Below, piece after piece: positions 1 to 64,000 of a stretch of DNA of 64,000 nt. Within the stretch, counting starts at the first letter, position 1; each line of letters opens with the position of its first letter. The notes under the pieces were generated by a model that ran no database searches, had not been told where the DNA came from, and worked only from the letters and a program-made list of their open reading frames with translations. The position numbers and the translations under genes were made by a program. The stretch is from Maricaulis salignorans (GTDB lineage Bacteria; Pseudomonadota; Alphaproteobacteria; Caulobacterales; Maricaulaceae). Location of the stretch: NCBI RefSeq assembly GCF_900103475.1, contig NZ_FNHG01000007.1:1-64000 (forward strand), given 5' to 3'.

Positions 1-350
1 GAGCGGCTGGAGGTTTGCGGGGTTCCTCCCGGAGTGGGAGGGTGCGGGACGCCGGCGAATGCCGGTAACCGGTAATTTTATTAGCGTGACATTCGTGACG
101 TCCCGCACGTGCAGTTTTCCCGTGGCGTCTCCACCGCCGTTTCCAATCCAAAAAGGTATTCGGGTCGGTCGTTTAGTGCCGTCAGACCTTAATGGACGCC
201 CTGCCAGTGCTCAGGTTGTCACCCCTTCGCCCGGACAGGCTGCACGCTCCCGTTCGCCGCGACTGACTGAGCTCGTGCCTCCCGTGCGACCGGAACGGGT
301 TGAGCATAAGCGCAGGCTGCGGGGGTGGGGATAATTTGGGTCATAGATCG

Positions 351-462
351 TCATCCCAGCGAAGGCTGGGACCCGGTTCGTAGAGCAAAAAGGGTCGGAA
401 ACAGGCGCCAAATCAATGAGATGTCGGCGCGCGAATCTGGGTCCCAGCCTTCGCTGGGATGA
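351..462. repeat. 24-bp perfect inverted repeat element
   Basis: Bases 351-374 are the exact reverse complement of 439-462. Each arm is itself a small hairpin (CCCAGC-gaag-GCTGGG, 355-370), so the element can form either two small stems or one long one. The arm sequence is of a type I recall as a dispersed intergenic repeat in alphaproteobacterial genomes; the copy number here cannot be judged from one window. Confidence 0.85.
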
Positions 463-546
463 GGATGATTTGTATGCTTGGTGCTGGATAAGCCAGGTCA
501 GCGCCGAATAATCACCCGCACCAAACGCCCCACCCCACCGTCATCC

Positions 547-685
547 TCACCAGCTCCGACCGCTTCGCGGCTACCTCTTCCATCAAGGAAGAGGAGGGCG
601 ATAATCGAAGCCGGTCAGATCAAACTCCCTCCTCTTCCTTGATGGAAGAGGAGCGCCGGACTTCAGTCCGGGGCGGAGCTGGTGA
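547..685. repeat. nested inverted-repeat element with 12-bp outer and 25-bp inner arms
   Basis: The outer arms 547-558 and 674-685 are perfect reverse complements (12 bp). The inner arms 574-598 and 627-651 are also perfect (25 bp). Between inner and outer arms lie small hairpins, CCGC-ttc-GCGG on the left and CCGGACT-tc-AGTCCGG (656-671) on the right. The whole 139-bp unit is strongly palindromic and non-coding, as expected of a dispersed intergenic repeat or MITE-like element. It ends 18 bases short of the next gene's stop codon. Confidence 0.85.
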
Positions 686-703
686 CGGCCTCGCGATTTC
701 GTT

Positions 704-1378
704 TCAGCACCAGCTCGCCTGATCGGTTGGCGGATTGCGCAGCAATTCGAGCACATTGGCTTCGATCAGCCGGTAGCCGACATTGCCGAACAGGCGCTGG
801 CGGCCTTCATTCATGACGAAGGTCGGGCTGCCCTTGATGCCGTGATCATTGCAGATCTGGTAATCGCGCAGCAGGGCGGTGATCGCTTCGGAGGAGCACA
901 GCTTCTCCTCGATGCGGGCGCGCGCAACGCCGAATTCATCGGCAAATTCGCACTGGATCTCATAGCTGGATATGTCGCGCCCGTGCTGGAAGAAGGCGCA
1001 GCGCAGCGCCCAGGCGGCCCTGGTCGACGCGCGATCCGTCCAGGCCAGTGCCTCGCCATCCTCGGCTTCGATCAGTTCAATCGCCTTGATGAAGAGATGC
1101 GCGCTGGCCGAAGAGCGCGGCCGCGCATCGAGCCAGACGCGTGGGTGTAGCTCGACATGGGGAAATGGCGTCGTCACCTCGCGCAAATGCGCATTGAACC
1201 CGTCAAACCCCTTGCCGCCCTCAATCTTGCCCCAGGCATCGGCAAACACGGAACAGAAATGCGTCTCGATCTCGATTTTGGTACCGAAATCGCTCGCCAG
1301 CTGGTCCAGCCGCCGCTGCCCGATCCAGGCCCAGACGCAGAGGAGGTCGGAATAATAGGTGATCTTGATCGGGGGCAT
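704..1378 (-). CDS. DsbA-family (FrnE/HCCA isomerase-like) thioredoxin-fold protein lacking the second active-site Cys
   Basis: This 224-residue protein has the DsbA-like thioredoxin fold with an inserted helical domain, as in FrnE and 2-hydroxychromene-2-carboxylate isomerases. The N-terminus MPPIKITYYSDLLCVWAWIG aligns with FrnE proteins, which usually have CPWC at this place; here it is C-V-W-A, so the resolving cysteine is gone. The cis-Pro region is visible as GSPTF near residue 185. No signal peptide is seen, so it is probably cytoplasmic. ATG 1378 is preferred over an upstream TTG (1393) because GAGGAG lies 7 bases before it. The single Cys argues against an ordinary disulfide oxidase; a glutathione-dependent isomerase or transferase role is possible but unproven. 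Confidence 0.8.
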   Translation of the reverse strand: MPPIKITYYSDLLCVWAWIGQRRLDQLASDFGTKIEIETHFCSVFADAWGKIEGGKGFDGFNAHLREVTTPFPHVELHPRVWLDARPRSSASAHLFIKAIELIEAEDGEALAWTDRASTRAAWALRCAFFQHGRDISSYEIQCEFADEFGVARARIEEKLCSSEAITALLRDYQICNDHGIKGSPTFVMNEGRQRLFGNVGYRLIEANVLELLRNPPTDQASWC

Positions 1379-1380
1379 GG

Positions 1381-1455
1381 CGGGGCTCCTCAACGGGGAT
1401 GCGGCCGTTTTGCCCTATGCCGGGAGCGATGGCGATGCGGCATTTGTGGTGTGTG
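1381..1455. repeat. 75-bp direct repeat, copy 1
   Basis: This segment is repeated at 1593-1667 (offset 212) with 2 mismatches in 75. Copy 1 abuts the start of the DsbA-like gene and includes its Shine-Dalgarno sequence on the minus strand. Confidence 0.95.
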
Positions 1456-1505
1456 CCGGGCTGATAACGGTTTTTGTGTTCGGCGAGGAGGGGGCGCGGC
1501 GGCGA

Positions 1506-1532
1506 GGGACAGGTACCTCGGGTACCTGTCCC
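1506..1532. repeat. perfect palindrome, 12-bp arms, 3-base loop
   Basis: The arms GGGACAGGTACC (1506-1517) and GGTACCTGTCCC (1521-1532) are exact reverse complements around tcg. This resembles REP-type palindromes with a GGTACC core. It is paired with a sister palindrome 23 bases downstream. Confidence 0.9.
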
Positions 1533-1555
1533 CAGGGAGGACTCCCGTTTTCCCC

Positions 1556-1582
1556 GGGACGCGTACCAGAGGTACACGTCCC
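1556..1582. repeat. second palindrome of the REP-like pair
   Basis: The arms GGGACGCGTACC (1556-1567) and GGTACACGTCCC (1571-1582) pair with one mismatch around aga. It shares the GGGAC-N-GTACC pattern of the palindrome at 1506-1532, so the two form a BIME-like pair. Confidence 0.85.
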
Positions 1583-1592
1583 TCTACGTCCG

Positions 1593-1667
1593 CGGGGCTC
1601 CTCAACGGGGATGCGGCCATTTTGCCCTATGCCGGGTGCGATGGCGATGCGGCATTTGTGGTGTGTG
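1593..1667. repeat. 75-bp direct repeat, copy 2 (orphan copy of the gene leader)
   Basis: This copy matches 1381-1455 except for two substitutions. On the minus strand it carries the same GAGGAG but is not followed by a start codon, so it is a decapitated leader copy. With copy 1 it brackets the 137-base palindrome segment. Confidence 0.95.
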
Positions 1668-1748
1668 TTGTCGACACTCCGTTTCTCCCCCCCCGGAATC
1701 CGTGAGCCGCTACAGTGCGAGCTGACGACCGCAACGGACTAGAATTGG

Positions 1749-2618
1749 CTACTCGATGAGCATGTCTTGGATGCTGTCGGGGGAGGTGTGCTTTATTGAA
1801 ATCACTTGGATGATTTCGTGTTTCTCATCAATCGTGACTCCATTTTCTTTGAAAATCGTACTCTCGGCGACACAATCCAACATGTCCCCCGGCCGTAACA
1901 CAATCTCGCCAGCGTGAAATCGGCTGAGCCACTGTCGATCCCGGACAGCCGCGAAAATTGGGCGGCGACCTAGTCTGAACTCCCATTGGGAACGACCAAT
2001 TAGATCGGGTTTCTTTATCACGAGGCGCCACTGGGATCGCACCTGTTCGGTGTCGGGAGCGACGGATGGATCCGGCTCACCAGCCCGTTGGTCAAAATCT
2101 ACAGAAGGAACTATCGGAAGCTGCCCCCCGTCCCGGACAGCAATTAATTTGGCTGTGCCTTCGATTTGTCTGGCCGTTGTCGCAAGCCGCCTAACCTGGG
2201 TGCCAAAATTCGGAACAAAATCATCAGGCAGACCATCGACGAGCCGAGCGGAAAGGGGGGCGGCTACTTTCTCAGCATCGGCCAGAAGGTCGCGCTTCGA
2301 ATACCCTTCTTCAGAGAGAAATTTCAATGCGAGCCATTTGAATTCGACCAAAGCCTCACGCCAAATTGCAGACAACCCTTTGTCGCGGATGGCATCGTCA
2401 TTGGTGCTCGATAGAGCGTTTTTGAGAAAAAGCCTTATTGAGCCTTGCTCGACGCGGTCAATCGTCAAAGTCAACGCCAACGGTCCGTTTAGCGTCCCTG
2501 ATATGTATGCGTCCAAATGCTCAAATGAGGCGGTCACCGAAGTGAGCGCAGACAATACATTTGTGGCCGATGCCGATGTGGGATCGAATTCGATCCTCAA
2601 TTCAAAATCAGATTCCAT
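1749..2618 (-). CDS. hypothetical protein, low GC, possible horizontal acquisition
   Basis: I do not recognise a named family. The 289-residue product has no signal peptide or membrane segment. The N-terminal part (residues 1-100) alternates strand-like stretches ending in a pattern IDRVEQGSIRLFLKN. The middle is helical and acidic. The C-terminal part (about 195-285) has a W-x-F near 212, then IFAAVRD, RFHAGEI and RPGDML. I recall this W...D..[FW]...G...GD.L layout from other hypothetical proteins on genomic islands, but cannot verify it. GC content is clearly lower than the neighbours (one 60-base stretch near 1801 is 35 percent), suggesting transfer. No clear Shine-Dalgarno precedes ATG 2618. 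It sits alone between the repeats and ubiD. Confidence 0.7.
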   Translation of the reverse strand: MESDFELRIEFDPTSASATNVLSALTSVTASFEHLDAYISGTLNGPLALTLTIDRVEQGSIRLFLKNALSSTNDDAIRDKGLSAIWREALVEFKWLALKFLSEEGYSKRDLLADAEKVAAPLSARLVDGLPDDFVPNFGTQVRRLATTARQIEGTAKLIAVRDGGQLPIVPSVDFDQRAGEPDPSVAPDTEQVRSQWRLVIKKPDLIGRSQWEFRLGRRPIFAAVRDRQWLSRFHAGEIVLRPGDMLDCVAESTIFKENGVTIDEKHEIIQVISIKHTSPDSIQDMLIE

Positions 2619-2673
2619 ACAGCGATATTAGGAACGGAGTGGTGAAGTGCAAGTTTTAGTTGAACGGTATCGC

Positions 2674-4179
2674 CTAGGCTTCCAACCCCAACTCCCCCCA
2701 CATCGCGTCCACCCGCGCCTTCGTCGTCTCATCCATATCCAGCTTCTCGCCCCACTCGCGGCTCGTCTCATGGCCCATCTTGTTGGTCGCATCGAGCCCG
2801 ATCTTGCTGCCGAGCCCTGAGACCGGCGAGGCAAAATCCAGATAGTCGATCGGGGTGTTTTCGACGGTGACGATGTCGCGGGCCGGGTCCATGCGGGTGG
2901 AGACGGCCCACATCACGTCTTTCCAGTCGCGCGGATCGATATCCTCGTCCACGACGATGATCCATTTGGTGTACATGAACTGGCGCAGGAAGGACCAGGC
3001 GCCCATCATCACGCGCTTGGCATGGCCGGCATAGGCCTTCTTCATCTTGATGACGGCGATGCGGTAGGAGCAGCCCTCGGGCGGCAGCCAGAAGTCGAGG
3101 ATTTCCGGATATTGCTGCTGCAGCAGCGGGATGAAGACCTCATTGAGGGCTTCGCCGAGCACGGAGGGCTCGTCCGGCGGACGGCCGGTATAGGTCGACA
3201 GATAGATCGGATCCTGGCGCATGGTGATGGCGCTGATCCGGAAGACCGGGAAATGCTCGACGGAATTATAATAGCCGGTGTGGTCGCCATAGGGGCCTTC
3301 CGGGCCATACTCGTCGAGCATGACATGGCCCTCGAGCACGATCTCGGCTTCGGCGGGGACTTTCAGCGGCACGGTCTTGCAGTCGACCAGCTCGACCTTC
3401 TGCCCGCGCAGGATTCCGGCGAACTGGTATTCCGACAGCGTGTCGGGGATCGGGGTGACGGCGGCGAGTATGGTGCCGGGATCGGCGCCGAGCACGACGG
3501 CGCAGGGCAGGGGATCAGGTTTCTTGTCTTTCCAGCGCTGGAAATGCTGCGCCCCGCCGCGATGCTTGAGCCAGCGCATCAGCGTCTTGTCCTTGCCCAG
3601 CTTCTGCATGCGGTAAATGCCGAGATTGAAGTCGTCCTGCTTGTCGTTCGACGGGCCCTTGGTGACGACCAGCGGCCAGGTGATCAGCGGGGCCGGCTCA
3701 CCCGGCCAGCAGGTCTGGATCGGCAGGCGGTCGAGATCGATCTCGTCGCCGGTCAGTACGATGTCCTGGCAGGGGGCGCGCTTCACCGTCTTTGGCCGCA
3801 TCGACATCACCGTCTTGGCCAGCGGCAGCATGTCCATCGCGTCCTTGAGCCCGCGCGGCGGTTCCGGCTGGCGCAGGAAGGCGAGCAGCTCGCCCACTTC
3901 GCGCAACTCGCCGGCCGTCGAGCGCGGCTGGCCGCCCAGCGTCACCGCCTGGGCGACGCGGCGCACCGTGCCGAACAGATTGACCAGAACCGGCATCCCG
4001 CTTTTGACGCCGTGCTCATTGACGACATTCTCGAACAGCAGGGCCGGTCCGCCGGCATGCAGGGTGCGCTTGTGGATTTCGGTGATTTCCAGATCGGTCG
4101 AGACCTGTGTCGTGATGCGGACCAGATCGCCGTCACGCTCGAGCTGGTCGATGAAGTCGCGCAGGGATTTATAGGCCAT
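2674..4179 (-). CDS. ubiD: UbiD family 3-polyprenyl-4-hydroxybenzoate decarboxylase
   Basis: This 501-residue protein is the prenylated-FMN-dependent decarboxylase that removes the carboxyl group of 3-polyprenyl-4-hydroxybenzoate in ubiquinone synthesis. Length and sequence fit UbiD: the N-terminal [18 protein letters not shown], the catalytic-region [12 protein letters not shown], and the [11 protein letters not shown] segment. The chosen start (4179) gives the usual [10 protein letters not shown]-terminus; the open frame runs 44 codons further upstream but those residues are unlike the family. The flavin prenyltransferase UbiX is not in the window. UbiA, for the preceding step, lies 4 kb away on the same strand. 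Confidence 0.95.
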
Positions 4180-4441
4180 GTCGGGGTCTCGCTTGCACCG
4201 GGCCTCGAAACTGCAACTTCGCTGCGCAAAATGCCAGTGTGCGATGCGTCGCAACACCAGCCGCACAAAACGGAAAAAACCGAACAGGGCCGCGCATTTG
4301 CCCGCCGGCATGCCCCGCCATTGCCCGGTTTCTCTCTGTTTTTAATGGTGTTTGACTGAAATTGTCGATTTTCCGGAGACAAAGCGTTCAAGGCTTGTCG
4401 CTACTCAGCGGCGAACGGAATTCATACAGGCAAAAAACACG

Positions 4442-4885
4442 ATGTTGCACAGGGCAGTGATGGTCTCGAAGGCCCGGGTTGATCTCGGTGTGGGCGCGCT
4501 TAACGGCGATCTGGGCTCGCTGCTGGCCTGTTGCATGAAAGCGAGTACGGATCGCCATATGACGGGCGGTCTGATCTGGGATTCTGGCTGGTTCATGGAA
4601 GTGCTGGAGGGGCGCCGTGATGCCCTGGAAGACTTCTGGCAGCACATCATCAAGGATCCGCGCCACGCCGACCCGCAACGTCTCGAATTCGTGCCCTTGT
4701 TGAAACGCAGCTATGAGACCTGGTCGGTCGCCACACCGCGCCGCGGCCCGGCCAATCATTCCCTGCTTCGAAACCTCCGCAGTAATGTCCCGACCGCCGG
4801 TGAGGTGCGGACTCACGTCCGCACCGTCATCGCCACAGGTCTGGTTGCGGAATCGCCGCCCCTGGTCTGCGCCGTCCGAGCCTAG
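4442..4885 (+). CDS. BLUF-like domain protein lacking flavin-site residues
   Basis: The 147-residue product spans one BLUF-like domain (about 1-100) plus a short tail. Family features are present: the ferredoxin-like pattern, HMTGGLIWDSGWFMEVLEGR at 39-58, and the later IIKDPRH. BLUF photoreceptors need a Tyr near residue 7, an Asn near residue 35 and a Gln near residue 53 for flavin binding and photochemistry. By motif alignment these are Met7, Ser35 and Glu53 here. It may therefore be a light-insensitive scaffold. The start is chosen where the domain begins; no strong Shine-Dalgarno is visible and an in-frame TTG lies upstream at 4352. Its stop overlaps that of the convergent hydrolase gene by four bases. 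Confidence 0.75.
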   Translation: MLHRAVMVSKARVDLGVGALNGDLGSLLACCMKASTDRHMTGGLIWDSGWFMEVLEGRRDALEDFWQHIIKDPRHADPQRLEFVPLLKRSYETWSVATPRRGPANHSLLRNLRSNVPTAGEVRTHVRTVIATGLVAESPPLVCAVRA

Positions 4886-6255
4886 CCGGCCGTTGTGCCG
4901 GCGGGGGGTTGCAGCGCGGCGACGACTTCGCGTGCCAGCCGGCCTGAGCGCGAACTGACACCGATCGTGGCGCCAAAGCGGACAATCACCAGCTGCTGTT
5001 CGGGCATGACATAGCCCCACTGGCCCTGGAAACCGCTCATCATGATGGTTTCCGGCGGCAGGCCGGTTGCTTCGGTCGGCAGCCAGAAGCCCATGCCATA
5101 GCCACCCCCCGAATTCGGGGTCGGTTCGGCGACGATGGAATACCAGTCTTCCGGCAGGATGCGTGTGCCATTGGCGACGCCGTTGTCGAGATAGAGCTGG
5201 CACAGGCGCGCCCAGTCCTGGGCCGTGGCATACATGTAGGACGAGCCCTGGAAGACCCCGTTCTCGCCCGGCTCCATGATCGCGGAATAGATGTCCAGCG
5301 GCTCGAAAATGCGCGCCCGCAAGGCGGCGACCTGTTCGGGCAGGCTGTCACCGAGCCGGCGCTGCAGCGCGTCGGAGGCCAGGATGGTATTGCCGCTCAT
5401 ATATTGCCAATGCTCGCCGGGCGCGTGGAGGCGCTGCCGCGTGGCGGCGAAATGCGGCATGTCCCACTGGGTGAAGAGCATCTGCGAATTGGGGTCGGTG
5501 CCGTTATTGAGCTCGGCAATCGCCAGCCCGCCGGTCATGCGCAGCAGGGCCTCGATCGTGATCGCGTCAAGGCGTGGATCGCCGACCGCGGCCAGGGCCG
5601 GGATTTCGCCCTCGGCCCTGATATCAAGCGCGCCGTCCTGGGCCAGGCTGCCGGCCAGTGTCGCGATCACGCTCTTGGTCATCGACCAGCCGTGAAAGCG
5701 GGTCTCGGCGCTGGCGCCGGGGGCGTAGTGTTCGGCCACGAGGCGGCCCTGATGCAGGATGGCGACACCCAGCGTATGGCTCCCGTCCGCCTGCGTCCCG
5801 TCAAAGGCGCTCGCCATCGCCGCGTCGAGCGCTGCGGTGTCGAACCAGGCATCGCGGTGGGCGGTGTCGAGCGGCATCGGCTGGAAATCGCGGGCGACCG
5901 GAACCGTCAATGCCGGGTCAAAGCCATGGCCGCCATGCACCAGCGTACAGCCGAGTCCGTCACGCCAGACGGCGCGCTGGGTCCAGAACAGGCCGAGCAG
6001 GGAGGCGCTGACCTCGCGATTCTCCTCATCCATCGAATAGCTCAGCGCGCCGGCGGCATCGCCGAGCAAGGGGTCGAGATAGAGCGATCTGGCCTGGTCG
6101 GGCTCGAGGCCGGAGACCCAGGTCAGCGAGCACATCTGCTTGGCGACAATACCGGTCGCGGAAGGCAGGTAGATCTGGCCGATGGGTGACAGGTTGAGCG
6201 CCACCACGGCCGCTGTCAGGACTGCGCCGCCGGCGCCGAGTATGATGCGTAACAT
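4882..6255 (-). CDS. serine hydrolase of the beta-lactamase class C / esterase family
   Basis: A 457-residue protein with an N-terminal hydrophobic segment (residues 1-25, signal peptide or anchor), so probably exported. The catalytic Ser-x-x-Lys is visible as WSMTKSV near residue 193, inside the usual HGWSMTKS setting. A tyrosine-type second motif (HWQYMSGNT) follows around 280, and the C-terminal GGYGMGFW and GFQGQWGYVMPE blocks match the 6-aminohexanoate-dimer hydrolase/EstB-like branch rather than true AmpC enzymes. Substrate unknown. GGAG lies 6-7 bases before ATG 6255. It stands alone on its strand. Confidence 0.85.
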   Translation of the reverse strand: MLRIILGAGGAVLTAAVVALNLSPIGQIYLPSATGIVAKQMCSLTWVSGLEPDQARSLYLDPLLGDAAGALSYSMDEENREVSASLLGLFWTQRAVWRDGLGCTLVHGGHGFDPALTVPVARDFQPMPLDTAHRDAWFDTAALDAAMASAFDGTQADGSHTLGVAILHQGRLVAEHYAPGASAETRFHGWSMTKSVIATLAGSLAQDGALDIRAEGEIPALAAVGDPRLDAITIEALLRMTGGLAIAELNNGTDPNSQMLFTQWDMPHFAATRQRLHAPGEHWQYMSGNTILASDALQRRLGDSLPEQVAALRARIFEPLDIYSAIMEPGENGVFQGSSYMYATAQDWARLCQLYLDNGVANGTRILPEDWYSIVAEPTPNSGGGYGMGFWLPTEATGLPPETIMMSGFQGQWGYVMPEQQLVIVRFGATIGVSSRSGRLAREVVAALQPPAGTTAG

Positions 6256-6289
6256 GTCTGCTCTCCCCCAAATCCCCGATGCGTTCAGT

Positions 6290-7060
6290 CTAGCCGAATT
6301 TCGAGAAATCCGGCTTGCGGCGTTCCATGAAGGCGGTCGCCGCTTCGGAGAATTCTTCCGAGCGCAGCAATTCGGCGAACATGCCGCCTTCCAGGGTGAT
6401 GCGGTCCTGGATGCCCTCGGACGGACGCCGCATCAATTCCTTGGCGGCACGCAACGATCCCGGTGCCTTGGCGGCGAGATTGGCGGCGCTGGCGCGGGCC
6501 AGGGCCTCGACATCATCGGCGACATCATTGATCAGCCCGTGGCGGGCGGCCTTGTCGGCATCCCAGGTCGAGCCGAGCAGCAGGAGGTCAGCGGCGATGA
6601 CATGACCGAACATGCGCGGCATCACCTGGCTGGAACCGTATTCCGGTGCCAGGGCGAGATCGACGAAGGGGGTCTTGAAGCTGGCGCGCGGCGAGGCATA
6701 GACGAGGTCGCAATGCATCAGCATCGTCACGCCAATCCCGATGGCGAGACCATCGACGGCGGCGATCACGGGCTTTTTCGCGTGCAGCAGGGCGCGCATG
6801 AAATGCTCGACCGGCGGGGTTTCACCGCCGCCGACATGCGGCGGCGCCTGCATGAAATCGACCAGATCATTGCCGGCGGTGAAGATGCCGCCGGCACCGG
6901 CGATGATGAAAACCCGGATAGCCGGGTCGGCATCGCCGCTCTCCAGCGCTTCGGCTGCAGCCGTATACATCGGCCGTGTCAGGGCGTTTTTCTTCTCGGG
7001 GCGGTTGAAGCGTATCGTGCGGATACCCGCGGCATCCTCGACCAGAACCAGCTCGCTCAT
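6290..7060 (-). CDS. enoyl-CoA hydratase/isomerase family protein
   Basis: A 256-residue crotonase-fold protein acting on acyl-CoA thioesters in the cytoplasm. The N-terminus IRTIRFNRPEKKNALT and the oxyanion-hole segment AGAGGIFTAGNDLVDF are typical. The region LALAPEYGSSQVMPR contains one glutamate where hydratases place a catalytic Glu. The GNDL form is more like enoyl-CoA isomerase/hydratase paralogues of unknown specificity than FadB. The start at 7060 follows GGGAGA by 5 bases; the frame is open further upstream. It follows a MarR regulator gene with a 96-base gap on the same strand, so regulation by or with that factor is plausible. Confidence 0.9.
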   Translation of the reverse strand: MSELVLVEDAAGIRTIRFNRPEKKNALTRPMYTAAAEALESGDADPAIRVFIIAGAGGIFTAGNDLVDFMQAPPHVGGGETPPVEHFMRALLHAKKPVIAAVDGLAIGIGVTMLMHCDLVYASPRASFKTPFVDLALAPEYGSSQVMPRMFGHVIAADLLLLGSTWDADKAARHGLINDVADDVEALARASAANLAAKAPGSLRAAKELMRRPSEGIQDRITLEGGMFAELLRSEEFSEAATAFMERRKPDFSKFG

Positions 7061-7156
7061 CGCAGTCTCCCATTTGATTTTGGCGCAGCCTAGAGCATTG
7101 CGCCGCCGCTTGGCCAACGCTTTTGCGCTTACCTATACGTCAAGCAGGTCAGGCAA

Positions 7157-7588
7157 TCAGGCTTCTGTGGCGAGCCGGGTGAGGACGCGGTGCAGTGTGT
7201 CGCTATCGTCTTCGCCGAGCCGGGTTTCCAGCTCGGTATTGAGGCCACGCAGACTGATGTCGGCGGCATCGCCCAGGGCGCGGCCCTTCTCGGTCAGCGA
7301 AACCACGGCAGAGCGGCCATCGGTCTTGGAGGCCGTCTTCCTGACCAGGCCGAGCGCTTCCATACGGCTGACCAGACCCGTCACGGCAGGCGGGTTGAGT
7401 GATAAAGTGTCGCCGATCTCGCCCATGCGACGTTCGCCGCGACGCGCCAGCAGGAAGAGCACGGCGGCCTGGGCCGAGGTGACGCCGGCCTCGGCCTTGA
7501 GGCGCGCATCGGCATCCCGGTTGAGACGCCGGGCGGCGATTTCGATCAGGAGGAAGAGCCGCCGGTCAACGGCGCGGATACGAGCCAT
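7157..7588 (-). CDS. MarR family transcriptional regulator
   Basis: A 143-residue winged-helix DNA-binding protein. The helix-turn-helix region runs about 35-90: AGVTSAQAAVLFLLARRGER, then the recognition helix LSLNPPAVTGLVSRMEALGLV, then the wing TDGRSAVVSLTEKGRAL. MarR proteins act as ligand-responsive repressor dimers. The neighbouring downstream enoyl-CoA hydratase gene is the obvious candidate target. Length and motif order are typical for the family. The ligand cannot be read from the sequence. Confidence 0.92.
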   Translation of the reverse strand: MARIRAVDRRLFLLIEIAARRLNRDADARLKAEAGVTSAQAAVLFLLARRGERRMGEIGDTLSLNPPAVTGLVSRMEALGLVRKTASKTDGRSAVVSLTEKGRALGDAADISLRGLNTELETRLGEDDSDTLHRVLTRLATEA

Positions 7589-7630
7589 GGAATTGAAACT
7601 GAATTGATTCTGGCCGGCAGGGGAGGGCCA

Positions 7631-8290
7631 TCACCGGAATTTCCAGACCTTGGCATAACGCACTTCCCGGTCTTCCAGATCGCGGGTCACCGGGACGGTA
7701 TATTCGGCCAGCTTGTCCAGCCGGTCCTGGGGCAGGAAGGAGCGTCCGGGATCGCCGATCAAGACAGTGGCGCCGCGCCGTGCCAGGTCCTGCAACCAGC
7801 CACCGATCAGCCGCGCCGGAGCGTCCTCATAGAAGACATCGCCGGCGAGCACGACATCCCAGCCCTCATCTGTGCCGACCAGGTCGCCGAGCCGGGTTTC
7901 CAGCGTGACGGCATTGGCGGCGGCATTGGCCTCGATGGCGGCGATGGCGAATGTGTCGAGTTCGCAGGCCAGGACTGACGCAGCGCCGGCCTGCATCGCG
8001 GCAATGCCTGAGACCGCGCCGCCGGCGGCAAAGTCGAGCACGCGCTGGCCGGTCACGATTTGCGGATTGTCGAGGCAATAACGCGCCAGCGCCTGGCCAC
8101 CGGCCCAGGCGAAGGCCCAGAAGGGCGGCGGCAGGCCCATCGCGCCCAGAGCCTCTTCGGTCTGTTCCCAGATCGCCACGGTCTCGACCGCCAGGTGGAG
8201 CTGGATTTCCGGGACCAGGGGCGGCGCCATCAGGGCCGTATGGGCACGAACGAAGGCGACGGGGTCGAGGCTCTCGCTCATCGGGTCCAT
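7631..8290 (-). CDS. class I SAM-dependent methyltransferase (METTL20/nicotinamide N-methyltransferase-like)
   Basis: A 219-residue Rossmann-fold methyltransferase. Motif I is VLDFAAGGAVSGIAAMQAGA near residue 83, and LAGDVFYEDAPA near 150 fits the post-motif region of the protein-lysine methyltransferases related to METTL20 (which modify ETF beta) and PrmA-like enzymes. The substrate is not certain; an ETF beta target is only suggested by family resemblance. Its ATG directly follows the ubiA stop codon reading on the plus strand (ubiA ends at 8291), so it heads toward the end of a ubiA operon and is probably co-transcribed and translationally coupled. Confidence 0.85.
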   Translation of the reverse strand: MDPMSESLDPVAFVRAHTALMAPPLVPEIQLHLAVETVAIWEQTEEALGAMGLPPPFWAFAWAGGQALARYCLDNPQIVTGQRVLDFAAGGAVSGIAAMQAGAASVLACELDTFAIAAIEANAAANAVTLETRLGDLVGTDEGWDVVLAGDVFYEDAPARLIGGWLQDLARRGATVLIGDPGRSFLPQDRLDKLAEYTVPVTRDLEDREVRYAKVWKFR

Positions 8291-9217
8291 TCAGAGCAGG
8301 GCGGCGAGGGCGAAGGTCGCGACCAGCAAAAGCCCGGCCGTCCGGTTGGACTTGAAGATCGCCAGGCATTGGTCGCCATTCTCGATATCGAGCAGACGGA
8401 CCTGGTTGAACAGGTGCGCTGTATAGAGCGTGTAAGGGATCACCACCCAGGGCGTTGCCGCACTGAGCCAGATCGCGAGGCCGACGAGCACGGCATTGAC
8501 ACCGTAGAAGCCGGCGACCCAGAGCTGCGAATTATCGCCGAACAGGCGGGCGGTGGATTTGACCCCGACCAGGGCGTCATCTTCGACATCCTGGTGCGCA
8601 TAGATGGTGTCATAGCCGAGCGTCCAGCACACCGCCGCGGCATAGAGGACCAGCACGGTGAAATCGATCTGCCCCGTCGCAGCGATATAGGCGACGGGAA
8701 TACCCCAGTTGAAGGTCAGGCCCAGCCAGGCCTGCGGCCACCAGGTGATGCGCTTCATGAAAGGGTAGGCCGCCACCAGCAGCAGGGCGGCGAGCCCGAC
8801 CCCGATCGCCGGTAGCGGGAATTGCACGAGCACGAGCAGACCGACGGCCGCCTGGGCGGCGACGAAGAGCCAGGCCTGTTTCAGTGTCACCGTCGCGGCC
8901 GGCAGGGGCCGGTTGGCGGTGCGGGCAATGCGGGCATCGAGATCGCGGTCGACGATATCATTATAGGTGCAGCCGGCGCCGCGCATTGCCACCGCGCCGA
9001 TCGCGAACAGCACCGCATACCAGAGATCGATCCAGCCCAGCCCCTGGCCGATCCGCGCCAGCATCAGGCCGTGCCAGCAAGGCAGGCCGAGCAGCCAGAA
9101 GCCGATCGGACGGTCATAGCGCGCCAGGCGCAGATAGGGGCGCAGCGCCGCCGGCGCTGTATCTACCCAACTGCTTGGAAGGGAGTCTGCGACTCGCCGA
9201 TCGAAATTCAATTGCAT
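8291..9217 (-). CDS. ubiA: 4-hydroxybenzoate polyprenyltransferase
   Basis: A 308-residue integral membrane prenyltransferase joining the polyprenyl chain to 4-hydroxybenzoate in ubiquinone synthesis. The first Asp-rich motif is NDIVDRDLDARIARTANRP (Mg-diphosphate binding), and the second is YDTIYAHQDVEDD. Eight or nine hydrophobic helices are evident. The start at 9217 (MQLNFDRRVADS) leaves an 79-base gap to the divergent rsmE. Later steps are represented by ubiD nearby and the chain-building enzyme at 62263-63294. Confidence 0.95.
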   Translation of the reverse strand: MQLNFDRRVADSLPSSWVDTAPAALRPYLRLARYDRPIGFWLLGLPCWHGLMLARIGQGLGWIDLWYAVLFAIGAVAMRGAGCTYNDIVDRDLDARIARTANRPLPAATVTLKQAWLFVAAQAAVGLLVLVQFPLPAIGVGLAALLLVAAYPFMKRITWWPQAWLGLTFNWGIPVAYIAATGQIDFTVLVLYAAAVCWTLGYDTIYAHQDVEDDALVGVKSTARLFGDNSQLWVAGFYGVNAVLVGLAIWLSAATPWVVIPYTLYTAHLFNQVRLLDIENGDQCLAIFKSNRTAGLLLVATFALAALL

Positions 9218-9296
9218 CCGCAAAGGTGTGACAAAGCCGGACGGCCAATTCAAGGCAGGCTTGACGGCAAGACGCAGTGCCGCCAAAGCCAAGGGC

Positions 9297-10061
9297 ATGT
9301 CGACCGATCCACGCCTCTTCCTCGATTCGCCCTTCGCTGCCGCAGCCCGTCTCGCCCTGAGCCGGGAGGATACGCATTACATCCTCAATGTGATGCGGCG
9401 CGGCGAGGGCGATGGTGTGCGCCTGTTCAATGGCCGTGATGGCGAATGGACGGCCCGGATCGCGGACCCGCATCGCAAGGGCGCCATCCTCGAACTGGTC
9501 GCCCAGACCCGGGCGCAAACCAGCGTGCCGGATCTGTGGCTGCTCTTTGCACCGGTCAAACGGCAGAAGACCGATCTGATTGTCGAGAAGGCCACCGAGC
9601 TGGGTGTGCGCGAAATCCATCCCGTCACCACGCGCCGCACCCAGGCCGACCGCAGCAAGCCGGAACGCTTCCACATTATCGCCAAGGAAGCGGCCGAGCA
9701 GACCGAACGCCTCGACCTGCCGGAAATCGTGCCGATTGAACGGCTTGAGCGCGTGCTCGATGGCTGGGATCCGGCGCGCATTCTGTATTATTGCGATGAG
9801 GCTGGCGATGATGATGGCGAGCCCTGGGGCGGGAATGCCGGCCGCGCCGGGCCGATGCTGGATGTATTGCGGGCCGACCCGGCAGGTCCTGCAGCCCTGA
9901 TGATCGGGCCCGAGGGCGGGTTTGCGCCGGAAGAACGCACCCGTTTGCGCCAGCTCGATTTCGTTCGCGCTGTTTCGCTGGGGCCGCGCATTTTGCGTGC
10001 CGAGACAGCGGTTATCGCGGCGCTCTCCCTGTGGCAGGCTGTGCGCGGCGACTGGGGCTGA
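9297..10061 (+). CDS. rsmE: 16S rRNA (uracil1498-N3)-methyltransferase RsmE
   Basis: A 254-residue SPOUT-class methyltransferase that modifies U1498 of 16S rRNA. The N-terminal PUA-like part (HYILNVMRRGEGDGVRLFNG) and the SPOUT knot (MIGPEGGFAPEER, then SLGPRILRAETAVIAALS) are both complete. It is divergent from ubiA. ATG 9297 is chosen because the family N-terminus begins there; the frame stays open upstream to 9228. Confidence 0.95.
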   Translation: MSTDPRLFLDSPFAAAARLALSREDTHYILNVMRRGEGDGVRLFNGRDGEWTARIADPHRKGAILELVAQTRAQTSVPDLWLLFAPVKRQKTDLIVEKATELGVREIHPVTTRRTQADRSKPERFHIIAKEAAEQTERLDLPEIVPIERLERVLDGWDPARILYYCDEAGDDDGEPWGGNAGRAGPMLDVLRADPAGPAALMIGPEGGFAPEERTRLRQLDFVRAVSLGPRILRAETAVIAALSLWQAVRGDWG

Positions 10062-10172
10062 TCGTCACGTCCGCGTGAAACGCAGACCCTCGCCCTTGTT
10101 CTCTGCCTCTCACCTCCATATTTGAAACCTGAATTGTTTCACGCAGATTGTTTTGCGATCGGGGGCCTTGGG

Positions 10173-11549
10173 ATGAGCGGCACGTATAATCAGGGCGGCG
10201 AAGGTGCTCCCATCGAACATAGCGACCAGCTGGCCGCCTATCTCGCCGCCGGCTGCAAGCCGCGCGAGACCTTCCGCATCGGTACCGAGCACGAAAAATT
10301 CGGCTTCGCCCTGAAGGATCACACGCCCATTCCCTATGCCGGCGACGGGCCGAGCGTGAAGAAAATGCTCGAGGGCCTGATCCGCTTCGGCTGGGAGCGC
10401 GTCGAGGAAGACGACAAGCTGGTGGCGCTCAAGCGCGATTCCGCTTCCATCACGCTGGAGCCCGGTGGCCAGTTCGAATTATCAGGCGCGCCGCTGGAAA
10501 CGGTCCACCAGACCTGCGCCGAAGTGAATCTCCACCTGACCGAAGTGCGCGAAGTCGCCGATGAAATCGGTGCCGGTTTTCTTGGCCTCGGCTTTTCGCC
10601 GAAATGGTCACTGGACGAAACGCCGATGATGCCCAAGGCCCGCTACGGGCTGATGAAGGCCTATATGCCCAAGGTCGGCACGATGGGGCATCAGATGATG
10701 TTCCGCTCCTGCACCGTCCAGACCAATCTCGACTTCTCGAGCGAAGCCGACATGATCAAGAAATTCCGCGTCTCGCTGGCGCTGCAGCCGCTGGCGACGG
10801 CGCTGTTTGCCAATTCGCCGTTCAAGGATGGCGCGCTCAACGGCTATCTCTCCTATCGCGGCCATGTCTGGACCGACACCGACAATCATCGCACCGGCAT
10901 GCTGCCCTTCGTGTTCGACGAAGGCATGAGCTTTCAGCGCTATGTCGACTGGGTGCTCGATGTGCCGATGTATTTCGTCAAGCGTGGTGGTCAATATCTC
11001 GACGCGACCGGCCAGAGCTTCCGTGACTTCCTCGATGGCCGCTTGCCGGCCCTGCCGGGCGAAAAGCCGGTGATCAGCGATTGGGAAGACCATATCGGCA
11101 CCATGTTCCCGGAAGTGCGCCTGAAGACTTTCCTGGAAATGCGCGGGGCCGATAGCGGCCCATGGAATACGCTCTGCGCCCTGCCGGCCTTCTGGGTCGG
11201 GCTCCTGTATGATGACACGGCGCTGGATGCCGCCTGGGATCTGGTCAAGGGCTGGAGCGCCGATCAGCGCGACGGCATGCGCCTGGCCGCCGCCGTTCAC
11301 GGCATGCGCGCGGGCTATGATGGCGACCGTTCGATGCAGGATCTGGCGAAGGAAGTCCTGGCGATTTCCCGCGCCGGTCTCAATGCCCGGGCGCGCCTGA
11401 ATAATTACGGCGAGAACGAAGCCCACTTCCTCGATGATCTCGACGAGATCGCCGCCTCCGGCGTAACCCGCGCGGATCAGCTGATCGAGCGTTTCAAGGG
11501 GGAGTGGAAAGCTTCGATCGAACCGGTCTTCACCGAGTGCGCCTACTAG
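10173..11549 (+). CDS. gshA: glutamate-cysteine ligase (alphaproteobacterial/plant type)
   Basis: A 458-residue ATP-dependent ligase making gamma-glutamylcysteine, the first step of glutathione synthesis. The family hallmarks FRIGTEHEKFGF near residue 35, ITLEPGGQFELSGAP near 100 and PKVGTMGHQMMFRSCTVQTN near 165 identify the plant-like GshA group common in alphaproteobacteria rather than the enterobacterial form. Cys residues involved in redox control of the plant enzymes cannot be matched confidently. The start is ATG 10173; an in-frame TTG lies further upstream. gshB is not in the window. Confidence 0.95.
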   Translation: MSGTYNQGGEGAPIEHSDQLAAYLAAGCKPRETFRIGTEHEKFGFALKDHTPIPYAGDGPSVKKMLEGLIRFGWERVEEDDKLVALKRDSASITLEPGGQFELSGAPLETVHQTCAEVNLHLTEVREVADEIGAGFLGLGFSPKWSLDETPMMPKARYGLMKAYMPKVGTMGHQMMFRSCTVQTNLDFSSEADMIKKFRVSLALQPLATALFANSPFKDGALNGYLSYRGHVWTDTDNHRTGMLPFVFDEGMSFQRYVDWVLDVPMYFVKRGGQYLDATGQSFRDFLDGRLPALPGEKPVISDWEDHIGTMFPEVRLKTFLEMRGADSGPWNTLCALPAFWVGLLYDDTALDAAWDLVKGWSADQRDGMRLAAAVHGMRAGYDGDRSMQDLAKEVLAISRAGLNARARLNNYGENEAHFLDDLDEIAASGVTRADQLIERFKGEWKASIEPVFTECAY

Positions 11550-11567
11550 GTTTTTGCCGCCTTCACG

Positions 11568-11582
11568 TAGATTTGTAATCTA
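11568..11582. promoter_or_regulatory. short perfect dyad in the peptide-transporter leader
   Basis: TAGATT-tgt-AATCTA is a perfect 6-bp dyad with a 3-base centre, 104 bases before the GTG start of the POT transporter. It is AT-rich in a GC-rich setting, so it could be an operator; no known regulator is recognised. Confidence 0.3.
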
Positions 11583-11685
11583 GATGAATGACGCAAGCGG
11601 CAACTGAGACTTGAGCCTTCCCCTTTGCCGTGGTCAATTGCGGCAATATTTTGACCCGCATCAAGCGGGAAAAGGGGAGGTTTGC

Positions 11686-13494
11686 GTGACTGATACCAAT
11701 GCCACGCCGTCGACGGGGTCTGCGGACACGTCATTCTTTGGTCACCCGAAAGGGTTGGCGATTCTGTTTATGACCGAGATGTGGGAGCGCTTTTCCTATT
11801 ACGGGATGCGTGGCCTGCTGGTTATTTACCTGACTCAGCATTTCCTGTTCTCTGACGAACGTTCGACCCTGATCTATGGTGCCTATACGGCGCTGGTCTA
11901 TGTCATGACGATCATTGGCGGCACGCTCGCTGACCGATATCTCGGGCAGCGAAAGGCGGTCACATTCGGCGCCATTCTTCTGGTCTTCGGCCATGGGATG
12001 ATGGCGTTTGAAGGCGAAGGCTCGCGCGAGATCTTCACCTATGACGGCGCCGCCTACGAGTTCACGCTCGATGGCCGCGGCGGCGATGCCAATCAGCTGA
12101 TCGTTTCCGAGACGGGCCAGTCCCTGATCACGTTCGAGGATGAAGGCACCCGCCTTGTCATCGCTGATCCGGACGCGGTTGGCCTGCCTGCAGAGCTGCC
12201 ATTCTCCAGCGATATGACCCGTGTCGAGCAGGATCCGCTCTACGTCAATATCCTCTACTTCGCCCTGGCCCTGATCATCGCCGGCGTCGGCTTCCTGAAA
12301 GCCAATATCTCCACCATTGTCGGCGCGCTCTACGGGCTCGGCGATACACGGCGCGATTCCGGCTTCACCCTGTTCTATATGGGCATCAATATGGGCGCCT
12401 TCCTATCGTCGGTCACCGTCGGCATTATCGGGATCGTCTATGGCTGGGCCTGGGGCTTCGGCCTTGCCGGTATCGGCATGTTGCTCGGCCTGTTCACCTT
12501 CCTCTTCTTCCAGAGCTGGCTGGGTGGCCGCGCAGAGCCGCCAAATCCTGAAAAGCTCAAGGAAAAAGTGTTCGGACCGATCAATGTCGAGATGGCCTGT
12601 TATCTGGCCGGCCTGGGCATTATCGGCGTTGCCATGCTCGCCGTGATGAACCCGGAATATATGGGCGGCATTCTCGGCCCGCTGGGCGTGATCATGTTCG
12701 TCGTACTGGTCGGTTACGCGCTGCTGAAAACCAAGGGTTCGGAACAAGGCAAGATGTTTGCGGCGATCTATTTCGTGCTGGCACAGATCCCGTTCTGGGC
12801 CCTGTTCGAGCAGGCCGGTTCGTCACTGACCCTGTTCACTGATCGTCTGGTGGATCGCACCATGTTCGGTGTTTCGGTCCCGTCCCCGGTCTTCCAGGGG
12901 CTCAATGCAGCTTTCATCTTCATCTTCGCACCGCTGATTGCCTGGCTGTGGATCTGGCTCGCCAAGCGCGGCCGCAATCCATCCACACCGGTCAAGTTCG
13001 CACTGGGTGTGTTCATGGCGGGCCTGGGCTTCTACGCCCTGGTGGGTGGCATGGGTGTCAGCGGCGGGACTGGCCTGACGGCCGTCTACTTCGTCTTCCT
13101 GATCTACTGGATCCACACCATGGGTGAGCTGATGCTCTCCCCGGTCGGATTGTCGGCGGTGACCAAATTGGCACCACCAGCGGTCGTCGGCATGACGATG
13201 GGCGCCTGGTTCCTGTATTCGGGCCTGTCCAACTTCCTTGCCGGTGTCATCGCCTCATCAACGGGTGCGGAAACCATTGGCGGTCAATTGACCGACGTGG
13301 CGGCTGCCAAGGCGACCTATATCGAGATCTACTCCCAGGTCGGTATGATCGCGATGGCGATCGCCGTGGTGATGCTTTTGATCTCGCCGATCATCAAGAA
13401 GATGATGGGCGATGCCGATGGCACGATGACGCCACATCCAACCGAGACTGAAGCCGGTGGTCAATCGATGGATCGCTCGTCCGGCGCCCCGTAG
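11686..13494 (+). CDS. POT/PTR2 family proton-dependent di/tripeptide transporter
   Basis: A 602-residue inner-membrane peptide/H+ symporter. The family signature EMWERFSYYGMRGLL is at about residues 31-45, and FLKANISTIVGALYG marks the second PTR2 signature. About 14 hydrophobic helices are visible. Residues about 109-184 form a hydrophilic, strand-rich insert (EGSREIFTYDGAAYEF and so on) between helices 3 and 4, which by topology would be periplasmic; most bacterial POTs have only a short loop there. The GTG start 11686 is chosen because GGGGAGG sits 5 bases upstream. A strong terminator follows at 13521. Confidence 0.93.
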   Translation: MTDTNATPSTGSADTSFFGHPKGLAILFMTEMWERFSYYGMRGLLVIYLTQHFLFSDERSTLIYGAYTALVYVMTIIGGTLADRYLGQRKAVTFGAILLVFGHGMMAFEGEGSREIFTYDGAAYEFTLDGRGGDANQLIVSETGQSLITFEDEGTRLVIADPDAVGLPAELPFSSDMTRVEQDPLYVNILYFALALIIAGVGFLKANISTIVGALYGLGDTRRDSGFTLFYMGINMGAFLSSVTVGIIGIVYGWAWGFGLAGIGMLLGLFTFLFFQSWLGGRAEPPNPEKLKEKVFGPINVEMACYLAGLGIIGVAMLAVMNPEYMGGILGPLGVIMFVVLVGYALLKTKGSEQGKMFAAIYFVLAQIPFWALFEQAGSSLTLFTDRLVDRTMFGVSVPSPVFQGLNAAFIFIFAPLIAWLWIWLAKRGRNPSTPVKFALGVFMAGLGFYALVGGMGVSGGTGLTAVYFVFLIYWIHTMGELMLSPVGLSAVTKLAPPAVVGMTMGAWFLYSGLSNFLAGVIASSTGAETIGGQLTDVAAAKATYIEIYSQVGMIAMAIAVVMLLISPIIKKMMGDADGTMTPHPTETEAGGQSMDRSSGAP

Positions 13495-13520
13495 GGACTG
13501 GATCGGCACAAGACAAAGAA

Positions 13521-13553
13521 GGCCGCGGAGCGATTTGCTCCGCGGCCTTTTTT
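13521..13553 (+). terminator. rho-independent terminator after the peptide transporter
   Basis: An 11-bp GC-rich stem (13521-13531 with 13537-13547, loop gattt) is followed by six T residues. It lies 26 bases after the transporter stop and also separates it from the convergent protease gene. Confidence 0.92.
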
Positions 13554-13569
13554 CTGCCTGGGACGGGGA

Positions 13570-14559
13570 TTAGCGCCGGCCGCGCCGGTTGTCCGGTGCC
13601 TCGGCCTGTGCGCGGCCATTATCGCAGGCATCACGCGTTTCCGCGGCGCTGATCTCGAATACACCGGCTTCGCGGTCAACGGTGATGGTCGCGAATTGCA
13701 GGACGTCCATGCCGATCACCATGGCCGGCATCCGGCCCCAGTCGAGCGCCTCGAAAATATCGAGATCGGCCTGCAGGGCGGTGACTGAATTGAGACACAG
13801 ACCGCCCAGCTGCAGATTGCGCAGCACAACAGGCAGGGCCTCGGCCACCAGCTCGTTTTGCAGCCGGCCTTCGACACCATTGATATTATAGGTGACGCCG
13901 CCGCTATGGTGCTGAATCTGGTTGCGCAGCCGCTCATTGACCAGCGTCCGCGCGCTGCCGGAATCGATCAGGACCCGCACGCCACGCATGCCGCGCCTGA
14001 GTTCGGCCTGACCGATCAGGAGGCTTTGCGGAGAGACCCATCCATCGGCATGGTCCGGCGGGGCGCTGTCGAGCGTCAGCGTCGCTTCGGAGAAATTGAC
14101 CCTGTATCGGTGTGCAGGCAGGGCGTCGGCACCCAGCAGGCCCGCGACCGGGTGCGGCTGGCTGCGGTCGACCGGGATCACGACGCTGTTGAGGGACATC
14201 GGCGCCAGATCGGCGAAGCGCAGATCCTGCAAGGCGAAGCGTTCTGCCGAGAAGCGGGTCGTCAACGACTGGACGTCGCCATAATTCTCCCAGAGCGACT
14301 GGAAACCGAGCGCTTCGGCGACCGGTTGGGCGATCGCCGTGTGGCTCGCGCCGGTATCGAGCAGAAAAGTGTAGGGGCCGTTCGTGCCGATCTCGACATC
14401 GACCATCAAATGCCCGCTCGGTGCGCGTTCCAGTGTGACAGGATCAGCCAGGCCGGTGGCCGGGAGAAGGAGCGCGGCGGCGATGCCGGTCAGCAGAGCC
14501 TGGCGTGAGCGGCGGTCCAAGCGCGCGGGCGGCTGGGTCGGGCGTTCTTTCAATGGCAT
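13570..14559 (-). CDS. exported retropepsin-like aspartyl protease family protein
   Basis: A 329-residue protein with two aspartyl-protease-like half motifs, LLDTGASHTAI near residue 78 and VLIDSGSARTLV near residue 215. Two motifs in one chain mean a single-chain pseudo-dimer could form the active site. The N-terminus has a basic stretch (DRRSRQALLTG) before a hydrophobic segment ending ATGLADP, a Sec or possibly Tat signal peptide, so it is periplasmic. The start at 14559 has AGGA 7 bases upstream. Substrates of this bacterial family are largely unknown. It ends beside the terminator of the convergent transporter. Confidence 0.82.
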   Translation of the reverse strand: MPLKERPTQPPARLDRRSRQALLTGIAAALLLPATGLADPVTLERAPSGHLMVDVEIGTNGPYTFLLDTGASHTAIAQPVAEALGFQSLWENYGDVQSLTTRFSAERFALQDLRFADLAPMSLNSVVIPVDRSQPHPVAGLLGADALPAHRYRVNFSEATLTLDSAPPDHADGWVSPQSLLIGQAELRRGMRGVRVLIDSGSARTLVNERLRNQIQHHSGGVTYNINGVEGRLQNELVAEALPVVLRNLQLGGLCLNSVTALQADLDIFEALDWGRMPAMVIGMDVLQFATITVDREAGVFEISAAETRDACDNGRAQAEAPDNRRGRR

Positions 14560-14791
14560 CGGCGTGTCCTCGGATCGTGAGACGGGCCAGGGCAGCAAAG
14601 CGGTCGAACTCCCGGACCCGCCGCGTGCCGTGGCCGGTCGAACAGACATACAAGTCAGCCTTCCTGTCCGGATGGGTTCACGCTAGCCGTGAACCGGGCC
14701 GCGCGCCACACTTTGCCGGCCTGGCTCGCGCAGACGTGAACAGGGCAGGCGGGCCGGGGTGGCGGCCCGCCTGTCAGGTCGAGGCCGGGGG

Positions 14792-16909
14792 CTAGAAGGT
14801 TCCGCGTACCCGCAGATACCAGGTCGAGCCCGAGCTCCCGGTGCGATACTCGGTGCCTGTCACAAGGCCGGCCGCCCTGGAGCCGTCGTAGAAAACCCGC
14901 TCCCGCTTGTCGCCGGTATTGAGAACGCCATCGACGCCCAGCCGGGTGGTTACGCCGCCCCACCGGGTGGTCTCGATGTAAAGATCGAGATCGCCATCGG
15001 TATTGTCATAGAGGCGGAATTCCTGGGCGCGGTAGACCTCGCCATCGGAAACCCAGTGATAATCCCAGCCCCAGGCGAGCTGCTGCGCCGGGAAAGTCTG
15101 GCGGTAATCGAGGCCGAGTTCCCATTCGCGCGTGCCGGAGAAGGCGCGGTCCTGGCCGGTCAGCGGATCCTCGACATTGGTATTATACCACTCGCCGAAC
15201 ACGTCGATCACGGCATTGGTCAGGCCGATCGCATCGAGTGGTGTGGTCAGATTGGCGGTGACGCGCAGATTGGTGCCGTCGCCAATATTGCCCGGCGCAT
15301 CGAACACGCCGGTCGGTGTCGTGATCGGCACCCAGCCATCGAGATCCTCGATCCAGTCATAGCCGACCTGGAGCGAGAAGGAGCCGTCATCACCGAAGCG
15401 GCGTTCCCATTCGGCCTCCAGCGTCCAGGTGCGCTGGGGCACATAATCGGGATTGCCCAGGGTGGCGTTATTGTCGGCGATATCGACGGAGCTGGCGAAT
15501 TTGCCGAAATCCAGCTGGTCGACATCGCGCTGCGCGGTCAGGCGCAGCCGGTTCTGGTCGTCCTGGCGCCAGTTCAGCGTCAGGCTTGGCTTGGGATAGG
15601 CGAAGGAGCGCGACTGCTCGGAATCGCCGGTCTGCACGATTTCCGAGAATTCATAGCGCAGGCCGCTTTCCAGGCTGAGCCGTTCGCTGACCGTCCAGGT
15701 ATGATTGACGAAAATCTCGCTGCGCGTCTCCTCGACACGGGTATTGGCCACCGGCAGCACGACGGGCGTAACGGTCACGCCATCATCCTCGAACAGGGCC
15801 AGGCCGGTCGCGCGGGCATTGACCGCGATCTCGGCGCCAAATTCGAAAGCGTGACGCTCGTCCGGGGTCCAGGCGAGTGTCTGACGCAGGGCCGTTTCCT
15901 CGGTTTCGCCCTCGGCCTCGACGATGATGGCACCGAGAAAGCCCGACGCGGGATCATAGGTCTCATAGGCTTCCGGACCGTCATCCCAGGTCTCGCGGTC
16001 GGCGAGCGCCATTGTCTGGATGGAGAGGGTCGCGCTGAGCTCGCGGGCATAGCTCACCGAGCCGAGATAGGAATGGCCGTGATTGCCGGCCTCATTCTGC
16101 TCATAGCGCAGCGGCACATAGCCAGAGCCGGCCGGCGCGTCGATGAAGGAGACCTGGCTGTGCCGCCAGTCCCACGCATTGCCCTGGAGGTCGAAGCGAA
16201 GGCTGGACTCGGCATCGATCTGCCAGTTCAGCGAGAAGGAGGGCTCGACCTCGCGGTAATGGCGCTGGTCATTGTCGCGCTGGATTTCCACCAGGGCATC
16301 GCTGGCATCGTGCAGGGAGCGGCGGCGGTGGATCCGGTTGCCTTCCGTGCCGAAATCGAGGCCGAAGCTCAATTCAACCGGGCCTGCGACCGTGGCGTAG
16401 GAGATGATCCCGCGCGGCCCCAGCCGGCCCGATGGCGACAGCCGCAGGCGCGCGTCAAACGAGCCGGAATTGCCGGCGCCCTCGACCAGGATGATATTCA
16501 CCAGCCGCGAATGGCCGCGCATATTGTATTCCGGCAGGGCTTCCTGGATCAGTTCCAGTTGCTCGACATCGGCAATCGGGATGCGTTGCAGCACCGTGTC
16601 CAGCGACAGGGATTTATTGGACGGGCGGGTGCCATTGATCAGCACATTGCCGAAACTGTCGCCCAGGCCGCGCCGGCTGGTATCGCCATCGGACAGCGAA
16701 AAGCCGGGAATACGTTGCACCATGTCCAGCGCCGTGACCGGTGAGAACGGTTCGAAATAGGCCTTGCTGAATACCGAAAGACCGCTCTGGCTGTCCACGC
16801 CGGCGCTTTCGCTGGAAGTCGTCTCGGTTTCAGCGTCCGACCATGCCGGTGCGCCGATGGCCGCGAAACAGGCTGTGCTCGCGATTGCCGTTGTCCAAAT
16901 ATCTCGCAT
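14792..16909 (-). CDS. TonB-dependent outer membrane receptor
   Basis: A 705-residue protein with a cleavable signal peptide (residues 1-25, ending GAPAWSDA), an N-terminal plug (about 50-165: TALDMVQRIPGFSLSDGDTS, then VLINGTRPSNKSLS and DVEQLELIQEALPEY) and a strand-rich barrel with aromatic girdle residues, ending in YLRVRGTF with the C-terminal Phe usual for outer membrane proteins. The plug has no obvious carboxy-terminal-type extension or signalling domain. The ligand is unknown and no TonB/ExbBD genes are nearby. ATG 16909 is preferred to the upstream open frame because the signal peptide starts there. Its neighbours are an exported protease and TldD. Confidence 0.9.
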   Translation of the reverse strand: MRDIWTTAIASTACFAAIGAPAWSDAETETTSSESAGVDSQSGLSVFSKAYFEPFSPVTALDMVQRIPGFSLSDGDTSRRGLGDSFGNVLINGTRPSNKSLSLDTVLQRIPIADVEQLELIQEALPEYNMRGHSRLVNIILVEGAGNSGSFDARLRLSPSGRLGPRGIISYATVAGPVELSFGLDFGTEGNRIHRRRSLHDASDALVEIQRDNDQRHYREVEPSFSLNWQIDAESSLRFDLQGNAWDWRHSQVSFIDAPAGSGYVPLRYEQNEAGNHGHSYLGSVSYARELSATLSIQTMALADRETWDDGPEAYETYDPASGFLGAIIVEAEGETEETALRQTLAWTPDERHAFEFGAEIAVNARATGLALFEDDGVTVTPVVLPVANTRVEETRSEIFVNHTWTVSERLSLESGLRYEFSEIVQTGDSEQSRSFAYPKPSLTLNWRQDDQNRLRLTAQRDVDQLDFGKFASSVDIADNNATLGNPDYVPQRTWTLEAEWERRFGDDGSFSLQVGYDWIEDLDGWVPITTPTGVFDAPGNIGDGTNLRVTANLTTPLDAIGLTNAVIDVFGEWYNTNVEDPLTGQDRAFSGTREWELGLDYRQTFPAQQLAWGWDYHWVSDGEVYRAQEFRLYDNTDGDLDLYIETTRWGGVTTRLGVDGVLNTGDKRERVFYDGSRAAGLVTGTEYRTGSSGSTWYLRVRGTF

Positions 16910-17068
16910 ATGTCCCCACAAGATGCGCCTGCCCCAAACCATGAAGCGGGGATACCAATTGACCGCAAACCCGGCCACGTAACGATTGGTAATAAAACTC
17001 ACACAAATGCGCGCGGCGGCGCGTCGCGCCTGCCGTCACAGGGGCATCGCGCCAACATTGCTTTTCAG

Positions 17069-18481
17069 TCAGGCAGCGCCGCCCACGGTCAGTCCGGCGA
17101 TTTTCAGGCTCGGCTGGCCGACCCCGACCGGCACGCCCTGGCCGCCCTTGCCGCACATGCCGACGCCTGGATCCATCGCGAAATCATCGCCGATCATGGT
17201 GATCTGGGTCAGCGCCGTCGGGCCGTCACCGATCAGGGTTGCGCCCTTGACGGGGGCCTCGATCTTGCCATTGCGGACCCGATAGGCCTCGGTGCACTGG
17301 AAGACGAATTTGCCCGATGTGATGTCGACCTGGCCGCCGCCGAAATTGACGGCGTAAATGCCGTCCGTGAGGCTGGCCACCATCTCCTCCGGCTTGTGCT
17401 GGCCGCCCAGCATATAGGTATTGGTCATCCGCGGCAGGGGTGGATAGGCGTAGGATTGGCGACGGCCATTGCCGGTCGGCGTCTGGCCCATCAGCCGCGC
17501 ATTCATCCGGTCCTGCATATAACCGACCAGAATACCGTCCTCGATCAGCACGGTGCGCTCGGTCGGTGTGCCCTCATCATCAATGGTCAGCGAGCCGCGA
17601 CGCTTTTCCATCGTGCCGTCATCGACAATGGTGACCCCGGCCGAGGCAACGCGCTCGCCCATCCGGCCGGCGAAGGCCGAGGAGCCCTTGCGGTTGAAAT
17701 CGCCCTCCAGCCCGTGGCCGACGGCTTCGTGCAGGAGCACGGCAGGCCAGCCAGGGCCGAGCACGACATCCATGACGCCGGCGGGAATATCAATGGCGTC
17801 GAGATTGACGCGCGCAATCCGCATCGCCTCATTGGCCAGGCCTTTCCAGGCGTCCGGCGCGATCCATTGATCGAACTCAGCGCGCCCGCCGGCCCCGGCC
17901 GAGCCGGTTTCGCGGCGGCCGTCACGCTCGACCGTGACCGAGACATTGAGCCGGACGAGGGGGCGGATATCGGTTTTCATATCGCCATCGGCGCGCAGGA
18001 TGGAGATCGAGCGTGTCGAGCCGGCGATCGAGGCGCTGACCTGGACCACGGACGGGTCCTTGGCGCGGCAATAGGCGTCGATCTCCTGCAGCAGGGCGGA
18101 TTTGACCTCGAAGGCCGGATTGGCGACCGGATCAATCGCGTCATAGAGCTTGCGGTTTGTCCCGGCCGGTGGCGGCGCAAGAATGGCGGCGGGCCCGCGC
18201 TTCACGGCGGAGGCCGTCTCGGCGGCGCGCTTGACGGCGTCCAGTGTCGGGTCCGAGGAGTGGGCATAGCCGAAGGCTTCACCGGACACGCAGCGCAGGC
18301 CGAAGCCGCGGCTGGTGTCAAAATTGGAGGCTTTCATGCGGCCATCATCGAAGACCAGCGATTCGGAAGCCGCGGTCTCCAGAAACAATTCGCCATCATC
18401 GGCACCGGACATCGCCTCGGCGAGCACAGGCCGGACATCGTCAGCATCGAATTCGAACTGGGAGATCGGTTCGTCGGACAT
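17069..18481 (-). CDS. tldD: TldD metalloprotease
   Basis: A 470-residue cytoplasmic peptidase subunit of the TldD/TldE pair, which digests unfolded or modified peptides and matures some ribosomal peptides. The zinc site HEAVGHGLEGD is present near residue 257, with the C-terminal family block ending in the substrate-channel region. The partner TldE/PmbA is not in this window. Start 18481 has GAGG 6 bases upstream; an alternative ATG is at 18520. It is separated from the cox operon by about 395 bases and is divergent from it. Confidence 0.94.
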   Translation of the reverse strand: MSDEPISQFEFDADDVRPVLAEAMSGADDGELFLETAASESLVFDDGRMKASNFDTSRGFGLRCVSGEAFGYAHSSDPTLDAVKRAAETASAVKRGPAAILAPPPAGTNRKLYDAIDPVANPAFEVKSALLQEIDAYCRAKDPSVVQVSASIAGSTRSISILRADGDMKTDIRPLVRLNVSVTVERDGRRETGSAGAGGRAEFDQWIAPDAWKGLANEAMRIARVNLDAIDIPAGVMDVVLGPGWPAVLLHEAVGHGLEGDFNRKGSSAFAGRMGERVASAGVTIVDDGTMEKRRGSLTIDDEGTPTERTVLIEDGILVGYMQDRMNARLMGQTPTGNGRRQSYAYPPLPRMTNTYMLGGQHKPEEMVASLTDGIYAVNFGGGQVDITSGKFVFQCTEAYRVRNGKIEAPVKGATLIGDGPTALTQITMIGDDFAMDPGVGMCGKGGQGVPVGVGQPSLKIAGLTVGGAA

Positions 18482-18876
18482 GATGGGCCTCACTTCTCGT
18501 TCTTCGGATAGGGTAGACATAGTTCAGCGCGTGCCCTGAGGGAATAAGCACGGGCCGGAGCAATAGCAGCGCCGCCTCGATTCGAAGCGCGCCACGCCCG
18601 GTCAGACTGAGACGATTGGACGCACGCGCGCAGCCATCACCGCCCGGAACCGCAAATCAGATAGCGATTTCATGTGGAAAGCCCGCCTATGACAGTCCTG
18701 AACCTGCCGGGTAAGCGGTTGAACGGCTTGAATTTTTCTGAAAATTGGACCAAGCCCTGCACAACGCGCTACAAAAAGTGTGCTTGGTGACCTGACAGCG
18801 TCGGTGACCACCTCTATATTCCGCCGCCATCGGTGAGGGTTTCCTCACCTTCACGCCTGACTTGTATGGGGAAGCC
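18482..18876. other. divergent intergenic region between tldD and the cox operon
   Basis: About 395 bases without a credible gene. It must hold the promoters for tldD (leftward) and cox (rightward). The only element I can point to is the cox promoter at 18792-18820; the rest shows no repeat or RNA I recognise. Confidence 0.6.
18792..18820 (+). promoter_or_regulatory. sigma70-type promoter of the cox operon
   Basis: CTGACA (18792-18797) and TATATT (18815-18820) are separated by exactly 17 bases, close to the housekeeping consensus. The coxB start lies about 50 bases beyond the predicted transcription start. Confidence 0.65.
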
Positions 18877-19713
18877 ATGCGTTTCTTGACCGCAATTGTG
18901 CTCACTTGGATCACCGCATCCACTTCCGCCCTGGCGCTGAACGTGCCGGCGGACGGGGGATTGAATCTCCCGCGCGCCGTGACGCCGATCATGGAGCGGA
19001 TCAGCGACTTCCACACCTTGCTGCTCTGGATCATCATTCCAATCACGCTCTTCGTCATGGCCCTGCTCGTCTGGTGCATGTGGCGCTACAATTCGAAGAA
19101 TAATCCGGTCCCGAGCAAGAGCAGCCACAACACGCTGCTCGAAGTCGTCTGGACCGCATTGCCGGTCGTGATCCTGATCGCCATTTCGGTCTTCTCCTTC
19201 CCGCTTCTTTATTATCAAGAAGAAATTCCTGACGCCGATTTCACCATCAAGGCGACCGGAAACCAGTGGAACTGGACCTATGAGTATCCCGACCAGGGTG
19301 CGATGGAATATCTCTCCATCATGGTTCCCGAAGCGGATCTCCAGCCTGGCCAGCACCGCAATCTCTCGGTCGATTACCCGCTGGTGGTGCCAATCAACGC
19401 GGTGATCCGCCTGCAGGTGACCGCGACCGACGTGATCCACAACTTCGCGATGCCGGCCTTCGGGACCAAGATCGACGCCATTCCCGGCCGCATCAATGAG
19501 TCCTGGTTCCAGGTCACTGAGGAAGGCACTTTCTACGGTCAGTGCTCGGAATTGTGCGGTCTCGGCCATGCATTCATGCCGATCGAGGTTCGTGTCGTAT
19601 CCCAGGACGTGTTCGACGCCTGGATCGCGGCTGAGCCGGGGACGGACGAATCGAATGCCGTAATTGCCGCATACGAAGCCGCGCGGGATACGCGCCTGGC
19701 GCAACTCGATTAG
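18877..19713 (+). CDS. coxB: cytochrome c oxidase subunit II
   Basis: A 278-residue membrane-anchored subunit carrying the dinuclear CuA centre that accepts electrons from cytochrome c. It has a signal peptide (ending about residue 21), two transmembrane helices (about 40-70 and 85-115) and a periplasmic cupredoxin domain. The CuA ligand block CSELCGLGHAFM is complete, and the aromatic patch QWNWTYEYP is present. GGGGA lies 4 bases before ATG 18877. First gene of the cox operon. Confidence 0.97.
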   Translation: MRFLTAIVLTWITASTSALALNVPADGGLNLPRAVTPIMERISDFHTLLLWIIIPITLFVMALLVWCMWRYNSKNNPVPSKSSHNTLLEVVWTALPVVILIAISVFSFPLLYYQEEIPDADFTIKATGNQWNWTYEYPDQGAMEYLSIMVPEADLQPGQHRNLSVDYPLVVPINAVIRLQVTATDVIHNFAMPAFGTKIDAIPGRINESWFQVTEEGTFYGQCSELCGLGHAFMPIEVRVVSQDVFDAWIAAEPGTDESNAVIAAYEAARDTRLAQLD

Positions 19714-19727
19714 GAATGGGCTGAACC

Positions 19728-21356
19728 ATGTCTGCTGACGCCGCAAATCACGACGCTCACACCCCAAGCATGTGGGACTGGAAGCGCTGGGTCTTCTCGA
19801 CCAATCACAAGGACATCGGAACGATGTACCTGATCTTCGCGATTCTCGCGGGGATTATTGGTGGTGGAATGTCCGGACTGATCCGTTGGGAGCTGGCCGA
19901 GCCCGGCTTGCAGGTCTTCGACGGCATGGCGTTCGGCGGCTTCTTCGGCGATGCCCAGGGCTATAACGTCATCACGACGATGCACGGCCTGATCATGATC
20001 TTCTTCATGGTCATGCCGGCGATGATTGGCGGTTTCGGCAACTGGTTCGTGCCGCTGATGATCGGCGCGCCGGACATGGCCTTCCCGCGCATGAACAACA
20101 TCTCCTTCTGGCTGCTGCCCTTCTCCTTCGCGCTGGCCCTGATGTCGATGTTCGTGCCGGGTGCGGGTGGTGCCAATGGTTTCGGCGGTGGCTGGGTGAT
20201 GTATCCGCCGCTCTCGACGATGGGTCATCCGGGCCCTGCGATGGATCTCCTGATTCTGTCGCTGCACATTGCCGGTATCAGCTCCATCCTCGGTGCCATC
20301 AACTTCATCACCACGATTTTCAACATGCGCGCTCCGGGCATGACCATGCACAAGATGCCCTTGTTCGCCTGGTCGATCCTGGTCACCGTCTTCCTGCTTC
20401 TGCTCTCGCTGCCAGTCCTTGCCGGCGCCCTGACCATGCTGCTGACGGACCGCAATTTCGGTACGGCCTTCTTCGATCCCGCCGGTGGCGGCGATCCGGT
20501 CATGTACCAGCACCTGTTCTGGTTCTTCGGACACCCGGAAGTCTACATCCTGATCCTGCCCGGTTTCGGCATGGTCTCGCACATTGTCTCGACCTTCTCC
20601 AAGAAGCCGATCTTCGGCTATCTCGGCATGGCCTATGCCATGGTCTCGATCGGTGCGATCGGCTTCATCGTGTGGGCTCACCACATGTTCACCGTCGGTA
20701 TGCCGGTTGATCTGAAAGCCTATTTCGTTGCGGCCACTATGGTGATCGCGGTGCCGACCGGCATCAAGATCTTCTCCTGGATCGCAACGATGTGGGGCGG
20801 TTCGATGGAATTGCGCACGCCAATGCTGTGGGCCATCGGTTTCATCTTCCTGTTCACCGTTGGTGGCGTCACCGGCGTCGTGCTGGCCAATGCCGGCATC
20901 GATGTCTCGCTTCACGACACCTATTACGTCGTCGCCCACTTCCACTATGTGCTGTCACTCGGCGCCGTGTTCGCGATCTTTGCCGGCTGGTACTACTGGT
21001 TCGAGAAGATCTGGGGCGTGAAATACAACTCCATCCTGGCCCGCCTGCAATTCGCCTTCTTCTTCGTGGGCGCCAATGTGATCTTCTTCCCGCAGCACTT
21101 CCTGGGTCTGCAGGGCATGCCGCGCCGCTATGTCGATTACGCTGACGGCTTCGCCTTCTGGAACGGCGTTTCGTCCTGGGGTTATGTGATCATGCTGGTG
21201 GGTATGGTGCTCTTCTTCGCCGTGCTGATCGAGGCGGCCCTGCGTCGTCGCAAGGCCGACGCCAATCCATGGGGCGAAGGTGCCACGACGCTGGAGTGGA
21301 CCCTGTCCTCGCCACCACCTTTCCACCAGTTCAACGAGCTGCCACGGATCAAATAG
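19728..21356 (+). CDS. coxA: cytochrome c oxidase subunit I (aa3-type)
   Basis: A 542-residue, 12-helix catalytic subunit with haem a and the haem a3/CuB site. Metal ligands are visible: the His in [15 protein letters not shown], the crosslinked His-Tyr in [14 protein letters not shown], the CuB pair in WAHHMFTVG, and the haem ligands in [12 protein letters not shown]. The sequence is of the A-type oxidase that pumps protons. It starts 14 bases after coxB. Confidence 0.98.
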
Positions 21357-21361
21357 GCAGC

Positions 21362-22357
21362 GTGTTGAACACCACCACAAATCCCGGCGATCATCGCGCA
21401 GAGGGCGGGGCCGTTTCGACGGCCTCGCCCCGCGACTATTTTGACCTGATGAAGCCGCGTGTGATGACGCTCGTCGTCTTCACCGCCTGCGCCGGTCTGG
21501 TAGCCGCACCGGTCGCCATGGATCCGGTGCTGGCAGCGATCGCAATCCTGAGCCTGGCCGTGGGCGCTGGCGCCGCCGGCGCGCTCAACATGGCCTATGA
21601 CTCCGATATCGATGCGATCATGCAGCGCACCCGCAAGCGGCCCATCCCGCGCGGTGTCGTCAGCAAGGCCGATGCCTATGGGCTCGGCATTATCGCCTCC
21701 ATCCTGTCGGTGATGATGATGGCGCTGGCGAGCAATTATCTTGCGGCCGGTCTGCTCGCCTTCTCGATTTTCTTCTATTCCGTCATCTATTCGATGTTTC
21801 TCAAGCGCTCGACGCCGCAGAATATCGTCATAGGCGGCGCGGCCGGGGCTTTCCCGCCGATGATTGGCTGGGTCGCCGCGACCGGCCATATCTCGCTCGA
21901 TGCCTTCATCCTGTTCATGATCATCTTCCTGTGGACGCCGCCGCACACCTGGGCGCTGGCACTCTATAAATGCGGTGATTATGCCGCCGCCGGCATTCCG
22001 ATGATGCCGGTTGCCAAGGGCCCGAAATCCACGCGGCTGCAAATCCTGCTCTATTCCATCGTGCTGGTTATTTTCGCCGGCGCGCCGGTCCTGACCGGAC
22101 TTGGCGGTATCGCCTATGCCCTGACCTCGCTGGGTGGCGGCGCACTCTTCCTGCTGCTGGCCTGGCGCGTCTTCAATTCGCGCGCCGGTGAAGCGGGTTC
22201 GGCCGAGGAGGGCGCGCTCTATGCCGTCCGCGTCGGCGACAAGGCTGCGCGCGACCTGTTCGCCTATTCCATCGGTTACCTCACCGTCCTATTTGCCGCA
22301 TTGATTATTGAGCACGGATTTGGTGCCTATATGGCGGTGCCAGGAGTGGGCGGATGA
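21362..22357 (+). CDS. ctaB: protoheme IX farnesyltransferase (haem O synthase)
   Basis: A 331-residue UbiA-superfamily membrane enzyme that adds a farnesyl group to haem b, giving haem O, the precursor of haem a for the oxidase. The Asp-rich motif NMAYDSDIDAIMQRTRKRP and the block FLKRSTPQNIVIGGAAGAFP are typical. The GTG at 21362, 5 bases after the coxA stop, is the likely start, as the conserved YFDLMKPRVMTL block begins about 25 residues later. Its stop overlaps the next start (ATGA). Confidence 0.95.
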   Translation: MLNTTTNPGDHRAEGGAVSTASPRDYFDLMKPRVMTLVVFTACAGLVAAPVAMDPVLAAIAILSLAVGAGAAGALNMAYDSDIDAIMQRTRKRPIPRGVVSKADAYGLGIIASILSVMMMALASNYLAAGLLAFSIFFYSVIYSMFLKRSTPQNIVIGGAAGAFPPMIGWVAATGHISLDAFILFMIIFLWTPPHTWALALYKCGDYAAAGIPMMPVAKGPKSTRLQILLYSIVLVIFAGAPVLTGLGGIAYALTSLGGGALFLLLAWRVFNSRAGEAGSAEEGALYAVRVGDKAARDLFAYSIGYLTVLFAALIIEHGFGAYMAVPGVGG

Positions 22358-22611
22358 CCGATACCAAGGATGAGACCCCGAAGACAGACGCGCCGGCGGC
22401 AACCCCGTCCGGACCGTCCGCGCATGCGGCATTCCAGGCCCGCGAAGGCCTGCCGACCGGGGAATTCGTCAAGCTGACGCCGGAACAGATTGCTGCGCGT
22501 CAGCGCCGCAATATTGCGATCGGTCTGAGCCTGGTGGTTTTCTGCGCCCTGGTTTTTGTCGTGACCGTCATCCGGATCGGCCAGAATTTCGCCGAGGCGG
22601 GCGCGGTATGA
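22354..22611 (+). CDS. CoxF-like small membrane protein of the oxidase operon
   Basis: An 85-residue protein with a Pro/Ala-rich N-terminus, then FVKLTPEQIAARQRRNIAIG and one transmembrane helix (about 50-72). Small single-helix proteins of this kind sit between ctaB and ctaG in many alphaproteobacterial cox operons and are often called CoxF. The precise role is not established; assembly or stability of the oxidase is the usual guess. It overlaps both neighbours by ATGA junctions, implying translational coupling. Confidence 0.8.
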   Translation: MTDTKDETPKTDAPAATPSGPSAHAAFQAREGLPTGEFVKLTPEQIAARQRRNIAIGLSLVVFCALVFVVTVIRIGQNFAEAGAV

Positions 22612-23171
22612 AAGCGCCGCTGGACAAGAATGCACGCGTAGCCCTGTTCGCCGGCGTCGCGGCTGTGACCATGGTCGGCGCCGCCTTTGCGTCGGTGCCG
22701 CTCTACAGCCTGTTCTGCCAGGTCACCGGTTATGGTGGCACAACCCAGATCGCCATCGGCGAGGCGGGCGCCGTGCTCGATCGCGAAATGACGGTCCTGT
22801 TCGATGCCAATACCGGCCGCGGCCTGCCCTGGGAGTTCGAGCCGGTTCAGCGTTCGCTGACCCTCAATGTCGGCGAGAGCGGTCTGGCCTATTATCGCGC
22901 GACCAATGTGTCCGACCGGCCTATCACCGGTGTCGCGACCTATAATGTCGCGCCGTTCAAGGCGGCGATCTACTTCTCCAAGATTGAGTGTTTCTGTTTT
23001 ACGGAACAAACACTTGAGCCGGGAGAAAGTATTGATATGCCGGTCCTGTTCTTCGTCGATCCGCTGATCGCCGAAGAGCGTTTTCTGGATGATGTTCACG
23101 CCATCACCCTGTCCTATACGTTTTTTGAAACCGATGGGGCTGCGTCTTCGCCAAGCGATGCCGCGCCTTAG
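22608..23171 (+). CDS. ctaG: cytochrome c oxidase assembly protein CtaG/Cox11
   Basis: A 187-residue copper chaperone that delivers CuB to subunit I. It has one N-terminal membrane helix (about 12-32) and a periplasmic Ig-like domain. The copper-binding motif ECFCFTEQTLEPGE is intact. The start overlaps the preceding small gene by four bases. Confidence 0.97.
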   Translation: MKAPLDKNARVALFAGVAAVTMVGAAFASVPLYSLFCQVTGYGGTTQIAIGEAGAVLDREMTVLFDANTGRGLPWEFEPVQRSLTLNVGESGLAYYRATNVSDRPITGVATYNVAPFKAAIYFSKIECFCFTEQTLEPGESIDMPVLFFVDPLIAEERFLDDVHAITLSYTFFETDGAASSPSDAAP

Positions 23172-23241
23172 CATTGAACCTTTGTCCCGTCGCGGTTATC
23201 ACGGCCCGACAGGACTGATTTGAAGTCGCAGGAGATTCGCG

Positions 23242-24081
23242 ATGGCTGGGCATGCCGTAAAGCACGATTACCACTTGGTCGATCCGAGCCCGTGGCCGTT
23301 TGTCGGCTCGCTGGGTGCATTCCTTCTCGCCCTTGGCGCTGTCGGGAATATGAAGGGCCTTGTCGGTCCTGATCATCCGCTTGCCATTCTCTATGCTGAT
23401 GGCGGCTGGGGCGGTCTGATCCTCGGTTTCGCCGTGGTCATCTACACGATGATCGGCTGGTGGGGCGATGTGATCAAGGAATCCAACCGCGGCGATCACA
23501 CGCCAGTGGTGGATATCGGCCTGCGCTACGGCATGATCATGTTCATCGTGTCCGAAGTGATGTTCTTTGCCGCCTGGTTCTGGGTCTTCTTCGAATACGC
23601 GATCTTCCATGATGTCCGGATTGATCCGGGTCTGGCCTCCTGGCCGCCAGCCGGTATCGAAACCTTCGATCCCTGGCATATCCCGCTGATGAACACGCTG
23701 GTCCTGCTCCTGTCGGGCACCACCGTGACCTGGGCTCACCATGCCCTGCAGCATGATGATCGCAAGGGTGCCAAGCTCGGCCTCCTGCTGACCGTCATTC
23801 TCGGCCTTTGCTTCACCGCCCTGCAGGCGATCGAATACGCCGAAGCCGGCTTCTCGATTTCCGGCAATCTCTATGGTTCCGCCTTCTTCATGGCGACGGG
23901 CTTCCATGGCGCGCACGTCATTATCGGCACCATCTTCCTGGCCGTCTGCCTGTTCCGCCTGATGGCTGGCCAGATGTCCGCCAAGAAACATTTCGGCCTC
24001 GAGGCTGCGGCCTGGTACTGGCACTTCGTTGATGTGGTCTGGCTCTTCCTGTTCACCTTCGTCTACGTCGTCTACCAGTAA
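23242..24081 (+). CDS. coxC: cytochrome c oxidase subunit III
   Basis: A 279-residue seven-helix subunit that stabilises the oxidase core. Conserved segments include [12 protein letters not shown] at the start, [18 protein letters not shown], and [14 protein letters not shown] with the His-rich final helices ending [24 protein letters not shown] lies 8 bases before ATG 23242. It is separated from ctaG by 70 bases. Confidence 0.97.
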
Positions 24082-24092
24082 CCGGAACTGAC

Positions 24093-24455
24093 ATGGATAA
24101 ACCCTCCCCCTTCGCCGCCGGCCTCTCGGGTCGCTGTCCGAAGTGTGGGGAGGGGGCCATGTTCAAGGGCCTGCTGGCGCTCGCACCGCGTTGTGACGCG
24201 TGCGGTGCCGATTTCGAGAGCGCCGATGTCGGTGATGGTGCGGCGGTCTTCGCGCTGTTCATTGTCGGCTTTCTCGCCGTTGTTCTGTTCCTGCTGATGG
24301 CCGTCGCCTTCCGGGGCATGCCCTGGTGGGGTCATATGTTGGTCCAGGTCCCGTTTATCTTTGGCGCGTCCATTCTGTGCCTGCGTCCGCTGAAGGGACT
24401 GCTCTTCGCGCTGCAGTTCGAGCATGGCGCGCAGCAGGGCCGGCTCGACGATTAG
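24093..24455 (+). CDS. DUF983 membrane protein
   Basis: A 120-residue protein with two CxxC pairs near the N-terminus (RCPKCGEGAMF at about 12-22 and RCDACGADF about 34-42), likely a small metal-binding ribbon, followed by two transmembrane helices. DUF983 genes are commonly placed between coxC and the SURF1 gene in alphaproteobacteria, as here, suggesting a part in oxidase biogenesis, but the function is unknown. It starts 11 bases after coxC. Confidence 0.9.
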   Translation: MDKPSPFAAGLSGRCPKCGEGAMFKGLLALAPRCDACGADFESADVGDGAAVFALFIVGFLAVVLFLLMAVAFRGMPWWGHMLVQVPFIFGASILCLRPLKGLLFALQFEHGAQQGRLDD

Positions 24456-24503
24456 GCCAGGCTCCGGCCCTGGCTTGCCCCCAGGGAGGTGAGGACGATC
24501 CTC

Positions 24504-25187
24504 ATGCCATATTTCAGACCGCTCCCCGTACTGACTGTTTTCAGCGTGTTCGCGCTCGCTCTTCTGCTCACACTGGGCGTGTGGCAGATGCAGCGCATGG
24601 AGTGGAAGGCGCAGCGCATCGCCGCCTATGCCGAGCGCGGTGCGGTGACATCCTTTCGCGACGCGCTGTGCGGCGAGCATGCCGGTGCCTTCGGCCCGAG
24701 CATTACCGCGCCGGCACCGCTCGCCGGTGCGCAATTGCGCTATTACGCCCTGCGCGGTCAGCCCGGCTGGGTCCGGATCGGGCTGATGCCGGCGCCGGCC
24801 TGCGCTCCCGGCGAGCCGCAACGCTATCTTTTCGTGGAATCCGGTTTCGAGGATCTGGCCGGCAATATCATCGCCCGGCCGCAAGCCTGGCGGCTGGAAC
24901 TGTTTCCCAGACCGGGAAGTTTCGCCAGCGGAAACGATCCGGATACCAATCAGTGGTATATCTTCGACCGGGACATGATGGCGCAGGCCCTCGACACGGA
25001 TCCCGGCCAGGTGCTCGACGTCTGGGCGCGGGCCGATCTGGGTCTGCCCTCCAGCCTGAGCCAGACACCGCCGTCCAAGCATCTGGGCTATGCGGTGACC
25101 TGGTTCGGATTGGCGGCGGCACTGATCGGTGTGTATCTGGCTTTGCACATCGCTCGCGGGCGGTTGCGGCTAGCGGCCAGGCCGTAA
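24504..25187 (+). CDS. SURF1 family cytochrome oxidase assembly protein
   Basis: A 227-residue protein with an N-terminal helix (about 8-28, followed by LGVWQMQRMEWK, the usual SURF1 start) and a C-terminal helix (about 195-215), with a periplasmic domain between. SURF1 helps insert haem a into subunit I. The segment NQWYIFDRDMMAQAL is characteristic; the loop R-G-x-x element is less clear than usual. GAGG is 9 bases before ATG 24504; a GTG at 24489 is an alternative. Last gene of the cox cluster. Confidence 0.92.
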   Translation: MPYFRPLPVLTVFSVFALALLLTLGVWQMQRMEWKAQRIAAYAERGAVTSFRDALCGEHAGAFGPSITAPAPLAGAQLRYYALRGQPGWVRIGLMPAPACAPGEPQRYLFVESGFEDLAGNIIARPQAWRLELFPRPGSFASGNDPDTNQWYIFDRDMMAQALDTDPGQVLDVWARADLGLPSSLSQTPPSKHLGYAVTWFGLAAALIGVYLALHIARGRLRLAARP

Positions 25188-25238
25188 GAGACGACGCGTA
25201 GACAGCCGGCAGAGAAACGGCAGGACAGGAGCAGGCGA

Positions 25239-25817
25239 GTGGCATTGTGGCGCGACGCGGAAATTGAAACCTCCCTGATGGCCCAGGGCATCCGCCTGAG
25301 TGCGCCTACGCTCGAGGATTACGAAAACTGGGCCAAGCTGCGCGGCGCGAGCCGCAGCCATACCGAGCCGTGGGAGCCTGCCTGGACAGTCGATGAGCTC
25401 AGCCGCAGCGCCTTCAAGCGTCGCCTCGAGCGCTACCAGATCGACCGGCAATCGGGTGCCGGCTATCCCTTCTTCGTCTTCCGCAGTCGCGACAATGTCC
25501 TGCTCGGTGCCTGCAATCTCAACAATGTCCGCCGCGGCGTCCAGCAGAGCGCCGATATCGGTTATTGGATCGGAACTCCCTATATTCGTCAGGGACATAC
25601 ACGTATGGCCGTGCGGCGGATCATGGCCTTCGCCTTCGATAATCTTGGCCTCCACCGGGTTGAGGCAGCCTGCCGTCCGGAGAACAGGGCCTCCCGCAAA
25701 TTGCTCAAGAGCATCGGTTTCCAGTTCGAGGGTCGCGCCCGGGCTTTCCTCAATATCGCCGGCGAATGGCGCGATCATGACCGCTTCGCGCTGCTGAATA
25801 CCGATCCGAGATTATGA
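25239..25817 (+). CDS. GNAT acetyltransferase of the RimJ/RimL type
   Basis: A 192-residue cytoplasmic N-acetyltransferase. The acetyl-CoA-binding region is IGYWIGTPYIRQGHTRMAVR near residue 105-125, followed by RVEAACRPENRASRKLLKSI typical of the RimJ/RimL branch that acetylates protein N-termini. GTG 25239 has AGGAG 8 bases upstream. The stop overlaps the start of the downstream EAL gene (ATGA), so the two are probably translationally coupled. The target protein is unknown. Confidence 0.9.
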   Translation: MALWRDAEIETSLMAQGIRLSAPTLEDYENWAKLRGASRSHTEPWEPAWTVDELSRSAFKRRLERYQIDRQSGAGYPFFVFRSRDNVLLGACNLNNVRRGVQQSADIGYWIGTPYIRQGHTRMAVRRIMAFAFDNLGLHRVEAACRPENRASRKLLKSIGFQFEGRARAFLNIAGEWRDHDRFALLNTDPRL

Positions 25818-26950
25818 CATCGGTCGATTTCGAGAGCGGCGCCCGCGCCGCCGGCGCCGTCGCCTTTGCGATTGAGCTCGACCGCGGCGGCCAGATCCGT
25901 TTCACGGGCGCGCTCGAAGCCTTCGGATTGCAGCGGGCCACCTTCGACTGGAGCGGATTTTGCGACCGGCTCGGCCCGGCTGACCATGCCCGGCTGGATG
26001 CGGCGCTGGGCGGCGACCGGCTCGACCTGCGTATCAGGCTGATCGGCGAGACCGGCAGCGTGGCCTATGTCCGCCTGCTCGGACGCCGCGTGACCGAGCA
26101 GAGATTTGAGGGTCTGATGACTCCCGCCGGCCTGAGCGGTGAGGGCGCGCTGCGCATTCGTGAAGAGCACGCCCTGGCCAATGCCGTCGCCGCCGGCGAG
26201 GTGATCGCCTGGTATCAACCCATTATTGCCCTGGCGACGGGCCGTCTGGCGGGCTTTGAGGCGCTGGCCCGCTGGGAACGCCCGGGCGTCGGCGTGCTCG
26301 CACCGCAGGACTTCCTTGCGATGGCCGATGATCTCGACCTGCTCGACAGGATCAGCACTGAAGTGCGCGCCTCGGCGATCGCCGATCTCTCGCTGTGGCG
26401 AACGGTTTGCGAGGGTGGCAGCGAGCTTTTCGTCGCGGCCAATGCGACGGTGAGCGAACTGGTTTCGCCTTCATTCCCCGATGCCCTGCTGGAGGCCGTG
26501 CGGCAGGCGCAATTGCCGGCGGGCGCGTTCAAGCTCGAAATCGCCGAGACCGAAATCATGCGCGACCCCGATCTCGCGGCCGGTGTGATGGCGCGTCTGT
26601 CTGCAGGCGGTATCGCACTGGCGCTGGATGATTTCGGCACCGGCTATTCATCGCTGGCCCGGCTGGAAATGCTGCCCTTCGATGTCGTCAAGATTGACCG
26701 TTATTTCGTCCGCGCCATGGCCGCCAATGAGAGCGCCGGTACGGTGGTGCAATCGGTGATCCAGCTGGCACGGCATTTCGGCATGAAAATCGTCGCCGAA
26801 GGCATTGAGAGCGCCGAGAGCGGGGATGGCCTGCGGGCGATGGGTTGTGATTTTGGCCAGGGCTATCGCTATGCCGGGGCCCTGGCCCCCGATCAGGCCC
26901 TGCTCGCCGTGCGCCACGGGCTGGAGGGCCGCTTCCTGCCACCGGCCTGA
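25814..26950 (+). CDS. EAL domain cyclic-di-GMP phosphodiesterase
   Basis: A 378-residue protein: an N-terminal region of about 125 residues, possibly PAS-like, then an EAL domain (about 128-370). Catalytic residues are conserved: FEALARW, the Asn in AANATVSEL, the Glu in EIAETEI, DDFGTGYSS, the Lys in VVKIDRYF, the Glu in VAEGIES, and QGYRYAGAL. Hydrolysis of c-di-GMP to pGpG is therefore likely, lowering the second messenger that favours the sessile state. There is no GGDEF domain and no membrane segment. It is coupled to the upstream acetyltransferase and ends four bases from the convergent yqgE gene. Confidence 0.92.
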   Translation: MTSVDFESGARAAGAVAFAIELDRGGQIRFTGALEAFGLQRATFDWSGFCDRLGPADHARLDAALGGDRLDLRIRLIGETGSVAYVRLLGRRVTEQRFEGLMTPAGLSGEGALRIREEHALANAVAAGEVIAWYQPIIALATGRLAGFEALARWERPGVGVLAPQDFLAMADDLDLLDRISTEVRASAIADLSLWRTVCEGGSELFVAANATVSELVSPSFPDALLEAVRQAQLPAGAFKLEIAETEIMRDPDLAAGVMARLSAGGIALALDDFGTGYSSLARLEMLPFDVVKIDRYFVRAMAANESAGTVVQSVIQLARHFGMKIVAEGIESAESGDGLRAMGCDFGQGYRYAGALAPDQALLAVRHGLEGRFLPPA

Positions 26951-26954
26951 TGCG

Positions 26955-27542
26955 TCAGGCGGTGCCGGAAGCGCCGGACAAATGCTCGGGTGAGACACCC
27001 AGAACAGCCAGCGCGTTTTCCCATTTGCCCTCGATGTCGGGGCTGAAGACGAGTGCTTCATTGGCGTCGGCGACCAGCCAGGCATTGGCCGCGAGCTCGT
27101 CCTCCAGCTGGCCCGAACCCCAGCCGGCATAGCCCAGCGCCAGCATCGCGCAGCGCGGCGGCGTGCTCGACGCCATCGCATCAAGCGCGTCCTTGGTCGA
27201 GGACAGGCCGATATCGCCGGTGACGGCGAGGGTCGAATCGGCGGTCTCGAAATCATTGGTGTGCAGCACAAAACCCCTTTGGCGCTCGACCGGGCCGCCT
27301 TGCAGGACCGGACGGTCAATCGTGTCCTCGGTGGTTTCGACGCCGAGCTGTTCAAACACTTCCGGCAGGCGTAGCCCCTCGACGCGCTTGTTGAGCACGA
27401 TCCCCATCGCGTGCTCGGCCGAATGGTCGCACATCAGGATCACGGACCGGTCGAAGCGCGGATCGCCAATGCCCGGCGAGGCGATCAGGAGTTTGCCGTT
27501 CAGGAAGCCGTCGGGCGGCGAATTTGAATCATCACTGCTCAT
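26955..27542 (-). CDS. YqgE/AlgH family protein (DUF179)
   Basis: A 195-residue protein of the widely conserved YqgE/AlgH family. The hallmarks GKLLIASPGIGDPRFDRSVI at residues 15-34, MGIVLNKR near 50 and GYAGWGSGQLEDEL near 137 are present. The molecular role is not known. It is divergent from the peroxiredoxin gene, with about 100 bases between them. Confidence 0.95.
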   Translation of the reverse strand: MSSDDSNSPPDGFLNGKLLIASPGIGDPRFDRSVILMCDHSAEHAMGIVLNKRVEGLRLPEVFEQLGVETTEDTIDRPVLQGGPVERQRGFVLHTNDFETADSTLAVTGDIGLSSTKDALDAMASSTPPRCAMLALGYAGWGSGQLEDELAANAWLVADANEALVFSPDIEGKWENALAVLGVSPEHLSGASGTA

Positions 27543-27641
27543 AACCCCATGATGCGGGCAAAAAGGGGGATGCGTCCAGCGGCGTTCCCGCTATCTTGCC
27601 GTGCGCAACCGCGACTAATCTTATCAGCAGGAGAAACAGCC

Positions 27642-28124
27642 ATGACCATTTCGGTGGGAGATCGCATTCCGGACGCCAGCTTCATGACCATGACGGCGAG
27701 CGGCCCGAACCGGGTAAGCACGGACGATGTATTTGGCGGCAAGACCGTCGCGCTGTTCTCGGTACCGGGCGCCTATACGCCGACCTGTTCGGCCAAGCAC
27801 CTGCCGGGCTTTGTCGAGCACGCAGCCGAAATCAAGGGCAAGGGCGTCGACACTATTGCCTGCATGTCGGTCAATGATGTCTTCGTCATGAATGCCTGGG
27901 GCAAGGACCAGGGCGTCGGTGAAGACGTCATGATGCTGGCCGATGGCAATGGCGATTTCGCCAAGGCGCTCGGCCTGGAAATGGACGGCACCGGCTTTGG
28001 TATGGGCACACGCGCGCAGCGCTTCTCCCTGATCGCCAAGGATGGCGTCGTCACTGAATTGAACGTCGAGGCACCGGGTGAATTCAAGGTGTCCTCGGCC
28101 GATCACATCCTCGGCCAGCTCTAG
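27642..28124 (+). CDS. peroxiredoxin (Prx5/AhpE-like, glutaredoxin-linked type)
   Basis: A 160-residue thiol peroxidase reducing H2O2 and organic peroxides. The peroxidatic Cys is in VPGAYTPTCSAKHLPGF (about residues 41-57), the typical Prx5 setting; other Cys residues are limited, so regeneration probably needs glutathione and glutaredoxin, consistent with gshA in the genome. AGGAG lies 8 bases before ATG 27642. A strong hairpin follows the gene. Confidence 0.94.
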   Translation: MTISVGDRIPDASFMTMTASGPNRVSTDDVFGGKTVALFSVPGAYTPTCSAKHLPGFVEHAAEIKGKGVDTIACMSVNDVFVMNAWGKDQGVGEDVMMLADGNGDFAKALGLEMDGTGFGMGTRAQRFSLIAKDGVVTELNVEAPGEFKVSSADHILGQL

Positions 28125-28141
28125 TCTGGGCAGAGGCAAAA

Positions 28142-28165
28142 CGGACCGGGCATTGGCCCGGTCCG
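28142..28165 (+). terminator. hairpin between peroxiredoxin and SPFH genes
   Basis: A perfect 10-bp stem, CGGACCGGGC with GCCCGGTCCG, around attg. No T-run follows, so it may be a processing, attenuation or rho-assisted stop rather than an intrinsic terminator. Confidence 0.5.
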
Positions 28166-28187
28166 AAACGGCCAAGGGAGGGCATTC

Positions 28188-29120
28188 ATGGAACTTATCA
28201 TCACCGGCGTATTGCTGATGCTGGCACTGGCGATTATCGCCTCGGTCATCAAGACCGTGCCGCAGGGCAAGGAATTCACCGTCGAACGCTTCGGGCGTTT
28301 CACGCGGACGCTCAAGCCGGGCCTCCATTTCATCATGCCCTTCATCGACGGCATCGGGTACAAGATGAATATGCGCGAGCGTGTTCTCGACGTGCCCAAC
28401 CAGGATGTCATCACCAAGGATAATGCCACGGTTTCGGTCGATGCAGTGATCTTCATCCAGGTCCTGGACGCGCCGCGCGCGGCCTATGAAGTCGACAATC
28501 TCGACTTCGCGATTCTCAATCTGTGTCTGACAAATGTGCGGACCGTGATCGGCTCGATGGATCTCGACGAGACCTTGTCCAAGCGCGACGAGATCAATGC
28601 GCGTCTTCTGTCAGTGCTCGACTCCGCGACCAATCCCTGGGGCGTCAAGGCGACCCGGATCGAGATCCGCGATCTGTCGCCGCCACATGACATCACCGAA
28701 GCAATGGCGCGCCAGATGAAGGCCGAGCGCCTGAAACGGGCCGAAATTCTCGAGGCCGAGGGTGCCAAGCAGTCGGCCATCCTGCGCGCCGAGGGCGAGA
28801 AGGAAGCCGCGATCCGAGAGGCCGAAGGCCGGCGGGAAAGTGCCTTCCTGGACGCTGAGGCGCGCGAACGTGAAGCCGAGGCCGAGGCCAAGGCGACCGA
28901 ACTGGTCTCCAACGCCATCGCCGCGGGCGATGTCTCGGCAATCAATTACTTCCTGGGCCAGAAATATATCGAGGCCTTTGGCAAGCTGGCGACCAGTGAC
29001 CAGCAACGCACCGTGATCATCCCGGCCGAGTTCTCGAATATCCTCAGCACGATTACCGGTGTTGGCGAGCTCGGCAAGGCGGCACACGAAGCCATCCGCG
29101 AGACGACCCGCAAGACGTAA
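28188..29120 (+). CDS. SPFH/band 7 (stomatin/QmcA-like) membrane protein
   Basis: A 310-residue protein with one N-terminal membrane helix (about 1-20), a band 7 domain (TVPQGKEFTVERFGRF through FGKLATS) and a long heptad-like Glu/Ala/Lys-rich region (about 175-245) likely forming a coiled coil. Such proteins assemble into cage-like oligomers and associate with NfeD partners and membrane proteases. AGGGAGG lies just upstream of ATG 28188. The NfeD gene follows by 27 bases, the usual pair. Confidence 0.94.
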   Translation: MELIITGVLLMLALAIIASVIKTVPQGKEFTVERFGRFTRTLKPGLHFIMPFIDGIGYKMNMRERVLDVPNQDVITKDNATVSVDAVIFIQVLDAPRAAYEVDNLDFAILNLCLTNVRTVIGSMDLDETLSKRDEINARLLSVLDSATNPWGVKATRIEIRDLSPPHDITEAMARQMKAERLKRAEILEAEGAKQSAILRAEGEKEAAIREAEGRRESAFLDAEAREREAEAEAKATELVSNAIAAGDVSAINYFLGQKYIEAFGKLATSDQQRTVIIPAEFSNILSTITGVGELGKAAHEAIRETTRKT

Positions 29121-29147
29121 ATGGCGAACTGAAAACGGAGGTCAGTG

Positions 29148-29612
29148 ATGGATTTTTTATTATCCCTGCTTGAGCGTCTGAATCTGTGGATCTGGTGGGC
29201 CTTCGCCGGCCTGTTCCTGATCGGCGAGGTGTTGACCGGGACGACCTTTCTGCTGTGGCCGGCCGCGGCGGCCTTCCTGACCGGTTTTCTCGCGCTGGAC
29301 ATGCTGGGCGCGAGCTGGCCCATCCAGTTGAGCGTCTTCGCGATCCTGACGCTTGTCCTTGTGTGGGCAGGCGATCGCTGGGTGCGTCCAGCCATGAACC
29401 GCGGCGGGCAGAGCGGCCTCAATGACCGCGCCGCCCGCATGGTCGGCCAGCGCGTTGTCGTTGTCAGCGACTTCGCTGCGGGCCGCGGCCGGGTTCATTT
29501 CGATGATACCGAATGGGGCGCTCAGACCCTCGACGGATCCGACCCTGTCCGCGACAGCCAGGTGATTATCGACGAGGTCAGGGGCGTCACACTCATCGTG
29601 CACCCGGCCTGA
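29148..29612 (+). CDS. NfeD family protein (YbbK-type)
   Basis: A 154-residue protein with hydrophobic helices in the first 75 residues and a C-terminal OB-fold domain (about 90-150: GQRVVVVSDFAAGRGRVHF). This is the short, protease-free NfeD form that partners stomatin-like proteins at the membrane. ATG 29148 is preferred over GTG 29145 because GGAGG then has a 6-base spacer. Confidence 0.93.
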   Translation: MDFLLSLLERLNLWIWWAFAGLFLIGEVLTGTTFLLWPAAAAFLTGFLALDMLGASWPIQLSVFAILTLVLVWAGDRWVRPAMNRGGQSGLNDRAARMVGQRVVVVSDFAAGRGRVHFDDTEWGAQTLDGSDPVRDSQVIIDEVRGVTLIVHPA

Positions 29613-29711
29613 TCTGCGGGGGCCGGTTCATGCGCCGTAAACCCTGATCGTGCAGGATGGCCCGCTGGAGTGTCGCGGGGTTTTTCAACCTCGACGGAAA
29701 GCGGAGCGGGC

Positions 29712-32700
29712 ATGGAGCGGATCGAAGAGGACAGGCGCGTCGCGGCGCTGCACGAGCTCAACCTCCTGGATACGGATCCGGAGGACGGGTTCGACTCGAT
29801 CACCAAGCTGGCTGTCACCCTGACCGGCGCGTCCATGGCCGCCATTTCGCTGGTTGATCGCGACCGCCAATGGTTCAAGTCAAGCGTGGGCGTGGATGTC
29901 AGCGAGATGCCGCGCGACATCACCTTCTGCAATCATGCCATCCGCCAGGCGTCGACGCTCTATGTACCCGATGCGCGCCTGGACGAACGGTTCAAGCATA
30001 ACCCGCTGGTCGCCGGCGAGCCTCATCTGCGCGGCTATGCGGGCGTGCCACTGCAGGTCGAAAGCGGTTACAGGATCGGCACGCTGTCGGTGTTTCATGA
30101 TCAGCCGTTCGCGTTTGACGCCATGGTGCTGCAGCAGCTCGCGGTGCTGGCACGGGTTGTCGAGGAACAGATCCGGACACGCAGCCAGAGCGCCGAAGCA
30201 CGGCGCGCCAATCAGTTGCTCGCCGGCATCGCCGCAATTCAGCGCGAATATATGACCGACGCCTCGTCGATCGATCAGGCCTTCGATCATTTGCTGGCGG
30301 CGGCGCTTGAGTTCACGGACAGCACGGCCGGCTTCATCGGCGAAATTGTCGAAGACGAAAGCGGGCGTTACCTCAAGACCCAGGCATTCAGCCATGTCGG
30401 TGCTGATGATGACGCCGGTGACGAGCGCCGGGCATCGCTGGAATTTCGCGATCCCGATACCCTGATCGGACACACGATCAAGACTGGCGAAATGGTGATC
30501 GCGAATGATCCGGCCCAGGATCAGCGCGGCCGCAATGCCGTTGAGGCCCTGTCGCCACTCCATGCCTATCTGGGCATTCCGCTCCTGGAAAAAGGCAAGC
30601 TGGTTGCCATGATCGGGATCGCCAACCGGCCTAGCGGCTATTGCGCGGATCTCGTCGCGGCGTGTGAACCGCTGTTTGTGACAGCTGGCAATCTGATCCG
30701 GGCCCGGCGAACGGAAGTGGCGCGTGACAGTGCGCTCGCCGAACTGGCCCTGAGCAAGGGGCGTTACGATCTCGCGATTGCCGGCAGCGCGTCGGGTATC
30801 TGGGAGATCGATTTTGCGGCGGGCACCATGTTCGCCTCCGAGCGCTCGCGCGAACTGGTTGGACGCTCGCCGGGCGACCCGATCGCTGGCGGCAAAGCCC
30901 ACCTCCAGGGCATGAGTGAGTTTTTCGGCCGGGTGCACGAGAATGATCGCGAGCGCGTCCAGACCGCGCTGCGCGCCCATCTCCAACACCGCACACCCTA
31001 CGCGCTCGAATATGACTTCCAGCACAGCGACGGGCATTATTTGCGCGTATTTGCGTGCGGACAGGCCGAGTGGGACGAGGCCGGACAAGCGACCCGGATG
31101 GCCGGTTCGATCGAGGATATTACCGAGCGCTCACATCTGATCGCCGAACGGGAAAGCACCGCGGCCCGACTCGCCGAAGTGACCAAGCTGGGTGGTATTG
31201 GCAGTTGGGAAGTCAATCTCGATGCCGACACGGTGTTGTGGGATTCGATGACCCGCAAGATCCATGAAGTCGATGATGATTATGTTCCCGATCTCGCAAG
31301 CGCGGTCGAATTCTATCCGCCGGAGGCCCGAGAAGCCCTGCAGGCCAATATTGATAGAGCCATCAAACTCGGTGAGGCCTGGGACCTGGAGCTCCCCTTC
31401 GTCACGGCCAGGGGCAACCATGCCTGGGTGCGTGCTGTCGGGCGCGCCATCGCGGTCGACGGTCACGTCGGCAAACTGGTTGGCTCCTTCCAGGACATCA
31501 CCGGGCGGCGCGCGCGCGAGGAGGAGGCCAAATCCCTCTCGACCCGGCTCGCGGTCGCGCTTGACGCTTCCAATCTGGGCGTCTGGGAATATGACATACA
31601 GACACGGATAAACACCGGCGACGAGCGTATGATGACCCTGCTTGGGCTGTCCGGTGAGGTGTCCCTGACATTCGACGACTGGGCCGCCGCGATCCATCCC
31701 GACGACCGGGAGGCGATCATTGCCGGCACGCGCACGGCGATGGAAGTGGGGGCGGGCTTTTCCCACGCCTACCGCATCGTTCGTCCGGACGGCTCGATCC
31801 GGCATGTCCGTTCGCGCGGCCTGCTGTGCGAACGGCTCGATGGCAGTGCGACGGTGATCGGCGTGACCGATGACGTCACGGATGATGTCGGGCGGGCCGA
31901 GGAGCTCGATCACCAGCGCGCCCGGGCGGAGAGCGCCAGCCAGGCCAAATCGCAATTCCTGACCAATATGAGTCATGAAATCCGTACGCCGCTCAATGGC
32001 GTGCTGGGCATGTCGCAATTGCTCAGACTGACGCCGCTGTCCGATCAACAGGACCGTTATGTCAGGACGCTGCAGACGTCCGGCGAAGCCTTGCTGGATC
32101 TGGTCGAGGACATTCTCGACATATCCAAGATCGAATCCGGGACCATCCAGCTCGCGCGGGAACCCTTTGAAGTCTTGCCGGTGGTCGCATCGGTCATGGA
32201 CATGGTCGAGACTGCGGCACGCCGGAAGGCGATTACAATTTGTTGCGAACAGGCACCCGGCTTGCCGGGGGTGGTTCTCGGTGACCAGAAGCGGCTGCGT
32301 CAGGTCCTGATCAATATCATCGGCAATGCCGTGAAGTTCACGAGCGAAGGCTCGGTCACCATCCAGGTCGAGCCGCAGGCCGATGACCGCATCCGGTTCT
32401 GCATCGCGGATACCGGCCCGGGCATCGCAGCCGACCAGCTGGAGCGGGTCTTCGACCGCTTCGCCCAGGTCGACGCCTCGCTGACCCGCCAGCACGGCGG
32501 TAGCGGACTTGGACTGGCAATCTGCCGCGACCTTGTCCGGCTTGCCGGCGGTGAGATCGGTGTGCGCAGCGAGCCGGGCGAGGGGGCCGAGTTCTGGTTC
32601 GAACTGCCGCTGCCTCCGGCTGAAGCCTCGGTCGTCGCCCCTGTCTCTCCTCCAGCCGAGCTGCCCCGACCCGGTGGCAGACGCACAGGGCCGGCGCGGA

Positions 32701-33068
32701 TACTGGTCGTCGATGACGTGATGACGAATCGGCTTGTGGCCTCAGCACTGGTCGAGAATGCCGGCCACCAGGTCCGGCTTGCGGGCAATGGGCGCGAGGC
32801 GATTGATGCGCTCGACAGCGACCGGTTCGACGCGATTCTGATGGATATCCAGATGCCCGTGATGTCCGGGGATGAAGCGATCCAGTGCATCCGGGCGAGT
32901 GGCAAGCCCTATTCCACCATCCCGATCTATGCTGTGACGGCCGATGCCACCAAGGGCGCCCGCGAGCATTATCTCGAGATCGGCGCCACCGGCTATCTCT
33001 CAAAACCGCTGGACATCAAGGAAATTTCCGCCGCACTGGACGAGGTCCTGCGCGGCGCGATGCATTGA
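29712..33068 (+). CDS. hybrid sensor histidine kinase (GAF-GAF-PAS-PAS-PAS-HisKA-HATPase-REC)
   Basis: An 1118-residue cytoplasmic-looking sensor without membrane helices. Approximate domains: GAF 15-165 (ERIEEDRRVAALHELNLLDT is the usual lead-in), second GAF 175-340, PAS at 350-475, 486-600 and 610-730, HisKA 740-805 with phosphorylatable His755 in NMSHEIRTPLNG, HATPase 850-970 (GNAVKF, ADTGPGIAADQL, GGSGLGLAI), and receiver 995-1112 with Asp1045 in AILMDIQMP. A phosphorelay to an unlinked Hpt protein is likely. No separate response regulator or Hpt gene is adjacent. GGAG lies 6 bases before the chosen ATG. The stimulus is unknown. Confidence 0.95.
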   Translation: MERIEEDRRVAALHELNLLDTDPEDGFDSITKLAVTLTGASMAAISLVDRDRQWFKSSVGVDVSEMPRDITFCNHAIRQASTLYVPDARLDERFKHNPLVAGEPHLRGYAGVPLQVESGYRIGTLSVFHDQPFAFDAMVLQQLAVLARVVEEQIRTRSQSAEARRANQLLAGIAAIQREYMTDASSIDQAFDHLLAAALEFTDSTAGFIGEIVEDESGRYLKTQAFSHVGADDDAGDERRASLEFRDPDTLIGHTIKTGEMVIANDPAQDQRGRNAVEALSPLHAYLGIPLLEKGKLVAMIGIANRPSGYCADLVAACEPLFVTAGNLIRARRTEVARDSALAELALSKGRYDLAIAGSASGIWEIDFAAGTMFASERSRELVGRSPGDPIAGGKAHLQGMSEFFGRVHENDRERVQTALRAHLQHRTPYALEYDFQHSDGHYLRVFACGQAEWDEAGQATRMAGSIEDITERSHLIAERESTAARLAEVTKLGGIGSWEVNLDADTVLWDSMTRKIHEVDDDYVPDLASAVEFYPPEAREALQANIDRAIKLGEAWDLELPFVTARGNHAWVRAVGRAIAVDGHVGKLVGSFQDITGRRAREEEAKSLSTRLAVALDASNLGVWEYDIQTRINTGDERMMTLLGLSGEVSLTFDDWAAAIHPDDREAIIAGTRTAMEVGAGFSHAYRIVRPDGSIRHVRSRGLLCERLDGSATVIGVTDDVTDDVGRAEELDHQRARAESASQAKSQFLTNMSHEIRTPLNGVLGMSQLLRLTPLSDQQDRYVRTLQTSGEALLDLVEDILDISKIESGTIQLAREPFEVLPVVASVMDMVETAARRKAITICCEQAPGLPGVVLGDQKRLRQVLINIIGNAVKFTSEGSVTIQVEPQADDRIRFCIADTGPGIAADQLERVFDRFAQVDASLTRQHGGSGLGLAICRDLVRLAGGEIGVRSEPGEGAEFWFELPLPPAEASVVAPVSPPAELPRPGGRRTGPARILVVDDVMTNRLVASALVENAGHQVRLAGNGREAIDALDSDRFDAILMDIQMPVMSGDEAIQCIRASGKPYSTIPIYAVTADATKGAREHYLEIGATGYLSKPLDIKEISAALDEVLRGAMH

Positions 33069-33080
33069 TCCGACAGGCGC

Positions 33081-33530
33081 TCAGCGCCGGGCGGTCCGTG
33101 CTTCGCTCAGCCCCTGGCGCGCCAGTTCGTCGGCGCGCTCATTGCCTGGATCGCCGGTATGTCCGCGCACCCAGCGCCATTCAATCTTGTGGCTCTGCGC
33201 CAGCAGGTCGAGGCGTTGCCAGAGATCGACATTCTTGACCGGTTTGCGATCGGCCGTCTTCCAGCCGCGCTTTTTCCAGCCATGGATCCATTTCATGATC
33301 CCGTCGCGCAGATAGCTGCTGTCGGTGATCAGGATAATGTCGTGATGATTGGCCTTCATCGCCTCCAGCGCCTGGATCGCCGCCATCATCTCCATGCGGT
33401 TATTCGTGGTGTCAGCCTCGCCGCCGCAGATTTCCTTGCGGTGTCCATTCCATTCCAGAATCGCGCCCCAGCCGCCCGGGCCGGGATTGCCGGAACAGGC
33501 ACCGTCGGTGTGGATCGTCACTGTGCTCAT
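33081..33530 (-). CDS. rnhA: ribonuclease HI
   Basis: A 149-residue enzyme that cuts the RNA strand of RNA-DNA hybrids. The acidic active site is complete: [32 protein letters not shown] and [14 protein letters not shown]. The basic handle region [20 protein letters not shown] is also present. The start at 33530 overlaps the stop of the upstream DUF1801 gene by four bases. RNase HII is encoded separately at 54098-54715. Confidence 0.97.
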
Positions 33531-33952
33531 TTCGGATATTTCCGCGCCATATCGTCGAGTCCGGCCTGAATCAGTTCTTCGAGGACATCCAGGTCCACAT
33601 CCGCCAGCTTGGTGATGTAGAGGCAGGACTTGCCCTCCTTGAACTTGCCCAGCCGGTCGAGAATGAGGGTGTAATTGGCATAGCCCGGCATGATGTAGAT
33701 GACCTGGCCGGACTTGCGCGGCGAGAAGCCGGTCCGCATCGAATCGCCTTCGCGGCCGCTCTCGTATTTGTAGTGATACGTGCCGAACCCGATGATGGAC
33801 GGCCCCCACATGCGGGGCTCTTCACCGCTCAGCCGGCGCATCATTTCCAGCAGGATCCGCGCATCGGCGCGGCGCACCTTGTGCTCGACCGCGGCGATAA
33901 AGGCCTCCGGTTCGATATCCGCGGCTGCTGTCGTGTTTTCGGAATCGCTCAT
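33527..33952 (-). CDS. DUF1801 domain protein
   Basis: A 141-residue protein of the DUF1801 family (YdhG/YjhX fold): [20 protein letters not shown], the [16 protein letters not shown] block, then [15 protein letters not shown] and a C-terminal [12 protein letters not shown]. The function is not known. It lies between ispH (upstream, 4-base gap) and rnhA (ATGA overlap), so the three probably form an operon. Confidence 0.88.
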
Positions 33953-33956
33953 CGGA

Positions 33957-34904
33957 TCAGGCCACCACGCGGGGAAGTTTGAAAATCACGTCTTCATCAG
34001 TCACGCGGATATCCTTCTGGTCGACGTCATAACGCTCACGGAACGCCGCGATCAGGCCCTCGACCAGATCCTCCGGCGCCGAAGCGCCCGCGGTGATGCC
34101 GACCGTTCCGATCGGGCCGATCATGTCCCAGTCGACATCCTCGGCACTGGAAATCAGTTGCGCCCGCTGCGCGCCGGCGCGTTTGGCGACTTCGACCAGA
34201 CGCACCGAATTGGACGAATTGGGCGCCCCGATCACGAACACAATGTCGCAATTGGGGGCCAGCGCCTTGACCGCCGACTGCCGATTGGTCGTGGCATAGC
34301 AGATATCTTCCTTGTGCGGCGCCTCGATCTGCGGGAAGCGCGCCTGCAAGGCCGCCACGATGGCGGATGTGTCATCGACTGACAGCGTTGTCTGGGTGAC
34401 GAAGGCCAGGCGCGAGGCGTCCTGCGGTGCGAACTGCATGGCGTCCTCGACGGTCTCGATCAGCGCGATCGCCCCGTCCGGCAATTGTCCCATCGTGCCC
34501 ACGACCTCGGGATGGCCGGCATGGCCGATCAGCACGATCTCGCGCCCATTGGCGTGCAGGCGCTGGGCTTCGACATGGACCTTCGACACCAGCGGGCAGG
34601 TGGCATCGACATAGATGAGATTGCGCCGGGCCGCTTCTTCGGGGACCTGTTTGGGGACGCCATGGGCGGAAAACACCACCGGCCGGTCATCGGGACACTG
34701 ATCGAGCTCCTCGACGAAAACCGCGCCGAGCGCTTCGAGCCGTTCCACCACATGGCGGTTATGGACGATCTCGTGACGCACATAGACCGGCGCGCCAAAG
34801 CGCTCCAGCGCCCTTTCGACGATCTGAATCGCGCGGTCGACACCGGCGCAGAATCCCCGCGGGGCAGCCAGCAGGACAGTCAGGGGTGGGCGATTGCCGC
34901 TCAT
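33957..34904 (-). CDS. ispH: 4-hydroxy-3-methylbut-2-enyl diphosphate reductase
   Basis: A 315-residue iron-sulfur enzyme making IPP and DMAPP in the last step of the MEP pathway. The three cluster cysteines are visible in [23 protein letters not shown] and NCDIVFVIG; the conserved block [15 protein letters not shown] binds diphosphate. The start at 34904 places the conserved N-terminus properly. An MEP pathway partner, ispE, is at 60379. The MEP product feeds the quinone side chain made by the synthase at 62263. Confidence 0.96.
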
Positions 34905-35026
34905 CGGGTTCAGTTCTCCATCAGCGATACCGTTGCGCACGTCTCGTACGCATCGTATGACCGTCCTAACAAAGGGGCTTGGCGCTATCCAGAGGCCGGG
35001 CGGGTATTCAAGTCAGGTAATGCACA

Positions 35027-35590
35027 ATGCGTTCTTTTGCCATTCTCGCCGCGGCCGCCATCTTACTCAATGGCTGCCAGACCGTCAGTGATGTATTTGA
35101 GACGGAGCAGCCGAATATCGGCCCGTGCCCGTCTGCAATGTCATTGTATGATGCACACCGCATCGTCGAGCTTGAGGGCGGCGAAGTCCGCTATGAGAAT
35201 GTCGGCTTTACCGGCGAAATTCTCGGCGTGCGCTCGCTGTGCAGCTATTATGGCGAACGGCCGATTATCGCCAATCTCGAGCTGGACATGGCCTTCGGCC
35301 GCGGCCCGGCCGCCCAGGGCGACACGCATGTCTATGAGTATTTCGTCGCCGTGACGCGCCGCGATGTCGGTGTCATCGAAAAAGAGGTCTTCCCGATCAA
35401 TATCCGGTTCCGCGCCGGCGAGGACCGGGTTTATCTGACCGAGACCATTGAGGCGATTTCGATCCCGCGCGCCAATTCCGAAACATCGGGAATCAATTTC
35501 GAGATCCTGACCGGTTTCGAACTGACGCCGGAACAGCTCGCTTTCAATCGCAGTGGCCAACGCTTCCGCGTGGGTGCCGGCCAGGACTAA
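35027..35590 (+). CDS. putative lipoprotein
   Basis: A 187-residue protein of unknown function with a lipobox LNGC at residues 14-17, so acylated at Cys17. The mature part includes SAMSLYDAHRIVELEGGEVRY, two further cysteines and a strand-rich C-terminal region. I recall such small lipoproteins in Caulobacterales but have no function to offer. It is divergent from ispH and ends four bases before the argS start. Confidence 0.8.
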   Translation: MRSFAILAAAAILLNGCQTVSDVFETEQPNIGPCPSAMSLYDAHRIVELEGGEVRYENVGFTGEILGVRSLCSYYGERPIIANLELDMAFGRGPAAQGDTHVYEYFVAVTRRDVGVIEKEVFPINIRFRAGEDRVYLTETIEAISIPRANSETSGINFEILTGFELTPEQLAFNRSGQRFRVGAGQD

Positions 35591-35594
35591 TTTC

Positions 35595-37358
35595 ATGCCT
35601 TCAATTGCCGATCAGCTCAGTGCGAAACTGGGCGACGCGTTCGCTTCTCTCCAGCTGCCGCGCGAGCTGGGCCGTGTCACGCCTGCGACCAAGTCGGGGA
35701 CGGCGCCCTTCCAGTGCAATGGCGCCATGCCGGCGGCCAAGCAGGCGAAGTGCAATCCGCGCGAGCTGGCCCAGAAAATCGTCGATGCGATTGCCGGCGA
35801 TGCGCTGATCGCCGCCGTCGAGATCGCCGGACCGGGCTTCATCAATCTGACCCCGGCCCAGAGCGCCTATGATGCGCGCGCCGCCGAGATCGCCGGCGAT
35901 GACCGCGCCGGTGCTCCCCTGACAGACGCGCCGCGCAAGGTGATGATTGATTTTGGCGGTCCCAATGTCGCCAAGCCGATGCATGTCGGCCATTTGCGCT
36001 CCTCGGTGCTGGGTGACAGCCTGCAGCGCCTGCTGCGCTTTCGCGGCGATGATGTGGTGTCCGATATCCATCTCGGCGATTGGGGCCTGCAAATGGGGCA
36101 TCTCATCACTGAGCTGCGCGAAGAACAGCCGGACCTGCCCTATTTCGACGCGGATTATTCCGGTCCCTATCCGGATACGCCGCCGGTCAATATCGATGAT
36201 CTGGCTCGGCTCTATCCCCTTGCCTCGAAGAAGGCCAAGGATAATGCCGACCGTCTCGAGCTGTCGCGCACGGCCACAGCCGAGCTGCAGGCCGGACGCC
36301 CGGGCTATCGGGCATTGCTGAACCATTTCATCGCGGTCTCGATCACGGCACTGAAGCAGGATTTCGATGCGCTCGGCGTGCATTTCGACCTGTGGAAGGG
36401 CGAGAGCGATGTCGATCCGCTCATCCCGGCCATGGTCGAGGATTTCAAACAGCGCGGCATTGCCGAGCTCAGCGATGGTGCCTGGGTGATCCACATCGCC
36501 CGCGAGGATGACAAGAAGGAATTGCCACCGCTCATCCTCGTCACCTCTGGCGGCGCTTCGCTCTATGGCACGACCGATCTGGCGACGATCCTCGATCGCA
36601 AGGCGAATTTCGCGCCGGACCTGACGCTCTATGTCGTCGACAGCGCCCAGGGCAATCATTTCCAGCAAGTCTTCCGCGCCGCCGAAAAGGCCGGCCTGGT
36701 GAAGGAAGGCGCGCTCGAGCATGTCAATTTCGGTTCGGTGAACGGGACGGACGGCAAGCGGCTTCGTACCCGCGATGGCGGCACATTCCGGCTCGCCGAT
36801 CTGATTGCCTCCGCCATTGAACGCGCCGATCAACGCCTCAAGGAGGCCGGTCTGGCCGCCGATGTCGGGGCCGAGGAGCACGCCCGCGTCGCCCGCATGG
36901 TCGGGTTGGCGGCGATCAAATTCGCCGATCTGCAAAATTACCGCACCACGAATTACGTGTTCGACCTGGATCGTTTCACCAGTTTTGAAGGCAAGACCGG
37001 TCCCTATCTTCTCTACGCCGCCGTCCGGGTGAAATCGCTGATGCGCAAGGCGGCGGACGCTGGTGTCAAGCCGGGCAGGATTTCGGTCCAGGCTGACGAG
37101 GAGCGCGATCTGGTGCTGGCCCTTGATGCGTTTGGATCGGCGATTGATCAGGCGATCGATAATCGCGCACCCAATGCCTTGTGTGACCACGCCTTCTCGC
37201 TGGCCCAGGCCTTCTCGAAATTCTACTCCGCCTGTCCGATCCTCGCGGCACCGGATGATGCGACGAAGGCCTCCCGCCTGGCGCTGGCCGAGGCGACGCT
37301 GAAACAACTTGAGCTCAGCCTGCAACTGCTCGGCATGGAAGCGCCAGACCGCATGTAG
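35595..37358 (+). CDS. argS: arginyl-tRNA synthetase
   Basis: A 587-residue class I synthetase. The HIGH-type motif lies in NVAKPMHVGHLRSSVLGD near residue 125-142. The KMSK region is the degenerate form usual for ArgRS (GTDGKRLRTRDGGTFRL). The C-terminal DALR anticodon-binding domain (KFYSACPILAA and following) is complete. A 610-codon antisense open frame runs through it and is not a gene. Confidence 0.97.
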   Translation: MPSIADQLSAKLGDAFASLQLPRELGRVTPATKSGTAPFQCNGAMPAAKQAKCNPRELAQKIVDAIAGDALIAAVEIAGPGFINLTPAQSAYDARAAEIAGDDRAGAPLTDAPRKVMIDFGGPNVAKPMHVGHLRSSVLGDSLQRLLRFRGDDVVSDIHLGDWGLQMGHLITELREEQPDLPYFDADYSGPYPDTPPVNIDDLARLYPLASKKAKDNADRLELSRTATAELQAGRPGYRALLNHFIAVSITALKQDFDALGVHFDLWKGESDVDPLIPAMVEDFKQRGIAELSDGAWVIHIAREDDKKELPPLILVTSGGASLYGTTDLATILDRKANFAPDLTLYVVDSAQGNHFQQVFRAAEKAGLVKEGALEHVNFGSVNGTDGKRLRTRDGGTFRLADLIASAIERADQRLKEAGLAADVGAEEHARVARMVGLAAIKFADLQNYRTTNYVFDLDRFTSFEGKTGPYLLYAAVRVKSLMRKAADAGVKPGRISVQADEERDLVLALDAFGSAIDQAIDNRAPNALCDHAFSLAQAFSKFYSACPILAAPDDATKASRLALAEATLKQLELSLQLLGMEAPDRM

Positions 37359-37360
37359 CG

Positions 37361-37378
37361 CTCCCCCGAACGGGGGAG
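37361..37378 (+). terminator. GC hairpin after argS
   Basis: CTCCCCC-gaac-GGGGGAG forms a perfect 7-bp stem directly after the argS stop, without a T-run. It may stop transcription or stabilise the 3' end. Confidence 0.4.
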
Positions 37379-37431
37379 GGTGCGAGCCCTGCGATCCGCT
37401 AGCTTGCCCGGGGTAACCGTGGAGAATGGGC

Positions 37432-37827
37432 ATGCCCGCACCAGCGCTTTTAGCCAGCCTTCTATTTGTTCAGCCGGTCACCGCCGGGTTTAGTGAGGAT
37501 CCGGCACAGGCCTCGATTTGGCTGCAGCAGGCCTGCCGCATTCAGCAGGTCGGCTATAGTGGCGGCGTGCCGGTAGACCACACTGAGTTCTGCACCTGTT
37601 TTGACCGCAATCTGCGCGAAGCGAGCACGGACGATGTCTACCGCGTTTTCGCGTTGGGCTCGCAAGGCGCCGTGCGCGAACAGGGTCTGATCGAGGATTG
37701 GGAATCAGCCCGCGACACCGCGGCGGCGGAGGCTGGTGCGATGGCACCGGAGGTGCAGGCAAGCTTCACGACGATTTTGCAAAGCTCGCTGATGGCTTGC
37801 ATGAATTTCTCCTTTCAGGGCGAATAG
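37432..37827 (+). CDS. small exported protein with four cysteines
   Basis: A 131-residue protein with a signal peptide (about 1-19, ending PVTAG) and four Cys in the mature part (QQACRIQ, EFCTCFDR, MACMNF), consistent with a small periplasmic helical protein stabilised by disulfides. No family is recognised. GGAG is 7 bases before ATG 37432. It lies between argS and the glycine riboswitch. Confidence 0.7.
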   Translation: MPAPALLASLLFVQPVTAGFSEDPAQASIWLQQACRIQQVGYSGGVPVDHTEFCTCFDRNLREASTDDVYRVFALGSQGAVREQGLIEDWESARDTAAAEAGAMAPEVQASFTTILQSSLMACMNFSFQGE

Positions 37828-37860
37828 GCCGCCGGACCGGGCATTTCACGTCTTCGCGCA

Positions 37861-37888
37861 TTGACTCTGCGCCGGCATATTCTAAGAG
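37861..37888 (+). promoter_or_regulatory. possible promoter ahead of the glycine riboswitch
   Basis: TTGACT (37861-37866) and TAAGAG (37883-37888) with a 16-base spacer. The -35 is good and the -10 weak. It would start the transcript about 50 bases before the aptamers. Confidence 0.35.
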
Positions 37889-37940
37889 TGCGCAGCAACT
37901 GACAGGCCCGTCGCGAGACGCGCCTGGCGGGCTATATCTC

Positions 37941-38130
37941 CTCGCGGGAGAGACCGGCGAATAGGCCGGCGCCGAAGGCGCAACCGCCCCGGAAACGCTC
38001 AGGCAGACGGACCGCGAGAGAGTCAAACGCTGGAAAGTGAGTGGGGCCACCAGGCTTTAACTCCACCGACGGAGCAAGCGTGTCTCGCAAGGGCGGGTTC
38101 GCGCGGAATCTCTCAGGTCACGGGACAGCG
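37941..38130 (+). promoter_or_regulatory. tandem glycine riboswitch upstream of gcvT
   Basis: Two glycine aptamers lie head to tail. Aptamer I spans 37941-38018, closed by CTCGCGG/CCGCGAG, and contains the conserved GCCGAAGGCGCAA and CGGAAACGCTCAGGCA pieces. Aptamer II spans 38028-38130, closed by CGCTG/CAGCG, and contains CACCGACGGAGCAAGCG and AATCTCTCAGGT. A linker of about 9 bases joins them. The class binds glycine and in gcv operons normally turns expression on when glycine is abundant. The expression platform lies between 38131 and the gcvT start at 38193; the exact mechanism (transcription or translation) cannot be read by eye. Confidence 0.95.
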
Positions 38131-38192
38131 GGGGCGACGACTTGCCGGCGGATCACCGCAGGCAGGATCAGCGCTCTTGTCAGGACCCGTCA

Positions 38193-39290
38193 ATGACCGA
38201 AATTCTCAATAAAACCCCACTCCACGCCCTCCATGTCGAACTTGGCGGCAAGATGGTCCCGTTCGCGGGCTATGACATGCCGGTGCAATACCCGTTGGGC
38301 ATTATGGGTGAGCACAAGCAGACCCGCGAGAAGGCCGGTCTCTTCGACGTCTCCCATATGGGCCAGGCGCGCTATACCGGCGATGAGGCCGCGCTCGAGG
38401 CGCTGCTGACCTGCGATCTCGCCCTGCTCGGCGCGGGCGAACAGAAATACACGCTTCTGCTCAATGACCAGGGCGGTATCCGCGACGATCTGATGGTCTC
38501 GCGTCCGGATGGCGATGGCATTTTCCTCGTCGTCAACGCAGCGATGAAGGACCAGGATTTCGCCCATCTTGAGGCTGGCACCGCCGGCAAGGGCAAGCTG
38601 GTCCGGCTGGAGGACCGCGCGCTGCTGGCGCTGCAGGGCCCGGCCGCGAAAGATGTGATGGCGCGGCTCTGCCCCGATGCCAGCAAGCTGATCTTCATGC
38701 AGTGCGGCGCGTTCACGCTCGATGGCGTCGAGGTGTTGGTGTCGCGTTCGGGCTACACTGGCGAGGACGGGTTCGAGATCTCCATCCCGCAAGCCGATGC
38801 GGTCCGTATTGCACGGCTCCTGCTGGCCCAGGATGAGGTTGAGGCGATTGGCCTGGGGGCGCGCGATTCGCTGCGCCTGGAAGCCGGGCTCTGCCTGTAT
38901 GGCCATGACATGGACACGACGCGCACGCCGGTTGAGGCCTCGCTGATCTGGGCCCTGGCCAAGACTCGCCGCGAGCGCGGTGATTTCCCTGGCGCCGCCA
39001 TCATCCAGCAACAGATCGACGCCAAGACCTCACAAAAGCGGATCGGCCTGACCCTGTCCGGCGCCCCGGCCCGCGAAGGTGCCGAGATCGCGACCAAGGA
39101 CGGCAAGATCGTCGGCGTCGTCACCTCGGGCGGTTTCGGGCCGACCTTCAATGGTCCGGTGGCGATGGGCTATGTCGAGCGTGATTTCATGGCCGAAGGC
39201 ACCGAACTCGACCTGATCGTGCGCGGCAAGCCACGTGCGGCCACAGTGACCAAGCTTCCATTCGTCCCGCACAATTTCTTCCGGGGCTAA
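38193..39290 (+). CDS. gcvT: glycine cleavage system aminomethyltransferase (T protein)
   Basis: A 365-residue enzyme that moves the methylene carbon from the H-protein-bound aminomethyl group to tetrahydrofolate, releasing ammonia. The N-terminus [20 protein letters not shown] and the catalytic-region FDVSHMGQ are typical, as is [17 protein letters not shown] lies 7-8 bases before ATG 38193. First gene of the gcv operon, under the tandem glycine riboswitch. Confidence 0.97.
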
Positions 39291-39330
39291 TTCCAATCAA
39301 TCCAGAACCAGCTGGAGCAGGAGACAAATC

Positions 39331-39696
39331 ATGACCACGCGTTACACCGAAGACCATGAATGGATCACCGTTGACGGCGATGTCGCAACCGTCGGCATCA
39401 CCGTCCACGCCGCCGAACAGCTCGGCGATGTCGTGTTTGTCGAATTGCCCGATACCGGCAAGACGCTGGCGAAGGGCGATGAGTTCGCCGTCGTCGAATC
39501 GGTCAAGGCCGCCTCGGAAGTCTACGCTCCGATCGATGGCGAGATCATCGCCATTAATTCGGTGCTCGACGATGCGCCGGCAACCGTCAATGAAGACGCT
39601 GCCGGTGCCGGCTGGTTCGTCAAGATCAAGATGTCGGATGCCTCCCAGCTCGACGGTCTGATGGACGAAGCCGCCTATAACGCCCACATCGCATAA
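39331..39696 (+). CDS. gcvH: glycine cleavage system H protein
   Basis: A 121-residue lipoyl carrier shuttling the aminomethyl group between P, T and L proteins. The lipoylated Lys is in [16 protein letters not shown], at about residue 59-60 of the biotinyl/lipoyl fold. It starts 40 bases after gcvT. Confidence 0.98.
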
Positions 39697-39706
39697 GGCT
39701 GATTTC

Positions 39707-41050
39707 ATGCGTTACCTCCCCCATATCGATTCCGACCGCAAGGCGATGCTCGAGGCGATTGGCGTCGCTTCGATCGACGATCTCTTCACCGATGTGCCCG
39801 AAGCGGCGCGCCTGAAAGGGCTGGTCGATCTGCCGCTTAAACAGGGTGAACTCGCGGTCGAGCGCGCCATGTCGGCCATGGCTTCGAAAAATATCTCGGC
39901 CGGCTCGGTGCCGTTCTTCGTGGGGGCGGGGGCCTATCGCCACCATATTCCGGCGACCGTGGATCATCTGATCCAGCGCTCCGAATTTCTCACTGCCTAC
40001 ACGCCCTACCAGCCGGAGATCAGTCAGGGGACCTTGCAGACCCTGTTTGAATTCCAGACCCAGGTCGCGCTTCTGACCGGCATGGATGTCGCCAACGCCT
40101 CGATGTATGACGGTTCCACCGCCTGCGCCGAAGCGGTGATGATGGCGGCGCGTGTGACCAAGCGCGACAAGGCTGTGATGGCCGGCACGGTGCATCCGCA
40201 CTATGTCGAGGCGAGCAAGACGCTGGCGAAATACTCCGATGTCGAGATTGCCGTCACCCAGCCGTCGGTCGGCGGGCTGGACGAGCTGATTGCGGCGATC
40301 GACGAGACCACGGCCTGCGTCGTGGTGCAGACGCCGGATATTTTCGGTCAGCTGCATGATTTGCGTGCCATCTCCGAAATTGCCCACGCCAAGGGCGCGC
40401 TGGTGATCGCGGTCTTCACCGAAACCGTCTCGCTCGGCCTGGTCGAGGCACCCGGTGATATGGGGGCCGATATCGCGGTTGGCGAAGGCCAGTCGATTGG
40501 TGTCGGGCTGAATTTCGGCGGCCCCTATGTCGGTTTGTTTGCCTGCAAGAATGAGCGCAATTTCATCCGGCAAATGCCCGGACGTCTGGCTGGCGAAACC
40601 GTCGATGCCGATGGCCGCCGCGGCTATGTGCTCACCCTCTCAACGCGCGAGCAGCATATCCGCCGCGAGAAGGCGACGTCGAATATCTGCACTAATGCCG
40701 GTCTGTGTTCGCTGGCCTTCACCATCCATATGACCCTGCTCGGCGAAGCCGGCCTTCGTACACTGGCGCGTCTCAATCACGAGACCGCCTGCGAACTGGC
40801 CGACCGGCTCGGTTCGATCGAGGGCGTTGAAGTCCTCAATTCCAGCTTCTTCAATGAATTCACCTTGCGCCTGCCCAAACCGGCGGCCGAGGTGGTCGAT
40901 GAGCTGGCCCGTATCGGCGTGCTCGGCGGCGTGCCCGCCAGCCGGCTCTATCCCGGCCAGTTCGAGGATCTCCTCCTCGTGACGGCGACGGAAACCAATA
41001 CCGAGAGCGATATGATCGTGTTCGAAAAAGCCTTGCGGGGTGTCCTCTGA
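39707..41050 (+). CDS. gcvPA: glycine dehydrogenase (decarboxylating) subunit 1
   Basis: A 447-residue protein equal to the N-terminal half of single-chain GcvP. Hallmarks include [29 protein letters not shown] and [22 protein letters not shown]. It contains no PLP lysine; the partner subunit provides it. The stop and the next start share one base (TGATG). Confidence 0.97.
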
Positions 41051-42639
41051 TGGCAATGAATACTCAAGGGCGTCCGACCCGCATGGCCGAAAATGTCGCC
41101 ACCGGCGGCTATGGCGATACCGTCTCCGGCTCACGCGGGCTGGAACAGGCCGAACCGCTGATCTTCGAGCGCGGTGGTGTTGAAAACACCGGCGTTGATT
41201 TCCCGGCTCCCAAGGGCAGCAAGACCCGTCTTGGCGGTCTCGAACGCACGGCACCGATTGGGCTGCCGGGTCTGTCCGAGCCGGAAACCATGCGCCATTA
41301 TGTGCGCCTGAGCCGGAAGAATTACGCCATCGATCTGGGCCTCTACCCGCTCGGTTCGTGCACGATGAAGCATAATCCGCGGCTCAATGAGAAAGTCGCG
41401 CGCATGCCCGGCTTTGCCGATGTGCACCCGCTGCAGCCGGCCTCGACCGTGCAGGGCGCCTATGAAGTGATGGACGTATTGGCGCATTGGCTGCTGAAAC
41501 TGACCGGCATGCCGGCCGTCGCCCTGTCGCCGAAAGCCGGCGCTCATGGCGAGTTTTGCGGCATGATGGCGATCCGCGCCCGTCTCGACGCCGATGGCGA
41601 AACCGGCCGCCGCCGGGTGCTTGTTCCAGAATCAGCCCATGGCACCAATCCGGCGACCGCTGTGCAGTGCGGCTTCACCGTCGACGAGATCCCGGCCGAT
41701 GCCGGTGGCCGCGTTGATATGGCGGCACTGAAGGCCAAGCTCGGGGATGATGTCGCCGGCATCATGCTGACCAATCCCAATACCTGCGGTCTGTTCGAGC
41801 GTGACATCAGGGAGATCGCCGATCTGATCCATGGTTGCGGTGGCTATTTCTACTGCGACGGTGCCAATTTCAACGCCATTGTCGGACGTGTCCGTCCCGG
41901 CGATCTCGGCGTTGATGCGATGCATATCAATCTGCACAAGACTTTCTCGACGCCGCATGGCGGCGGTGGTCCCGGTGCCGGCCCGACCGTGTTGTCCGAA
42001 GCCCTGGCGCCATTTGCGCCACTGCCTTTGCTGATGATTGATCGCGATAATCCCAAGGGCATGGCGATCATGCACATGGCCGAGCATGAGAGCGAGCTCG
42101 ACGGCAAGGATCTGCATCCGTTCGGCCGCATGGCGGCTTTCCATGGCCAGATGGGCATGTTCACCCGTGCGCTCACCTATATGATGAGCCATGGCTCGGA
42201 TGGCCTCAAACAGGTCGCGGATGATGCCGTGCTCAACGCCAATTATATCCTGGCGGGCCTGAAGGGTGTGATGACGCAGGCCTTCGAGGGCCATTGCATG
42301 CATGAAGCCCTGTTCGATGACCGCTTCCTCAAGGGCACGGGCGTTACCACGCTCGATTTCGCCAAGGCGATGATCGATGAGGGTTATCATCCGATGACGA
42401 TGTATTTCCCGCTCGTCGTCCACGGTGCCATGCTGATCGAGCCAACCGAGACCGAATCCAAGGGCGGCCTCGATCGTTTCATCGAAGTGATGGAATCGCT
42501 CGCCCTGGCGGCCAAGGCCGGCGAGACGGCTCGCTTCCAGGCGGCCCCGGTCCACGCCCCGCTCAAACGTCTCGATGAAACCCGCGCCGCCCGCCAGCCT
42601 GTGCTGCGCTGGACGCCCGCCGCCGACGCGGCGGAATAG
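41050..42639 (+). CDS. gcvPB: glycine dehydrogenase (decarboxylating) subunit 2
   Basis: A 529-residue PLP-dependent subunit with the cofactor Lys in MHINLHKTFSTPHGGGGPGAG. With GcvPA it forms the alpha2beta2 P protein that decarboxylates glycine and loads the aminomethyl group onto GcvH. The segment LYPLGSCTMKHNPRLNE is typical of this branch. A hairpin follows the stop. The L protein (lpd) is not in the window, as expected for a shared subunit. Confidence 0.97.
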   Translation: MAMNTQGRPTRMAENVATGGYGDTVSGSRGLEQAEPLIFERGGVENTGVDFPAPKGSKTRLGGLERTAPIGLPGLSEPETMRHYVRLSRKNYAIDLGLYPLGSCTMKHNPRLNEKVARMPGFADVHPLQPASTVQGAYEVMDVLAHWLLKLTGMPAVALSPKAGAHGEFCGMMAIRARLDADGETGRRRVLVPESAHGTNPATAVQCGFTVDEIPADAGGRVDMAALKAKLGDDVAGIMLTNPNTCGLFERDIREIADLIHGCGGYFYCDGANFNAIVGRVRPGDLGVDAMHINLHKTFSTPHGGGGPGAGPTVLSEALAPFAPLPLLMIDRDNPKGMAIMHMAEHESELDGKDLHPFGRMAAFHGQMGMFTRALTYMMSHGSDGLKQVADDAVLNANYILAGLKGVMTQAFEGHCMHEALFDDRFLKGTGVTTLDFAKAMIDEGYHPMTMYFPLVVHGAMLIEPTETESKGGLDRFIEVMESLALAAKAGETARFQAAPVHAPLKRLDETRAARQPVLRWTPAADAAE

Positions 42640-43090
42640 TTGAATGACAGGCGCCTCCCACCGGCCCGGCCGGGGGAGGCGGCTCTCACTGGTCCGCGCC
42701 ACCCATCCGGGGCCCGGATGGTCCGTGACAAATCTTTCATGCGAAATCCGGCGCACGCATCTTGTGTTTGCGCCGGTGAAGCCGCATCTGAAGAGGGCTG
42801 CGGGCCACTCGGTAAGCGGTAAATTATGAGTTCCTCTGTCCGGTTGCCGGCCGGCAGGGCGCGCTCGATCGCTGAGTGACGGGATGATTACCTGCCCTGA
42901 CAGGCGGGCCCCATGAATCCGGTGCGCATATACAACAGCCGTGATGGGAGTCGCAGGCACTGCCTGATTTTCGGCTCTTTTGCCTCGCATTGGGGTCAAG
43001 TTTACGAATTAGATGTTATCTAATCAGTCCTGAGACCGGCCCCGATGCCGGCGGCATTCCGGGCAGATGGTTTATAAGGATGGTCACCAC
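42640..43090. other. gap after the gcv operon
   Basis: About 450 bases with no credible gene. It starts with a hairpin (42653-42660 with 42675-42682, CGCCTCCC/GGGAGGCG, no T-run) that may end the gcv transcript. It later holds an AT-rich perfect dyad at 43008-43024 ahead of the next gene. The rest shows nothing I recognise. Confidence 0.65.
43008..43024. promoter_or_regulatory. AT-rich perfect dyad upstream of the small membrane protein
   Basis: ATTAGAT-gtt-ATCTAAT is a perfect 7-bp inverted repeat with 3-base centre, 67 bases before ATG 43091. Its composition contrasts with the GC-rich surroundings. It could be an operator for an unidentified regulator or part of a promoter. Confidence 0.35.
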
Positions 43091-43384
43091 ATGAACGAGG
43101 CGCTGAACGGATTGGCACGGTCGAACGCATTCGGTGCGGCGATTGTGTTCGTGATCCGCACCGTTGTTATCTCGGTCGGTGTGATCCTGATGATCCTCGC
43201 CGTGCCCGTTGCTTTTGTGACCCCGCTCATCCCGGTTGGGCTGCCGATGGGCCTGTTCGGTCTGGTCCTGGTCGCTGCGGCTTCCAAGACTGCCCACACT
43301 TTCATCACCGATGGCCTGCGCCGTTTCCCCTGGGTGTGGAAGCGCGTCCGCTTCGCCTTTGGTGAGAAGGACGCTGCCGAATAG
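43091..43384 (+). CDS. small membrane protein with two helices
   Basis: A 97-residue protein with two hydrophobic segments (about 15-40 and 42-65: VILMILAVPVAFVTPLIPVG, then LPMGLFGLVLVAAASK) and a basic C-terminus RRFPWVWKRVRF that should face the cytoplasm. The layout is reminiscent of DUF454-like or PGPGW-type small membrane proteins, but I cannot assign it. AAGGA precedes ATG 43091. It ends at the shared bidirectional terminator, convergent with the atp operon. Confidence 0.75.
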   Translation: MNEALNGLARSNAFGAAIVFVIRTVVISVGVILMILAVPVAFVTPLIPVGLPMGLFGLVLVAAASKTAHTFITDGLRRFPWVWKRVRFAFGEKDAAE

Positions 43385-43414
43385 GCCGCGTCTCCCGGTG
43401 ATTTCCAGGCAAAG

Positions 43415-43448
43415 AAAAAGGCCCGCAGCGATCACTGCGGGCCTTTTT
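43415..43448. terminator. bidirectional rho-independent terminator
   Basis: A 9-bp stem GGCCCGCAG (43420-43428) with CTGCGGGCC (43435-43443) is flanked by AAAAA on the left and TTTTT on the right, so it can terminate both the membrane-protein transcript and the leftward atp operon. Confidence 0.93.
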
Positions 43449-43471
43449 GCTGTCTGGGATTCCAGCCGGGT

Positions 43472-43975
43472 CTAGTTGAACTGGGCGCCAACCTGCTTGA
43501 TGTCGGCATCCACCAGCTTGTTCAGATCCGCCTTCTTCAGCGAGGAGGTGAGCAATTGCTCGGCCGCCCTGGCGGCCAGATCGGCCGCGGCAGCCCGGAC
43601 ATCGGCCGCAGCAGAGGCTTCCGCCTGGGCGATACGTTGCTCGGCCAGAACCGTCCGACGCTCGAGGCGTTCGGCCATGTCCTCGCGAGCCTGCTTCTTC
43701 AGCATTTTCGCTTCATTCTTGGCCTGGGCGACAATCGCTGCAGCCTCTTCGACGGCATCCTGCTGGCGGCGCTGGAAGCTGGCGAGCAATTCCTGGGCCT
43801 CGTCACGCAGGCGGCGTGCTTCGGCGATCTCGTCGGCAATCCCCTGGGCGCGGGCGTCCAGTTGCTTGGCGACGAGGCCAGGTACGCGGACATAGATCAG
43901 CGCACCGATGACGATGAAGAATGACAGGGCGACCCAGAAGGCCGCTTCGTTTGGATGGATCCAGTCGAGTGTCAT
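43472..43975 (-). CDS. atpF: ATP synthase F0 subunit b
   Basis: A 167-residue peripheral-stalk subunit with one N-terminal membrane helix (about 10-30) and a long coiled coil (about 40-150). Last gene of the F0 operon, 12 bases after the b' gene. It lacks the extra N-terminal extension of its partner. Ends at the bidirectional terminator. Confidence 0.95.
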   Translation of the reverse strand: MTLDWIHPNEAAFWVALSFFIVIGALIYVRVPGLVAKQLDARAQGIADEIAEARRLRDEAQELLASFQRRQQDAVEEAAAIVAQAKNEAKMLKKQAREDMAERLERRTVLAEQRIAQAEASAAADVRAAAADLAARAAEQLLTSSLKKADLNKLVDADIKQVGAQFN

Positions 43976-43987
43976 GATGTGCGTCCC

Positions 43988-44587
43988 CTAGCGGCCGTCA
44001 CTGACGGCAGACTGGATCGACTTGTCGTCGAGTTCGGTCCCCGTCAATTGAACGATAATGGCCCGTGTGGCGTCGACAGCGATCGTTTCGACGTTTGCCA
44101 GTGCCTTGGTCCGCATGTCGGCAATGCGCGTCTCAGCGGCATCCTGACGCTTGGCGATTTCGAGATCGGCCTGGGCGGCCTCGGCGGCCATGGCCTTGTC
44201 GACCTCGGCCCGGTTGCCCAGGGCCAGGGCGTGAGCCTTGGCGCGGGCATCCGAGAGCAGGCGTTCGTATTCGGCCGACGAATCGTCAGCTTTCTGCTTG
44301 AGGTCGGCGGCCGCATCGAGATCGTCTGCGATACGGTCACGCCGTTCTTCAATGGCATTGCGGATGCGCGGAAGGACAACCTTCCACATCATCAGATAGA
44401 GCAGGGTGAAGGTGACCGCCAGCCAGAACAATTGTCCTGGCCAGGTCGAGACGTCCAGCTGCGGCAGACCACCGCTGGCATGTGCCTCGGCGGCATGTTC
44501 GACCACCGCATGAGCCGGATCGGATGAGGCTTCGCCATGCGGCTGCGCCTGGCCGACCAGCCATGTGGATTCGGAGAAATTGATCAT
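43988..44587 (-). CDS. ATP synthase F0 subunit b'
   Basis: A 199-residue divergent b subunit forming the peripheral stalk heterodimer with AtpF, as in photosynthetic and many alphaproteobacterial ATP synthases. An N-terminal extension of about 55 residues rich in Ala and His precedes the membrane helix (PGQLFWLAVTFTLLYLMMW), followed by a coiled coil. The open frame has a TTG at 44593; ATG 44587, with AAGAG upstream, is the more likely start. Confidence 0.94.
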   Translation of the reverse strand: MINFSESTWLVGQAQPHGEASSDPAHAVVEHAAEAHASGGLPQLDVSTWPGQLFWLAVTFTLLYLMMWKVVLPRIRNAIEERRDRIADDLDAAADLKQKADDSSAEYERLLSDARAKAHALALGNRAEVDKAMAAEAAQADLEIAKRQDAAETRIADMRTKALANVETIAVDATRAIIVQLTGTELDDKSIQSAVSDGR

Positions 44588-44630
44588 CTTCAATGCTCTT
44601 TGAACGGCAATGGGAGCGGGTGGAGACGGA

Positions 44631-44855
44631 TCAACCGAAGAGGATGATCATCGCCACGACGAAACCCAGAAGACCGGTGAACTCGGTCAGGGCGAAGCCG
44701 ATCAGGAGGGTGGTGAACTGACCTGCGGCGGCAGACGGGTTGCGCAGTGCGCCCGAAAGATAGCTGGCGAAGATGGTACCGATACCGACGCCGGCGCCTG
44801 CGAGGGCGAGAGCTGCAATGCCTGCACCGATTTGCTTGGCTGCTTCGATTTCCAT
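44631..44855 (-). CDS. atpE: ATP synthase F0 subunit c
   Basis: A 74-residue proteolipid of two helices that forms the rotor ring. The proton-binding carboxylate is the Glu in FALTEFTGLLG, and the polar loop is ALRNPSA. AGGAG lies 7 bases before ATG 44855. It sits between subunits a and b'. Confidence 0.97.
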   Translation of the reverse strand: MEIEAAKQIGAGIAALALAGAGVGIGTIFASYLSGALRNPSAAAGQFTTLLIGFALTEFTGLLGFVVAMIILFG

Positions 44856-44903
44856 GGGATGGCTCCTGTTGAATAAGGTGTGTGGCTGGAAGGGTGAAAA
44901 ACT

Positions 44904-45665
44904 CTAGTGAGACGGATGCAATGCATCATTGAGATAGATGCAGGTGAGAACCGCGAACACATAGGCTTGCAGGAAGGCAATCACCAGCTCAAGCGCGGTG
45001 ACGGCCGTCGCGACCGCCATGGGCAGCACAGCGCCGGCAATGCCGATCGCGCCCAGGCTGGACAGGGAGAGCACGAAGCCGCCGAACAATTTGAGCAGGG
45101 TGTGACCGGCCATCATGTTGGCAAACAAACGAATGGCCAGGGAGAAAGGCCGGCTCAGGAAGGAGATGAATTCGATCGGAACGATCAGGATATACATCAC
45201 CGGCGGCAGACCGGCCGGTGCGAAGAGCTTGAGGAAGCCGAAACCGTTCTTGATGAAGCCGGTGATCACGACCAGGGCGATCGAGGTCAGCCCGAGGGCG
45301 AGGGTCACGACCAGCTGGCTGGTCACCGTATAGCTGCCGGGCAGCATGCCAAGCAGGTTGGCGACCAGGATAAAGATGAAGAGCGTGAAGACATAGGGGA
45401 AGACCGCGCGGCCTTCCTCGCCCATGATCGAACGCACCATGTCGGCGACGAAGCCATAGAGGATCTCGGCGATCGACTGCGACCGTGTCGGCACCATGGC
45501 GCCGCGGCCGGTCAGAAGGATCAGGCCGAAACTGGTGACCAGCGTCGTCAGAATCATGAAGAGCGCCGAATTGGTGATCGTCAGGTCGATTCCGAACAGG
45601 GTCGGCAGCTCCAGGACGGGCTGCACGACGAATTGGTGCATCGGATCTGTTTCGAGCAGGGCCAT
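44904..45665 (-). CDS. atpB: ATP synthase F0 subunit a
   Basis: A 253-residue membrane subunit providing the proton half-channels. The essential Arg is in LAIRLFANMMAGHTLL near residue 180, with the C-terminal block AFLQAYVFAVLTCIYLNDAL. The ATG immediately follows the atpI stop codon. Confidence 0.96.
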   Translation of the reverse strand: MALLETDPMHQFVVQPVLELPTLFGIDLTITNSALFMILTTLVTSFGLILLTGRGAMVPTRSQSIAEILYGFVADMVRSIMGEEGRAVFPYVFTLFIFILVANLLGMLPGSYTVTSQLVVTLALGLTSIALVVITGFIKNGFGFLKLFAPAGLPPVMYILIVPIEFISFLSRPFSLAIRLFANMMAGHTLLKLFGGFVLSLSSLGAIGIAGAVLPMAVATAVTALELVIAFLQAYVFAVLTCIYLNDALHPSH

Positions 45666-46055
45666 CTAGTCTTCTTTCGTCGCGTCAGAACCCGGCATGG
45701 CGCCGGTTTCACATCCAGTCGTTTCGGCCGTGGCCGCATTCTCTGCATTCGCCGCTGCCGCCTCGCGCATGATATTGCGCAAGCCGGCCGCAAAACCCAG
45801 TATTACCCCGACCAGCATGCCCCACGGCGCGATGTCGAAAAACTTGTCCGCTGCCCAGCCCAGGGCCGTCCCGACCAATACACCACCGGCAAAGCCGCTA
45901 CCGTATTTGACGCTGACACTCCAGGCATTGCTCGTCTCGGTCTCTGGTTGGGTCTTTTCGCGGTGCCGGGCGATCTTCTCGCTCAGGCGCCGGTCAAAAT
46001 CCTTCAGATCCTCGCTACGGTCGGGTGTTTTCGCTCTATCGTCTCGTTCAGACAT
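45666..46055 (-). CDS. atpI: ATP synthase assembly/regulatory protein AtpI
   Basis: A 129-residue protein with a charged N-terminus (about 1-45) and two membrane helices (GFAGGVLVGTALGWAADKFF, then WGMLVGVILGFAAGLRN), matching the small AtpI of alphaproteobacteria, thought to help c-ring assembly. First gene of the F0 operon; the F1 genes are elsewhere, as is usual in this class. Confidence 0.9.
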   Translation of the reverse strand: MSERDDRAKTPDRSEDLKDFDRRLSEKIARHREKTQPETETSNAWSVSVKYGSGFAGGVLVGTALGWAADKFFDIAPWGMLVGVILGFAAGLRNIMREAAAANAENAATAETTGCETGAMPGSDATKED

Positions 46056-46096
46056 GGAAATCGATCCGCCAGCCGGGCCTCCCGGCAGGCGCGCGC

Positions 46097-46125
46097 AAAC
46101 TAGACTCGGCCCCCTGGAGTGTCAA
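46097..46125 (-). promoter_or_regulatory. sigma70-type promoter of the atpI-atpB-atpE-b'-b operon
   Basis: Reading leftward, TTGACA (46120-46125) and TAGTTT (46097-46102) are exactly 17 bases apart. It ends 42 bases before the atpI start codon, inside the gap after smc. Confidence 0.65.
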
Positions 46126-46172
46126 GCAATGGAGCTGGGGCAATAAATCTTTGAAAAAATTGCGGAAAATTG

Positions 46173-49100
46173 TCATTCCGCGGCAACCAGCTGTTCCGCG
46201 CCGACCAGGTCGACCGATACAAGCTGGGAAACCCCGCGTTCCGACATGGTCACACCATAGAGCCGGTCCATGCGCGACATGGTGAGCGGGTTGTGGGTGA
46301 TGACGAGAAAGCGGGTATCCGTCATGCGCCGCATTTCATTGAGCATGCGGCAATAACGGTCAACATTGGCGTCGTCGAGCGGTGCATCGACCTCGTCCAG
46401 CACGCAGACCGGGGCGGGATTCGACAGGAAGACGGCGAAGATCAGCGCCGAGGCGGTCAGCGCCTGCTCGCCACCGGACATCAGCGACATCGTCTCCATC
46501 TTCTTGCCCGGCGGGCAGGCGAAGATTTCCAGCCCGGCTTCGAGCGGGTCATCATTCTCGGTCAGGCGCAGTTCGGCATGGCCACCCTCGAACAGGGTCG
46601 CAAACAGGGTGCGGAAATGGGCATCGACGACGTCGAAGGCTTCCAGCAGGCGGGCGCGGCCTTCACGTGACAACTGGTCGACCGCCTTGCGCAAGCGGTC
46701 AATCGCGGCGAGCAAATCATCGCGCTCGCGGCTCATCTCCTCGACGCGCTTGGCCAATTCCTCGGCCTCTTCATCGGCGCGCAGATTGACGGCGCCGAGC
46801 CGGTCGCGGGCCTGGCGGGCCTCGTCGAGGCGGCGCTCGACATCGCCGCTGCCAGGCGAATCAATATCCTCGTCGGTAACGCGCCGGGACAGGGCGGCGG
46901 GATCCTCGCCGGTCGCGTCCTGCAGGCGTTCTGTGGTCTCGCTCAGCCGGTCGCGCGCCGAGCCGAGCCGGGCTTCGGCGGCCGCCCGGCCTTCGCGGGC
47001 CGCCGATGCCGCATTCTCGGCGGAGCGGGCCGCGCTCTCGGCGGCCTTGAGCTGATCTTCGGTGCCGGCAGCGGCCTCGCGCGCTTCACTCGCCGTGCGG
47101 GCGGCGCTTTCGAGGCGGTCCGTCAGCGCATGCAGGCTTTGCTGCAACGTTTCGGGGCGGGCAATCGCCTGCTCCAGTGCCGCCTGGGTGTCGGAGATCT
47201 GACCGGCAATCTGTTCGATTCGCTCGGCGGCGGCCTGGCAGCGTTCCGCCCAGGCATCGCGGTCGCGGCGGGCAGCGAGGTGACGCTGGCGGCGCAATTC
47301 CGATTCGCGGCGCACGCTTTCCAGTGCCGCGCGCGCATCGGCGGCCGCGCGCCGGGCATTTTCCGCGCTCTCCCGTGCGCGCTCGAGCGCCGCATGGTCT
47401 TCGCCGGCGCGTGCCGCTGTTTCGACCACAGCCTGGGCCGCCGCCAATGCCGTCTTGCCGTCAGCCGCTTCAAGGGCGAGGCGTTCGAGCCGTTCGCCCA
47501 GCGCGTCGGCGCGCGCCGAGGCCCGGGCGGCGCTCTCGCGCAATCCGGTGATACGGGTCTGGGCGTCGCGAATGGCTCGCTCAGCCGGTGCAATGGCAGC
47601 GCGGGCGGACTGCTCCGCCTGCCGGGCGGCGGTCAGGCCCGACTGTGCCGTGTCGCGCCGTGTGGTCGCCGCAGCAAATTCGGCTTCGCTCGCGGCGAGG
47701 GCCTCGCCGACCGCATCGAGACGATTGCGTTGTTCCAGCCGGGCCACGGCCGCCGAGGGCGCGTCGGCGCGGGCGACCAGCCCGTCCCAGCGCCACAGAT
47801 CGCCTTCGCGAGTGACCAGGCGCTGGCCGGGTTTGAGCTTTGCGGCTGCGGCGGCAGCTTTCTCCGGCTTGATGACACCCACCGCATCGAGCCGTGCGCG
47901 CAGGGCTGCGGGCGCCTCGACATGGTCGGAGAGCGGCACGCAGCCACCGGGCAGGGCCTCGGCGTGACAATCGGTCTTGTGCCAGTGACGCGCGGCGCTC
48001 TCATCGAGCGAGGCGTCGAGATCATCGCCCAGCGCGGCCGCCAGCGCGTGCTCATAGCCCGGGCGGGCGCGCACCGCATCGAGGGCCGGTGAGACATTCT
48101 CCTGCAGCGCGCTGGCCAGCAGGCGTTCAATCGTCGCGGCTTCGTGTGTCAGGCTGTCGCGCTCGGTGGAGAGTTCGCGCCAGGCTTCGATCGCCAGCTG
48201 TTGTTCGGCCTCGGCATCCTGACGCGCCAGCTCGGCGGTATTGAGCGCAGCCTTCGCGGTCTCGTGGGCGGTCTCGCTCGTGCGCAAGGCAGCTTCCGCG
48301 GCCTCCAGCTCGGACAGGGCCGAGGAGGCGAGCAGGGTTTCACGCTCCCGGGCCGCGGCTTCAATCTCGCGGTCGATCTGGCCGAGCCGGGCAGCCAGTC
48401 GTTCGGCATCGCGGCGGGCGCTTTCGAGCGCAGCCTGGCGTGCCGCGGCGTCGCCGGCCTTGGTGTCGAGCAAGGCTTCCTTGCTGCGGCGCTGGGTGTC
48501 GGCATCAAGCGCCGCGGCCTCGGCGCCGGCCAGGCTGGTTTTTTCGCGCGCCATTTCTGCCTCAAGCCGCTCGACTTCCTTGGCGGCCTGGTCCCGGCTG
48601 GCGGTGGCGTCGTCGACAATATGCTGTTCGCGCCCGGCGGCGGAGGCGAGCTCATCAAGCCGGGATTCCAGACTGGCGATCGTGCGCTGGACATCGGCGG
48701 CATCGCGCTCGATCCGGTCGCGCTCACGTTCAAGATTGCGCAGCGCTGCCGCCGCTTCGGCTTCTTTCAAGCGCGCCGGCTCGCGCATGGCGGCGAGAAT
48801 TTCGGCCTGGATACGGGCTTCGGAGGCGGCCGCTGTGGCGGTCTCGGCGCTCTCGCGCTTGTCCACCAGTATGGCCTCGCTCTCCTCGACGAGGCTGGCA
48901 GCCGCGCGCCAGCGATTGAGCCAGACTGTGGCCTCCAGCGTCCGGATGCTGGCCGAGAGCTTGCGATAGCGGGCCGCTTGCCGGGCCTGTTTCTGCAGGG
49001 AAGCGTGGCGGCTGCCGATCTCGTCGATCACTTCCTGCAGGCGATCGAGATTGGTTTCCGCGCCGCGCAGGCGCAATTCCGCCTCATGGCGGCGGGCCCG

Positions 49101-49619
49101 CAAACCGGCGACCCCGGCGGCTTCCTCAAGAATTCGGCGGCGATTTTCCGGTTTGGCGGCGATCAGTTCGCTGATCTGGCCCTGGCGCACCAGGGCGGCG
49201 GAATTGGCACCGGTGCCGGCATCGGCAAACAGCAGCTGGACATCCTTGGCCCGCACTTCTTCGCCATTGATCTTGTAGGCCGAACCGGCCCCGCGCGTGA
49301 TCCGGCGGCTGACATCCAGGCTGGCGGCGTCGTTGAACCGGGCCGGAGCGAGCTTGTCTGAATTGTCGACGGTAAGCAGGACTTCGGCGTGATTGCGCGC
49401 CGGGCGGTTGTCCGTGCCGGAGAAAATCACATCCTCCATGCCGCCACCGCGCAGGGATTTGGCCGACGTGGCTCCCATTACCCAGCGCAGGGCTTCAAGC
49501 AGGTTGGATTTGCCGCAACCATTGGGTCCGATCACGCCAGTCAGTCCGGGGTCAATCCGCAATTCGGTCGGATCAACGAATGATTTGAAACCGGTCAGCC
49601 GGAGCTGCGTGAACTTCAC
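46173..49619 (-). CDS. smc: chromosome segregation protein SMC
   Basis: An 1148-residue ATPase of the condensin complex. Walker A is GPNGCGKSNLLEALRW near residue 31-46. The ABC signature MSGGEQALTASALIF and the Walker B VCVLDEVDAPLDDAN lie near the C-terminus. Two long coiled-coil arms flank a hinge about 500-650. Length is normal for bacterial SMC. GTG 49619 with GAGG 5 bases upstream is the start. ScpA and ScpB are not in the window. Its strand-sharing upstream neighbours are the two DsbA-family genes. Confidence 0.97.
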   Translation of the reverse strand: MKFTQLRLTGFKSFVDPTELRIDPGLTGVIGPNGCGKSNLLEALRWVMGATSAKSLRGGGMEDVIFSGTDNRPARNHAEVLLTVDNSDKLAPARFNDAASLDVSRRITRGAGSAYKINGEEVRAKDVQLLFADAGTGANSAALVRQGQISELIAAKPENRRRILEEAAGVAGLRARRHEAELRLRGAETNLDRLQEVIDEIGSRHASLQKQARQAARYRKLSASIRTLEATVWLNRWRAAASLVEESEAILVDKRESAETATAAASEARIQAEILAAMREPARLKEAEAAAALRNLERERDRIERDAADVQRTIASLESRLDELASAAGREQHIVDDATASRDQAAKEVERLEAEMAREKTSLAGAEAAALDADTQRRSKEALLDTKAGDAAARQAALESARRDAERLAARLGQIDREIEAAARERETLLASSALSELEAAEAALRTSETAHETAKAALNTAELARQDAEAEQQLAIEAWRELSTERDSLTHEAATIERLLASALQENVSPALDAVRARPGYEHALAAALGDDLDASLDESAARHWHKTDCHAEALPGGCVPLSDHVEAPAALRARLDAVGVIKPEKAAAAAAKLKPGQRLVTREGDLWRWDGLVARADAPSAAVARLEQRNRLDAVGEALAASEAEFAAATTRRDTAQSGLTAARQAEQSARAAIAPAERAIRDAQTRITGLRESAARASARADALGERLERLALEAADGKTALAAAQAVVETAARAGEDHAALERARESAENARRAAADARAALESVRRESELRRQRHLAARRDRDAWAERCQAAAERIEQIAGQISDTQAALEQAIARPETLQQSLHALTDRLESAARTASEAREAAAGTEDQLKAAESAARSAENAASAAREGRAAAEARLGSARDRLSETTERLQDATGEDPAALSRRVTDEDIDSPGSGDVERRLDEARQARDRLGAVNLRADEEAEELAKRVEEMSRERDDLLAAIDRLRKAVDQLSREGRARLLEAFDVVDAHFRTLFATLFEGGHAELRLTENDDPLEAGLEIFACPPGKKMETMSLMSGGEQALTASALIFAVFLSNPAPVCVLDEVDAPLDDANVDRYCRMLNEMRRMTDTRFLVITHNPLTMSRMDRLYGVTMSERGVSQLVSVDLVGAEQLVAAE

Positions 49620-49688
49620 CCGACCTCCATCGCGTTATGGATTGCCGTCAGCCGGCAATCGGACCCTGCACTCTGTGTCAGCCCACCC

Positions 49689-50438
49689 TTAATGCGCGGA
49701 AACCGACCCGTGATCGATGCCCTCGGCGGCATCATCGAGGAAGTGAAGGATGATTCGGCGGAACGTGTCTCCGTCCAATTGAGCGGGGACCCTGTCTCCA
49801 TTGATCAGAAGCGGCGTGCCGCCCCAGTGGAAAATCGCGCCTTCCGCGGTCATCGCGGTGTTCAATATCTTGCCGCCAATGATGAAGCTCGGCGTGCCGG
49901 CGATGCCGTCCTGATTGGCCTGGACTGCTACGGTATTGACCATTTCCGTCATCGCCGGATCGGCATAGCAGGCCGACAGGGCTTCGGGTGAAAGCCCGAC
50001 AGCAGCGCCGATCCGGTCATAGACCGCACCGACATTGCCCTGGGCCTGGGCTGTTTCGAATATGGTGGATTGCTCGGCGAACAAGAGGTCGGTCGCGCTG
50101 AAAAACCTGTCATCCTCGGCGCAGGCGGCCAACACGATGCCAATCGCCGCGATCTGCGGCGGGCTCGTCAGCATGGGGCGGAAAATATAGCGGACCTGGC
50201 CGGTCTCGACGAATTCCGACCGGATGGTCGGCCAGGCTTCGGTCTGGAAATGCGCACAATGCGGGCAGGCATAGGAGGCGTATTCCACGATCACCAGCTC
50301 GGCATCCATCGAGCCGATGGCATTATCACCCGGCCGCTCGGCCTGGGCGGGATGCTGGGCCGAGGCAGCGGCCGTCAGCCCGCCCCATGTGCAGGTGGCC
50401 AGAACGAGGCTGCAAACAAGGCGGGCTATCGGTTTCAA
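49689..50438 (-). CDS. periplasmic DsbA-family thiol-disulfide protein
   Basis: A 249-residue thioredoxin-fold protein with a signal peptide (ending about residue 27, ASAQ) and active site YACPHCAHF. The cis-Pro is in GIAGTPSFIIGG near residue 187. It probably oxidises or isomerises exported proteins. The start is an unusual TTG (50438) with AGGA 8 bases upstream; no ATG or GTG gives a signal peptide. The gene begins 4 bases after the upstream paralogue. Confidence 0.9.
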   Translation of the reverse strand: MKPIARLVCSLVLATCTWGGLTAAASAQHPAQAERPGDNAIGSMDAELVIVEYASYACPHCAHFQTEAWPTIRSEFVETGQVRYIFRPMLTSPPQIAAIGIVLAACAEDDRFFSATDLLFAEQSTIFETAQAQGNVGAVYDRIGAAVGLSPEALSACYADPAMTEMVNTVAVQANQDGIAGTPSFIIGGKILNTAMTAEGAIFHWGGTPLLINGDRVPAQLDGDTFRRIILHFLDDAAEGIDHGSVSAH

Positions 50439-50442
50439 GAGC

Positions 50443-51216
50443 TTAGTCCTCAGTGCTGGCAGGGTCGGCCGTCGCGGACGTGTCGCCCTCGAGCTGGCTC
50501 AGAAGATGGTCGATCAGGATGCGGAAAGTCTCGGCATCCACCATGCCGGGCAGAGGTTCGCCATCAATCATCACCTGGCGGCTGCCAAGGAAATAGGTGT
50601 ATTCGGACGCACCGGGCGCGCGGCGTGCTTCAAGCAATTCACCATTGAACAGGAAGCGTGGCGTGCTGTTGATACCCTCGGCCAGGGCGCGTTCATGGGC
50701 CGCGACGATTTCGGCATTGATGTCCTGGTCATTGAGGCAGGCGTCGAACGCCGCTTCGCTCATCCCCATCGAACGGGCGATAGCGAGGTATTGGCTGCGC
50801 GCGCCGCCGGGTTGGCCTGCCGCCTGGAAGATAGCCCGCTGCTGCTGGAACAACAGGTCGAGCATGTCGAAATAACGCTCGGGCGCGACACAATGCGCCA
50901 GCGCAAAACCGGCGATTGCGAATTGCGGCGAGCCGGTGATCATTTCGCGGAAGACATAGCGCATGCGGCCGGTCTCGACGTAATTGGTGTCGATCATCGG
51001 CCAGACTTCCTCGTGGAAGGTGGCGCAATGGCCACAGGCGACCGAGGCATATTCAACCATGGTCAGCGAGGCATCGGCGCTGCCCATGCCGCGGTCGCTG
51101 CCACGCTCGTAAGCGGTCTGGTTGGCACCGGCCGGGTCGGTTTCGCCGCCACAGGCACTCAGGGCCAGGCTTGCAGTAAGGGCGATGGCGGAAAATACGC
51201 GTCGGGTCAGTTGCAT
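50443..51216 (-). CDS. DsbA-family thioredoxin-like lipoprotein
   Basis: A 257-residue paralogue of the next gene with active site VACGHCATFH (CGHC) and the cis-Pro region INSTPRFLFNG. Its N-terminus is a lipoprotein signal with lipobox LSAC, so it is membrane-anchored, unlike its soluble neighbour. Pairs such as this are found next to smc and mutY in Caulobacter relatives. The substrate is unknown. Confidence 0.9.
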   Translation of the reverse strand: MQLTRRVFSAIALTASLALSACGGETDPAGANQTAYERGSDRGMGSADASLTMVEYASVACGHCATFHEEVWPMIDTNYVETGRMRYVFREMITGSPQFAIAGFALAHCVAPERYFDMLDLLFQQQRAIFQAAGQPGGARSQYLAIARSMGMSEAAFDACLNDQDINAEIVAAHERALAEGINSTPRFLFNGELLEARRAPGASEYTYFLGSRQVMIDGEPLPGMVDAETFRILIDHLLSQLEGDTSATADPASTED

Positions 51217-51234
51217 TGCGGGTGTCCCCCTGGG

Positions 51235-51768
51235 TCACAAATCGGTGGCGTTGCGGCTTTTGACACTATGGCCGAAACGATCAAGCGCGGACAATAGCCG
51301 CGTCTCGAGGCTTTGCTCCACCCCCTCGCTCACTTGTGATGCGGATGGAGGCTTCGTCATCTTCGACGTGTCCGGCAAAGGCGCGCGCGTCGCGCCCTGC
51401 AAAACACGCAGGCGGGTCGGTGAACGCTCGCCGGCAAACAGGCGCACGCGCTCAAGTATGCGGCGGCTTTCCGCCTGCAGGACGGCGGCGGCGGGACCGC
51501 GGGCACGGATCACAAGCACCCGGTTACCGGCCGCATTCTGGATCGCTTCGGGCATGCACCATTCCGCCAGCCGCGCGCCGACAATTTCCGGCCAGTGCTC
51601 GACCAGCCGCTCGACCCCGACGCCAAAACGCCGGGCCAGTGGTTTGAGAATGCGCTCGGCCGCCCGTCCCGCCGGTGGTGCGGCGCGGATCGAACGGCGG
51701 CCGCGATGCGTTTCCAGGAAACGGCGCGCCTGACGTTCGAGAGTTGACGAAGGGGGTTTGGAGACCAT
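51235..51768 (-). CDS. DUF721 protein, DciA-like
   Basis: A 177-residue basic protein whose N-terminal half (ILKPLARRFGVGVERLVEHWPEIVGARLAEWC, about 40-72) matches DUF721; members called DciA load the replicative helicase in bacteria lacking DnaC. The C-terminal part is poorly conserved. The gene is divergent from mutY with about 50 bases between them and heads the dsbA-dsbA-smc direction. Confidence 0.85.
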   Translation of the reverse strand: MVSKPPSSTLERQARRFLETHRGRRSIRAAPPAGRAAERILKPLARRFGVGVERLVEHWPEIVGARLAEWCMPEAIQNAAGNRVLVIRARGPAAAVLQAESRRILERVRLFAGERSPTRLRVLQGATRAPLPDTSKMTKPPSASQVSEGVEQSLETRLLSALDRFGHSVKSRNATDL

Positions 51769-51815
51769 GCTGGCATTCTCGCCTCGATAGGGCCTCGCTG
51801 CAAGTTACGGAACAT

Positions 51816-52880
51816 ATGGCCGCGCCGACGAAAATCACCGCTCTGCGCCAGGCCTTGCTCGACTGGTATGATCGCGAAGGCCGCACTTTGCCCTGGCGTC
51901 TGCGTCCGGAGGACCGGCGCGCGGGGCGGGTGGCTGATCCCTATGCGGTCTGGCTGTCGGAAATCATGCTGCAGCAGACCACTGTGCCGCATGCGACGCC
52001 CTATTGGTTCCGCTTCCTGGAATTATGGCCGACGGTCGGGGATCTGGCGGCTGCGCCGCGCGAGGATGTGATGCGCGAATGGGCCGGTCTGGGCTATTAT
52101 GCCCGCGCCCGGAACCTGCATGCCTGCGCTATAGAAGTCAGCCAGCAATTGAACGGCAGGTTTCCCGCAGAGCTGCAGCCACTTCGCGCCCTGCCTGGGA
52201 TAGGCGAATACACAGCCAACGCAATTCTCGCTGCCGCCTTCGACAAACCGGCCAGCGTCGTTGATGGCAATGTCGAACGCGTCCTGACCCGCTTCTACCG
52301 CATCGAAACCGCGATGCCGAAAGCCAAGCCGGAAATCCGCAAGCTCGCGGGCGAGCTGGCCGACCCTGACAGGCCTGGCGATTACGCCCAGGCGATCATG
52401 GATCTGGGCGCCACGATCTGCACGCCGCGCAGTCCCGATTGCGAGGCTTGTCCCTGGGCTTTCGCCTGCCAGGGCCGGGCCCGCGGCGATATGCTCAATT
52501 ATCCGAAAAAGCTCAAGAAAATCGCCCGCCCCATCCGCCATGGCACGGCCTGGCTGGTGCGCCGCCAGGGCCGGGTCTGGTTGCGGCAACGCGCCGACAC
52601 GGGCTTGCTTGGCGGCATGATGGAAGTGCCCTCAAGCGAGTGGGGCGAAGCCGGGGTGGCGGGCGATCCGCCCTTCGAGGCAGCATGGGAGGATCGCGGC
52701 GAAATCCGCCATGTTTTCACGCATTTCGAGTTGCGCCTGAGTGTCCGTGAAGCCGAAGCCGGCCCGGGCTGGGAACCTCGAGAAGGTATTTGGGCCGAAG
52801 ACAATGCCCTGCAGGATCACGCCCTCCCGAGCGTGATGCACAAGGTCGTGTCACGGCGCAAACCCGCCAGCGAGCGCTAG
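51816..52880 (+). CDS. mutY: A/G-specific adenine glycosylase
   Basis: A 354-residue DNA glycosylase removing adenine paired with 8-oxoguanine. The catalytic Glu is in WLSEIMLQQTTV, the helix-hairpin-helix is LPGIGEYTANAIL, the catalytic Asp is in VVDGNVERVLTR, and the 4Fe-4S ligands are in CTPRSPDCEACPWAFAC. The C-terminal NUDIX-like 8-oxoG reader (GLLGGMMEVPSSEW) is present. The start is ATG 51816, although the frame is open upstream to 51675. Divergent from the DUF721 gene and convergent with ccrM. Confidence 0.96.
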   Translation: MAAPTKITALRQALLDWYDREGRTLPWRLRPEDRRAGRVADPYAVWLSEIMLQQTTVPHATPYWFRFLELWPTVGDLAAAPREDVMREWAGLGYYARARNLHACAIEVSQQLNGRFPAELQPLRALPGIGEYTANAILAAAFDKPASVVDGNVERVLTRFYRIETAMPKAKPEIRKLAGELADPDRPGDYAQAIMDLGATICTPRSPDCEACPWAFACQGRARGDMLNYPKKLKKIARPIRHGTAWLVRRQGRVWLRQRADTGLLGGMMEVPSSEWGEAGVAGDPPFEAAWEDRGEIRHVFTHFELRLSVREAEAGPGWEPREGIWAEDNALQDHALPSVMHKVVSRRKPASER

Positions 52881-52893
52881 TTTTCCACCCGAG

Positions 52894-54018
<1,125 letters not shown>

Positions 54019-54035
54019 TCAGGCCTAACGGGTCG

Positions 54036-54092
54036 TTAAGCACGAATCAAGTTATCCACATGGAGTCCGGATTTGCCCGTCGAGTCCGATTC
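54036..54092 (-). promoter_or_regulatory. ccrM control region: four GANTC sites and a CtrA-like site
   Basis: GANTC sites are at 54044-54048, 54063-54067, 54082-54086 and 54088-54092. Reading leftward, TTGA-N7-TTAA (54050 down to 54036) resembles the CtrA box TTAA-N7-TTAA with one mismatch, and overlaps the first GANTC site. In Caulobacter, ccrM transcription depends on CtrA and on methylation of leader GANTC sites. The same logic is inferred here. Confidence 0.6.
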
Positions 54093-54097
54093 TGCGT

Positions 54098-54715
54098 CTA
54101 GCGGTTTTCGAGGGCGGCGCGGACCGGCGCATAGCTGAAACGGTGAATCGGGCAAGGGCCGAGCGCGATCAGGGCGTTGCGGTGAGTGGCGCTGGGATAG
54201 CCCTTGTGCCCTTCAAATCCGTAGCCGGGAAAACGCAGCGCCGCGCGCAGCATCAAATCGTCGCGGACCGTCTTGGCAATGATCGAGGCGGCGCCAATTG
54301 CCGCTTCCGAAGCATCGCCCTTGATGATCGCCTCGGCGCTGCAGGGCAGGCCATGCGGCACACGATTGCCGTCGATCAGGATGTGGCCAGGCGTGAAGGG
54401 CAGATTGCGCACGGCCCGCGCCATGGCGGTCATGGTCGCCTGAAGAATGTTGAGCCGGTCAATTTCCTCCGGCTCGGCAATGCCGACCCCGACCCAGGCG
54501 AATTGCCGGATCTGCAGCGCCAGGCCGGCGCGTCGCTTTTCGGAGATCACTTTGGAATCGCCGAGGCCGGCGATCGGGCGGGCCGGGTCAAGGATCACGG
54601 CCGCGGCCACAACCGGGCCGGCAAGCGGGCCACGCCCGGCTTCATCGACGCCGGCAATAAGGATGCGCGGGGCAGGACGGGTAAAAAGGTCGGACATGGC
54701 AGCAGCCATAGCCAT
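54098..54715 (-). CDS. rnhB: ribonuclease HII
   Basis: About 205 residues (start uncertain). It removes ribonucleotides from DNA-RNA hybrids. Catalytic residues appear in [16 protein letters not shown], in [11 protein letters not shown] and in [17 protein letters not shown]. Candidate starts are a TTG (54733) and ATGs at 54715, 54709 and 54697; 54715 follows a CAGGCAGG stretch. It precedes ccrM with a control region between. Confidence 0.95.
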
Positions 54716-54759
54716 TGCCTGCCTGCACCGCAATCAGGGCCAGCAATCAAGAGCCGGAC

Positions 54760-55866
54760 CTAGAACAGGCTCGGCTGCACCGCCGTGCCAAGCGGCCGTT
54801 CAAAACCGGCAAAGTCGGGCACGGGCCGTGCGCCATCGAGGCCGCTTCGCTTCACTGCAGCGCGGAAGCGCGCCGCGATCAGTTCGGCATAGGGCCCGGT
54901 GCCGCGGCCGCGTGTGCCCCAGCTGGCATCATAATCCTTGCCGCCGCGCATCTGGCGCAGCAGTGACAGGACGCGTGCCGCGCTGTCGGGACGTTTATCG
55001 GCGAGCCAGTCACGGAACAGGTCCTTGATCTCCAATGGCAGGCGCAAGAGCACATAGCCGGCCCGGCGGGCTCCAGCGGCCGCTGCTGTGTCCAGAAGTG
55101 CCTCTATCTCGTGATCATTGAGACCGGGTATGACCGGCGCCATCATCACCGTCACCGGAATGCCGGCCTCGCTCAGCCCTTTGATGGTTTCCAGCCGCCG
55201 GTGCGGCGCGGCGGCGCGTGGCTCCAGATCCCGGGCCAGCTTGCGGTCCAGCGTGGTCAGCGAAATCGCGCCGGAAACAAGCCCGGCGCGGGCCATCGGC
55301 GCAAGAATGTCGAGATCGCGCAGCACCAGGGCCGATTTGGTGATGAAGCTGACGGGATGTTTGTAGCGGGCGAAAACCTTGAGAATCTCCCGCGTTGTCT
55401 CCAGCTTGCGCTCCAGCGGCTGCCAGGCATCGGTATTGGCCCCGATCATGATCGGGCGCGGCCGATAGCCCGGCTTGTTGAAGGCCGCTTCCAGCAGGGC
55501 GGCAGCATCGGGCTTGGAAAAGATCACGCTCTCAAAATCGAGCCCCGGCGAATAGCCGAGAAAGGCGTGGCTCGGCCGGGCATAGCAGTAGACACAGCCA
55601 TGCTCGCAACCGCGATAGGTATTGATCGACTGGTCGAAGGAAATATCTGGCGAATTATTGGTCGCGATGATCGAGCGCGAGGTGTCTTTCAGAACAATCG
55701 TCGCCAGCGTGGGCGGAGTCGCATCACCATCGCTCCAGCCATCATCGAAAGCCTCGCGGCTCGTCGCTTCGAACCGCCCGGAAAGGTTTGACCGAGCGCC
55801 TCGACCCCGGGGCGGCGGGGTCTGGATTGGGGCATTCAGGGCGTAGCCTCCTGGGCGCTCGGTCAT
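54760..55866 (-). CDS. PA0069-family radical SAM protein
   Basis: A 368-residue protein with the radical SAM cysteines CEHGCVYCYARP near residue 91. It resembles the PA0069/SPL-like family (related to DNA photoproduct lyase SplB), but members lack a proven substrate. A C-terminal part contains ARFRAAVKRSGLDG. The gene stands alone between rnhB and the uracil glycosylase gene, all on the minus strand. Confidence 0.9.
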   Translation of the reverse strand: MTERPGGYALNAPIQTPPPRGRGARSNLSGRFEATSREAFDDGWSDGDATPPTLATIVLKDTSRSIIATNNSPDISFDQSINTYRGCEHGCVYCYARPSHAFLGYSPGLDFESVIFSKPDAAALLEAAFNKPGYRPRPIMIGANTDAWQPLERKLETTREILKVFARYKHPVSFITKSALVLRDLDILAPMARAGLVSGAISLTTLDRKLARDLEPRAAAPHRRLETIKGLSEAGIPVTVMMAPVIPGLNDHEIEALLDTAAAAGARRAGYVLLRLPLEIKDLFRDWLADKRPDSAARVLSLLRQMRGGKDYDASWGTRGRGTGPYAELIAARFRAAVKRSGLDGARPVPDFAGFERPLGTAVQPSLF

Positions 55867-55970
55867 GCGAAAGAGTATGTCTCAGGCTCAGAACAAATCA
55901 AGAACAAAAAGTGCAATAGGGCGAGTTTTCCGCGTTCGTGAGCGAGGGAGGGCGTCTCATTGGCGCGGTG

Positions 55971-56798
55971 TCAGCCTTCCAGCCGCTTGGCCAGCATCAG
56001 CATGTCCTGCCAGACGAAGCGTTTTTCCGTCGGGCGGCGCAGCAGGTAGGCCGGGTGGAATGTGGGCAGGGCCGGGATGGTTGTGCCGGTTGGCTCGCCG
56101 GCAGCGTCGCGCAGCCGGTAATCGGCCCACTGGCCACGCAGTTTGGTGATGCTCTCGCTGGCCCCGAGCAGTGATTGCGCAGCAATGCCGCCGCCGAGAA
56201 CGAGGATGTCCGGCTTGATCAGCGCGATGTGTCGCTCGATGAAGGGCAGGCAGGTCGCGATCTCGTCCTGGGTCGGGCTGCGATTGCCCGGCGGGCGCCA
56301 ATTGATGACATTGGTCAGATAGAGCTGGTCCGGTGCCAGGCCGATTGAGGCGAAGATCCGGTCGAGCAGATGCCCGGCGGGACCGACAAAGGGCTGGCCC
56401 TCCATATCCTCGTCCCGGCCCGGCGCTTCGCCGATCATCATGATTTTTGCCGCCGGATTGCCGCGCGCAAACACGGTATTGCGCGCCGTATTGCGCAGCG
56501 GGCAGCCGTGAAATCCTTCAATCGCCGTGCGCAGGGCGTCCAGCGTGTCCGCCTTGCCCGCCAGTTCGCGGGCGCTCGGGCCCTCATTGCCGGCATCGCC
56601 AAAGCCGGCAGCCTTGGCCGAGGCCGCGGTTGCGGCTGCGGGGCGGCGCTCGCTGGCGCCGGTTTCCCTGGCGCCGGTCTGGGCCGGCGCGGCCTTCGGT
56701 GTCAGGGGCGCGCGCGGCCGTACGATCGGCTCATCCAGCGGAATCCCGGCATCCTCCCACCAGGCGAGCAATGCCTTGAGAGCTTTTTCGTCCTGCAC
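55971..56798 (-). CDS. uracil-DNA glycosylase, family-4-like, with reduced iron-sulfur ligands
   Basis: A 275-residue protein. Family 4/5 UDG hallmarks are visible: MIGEAPGRDEDMEGQPFVGPAG (uracil-binding region) and FHPAYLLRRP near the C-terminus. The N-terminal 90 residues are an Ala/Pro-rich linker. Family 4 enzymes have four cluster cysteines; here the first is Phe (FHGCPL), the third is Trp (INWRPPGN), and two remain (GCPL and ATCLPF). Thus a 4Fe-4S cluster is unlikely. I recall other alphaproteobacteria with this pattern. The start GTG 56798 has no good Shine-Dalgarno and is uncertain. Confidence 0.85.
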   Translation of the reverse strand: MQDEKALKALLAWWEDAGIPLDEPIVRPRAPLTPKAAPAQTGARETGASERRPAAATAASAKAAGFGDAGNEGPSARELAGKADTLDALRTAIEGFHGCPLRNTARNTVFARGNPAAKIMMIGEAPGRDEDMEGQPFVGPAGHLLDRIFASIGLAPDQLYLTNVINWRPPGNRSPTQDEIATCLPFIERHIALIKPDILVLGGGIAAQSLLGASESITKLRGQWADYRLRDAAGEPTGTTIPALPTFHPAYLLRRPTEKRFVWQDMLMLAKRLEG

Positions 56799-56827
56799 GG
56801 TAAGCGGAGAAGTGGAAATGGTCAGAC

Positions 56828-56846
56828 CTTACGTGAACGTCAACGT
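56828..56846. promoter_or_regulatory. LiuR-like operator: three ACGT cores at 6-base spacing
   Basis: CTTACGTGAACGTCAA (56828-56843) agrees closely with the LiuR (MerR family) box as I remember it, TTTACGTnAACGTnAA, and a third ACGT follows at 56843-56846. LiuR controls branched-chain amino acid degradation and ETF genes in alphaproteobacteria. The site is 118 bases upstream of the ETF-ubiquinone oxidoreductase gene. Confidence 0.5.
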
Positions 56847-56963
56847 CACAAAACTTCTGTCCCGGCGCGGCAAGCGCTGGAAGCGGGCGCAATCCTAAGC
56901 TATGACCGGATACCCGCAAGCCGGATATGTGTTGAATCCGAAGAGACAAGAGGTCGCCGCCCG

Positions 56964-58637
56964 ATGACTGATACCGCAATCGAACGCGAATCCATGGATT
57001 ATGACGTTGTCATCGTTGGGGGTGGGCCGGCTGGCCTGTCCGCTGCGATCCGTCTGAAACAGCTCGCGGCCGAAGCCGGGACCGAGGTCTCGATCGCCGT
57101 GCTGGAAAAGGGTGCCGAGATCGGTGCCCATATTCTCTCCGGCGCCGTGGTTGACCCGAAGGCGCTCAACGAGCTGCTGCCCGACTGGAAGAATATGGGC
57201 GCGCCGATCAATGACGCGGTGAAGGCCGATATATTCGAGATATTGGGCCATCACGGTTCGATCAGCCTGCCGACCATCTTCTTCCCGCCGCTGATGAGCA
57301 ATCATGGCTGTCACATTGTCTCGCTGGGGAATGTTTGCCGCTGGCTCGGCGAGCAGGCTGAAGCCCTCGGGGTCGAGATCTATCCCGGCTTCCCGGCCGC
57401 CTCGCTGGTCGAGGAAGGCGGTGTGATCAAGGGCGTGGTCACCGGTGATTTCGGAGTCGCGCGGGATGGTTCCCACAAGGATGGCTATCAGCCCGGCATG
57501 GAATTGCGCGGCAAATACACGCTGATCGGCGAGGGCGTGCGTGGTTCGCTGGCCAAGCAGTTGATCGAACGCTTCGACCTCTCCGCCGGCAAGGAGCCGC
57601 AGAAATTCGGCATCGGCCTGAAAGAACTGTGGCGCGTGAAGCCGGAGAACCACAAGCCCGGCATGGTGAAACACACCATGGGCTGGCCGCTCGACGGCAA
57701 GACCGGCGGTGGCTCCTTCATGTATCACTATGGCGAGAACCTGGTCTCGATCGGTTTCGTCGTTCACCTCAATTACAAGAATCCCTATCTCTCGCCCTTC
57801 GAGGAATTCCAGCGTCTCAAGACGCACCCCGCGATCAGCGATATTCTCAAGGGCGGCGAACGCCTGTCCTATGGCGCCCGTGCCATCACCGAGGGTGGTT
57901 ATCAATCGGTGCCGAAACTCGCCTTCCCGGGCGGCGCGCTGATTGGCTGTTCGGCCGGCTTCGTCAATGTGCCGCGCATCAAGGGCAGCCATAACGCCAT
58001 GAAGACCGGCATGCTGGCTGCGGAAGCCGCCTTTGCCGCGATCCAGTCGGGCCGCGCCCATGATGAGCTCGTCGAATACCAGAGCGCCTACGAGAATTCC
58101 TGGGTCGCACGTGACCTCAAGCGCGTTCGCAATGTCAAACCGCTCTGGTCAAAATTCGGCACCCTGTTTGGCGTCATGTTTGGCGGTATCGATATGTGGT
58201 GCAACACGCTGTTTGGCGGCTGGTCACCCTTCGGCACGATGGGGCATGGCAAGAGTGATGCGGCCAGTCTCGAGCCGGCTGCGCAGCACAAGCCGATCGC
58301 CTACCCCAAACCCGATGGTGTGCTGACCTTCGACCGCCTGTCCTCGGTCTTCATCTCCAACACCAATCATGAGGAGGACCAGCCGGTTCACCTCAAGGTC
58401 GCCGATCTGGCGCTGCAGACGGCTTCGGAGCTGGAGGAATTCGCCGGCCCGTCGACCCGTTATTGCCCGGCGGGCGTCTATGAGTGGATCAAGGATGAGA
58501 CCAGCGGCGAGGAGCGTTTCCAGATCAACGCCCAGAACTGCGTCCACTGCAAGACCTGCGACATCAAGGACCCGAACCAGAATATCAACTGGACGACGCC
58601 CGAGGGCGGTGGTGGCCCGATGTACGCCAATATGTAG
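56964..58637 (+). CDS. electron transfer flavoprotein-ubiquinone oxidoreductase
   Basis: A 557-residue inner-membrane-associated flavoprotein that passes electrons from ETF (fatty acid and amino acid dehydrogenation) to ubiquinone. The FAD site VVIVGGGPAGLSAAIRL begins at about residue 14. The 4Fe-4S ferredoxin-like C-terminus has CPAGVYEW and NCVHCKTCDIKDPNQNINW. Length is normal. Although the frame is open well upstream, ATG 56964 gives the family start. Confidence 0.97.
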   Translation: MTDTAIERESMDYDVVIVGGGPAGLSAAIRLKQLAAEAGTEVSIAVLEKGAEIGAHILSGAVVDPKALNELLPDWKNMGAPINDAVKADIFEILGHHGSISLPTIFFPPLMSNHGCHIVSLGNVCRWLGEQAEALGVEIYPGFPAASLVEEGGVIKGVVTGDFGVARDGSHKDGYQPGMELRGKYTLIGEGVRGSLAKQLIERFDLSAGKEPQKFGIGLKELWRVKPENHKPGMVKHTMGWPLDGKTGGGSFMYHYGENLVSIGFVVHLNYKNPYLSPFEEFQRLKTHPAISDILKGGERLSYGARAITEGGYQSVPKLAFPGGALIGCSAGFVNVPRIKGSHNAMKTGMLAAEAAFAAIQSGRAHDELVEYQSAYENSWVARDLKRVRNVKPLWSKFGTLFGVMFGGIDMWCNTLFGGWSPFGTMGHGKSDAASLEPAAQHKPIAYPKPDGVLTFDRLSSVFISNTNHEEDQPVHLKVADLALQTASELEEFAGPSTRYCPAGVYEWIKDETSGEERFQINAQNCVHCKTCDIKDPNQNINWTTPEGGGGPMYANM

Positions 58638-58650
58638 GCCACAAGTGTTG

Positions 58651-58668
58651 GGCCCTTGCACGAGGGCC
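58651..58668 (+). terminator. weak hairpin after ETF-QO
   Basis: GGCCCT-tgcacg-AGGGCC forms a 6-bp stem 13 bases after the ETF-QO stop, without T-run, just ahead of the next gene. A terminator role is doubtful. Confidence 0.25.
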
Positions 58669-58690
58669 TGCGGAGAGCGAGCATGACGCC

Positions 58691-60382
58691 ATGATCAAAA
58701 CCTTGCGCGTCCTGCCGCTTTTTCTTGCCGTTTTCGCGATGGCATCCTGTGCCACAACGCCCGATGACGAGTCGACGGCCTACGGGGCCTTCCTGGCGGC
58801 ACGTCATGCCGGGGTGAACCGGGATGCCCAGCGCGCTGCCGATTATTATGCCGAAGCGCTGCGCCTGATGCCCGGCGATGTGGTCCTGACGGATCGCGCC
58901 TATATCACGGCAATCCTGGCCGGTGAGATGGAGCGCGCCGTGCCCCTGGCGATGGCCAGTACGGCATCCGGCGATCCGAGCCGGCTGGCCGGCCTCTACC
59001 TGGTCGCCGACCAGATCCATGCCCGCCGTTACGCGCAAGCGCTCGACACGCTGCACAATGCACCCGACTACGGCCCGTTCAACACTTTCCTTGCCCAGAT
59101 CTGGACCCAGTGGGCCCTGCTGGGCAGCGGGGCTGCCGATGAGGCGCTGAGCGGTGCCGAAAACCTGGCGGCGCCGGGTTTCCTCTCCCCTTTCATCCCG
59201 ATCCATCGCGCCATGCTGTTCGAGGCCGCTGACCGGATTGAGGACGCAGACGGCGCCTATCAGGCGGCGGTTTTTGCCTCGCCTTTCCCGCGCATGGCGA
59301 CGGAGCTCTATGGCAGTTTCCTCGAGCGGCAAGGCCGGCCCGACGATGCCACCGCACTCTACCAGGCATATCTTGAGGGCAATCCGCTCGATGCCACGAT
59401 CCGCCTCGCAATTGACCGCGCCAGCACTCGCGGCCGCGCGCCACGGCGCCCGAGCGTGGCGCAATTTGCCGCCCGTTCGGCCTTCGGACCGGCGGCGAGC
59501 CTGGCGGCGCAGGCGGATATCGACCTGGCCGTCATCTATCTGCGTATGTTGCAGCGGCTCGATCCGGACGAGGCCTCAATCCGCGTCATGCTCGGCGAAA
59601 CCCTGCAGCGCATCAACCTGCCCGAACTGGCCCTGGTGGAATATGCCGCGGTTCCGGCGGGTCCGTTCCGGACCTCCGCGGAGATTGACCGGATCTGGCT
59701 GATGGCGCGGCTCGGCAATCTGGACCCGGCGACCGCGTCGGCGCAGCAACTGGTTGAGCAGACCGGCGAAACCGAAGCGCGCCTGATCCTGGCCGATCTG
59801 TTGCGGGTGCAGAACCGGTGCGGCGAGGCTGCCGAACTCTATCGCGGCGTTATTGTTGATCGGCATGCGGCGGGCCAGCCCGACGACTGGCGCCATTATT
59901 ATTTCCGCGCCGCCTGTCTGTATGGCGATGAGGACTGGGCGGTCGCGGAGGCGGCCTATCTTGAGGCCCTCGAAGTGGCTCCGAATGAGCCGCAAATTCT
60001 CAATGATCTTGGATATTTGTGGATTGATCACGGGGTCAATATCTCGCGCGCCTTTGACATGGTGTCACGCGCTGCCGAGCTGGAGCCGGAACAGGGCAAT
60101 ATCATCGACAGCCTCGGCTGGGCGCATTATCGGCTGGGCCAATACGAGGCCGCGGTCAGCGAGCTGGAGCGTGCCGCAGCGCTCGATCCGGGCAATGCGA
60201 CAATCAATTACCATCTCGGCGATGCCTATTGGCAGGTCGGACGCCGGCTTGAAGCGGGTTTCCAGTGGCGCCGGACGCTCGATCTCGAGCCCGACGACAC
60301 TGAGCGGGAAGGCCTCGCTGTGCGCCTGCAATCGGGTGTGCCTGCTGGCGACTCCGTTCCGATCGAGGTCGATAACCCGTGA
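58691..60382 (+). CDS. tetratricopeptide repeat lipoprotein
   Basis: A 563-residue protein with lipobox MASC (Cys20) and many TPR-like helix pairs throughout; clear examples are AADYYAEALRLMPGD near 50, ALEVAPNEPQILNDLGYLW near 430 and YEAAVSELERAAALDPGNAT near 485. TPR lipoproteins serve as scaffolds for envelope complexes. The particular partner is unknown. Its stop overlaps the ispE GTG start by four bases, so the pair is likely coupled. Confidence 0.88.
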   Translation: MIKTLRVLPLFLAVFAMASCATTPDDESTAYGAFLAARHAGVNRDAQRAADYYAEALRLMPGDVVLTDRAYITAILAGEMERAVPLAMASTASGDPSRLAGLYLVADQIHARRYAQALDTLHNAPDYGPFNTFLAQIWTQWALLGSGAADEALSGAENLAAPGFLSPFIPIHRAMLFEAADRIEDADGAYQAAVFASPFPRMATELYGSFLERQGRPDDATALYQAYLEGNPLDATIRLAIDRASTRGRAPRRPSVAQFAARSAFGPAASLAAQADIDLAVIYLRMLQRLDPDEASIRVMLGETLQRINLPELALVEYAAVPAGPFRTSAEIDRIWLMARLGNLDPATASAQQLVEQTGETEARLILADLLRVQNRCGEAAELYRGVIVDRHAAGQPDDWRHYYFRAACLYGDEDWAVAEAAYLEALEVAPNEPQILNDLGYLWIDHGVNISRAFDMVSRAAELEPEQGNIIDSLGWAHYRLGQYEAAVSELERAAALDPGNATINYHLGDAYWQVGRRLEAGFQWRRTLDLEPDDTEREGLAVRLQSGVPAGDSVPIEVDNP

Positions 60383-61251
60383 CTGGCAGCGATATCGTCG
60401 AACGCGCCGCGGCCAAGGTCAATCTGACCCTGCGGGTCGGGCGCGCGCGTGCGGACGGCTATCATCCGCTCGACAGCCTCGTCCTGTTTGCCGATTGGGG
60501 CGATGCGATCAGTGTACAGGCGGCTCCCGGACTGACGCTCACGATGTCCGGCGAGGCTTCGCGGGCCTTGGCGAGCGAGCCATCCAATCTGGTTCTGCGC
60601 GCTGCCCGGGCCTTGCAGGTCACGGCCGGACTGCAGACCGGGGCGGCGATCCATCTGGAAAAACTGATCCCGGTTTCGGCCGGTCTCGGCGGCGGTTCGG
60701 CCGATGCGGCGGCTACATTGCGGGCGCTGAACCGGCTTTGGCGATTGGACTGGCCGACCGAAAAGCTGGCGCAGCTGGCGCTTGAACTGGGGGCGGATGT
60801 GCCCGCCTGCCTGTATTCACGGCCCCTGAGAATGCGCGGAATTGGTGAATGGATTGAGATGCTTGGCGATGTTCCGCCGCTTTTCGCGGTGATCGTCAAC
60901 GCCGGAATCCCGGTCTCGACTGCAGATGTTTTCAAGGCCTTCGATGCCGGTGATCCGCAGCCCCTGATCGAGTCTGCGCCCGATCTGGACGCCTTGCCTG
61001 ACTGGCTTGCCGGCGAGCCCAATGATTTGCAATCGGCGGCGATTTCTGTGGCGCCGGATATCGCCCGGACGCTGGAATTGATCGCCGCGACGGGCCGGCC
61101 GAGCCTGGTGCGTATGTCCGGGTCCGGGGCCAGTTGTTTCGGGCTTTACAACAGCTTGTATGAAGCGATGCAGGCGGCTGGCCTGTTGCGGGCGGCGCTT
61201 CCGGACTGGACGATTGTGCCGGCGCGGCTGGGGGAGGGTGGTGATGCGTGA
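60379..61251 (+). CDS. ispE: 4-diphosphocytidyl-2-C-methyl-D-erythritol kinase
   Basis: A 290-residue GHMP kinase of the MEP isoprenoid pathway. The N-terminal AKVNLTLRVGRARADGYHPL contains the substrate Lys and His; the ATP-binding motif is PVSAGLGGGSADAAATL. Near the C-terminus MSGSGASCFGL completes the GHMP set. GTG start 60379 overlaps the upstream stop (GTGA). IspH for a later step is at 33957. Confidence 0.96.
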   Translation: MTGSDIVERAAAKVNLTLRVGRARADGYHPLDSLVLFADWGDAISVQAAPGLTLTMSGEASRALASEPSNLVLRAARALQVTAGLQTGAAIHLEKLIPVSAGLGGGSADAAATLRALNRLWRLDWPTEKLAQLALELGADVPACLYSRPLRMRGIGEWIEMLGDVPPLFAVIVNAGIPVSTADVFKAFDAGDPQPLIESAPDLDALPDWLAGEPNDLQSAAISVAPDIARTLELIAATGRPSLVRMSGSGASCFGLYNSLYEAMQAAGLLRAALPDWTIVPARLGEGGDA

Positions 61252-62254
61252 AATCCTGCCCCTGATTGCGGCCTTTGCGACGGCATTGCTGCTCGGCTGG
61301 GCGATGCGGCGGGCGGGGATTATTGACCGTCCCAATGCGCGTTCCAATCATGAGCGGCCGACACCGCGTGGTGGTGGATTGGGGATTTTGGCGGGGTTTT
61401 TCATAGCCTTGGCCCTGATGCCACAGACTTCACCGGCGAGCGGAGCGATGCTGGCGGGGTTGGCCCTGTGCGGGGGTGTTGCCGGTCTGATCGGGCTGCT
61501 CGACGATCTTTTCACCCTGTCGGAAACGCTCAAATTCATCATTCTGGCCGCCGTCAGCCTTGCCCTGGCAGGGATTGCCGGACCTGTCCTGCACCTTGCC
61601 GTAAGCCTGCCATGGATTATCGGTCTGGCTGGCACTGGCCTATGGGTGTTTACCTGCAGCAATGCCGTAAACTTCATGGATGGCTCGGACGGGCTGATTG
61701 CCGCCTGCCTGATCCCGGCCTGCCTCGTGCTCGCAACGGCTGGCGGCGGTGATATTGCGATGGCCAGCCTGGCGCTGGCCGCGGCCCTGGCCGGGTTTGC
61801 CGTCTGGAATGCGCCGCTGCTGCGGGCGCGCGGGACGCTGTTCGCCGGCGATGCCGGTGCGCTGGGGGCCTCGGTCCTGTTCGCCGGGCTGGCGCTGCGC
61901 TGGGCGGCGACGGGGCCGGACGGAACGGTGTGGCTGGCCGCGCTGCTGATCCTGCCCCTGCTCGGCGATGTCCTGTTGACGATGGCGGCGCGGGCCCGGG
62001 CCGGACGCCGCCTGTTCGCCCCGCACCGGGCGCATGCCTATCAACTTCTGATCCGGATGGGCTGGAGCCATCGGCGTGTGGCGGCCATGTGGGCCGCGCT
62101 GAGCCTGGCCTGCGGCGCGCTGGTTCTGGTCGGCGCCGCTGGGCCGGAGGGGTTGAAAATTGGCGTCTTCGTGATCGGTGTGGCCGGCTTCACGATTATC
62201 CATCGCATCGTGCGCAAGCGCGCCGCTGCGGCCGGTGAGGACATCACCCGATAA
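61244..62254 (+). CDS. undecaprenyl-phosphate sugar-1-phosphate transferase (WecA/MraY-like glycosyltransferase family 4)
   Basis: A 336-residue polytopic membrane enzyme transferring a sugar-1-phosphate to undecaprenyl phosphate, the first step of an O-antigen, polysaccharide or glycan pathway. Motifs are IIDRPNARSNHERPTPRGGG, the Asp pair LIGLLDDLF, NFMDGSDGLIA, FAGDAGALG and HRAHAYQLLIRMGWSH. The sugar specificity is not determined. GGGGGAGG precedes ATG 61244, and the start overlaps the ispE end by 8 bases. Confidence 0.93.
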   Translation: MREILPLIAAFATALLLGWAMRRAGIIDRPNARSNHERPTPRGGGLGILAGFFIALALMPQTSPASGAMLAGLALCGGVAGLIGLLDDLFTLSETLKFIILAAVSLALAGIAGPVLHLAVSLPWIIGLAGTGLWVFTCSNAVNFMDGSDGLIAACLIPACLVLATAGGGDIAMASLALAAALAGFAVWNAPLLRARGTLFAGDAGALGASVLFAGLALRWAATGPDGTVWLAALLILPLLGDVLLTMAARARAGRRLFAPHRAHAYQLLIRMGWSHRRVAAMWAALSLACGALVLVGAAGPEGLKIGVFVIGVAGFTIIHRIVRKRAAAAGEDITR

Positions 62255-62262
62255 GCTGAAAA

Positions 62263-63294
62263 TCAGTGGGCGCGGGTGACGACGAAGCTGGCCAGCGCTT
62301 CCAGGGCGAGGCGCCATTCATTGGCCGGGAAGATCGCGAGCGCCTGGCGCGCCTTGGCGGCCCGGTTATGGGCCGCTTCAATGGTCGCCTCGATGGCCTT
62401 GTGTTCGCGCATATAGGCCAGGGCGGTCTCGAAATCGCCGTCGTGCTGGTCGAGCTGACCGATCACCCGATCCCAGAAAGCGCGCTGTTCGTCATCGGCG
62501 GAGAGTATGCTCAGTGCGACGGGCAGGGTCACCTTGCCTTCGCGGAAATCATCGCCGACCGATTTGCCCAGCTTGGCCGCGGCGCCGTCATAATCAAGCG
62601 CATCATCGACCAGCTGGAAGGCGAGGCCGAGTTCGCGGCCATAGGTTTCCAGCGCCTTTTCCTCGACGATGGGCCGGGCCGCGACAATGCCGGCGACCTG
62701 GGCGGCGGCGGCGAACAGGGCGGCGGTCTTGGCGTCGATGATCTCGAGATAGGTTTCAACCGAAACGCCGGTATCCTTGACGGCGGCGAGCTGGCGCACT
62801 TCGCCTTCGGCAATCGTCGAGGCGGCGGCGGAGAGCACGCCGAGTGCTTTCATCGAGCCGGCTTCGACCATCAGGGAGAAGGAGCGCGCAAACAGGAAAT
62901 CACCGACCAGTACGCTCGAGGCATTGCCCCAGACCAGATTGGCAGCAGCCTTGCCGCGCCGCATGCCGCTCTCATCGACGACATCATCATGCAGCAGGGT
63001 GGCGGTGTGGATGAATTCAACAGCGGCGGCGAGCTTGATCGGCGCCTCGTCGCGGCAGCCAATCATATTGGCCGCGGCAATCGTGATCATCGGGCGCACG
63101 CGTTTGCCGCCGGCCTCGATCAGATAACGCGCTAGTTCGGGGATCAGGGTCACATGGCTCTGCAGACGATCGAGAATCAGCGCATCGACCCGGCGCATAT
63201 CGTCGAAAGCGAGCGTGGCGAGGCGCTCGGCGGCGTTAAGCTCTGCCGGTTCGGGCATGGGAGCCGTCGCTTTCACTTTCACAATGCTGTCCAC
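62263..63294 (-). CDS. all-trans polyprenyl diphosphate synthase (ubiquinone side chain, IspB-like)
   Basis: A 343-residue prenyltransferase making the long polyprenyl chain. The first Asp-rich motif is LLHDDVVDESGMRRGK and the second is QLVDDALDYDG; AGGKRVRPM is the conserved substrate-binding block. The chain is likely C40 to C50; the sequence does not settle it. The start is uncertain: GTG 63294 or ATG 63258. It is convergent with the sugar transferase gene and divergent from DUF2007. Confidence 0.93.
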   Translation of the reverse strand: MDSIVKVKATAPMPEPAELNAAERLATLAFDDMRRVDALILDRLQSHVTLIPELARYLIEAGGKRVRPMITIAAANMIGCRDEAPIKLAAAVEFIHTATLLHDDVVDESGMRRGKAAANLVWGNASSVLVGDFLFARSFSLMVEAGSMKALGVLSAAASTIAEGEVRQLAAVKDTGVSVETYLEIIDAKTAALFAAAAQVAGIVAARPIVEEKALETYGRELGLAFQLVDDALDYDGAAAKLGKSVGDDFREGKVTLPVALSILSADDEQRAFWDRVIGQLDQHDGDFETALAYMREHKAIEATIEAAHNRAAKARQALAIFPANEWRLALEALASFVVTRAH

Positions 63295-63404
63295 GCCTGG
63301 AGTTTCCCTTGAAGCTCGTAGAAACCTGATGACAATAGAAATCCCCGCCATGCCCGGCAAGCGGCCTTGTCGGTGGCAATTCAGCACAGGAGTTCGTGCC
63401 CGAT

Positions 63405-63620
63405 ATGAAAGAGGTCCTGAGAACCAATGATCCGGTGCGGCTGTCCTACGCGCAAAGCCTGCTGAATGATGCGGGAATTGAGGGGGTTGTGCTCGATGAA
63501 GGCATGTCGACCCTGTATGGAGGCGGTCTGCCTTTCATCAAGCGGCGGCTGATGGTGGTCGATGAAGACGAGGCCGAGGCGCTGCGTTTGCTCGCCGAAG
63601 CCTTGCCGGAGGAAGAATGA
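63405..63620 (+). CDS. DUF2007 family protein
   Basis: A 71-residue protein starting MKEVLRTNDPVRLSYAQSLL, the family pattern, with LDEGMS and RLMVVDEDEAEALRLLAEAL following. The fold is a small ferredoxin-like domain; the role is unknown (sometimes labelled a signal transduction protein). ATG 63405 is preferred; GTG 63396 is closer to AGGAG but would be only 3 bases away. Its stop overlaps the next start (ATGA). Confidence 0.88.
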   Translation: MKEVLRTNDPVRLSYAQSLLNDAGIEGVVLDEGMSTLYGGGLPFIKRRLMVVDEDEAEALRLLAEALPEEE

Positions 63621-64000
63621 ACGAGACCACGCTTGATCGCCTGCTCGACGGCCGGGTGGAATTGCGCCAGTCGGCGCGGGGCTATCGCGCCGGGATGGAT
63701 GCCGTCCTGCTGGCCGCCAGTCTCTGTGCGAAGCCGGGCGAATTGCTGGTTGAATTTGGCTGCGGGCCCGGTGCGGCCCTGCTGTGTGCGGCGCAGCGCA
63801 TGCCGGGCAATAGTTTTCTCGGCCTGGAAATCGACCCGGACGCGGTCGAGCTGGCAACGCAGAATATCGCCGCCAACCGGCTGGGCGATCGGGTGAGGGT
63901 GCGCCAGGGCGATATCGCCGCGCCGATGGGCGCGCTGAGGGCCGCCCAGGTTTTCTTCAATCCACCCTATTTCGACGACCCCAGGGCGCTGCGCCTGCCC
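63617..64000 (+). CDS. TrmN6-like N6-adenine tRNA methyltransferase, partial at the window end
   Basis: The first 128 codons of a class I methyltransferase; no stop is reached before the window ends. The N-terminal RLLDGRVELRQSARGYRAGMD and the SAM motif LVEFGCGPGAALLC are typical of the family that includes TrmN6 (tRNA1Val A37), and the catalytic NPPY is present in FFNPPYFDDPRAL. It is coupled to the DUF2007 gene by an ATGA overlap. Confidence 0.88.
   Translation, partial: MNETTLDRLLDGRVELRQSARGYRAGMDAVLLAASLCAKPGELLVEFGCGPGAALLCAAQRMPGNSFLGLEIDPDAVELATQNIAANRLGDRVRVRQGDIAAPMGALRAAQVFFNPPYFDDPRALRLP

Follow-up and report, generated by a model that had tools for sequence, protein, structure and literature searches.

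The region considered here is the promoter of ccrM, the gene for the cell-cycle DNA-marking enzyme, in the marine stalked bacterium Maricaulis. It lies within a stretch of 64,000 nucleotides, analysed at its full length and referred to below as the window. The ccrM gene (52894 to 53973, minus strand, with its ATG at 53973) encodes a GANTC adenine methyltransferase of 359 amino acids. Its product matches NCBIfam model NF050803 with an E value of 2e-187 and 622 bits, a score below the 830-bit cut-off of that Caulobacter model, and ccrM was the best match in 59 of the 61 genomes searched. On the same strand, the gene is preceded by rnhB (54098 to 54697, minus strand), which encodes ribonuclease HII, and the two are separated by a gap of 124 bases (53974 to 54097). 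Read along the minus strand from rnhB to ccrM, this gap contains GAATC, GACTC, GACTC, a DnaA box (TGTGGATAA), TTGATTC, a CtrA box (TTAACGACCCGTTAG), a GAGAAC element, GGAG and the ccrM ATG. The GGAG (53983 to 53986, minus strand), present in all 18 aligned genomes, is the likely ribosome-binding site of ccrM. GCTGAGAAC (54007 to 54015, minus strand), where relatives carry GNNGANAAAC-like letters, might serve as a -10 element, but this assignment is uncertain. Scanning the ccrM upstream region for sigma-70 promoters gave no match; a plain sigma-70 promoter or terminator was considered here and rejected, as none was found.

The most conspicuous feature of the gap is a cluster of four GANTC sites (54044 to 54048, 54063 to 54067, 54082 to 54086 and 54088 to 54092), which do fall within 49 bases, as had been noted when the region was first singled out. 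The background is lower than the one site per 300 bases assumed at the time: GANTC occurs once per 621 bases in the host's own genome (1877 sites in 1,164,931 bases), and the window holds 103 sites against 319 expected from dinucleotide shuffles, a threefold depletion. In the same 1.165 Mb, the ccrM promoter provides the only instance of four GANTC sites in 50 bases, where 0.11 would be expected on a Poisson basis; seven other clusters have three sites in 50 bases (4.9 expected), one of them in the ctrA promoter. This sample comprises 61 stretches covering about 37% of the genome, and it is not random, its last members having been picked for holding DnaA boxes; DnaA-box rates in it are therefore inflated, and for these boxes only the whole-genome count is used below. 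Elsewhere in the same genome, a separate stretch (L161, 18664 to 18720) has three GANTC sites within 50 bases and four within about 70.

The cluster is accompanied by two overlapping CtrA boxes. The original prediction had described one GANTC as overlapping a TTGA-N7-TTAA box, and this is the case: the box occupies 54036 to 54050 on the minus strand and the GANTC starts at 54044, reading TTGATTC on that strand. A conserved CtrA box does stand before ccrM, but the description was incomplete, in that the best-kept box is a different one, TTAA-N7-TTAG (CTAA-N7-TTAA on the plus strand), at 54025 to 54039 on the minus strand. The TTGA-N7-TTAA box overlaps this core and shares its TTAA. All 18 Maricaulis genomes have the core in the form TTAACGNCCCGTTAG or TTAACCGCCCGTTAG, so that TTAACGACCCGTTAG, with two variable positions, is common to the genus. 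Its pairwise identity is 95.3%, compared with 60.2% at 129 fourfold-degenerate sites of ccrM, and column resampling (100,000 and 200,000 rounds) never produced this level or that of the DnaA box. Rarity is of no help here: these two are the only matches to TTAA-N7-TTAA with at most one mismatch in the window, but 1.55 would be expected by shuffling, and chance alone makes one-mismatch CtrA-like boxes frequent (40 per Mb). The CtrA call therefore rests on conservation. The TTGA half-site is kept in 15 of the 18 genomes (81% identity, P 0.02), including five of the seven that have no GANTC there, which argues for a constraint of its own. On these grounds, control of ccrM by CtrA appears well supported.

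Absent from the earlier reading of the cluster was a DnaA box, which lies between two of the GANTC sites (54052 to 54060, plus strand) and is an exact copy of TTATCCACA, which we take, together with TTWTNCACA, as the DnaA consensus. The form TGTGGA[AT]AA is found in 17 of the 18 genomes and is exact in 14; pairwise identity is 94.7%, again to be compared with the 60.2% of silent ccrM sites, and the spacing to the CtrA core is fixed at 21 bases in 17 of 18. In nine genomes, a second, inverted box-like sequence is found 21 bases further upstream. Protein coding was considered as a cause of this conservation, the rnhB stop codon falling within the box in 13 of the 18 genomes. It was rejected on two grounds. 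In those 13 genomes, the letters of the box correspond to the rare codons TGT and GGA (GGA accounts for 30 of 589 glycine codons in ccrM), and the box is kept where rnhB ends elsewhere. Five genomes are in the latter situation: three keep TGTGGAAAA, one (L018) has lost the box, and the host still has it exact, although its rnhB stops 37 bases short of it. Outside the genus, the family contributes 17 ccrM loci, none of which has an exact DnaA box or a TTWTNCACA sequence before the gene. The ccrM upstream regions of five Hellea-like genomes (L027, L036, L095, L127 and L135) have in common TGTGGATATTAACC, a one-mismatch DnaA box fused to a CtrA half-site.

We consider that the ccrM promoter is probably a composite switch, activated by CtrA, receiving an input from DnaA and flanked by methylation-sensitive sites, and that it is best read as a new version of the Caulobacter ccrM switch. 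Phosphorylated CtrA would bind TTAA-N7-TTAG, aided by the overlapping TTGA half-site, and turn ccrM on in late S phase. From its box ten bases upstream, the initiator DnaA would act, positively or negatively, on the same promoter. GANTC sites around both boxes would allow the promoter to sense passage of the replication fork, which leaves it hemimethylated; as CcrM builds up, full methylation would close the promoter again. In TTGATTC, the TTGA half-site ends on the very adenine that CcrM methylates and, for this reason, CtrA and CcrM would be expected to compete directly for this sequence. On this arrangement, ccrM would be a point of convergence for three cell-cycle signals, and a methylation feedback on the gene becomes plausible.

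Binding, timing and the effect of methylation are inferred here to follow the same logic as in Caulobacter. There, ccrM transcription is described, in a passage of PMC2217572, as activated by CtrA and proceeding from hemimethylated DNA, and part of PMC3973325 calls methylation of ccrM's own promoter most probable. An excerpt of PMC5172544 concerns a Caulobacter synthetic promoter in which three GANTC sites were laid over two CtrA boxes; these sites were hypomethylated, from which the authors infer occlusion by CtrA. The likeness to Maricaulis is that a GANTC overlaps a CtrA box and that CtrA would shield it from CcrM; the difference is that the overlap described in that excerpt is artificial, whereas the present one is natural and located at CcrM's own gene. 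Control of ccrM by DnaA has been predicted before by Brilli et al. (2010; PMC2877005), who, in the part of that study bearing on this point, also had a DnaA motif before the gene, chiefly in cases that lack CtrA sites there. Maricaulis differs from this portion of their account in having the DnaA and CtrA boxes together, both conserved throughout the genus. In the open full-text literature (as distinct from subscription papers), we found no description of a DnaA box, a CtrA box and GANTC sites at Maricaulis ccrM.

For the GANTC flank, comparison with relatives gives a mixed picture. The sites lie at offsets -9, -28, -47 and -53 from the CtrA core. The expectation that they would be conserved in relatives holds for three positions, with a site at -51 or -53 in 16 of the 18 genomes (there mostly within the rnhB frame), at -28, two bases off the DnaA box, in 12 and at -9 in 11; it does not hold for the site at -47, which is private to the host (1 of 18), nor for two genomes that have no GANTC within 200 bp of ccrM. 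(A 19-bp insertion with two private sites in the host, as read from a gapped alignment, was rejected; anchoring on the CtrA core leaves one private site.) Counted per 65-bp stretch, two genomes have no site, four have one, one has two, ten have three and the host has four. One of the two genomes devoid of sites (L012) has two exact DnaA boxes nonetheless, and methylation sensitivity therefore cannot be essential in the genus. Compared with the joint retention of four random silent sites, retention gives P values of 0.03 at -28 and 0.06 at -9; column identity is indistinguishable from the silent level at -28 (P 0.43) and gives P 0.10 at -9. Individually, the sites at these two positions are thus at best weakly more constrained than silent sites.

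Such turnover lends itself to a simpler explanation, in which CtrA and DnaA control the promoter and the GANTC sites are incidental products of AT-rich promoter letters and of the rnhB tail, with no role in ccrM expression. The loss of sites in several genomes and the silent-level identity of the -28 column would fit this view. It is at odds with the density of sites, which averages 2.2 sites in a 65-bp stretch across the genus when 0.1 would be expected from the genomic rate, and with the situation at other ccrM genes. Out of 139 ccrM upstream regions, 135 were used; two were too short (L105, L112), one was a duplicate (L110) and one was the same as another (L060, as L011). The groups were freed of sequences identical over 200 bp, though near relatives may recur between sets. 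These 135 regions average 2.5 GANTC sites per 200 bp, compared with 0.8 after shuffling; three or more sites in 50 bp are seen in 62 of them (0.9 expected) and four or more in nine (0.03 expected), while seven have none at all. Enrichment over composition-matched shuffles was found in all seven groups tested, and similarly dense clusters exist in other families (L058 and L138). Taken with the shuffles and the genome sample, this enrichment led us to reject a chance cluster, and we regard incidental GANTC sites at a CtrA- and DnaA-controlled promoter as unlikely.

Where the sites lie differs between lineages. In Maricaulis, 41 are upstream of the CtrA box and two downstream, both of the latter within the ccrM frame; in all 18 genomes, the interval from the CtrA core to the start codon is free of GANTC. 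The host's four sites are all upstream of the CtrA box or overlap it, so that the cluster is not the leader feature that it was originally taken for. Other arrangements are found elsewhere: in one family (f4), GANTC sites flank the CtrA box on both sides. Like Maricaulis, Caulobacter-titled loci have a near-identical CtrA box (TTAACGGCCCG) with several GANTC sites around it (L073, L075, L079 and L094). However, four of six have a GACTC-(C)AT-GATTC pair downstream of the box, near the start codon, which Maricaulis lacks; and none has a TTWTNCACA sequence within 200 bp, where Maricaulis has its DnaA box upstream of the CtrA box. The claim that Maricaulis has more sites than Caulobacter is correct for density but not for number, since the four Caulobacter loci with the pair have four to five GANTC sites in 200 bp, more spread out. 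In Rhodobacterales-titled loci (L069 to L137), a GANTC cluster likewise precedes ccrM, and 32 of 44 show a triple of sites, constant in spacing, that surrounds a TTGAC -35-like element. Here, in apparent contrast to Maricaulis, the sites lie inside the likely core promoter, the last overlapping a likely -10, and a CtrA box is, by eye, mostly absent. Six of the 44 have an exact DnaA box, just downstream of the core promoter and directly after the triple. Since enrichment is general in the 135 promoters and placement is specific to the lineage, a cluster is kept while its place moves.

The Rhodobacterales arrangement is the one that would be wanted if GcrA bound methylated GANTC sites and recruited sigma-70 RNA polymerase, in which case methylation would activate ccrM rather than close it. 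The gcrA gene is present in 18 of 19 Maricaulis genomes, alongside ccrM, a point in favour of this view. Yet the Maricaulis sites stand upstream of the CtrA core, where, given the inferred start site, a contact between GcrA and sigma near -10/-35 would not be expected. We hold activation through GcrA to be quite improbable at this promoter.

Exact copies of TTATCCACA are rare in the host genome: five in 3,117,768 bases (3.12 Mb), compared with 17 copies of the sequence reversed as a control. One copy lies upstream of ccrM, one upstream of dnaB (by 102 bases) and one upstream of ctrA (by 345 bases); the other two are within predicted frames (L142, L144). The 19 Maricaulis genomes together contain 138 exact boxes, of which these three genes account for 42. 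The ccrM gene contributes 16, spread over 15 of the 18 genomes where ccrM was found; ctrA contributes eight, in eight of 19 genomes, and dnaB contributes 18, in 14 of the 18 testable genomes (a locus with dnaB at a contig end was left out of the count). The looser TTWTNCACA precedes ctrA in all 19 genomes (-345 to -352), ccrM in 17 of 18 and dnaB in 17 of the 18 that could be tested. By comparison, within 400 bases of gcrA the exact box is found in none of 18 genomes and TTWTNCACA in five. According to PMC4287350, gcrA is a DnaA target in Caulobacter, and for Maricaulis maris Brilli et al. (PMC2877005) note a gcrA gene preceded by a DnaA motif. In 19 ORF-annotated loci with exact boxes other than those at ccrM, ctrA and dnaB, most boxes are in or near unrelated frames. 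Some of these (L180 and L181, also L166 and L167) have an exact box around position 1500, about 150 to 160 bases before one recurring frame whose N-terminus we take to be PodJ-like; an NCBIfam search of this frame gave no match. That the box before ccrM is a titration or replication-related site, placed there by chance and devoid of a transcriptional role, is very unlikely: single strong DnaA boxes can titrate DnaA, but this one recurs before ccrM, ctrA and dnaB in the genus and keeps its fixed spacing to the CtrA core.

A second composite resembling that of ccrM is found at ctrA. In 11 of the 19 Maricaulis genomes (L196, L197, L199, L200, L202 and L206 to L211), four GANTC sites in about 45 bases, at approximately -411 to -368, adjoin the DnaA box at about -349; the host has only one GANTC beside its ctrA box. 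To our knowledge, only in Caulobacter has the wiring between the start of replication, CtrA and CcrM been worked out in detail. It is tempting to speculate that the Maricaulis circuit is rewired, with DnaA acting directly on ctrA, ccrM and dnaB instead of first on gcrA as in Caulobacter, with fork passage gating DnaA and CtrA where DnaA boxes stand beside GANTC clusters at ctrA and ccrM, and with a DnaA-to-ccrM link that some Rhodobacterales acquired independently. Judged from the motifs, this wider view is tentative, and we would put it below the composite promoter itself. Even so, the DnaA box found before ccrM, ctrA and dnaB, and mostly not at gcrA, is rare, perfect and conserved, and it amounts to a testable prediction that a related stalked bacterium would be wired differently. 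The lineage-wise movement of GANTC sites around ccrM shows, in turn, that such a cluster can persist while its location changes.
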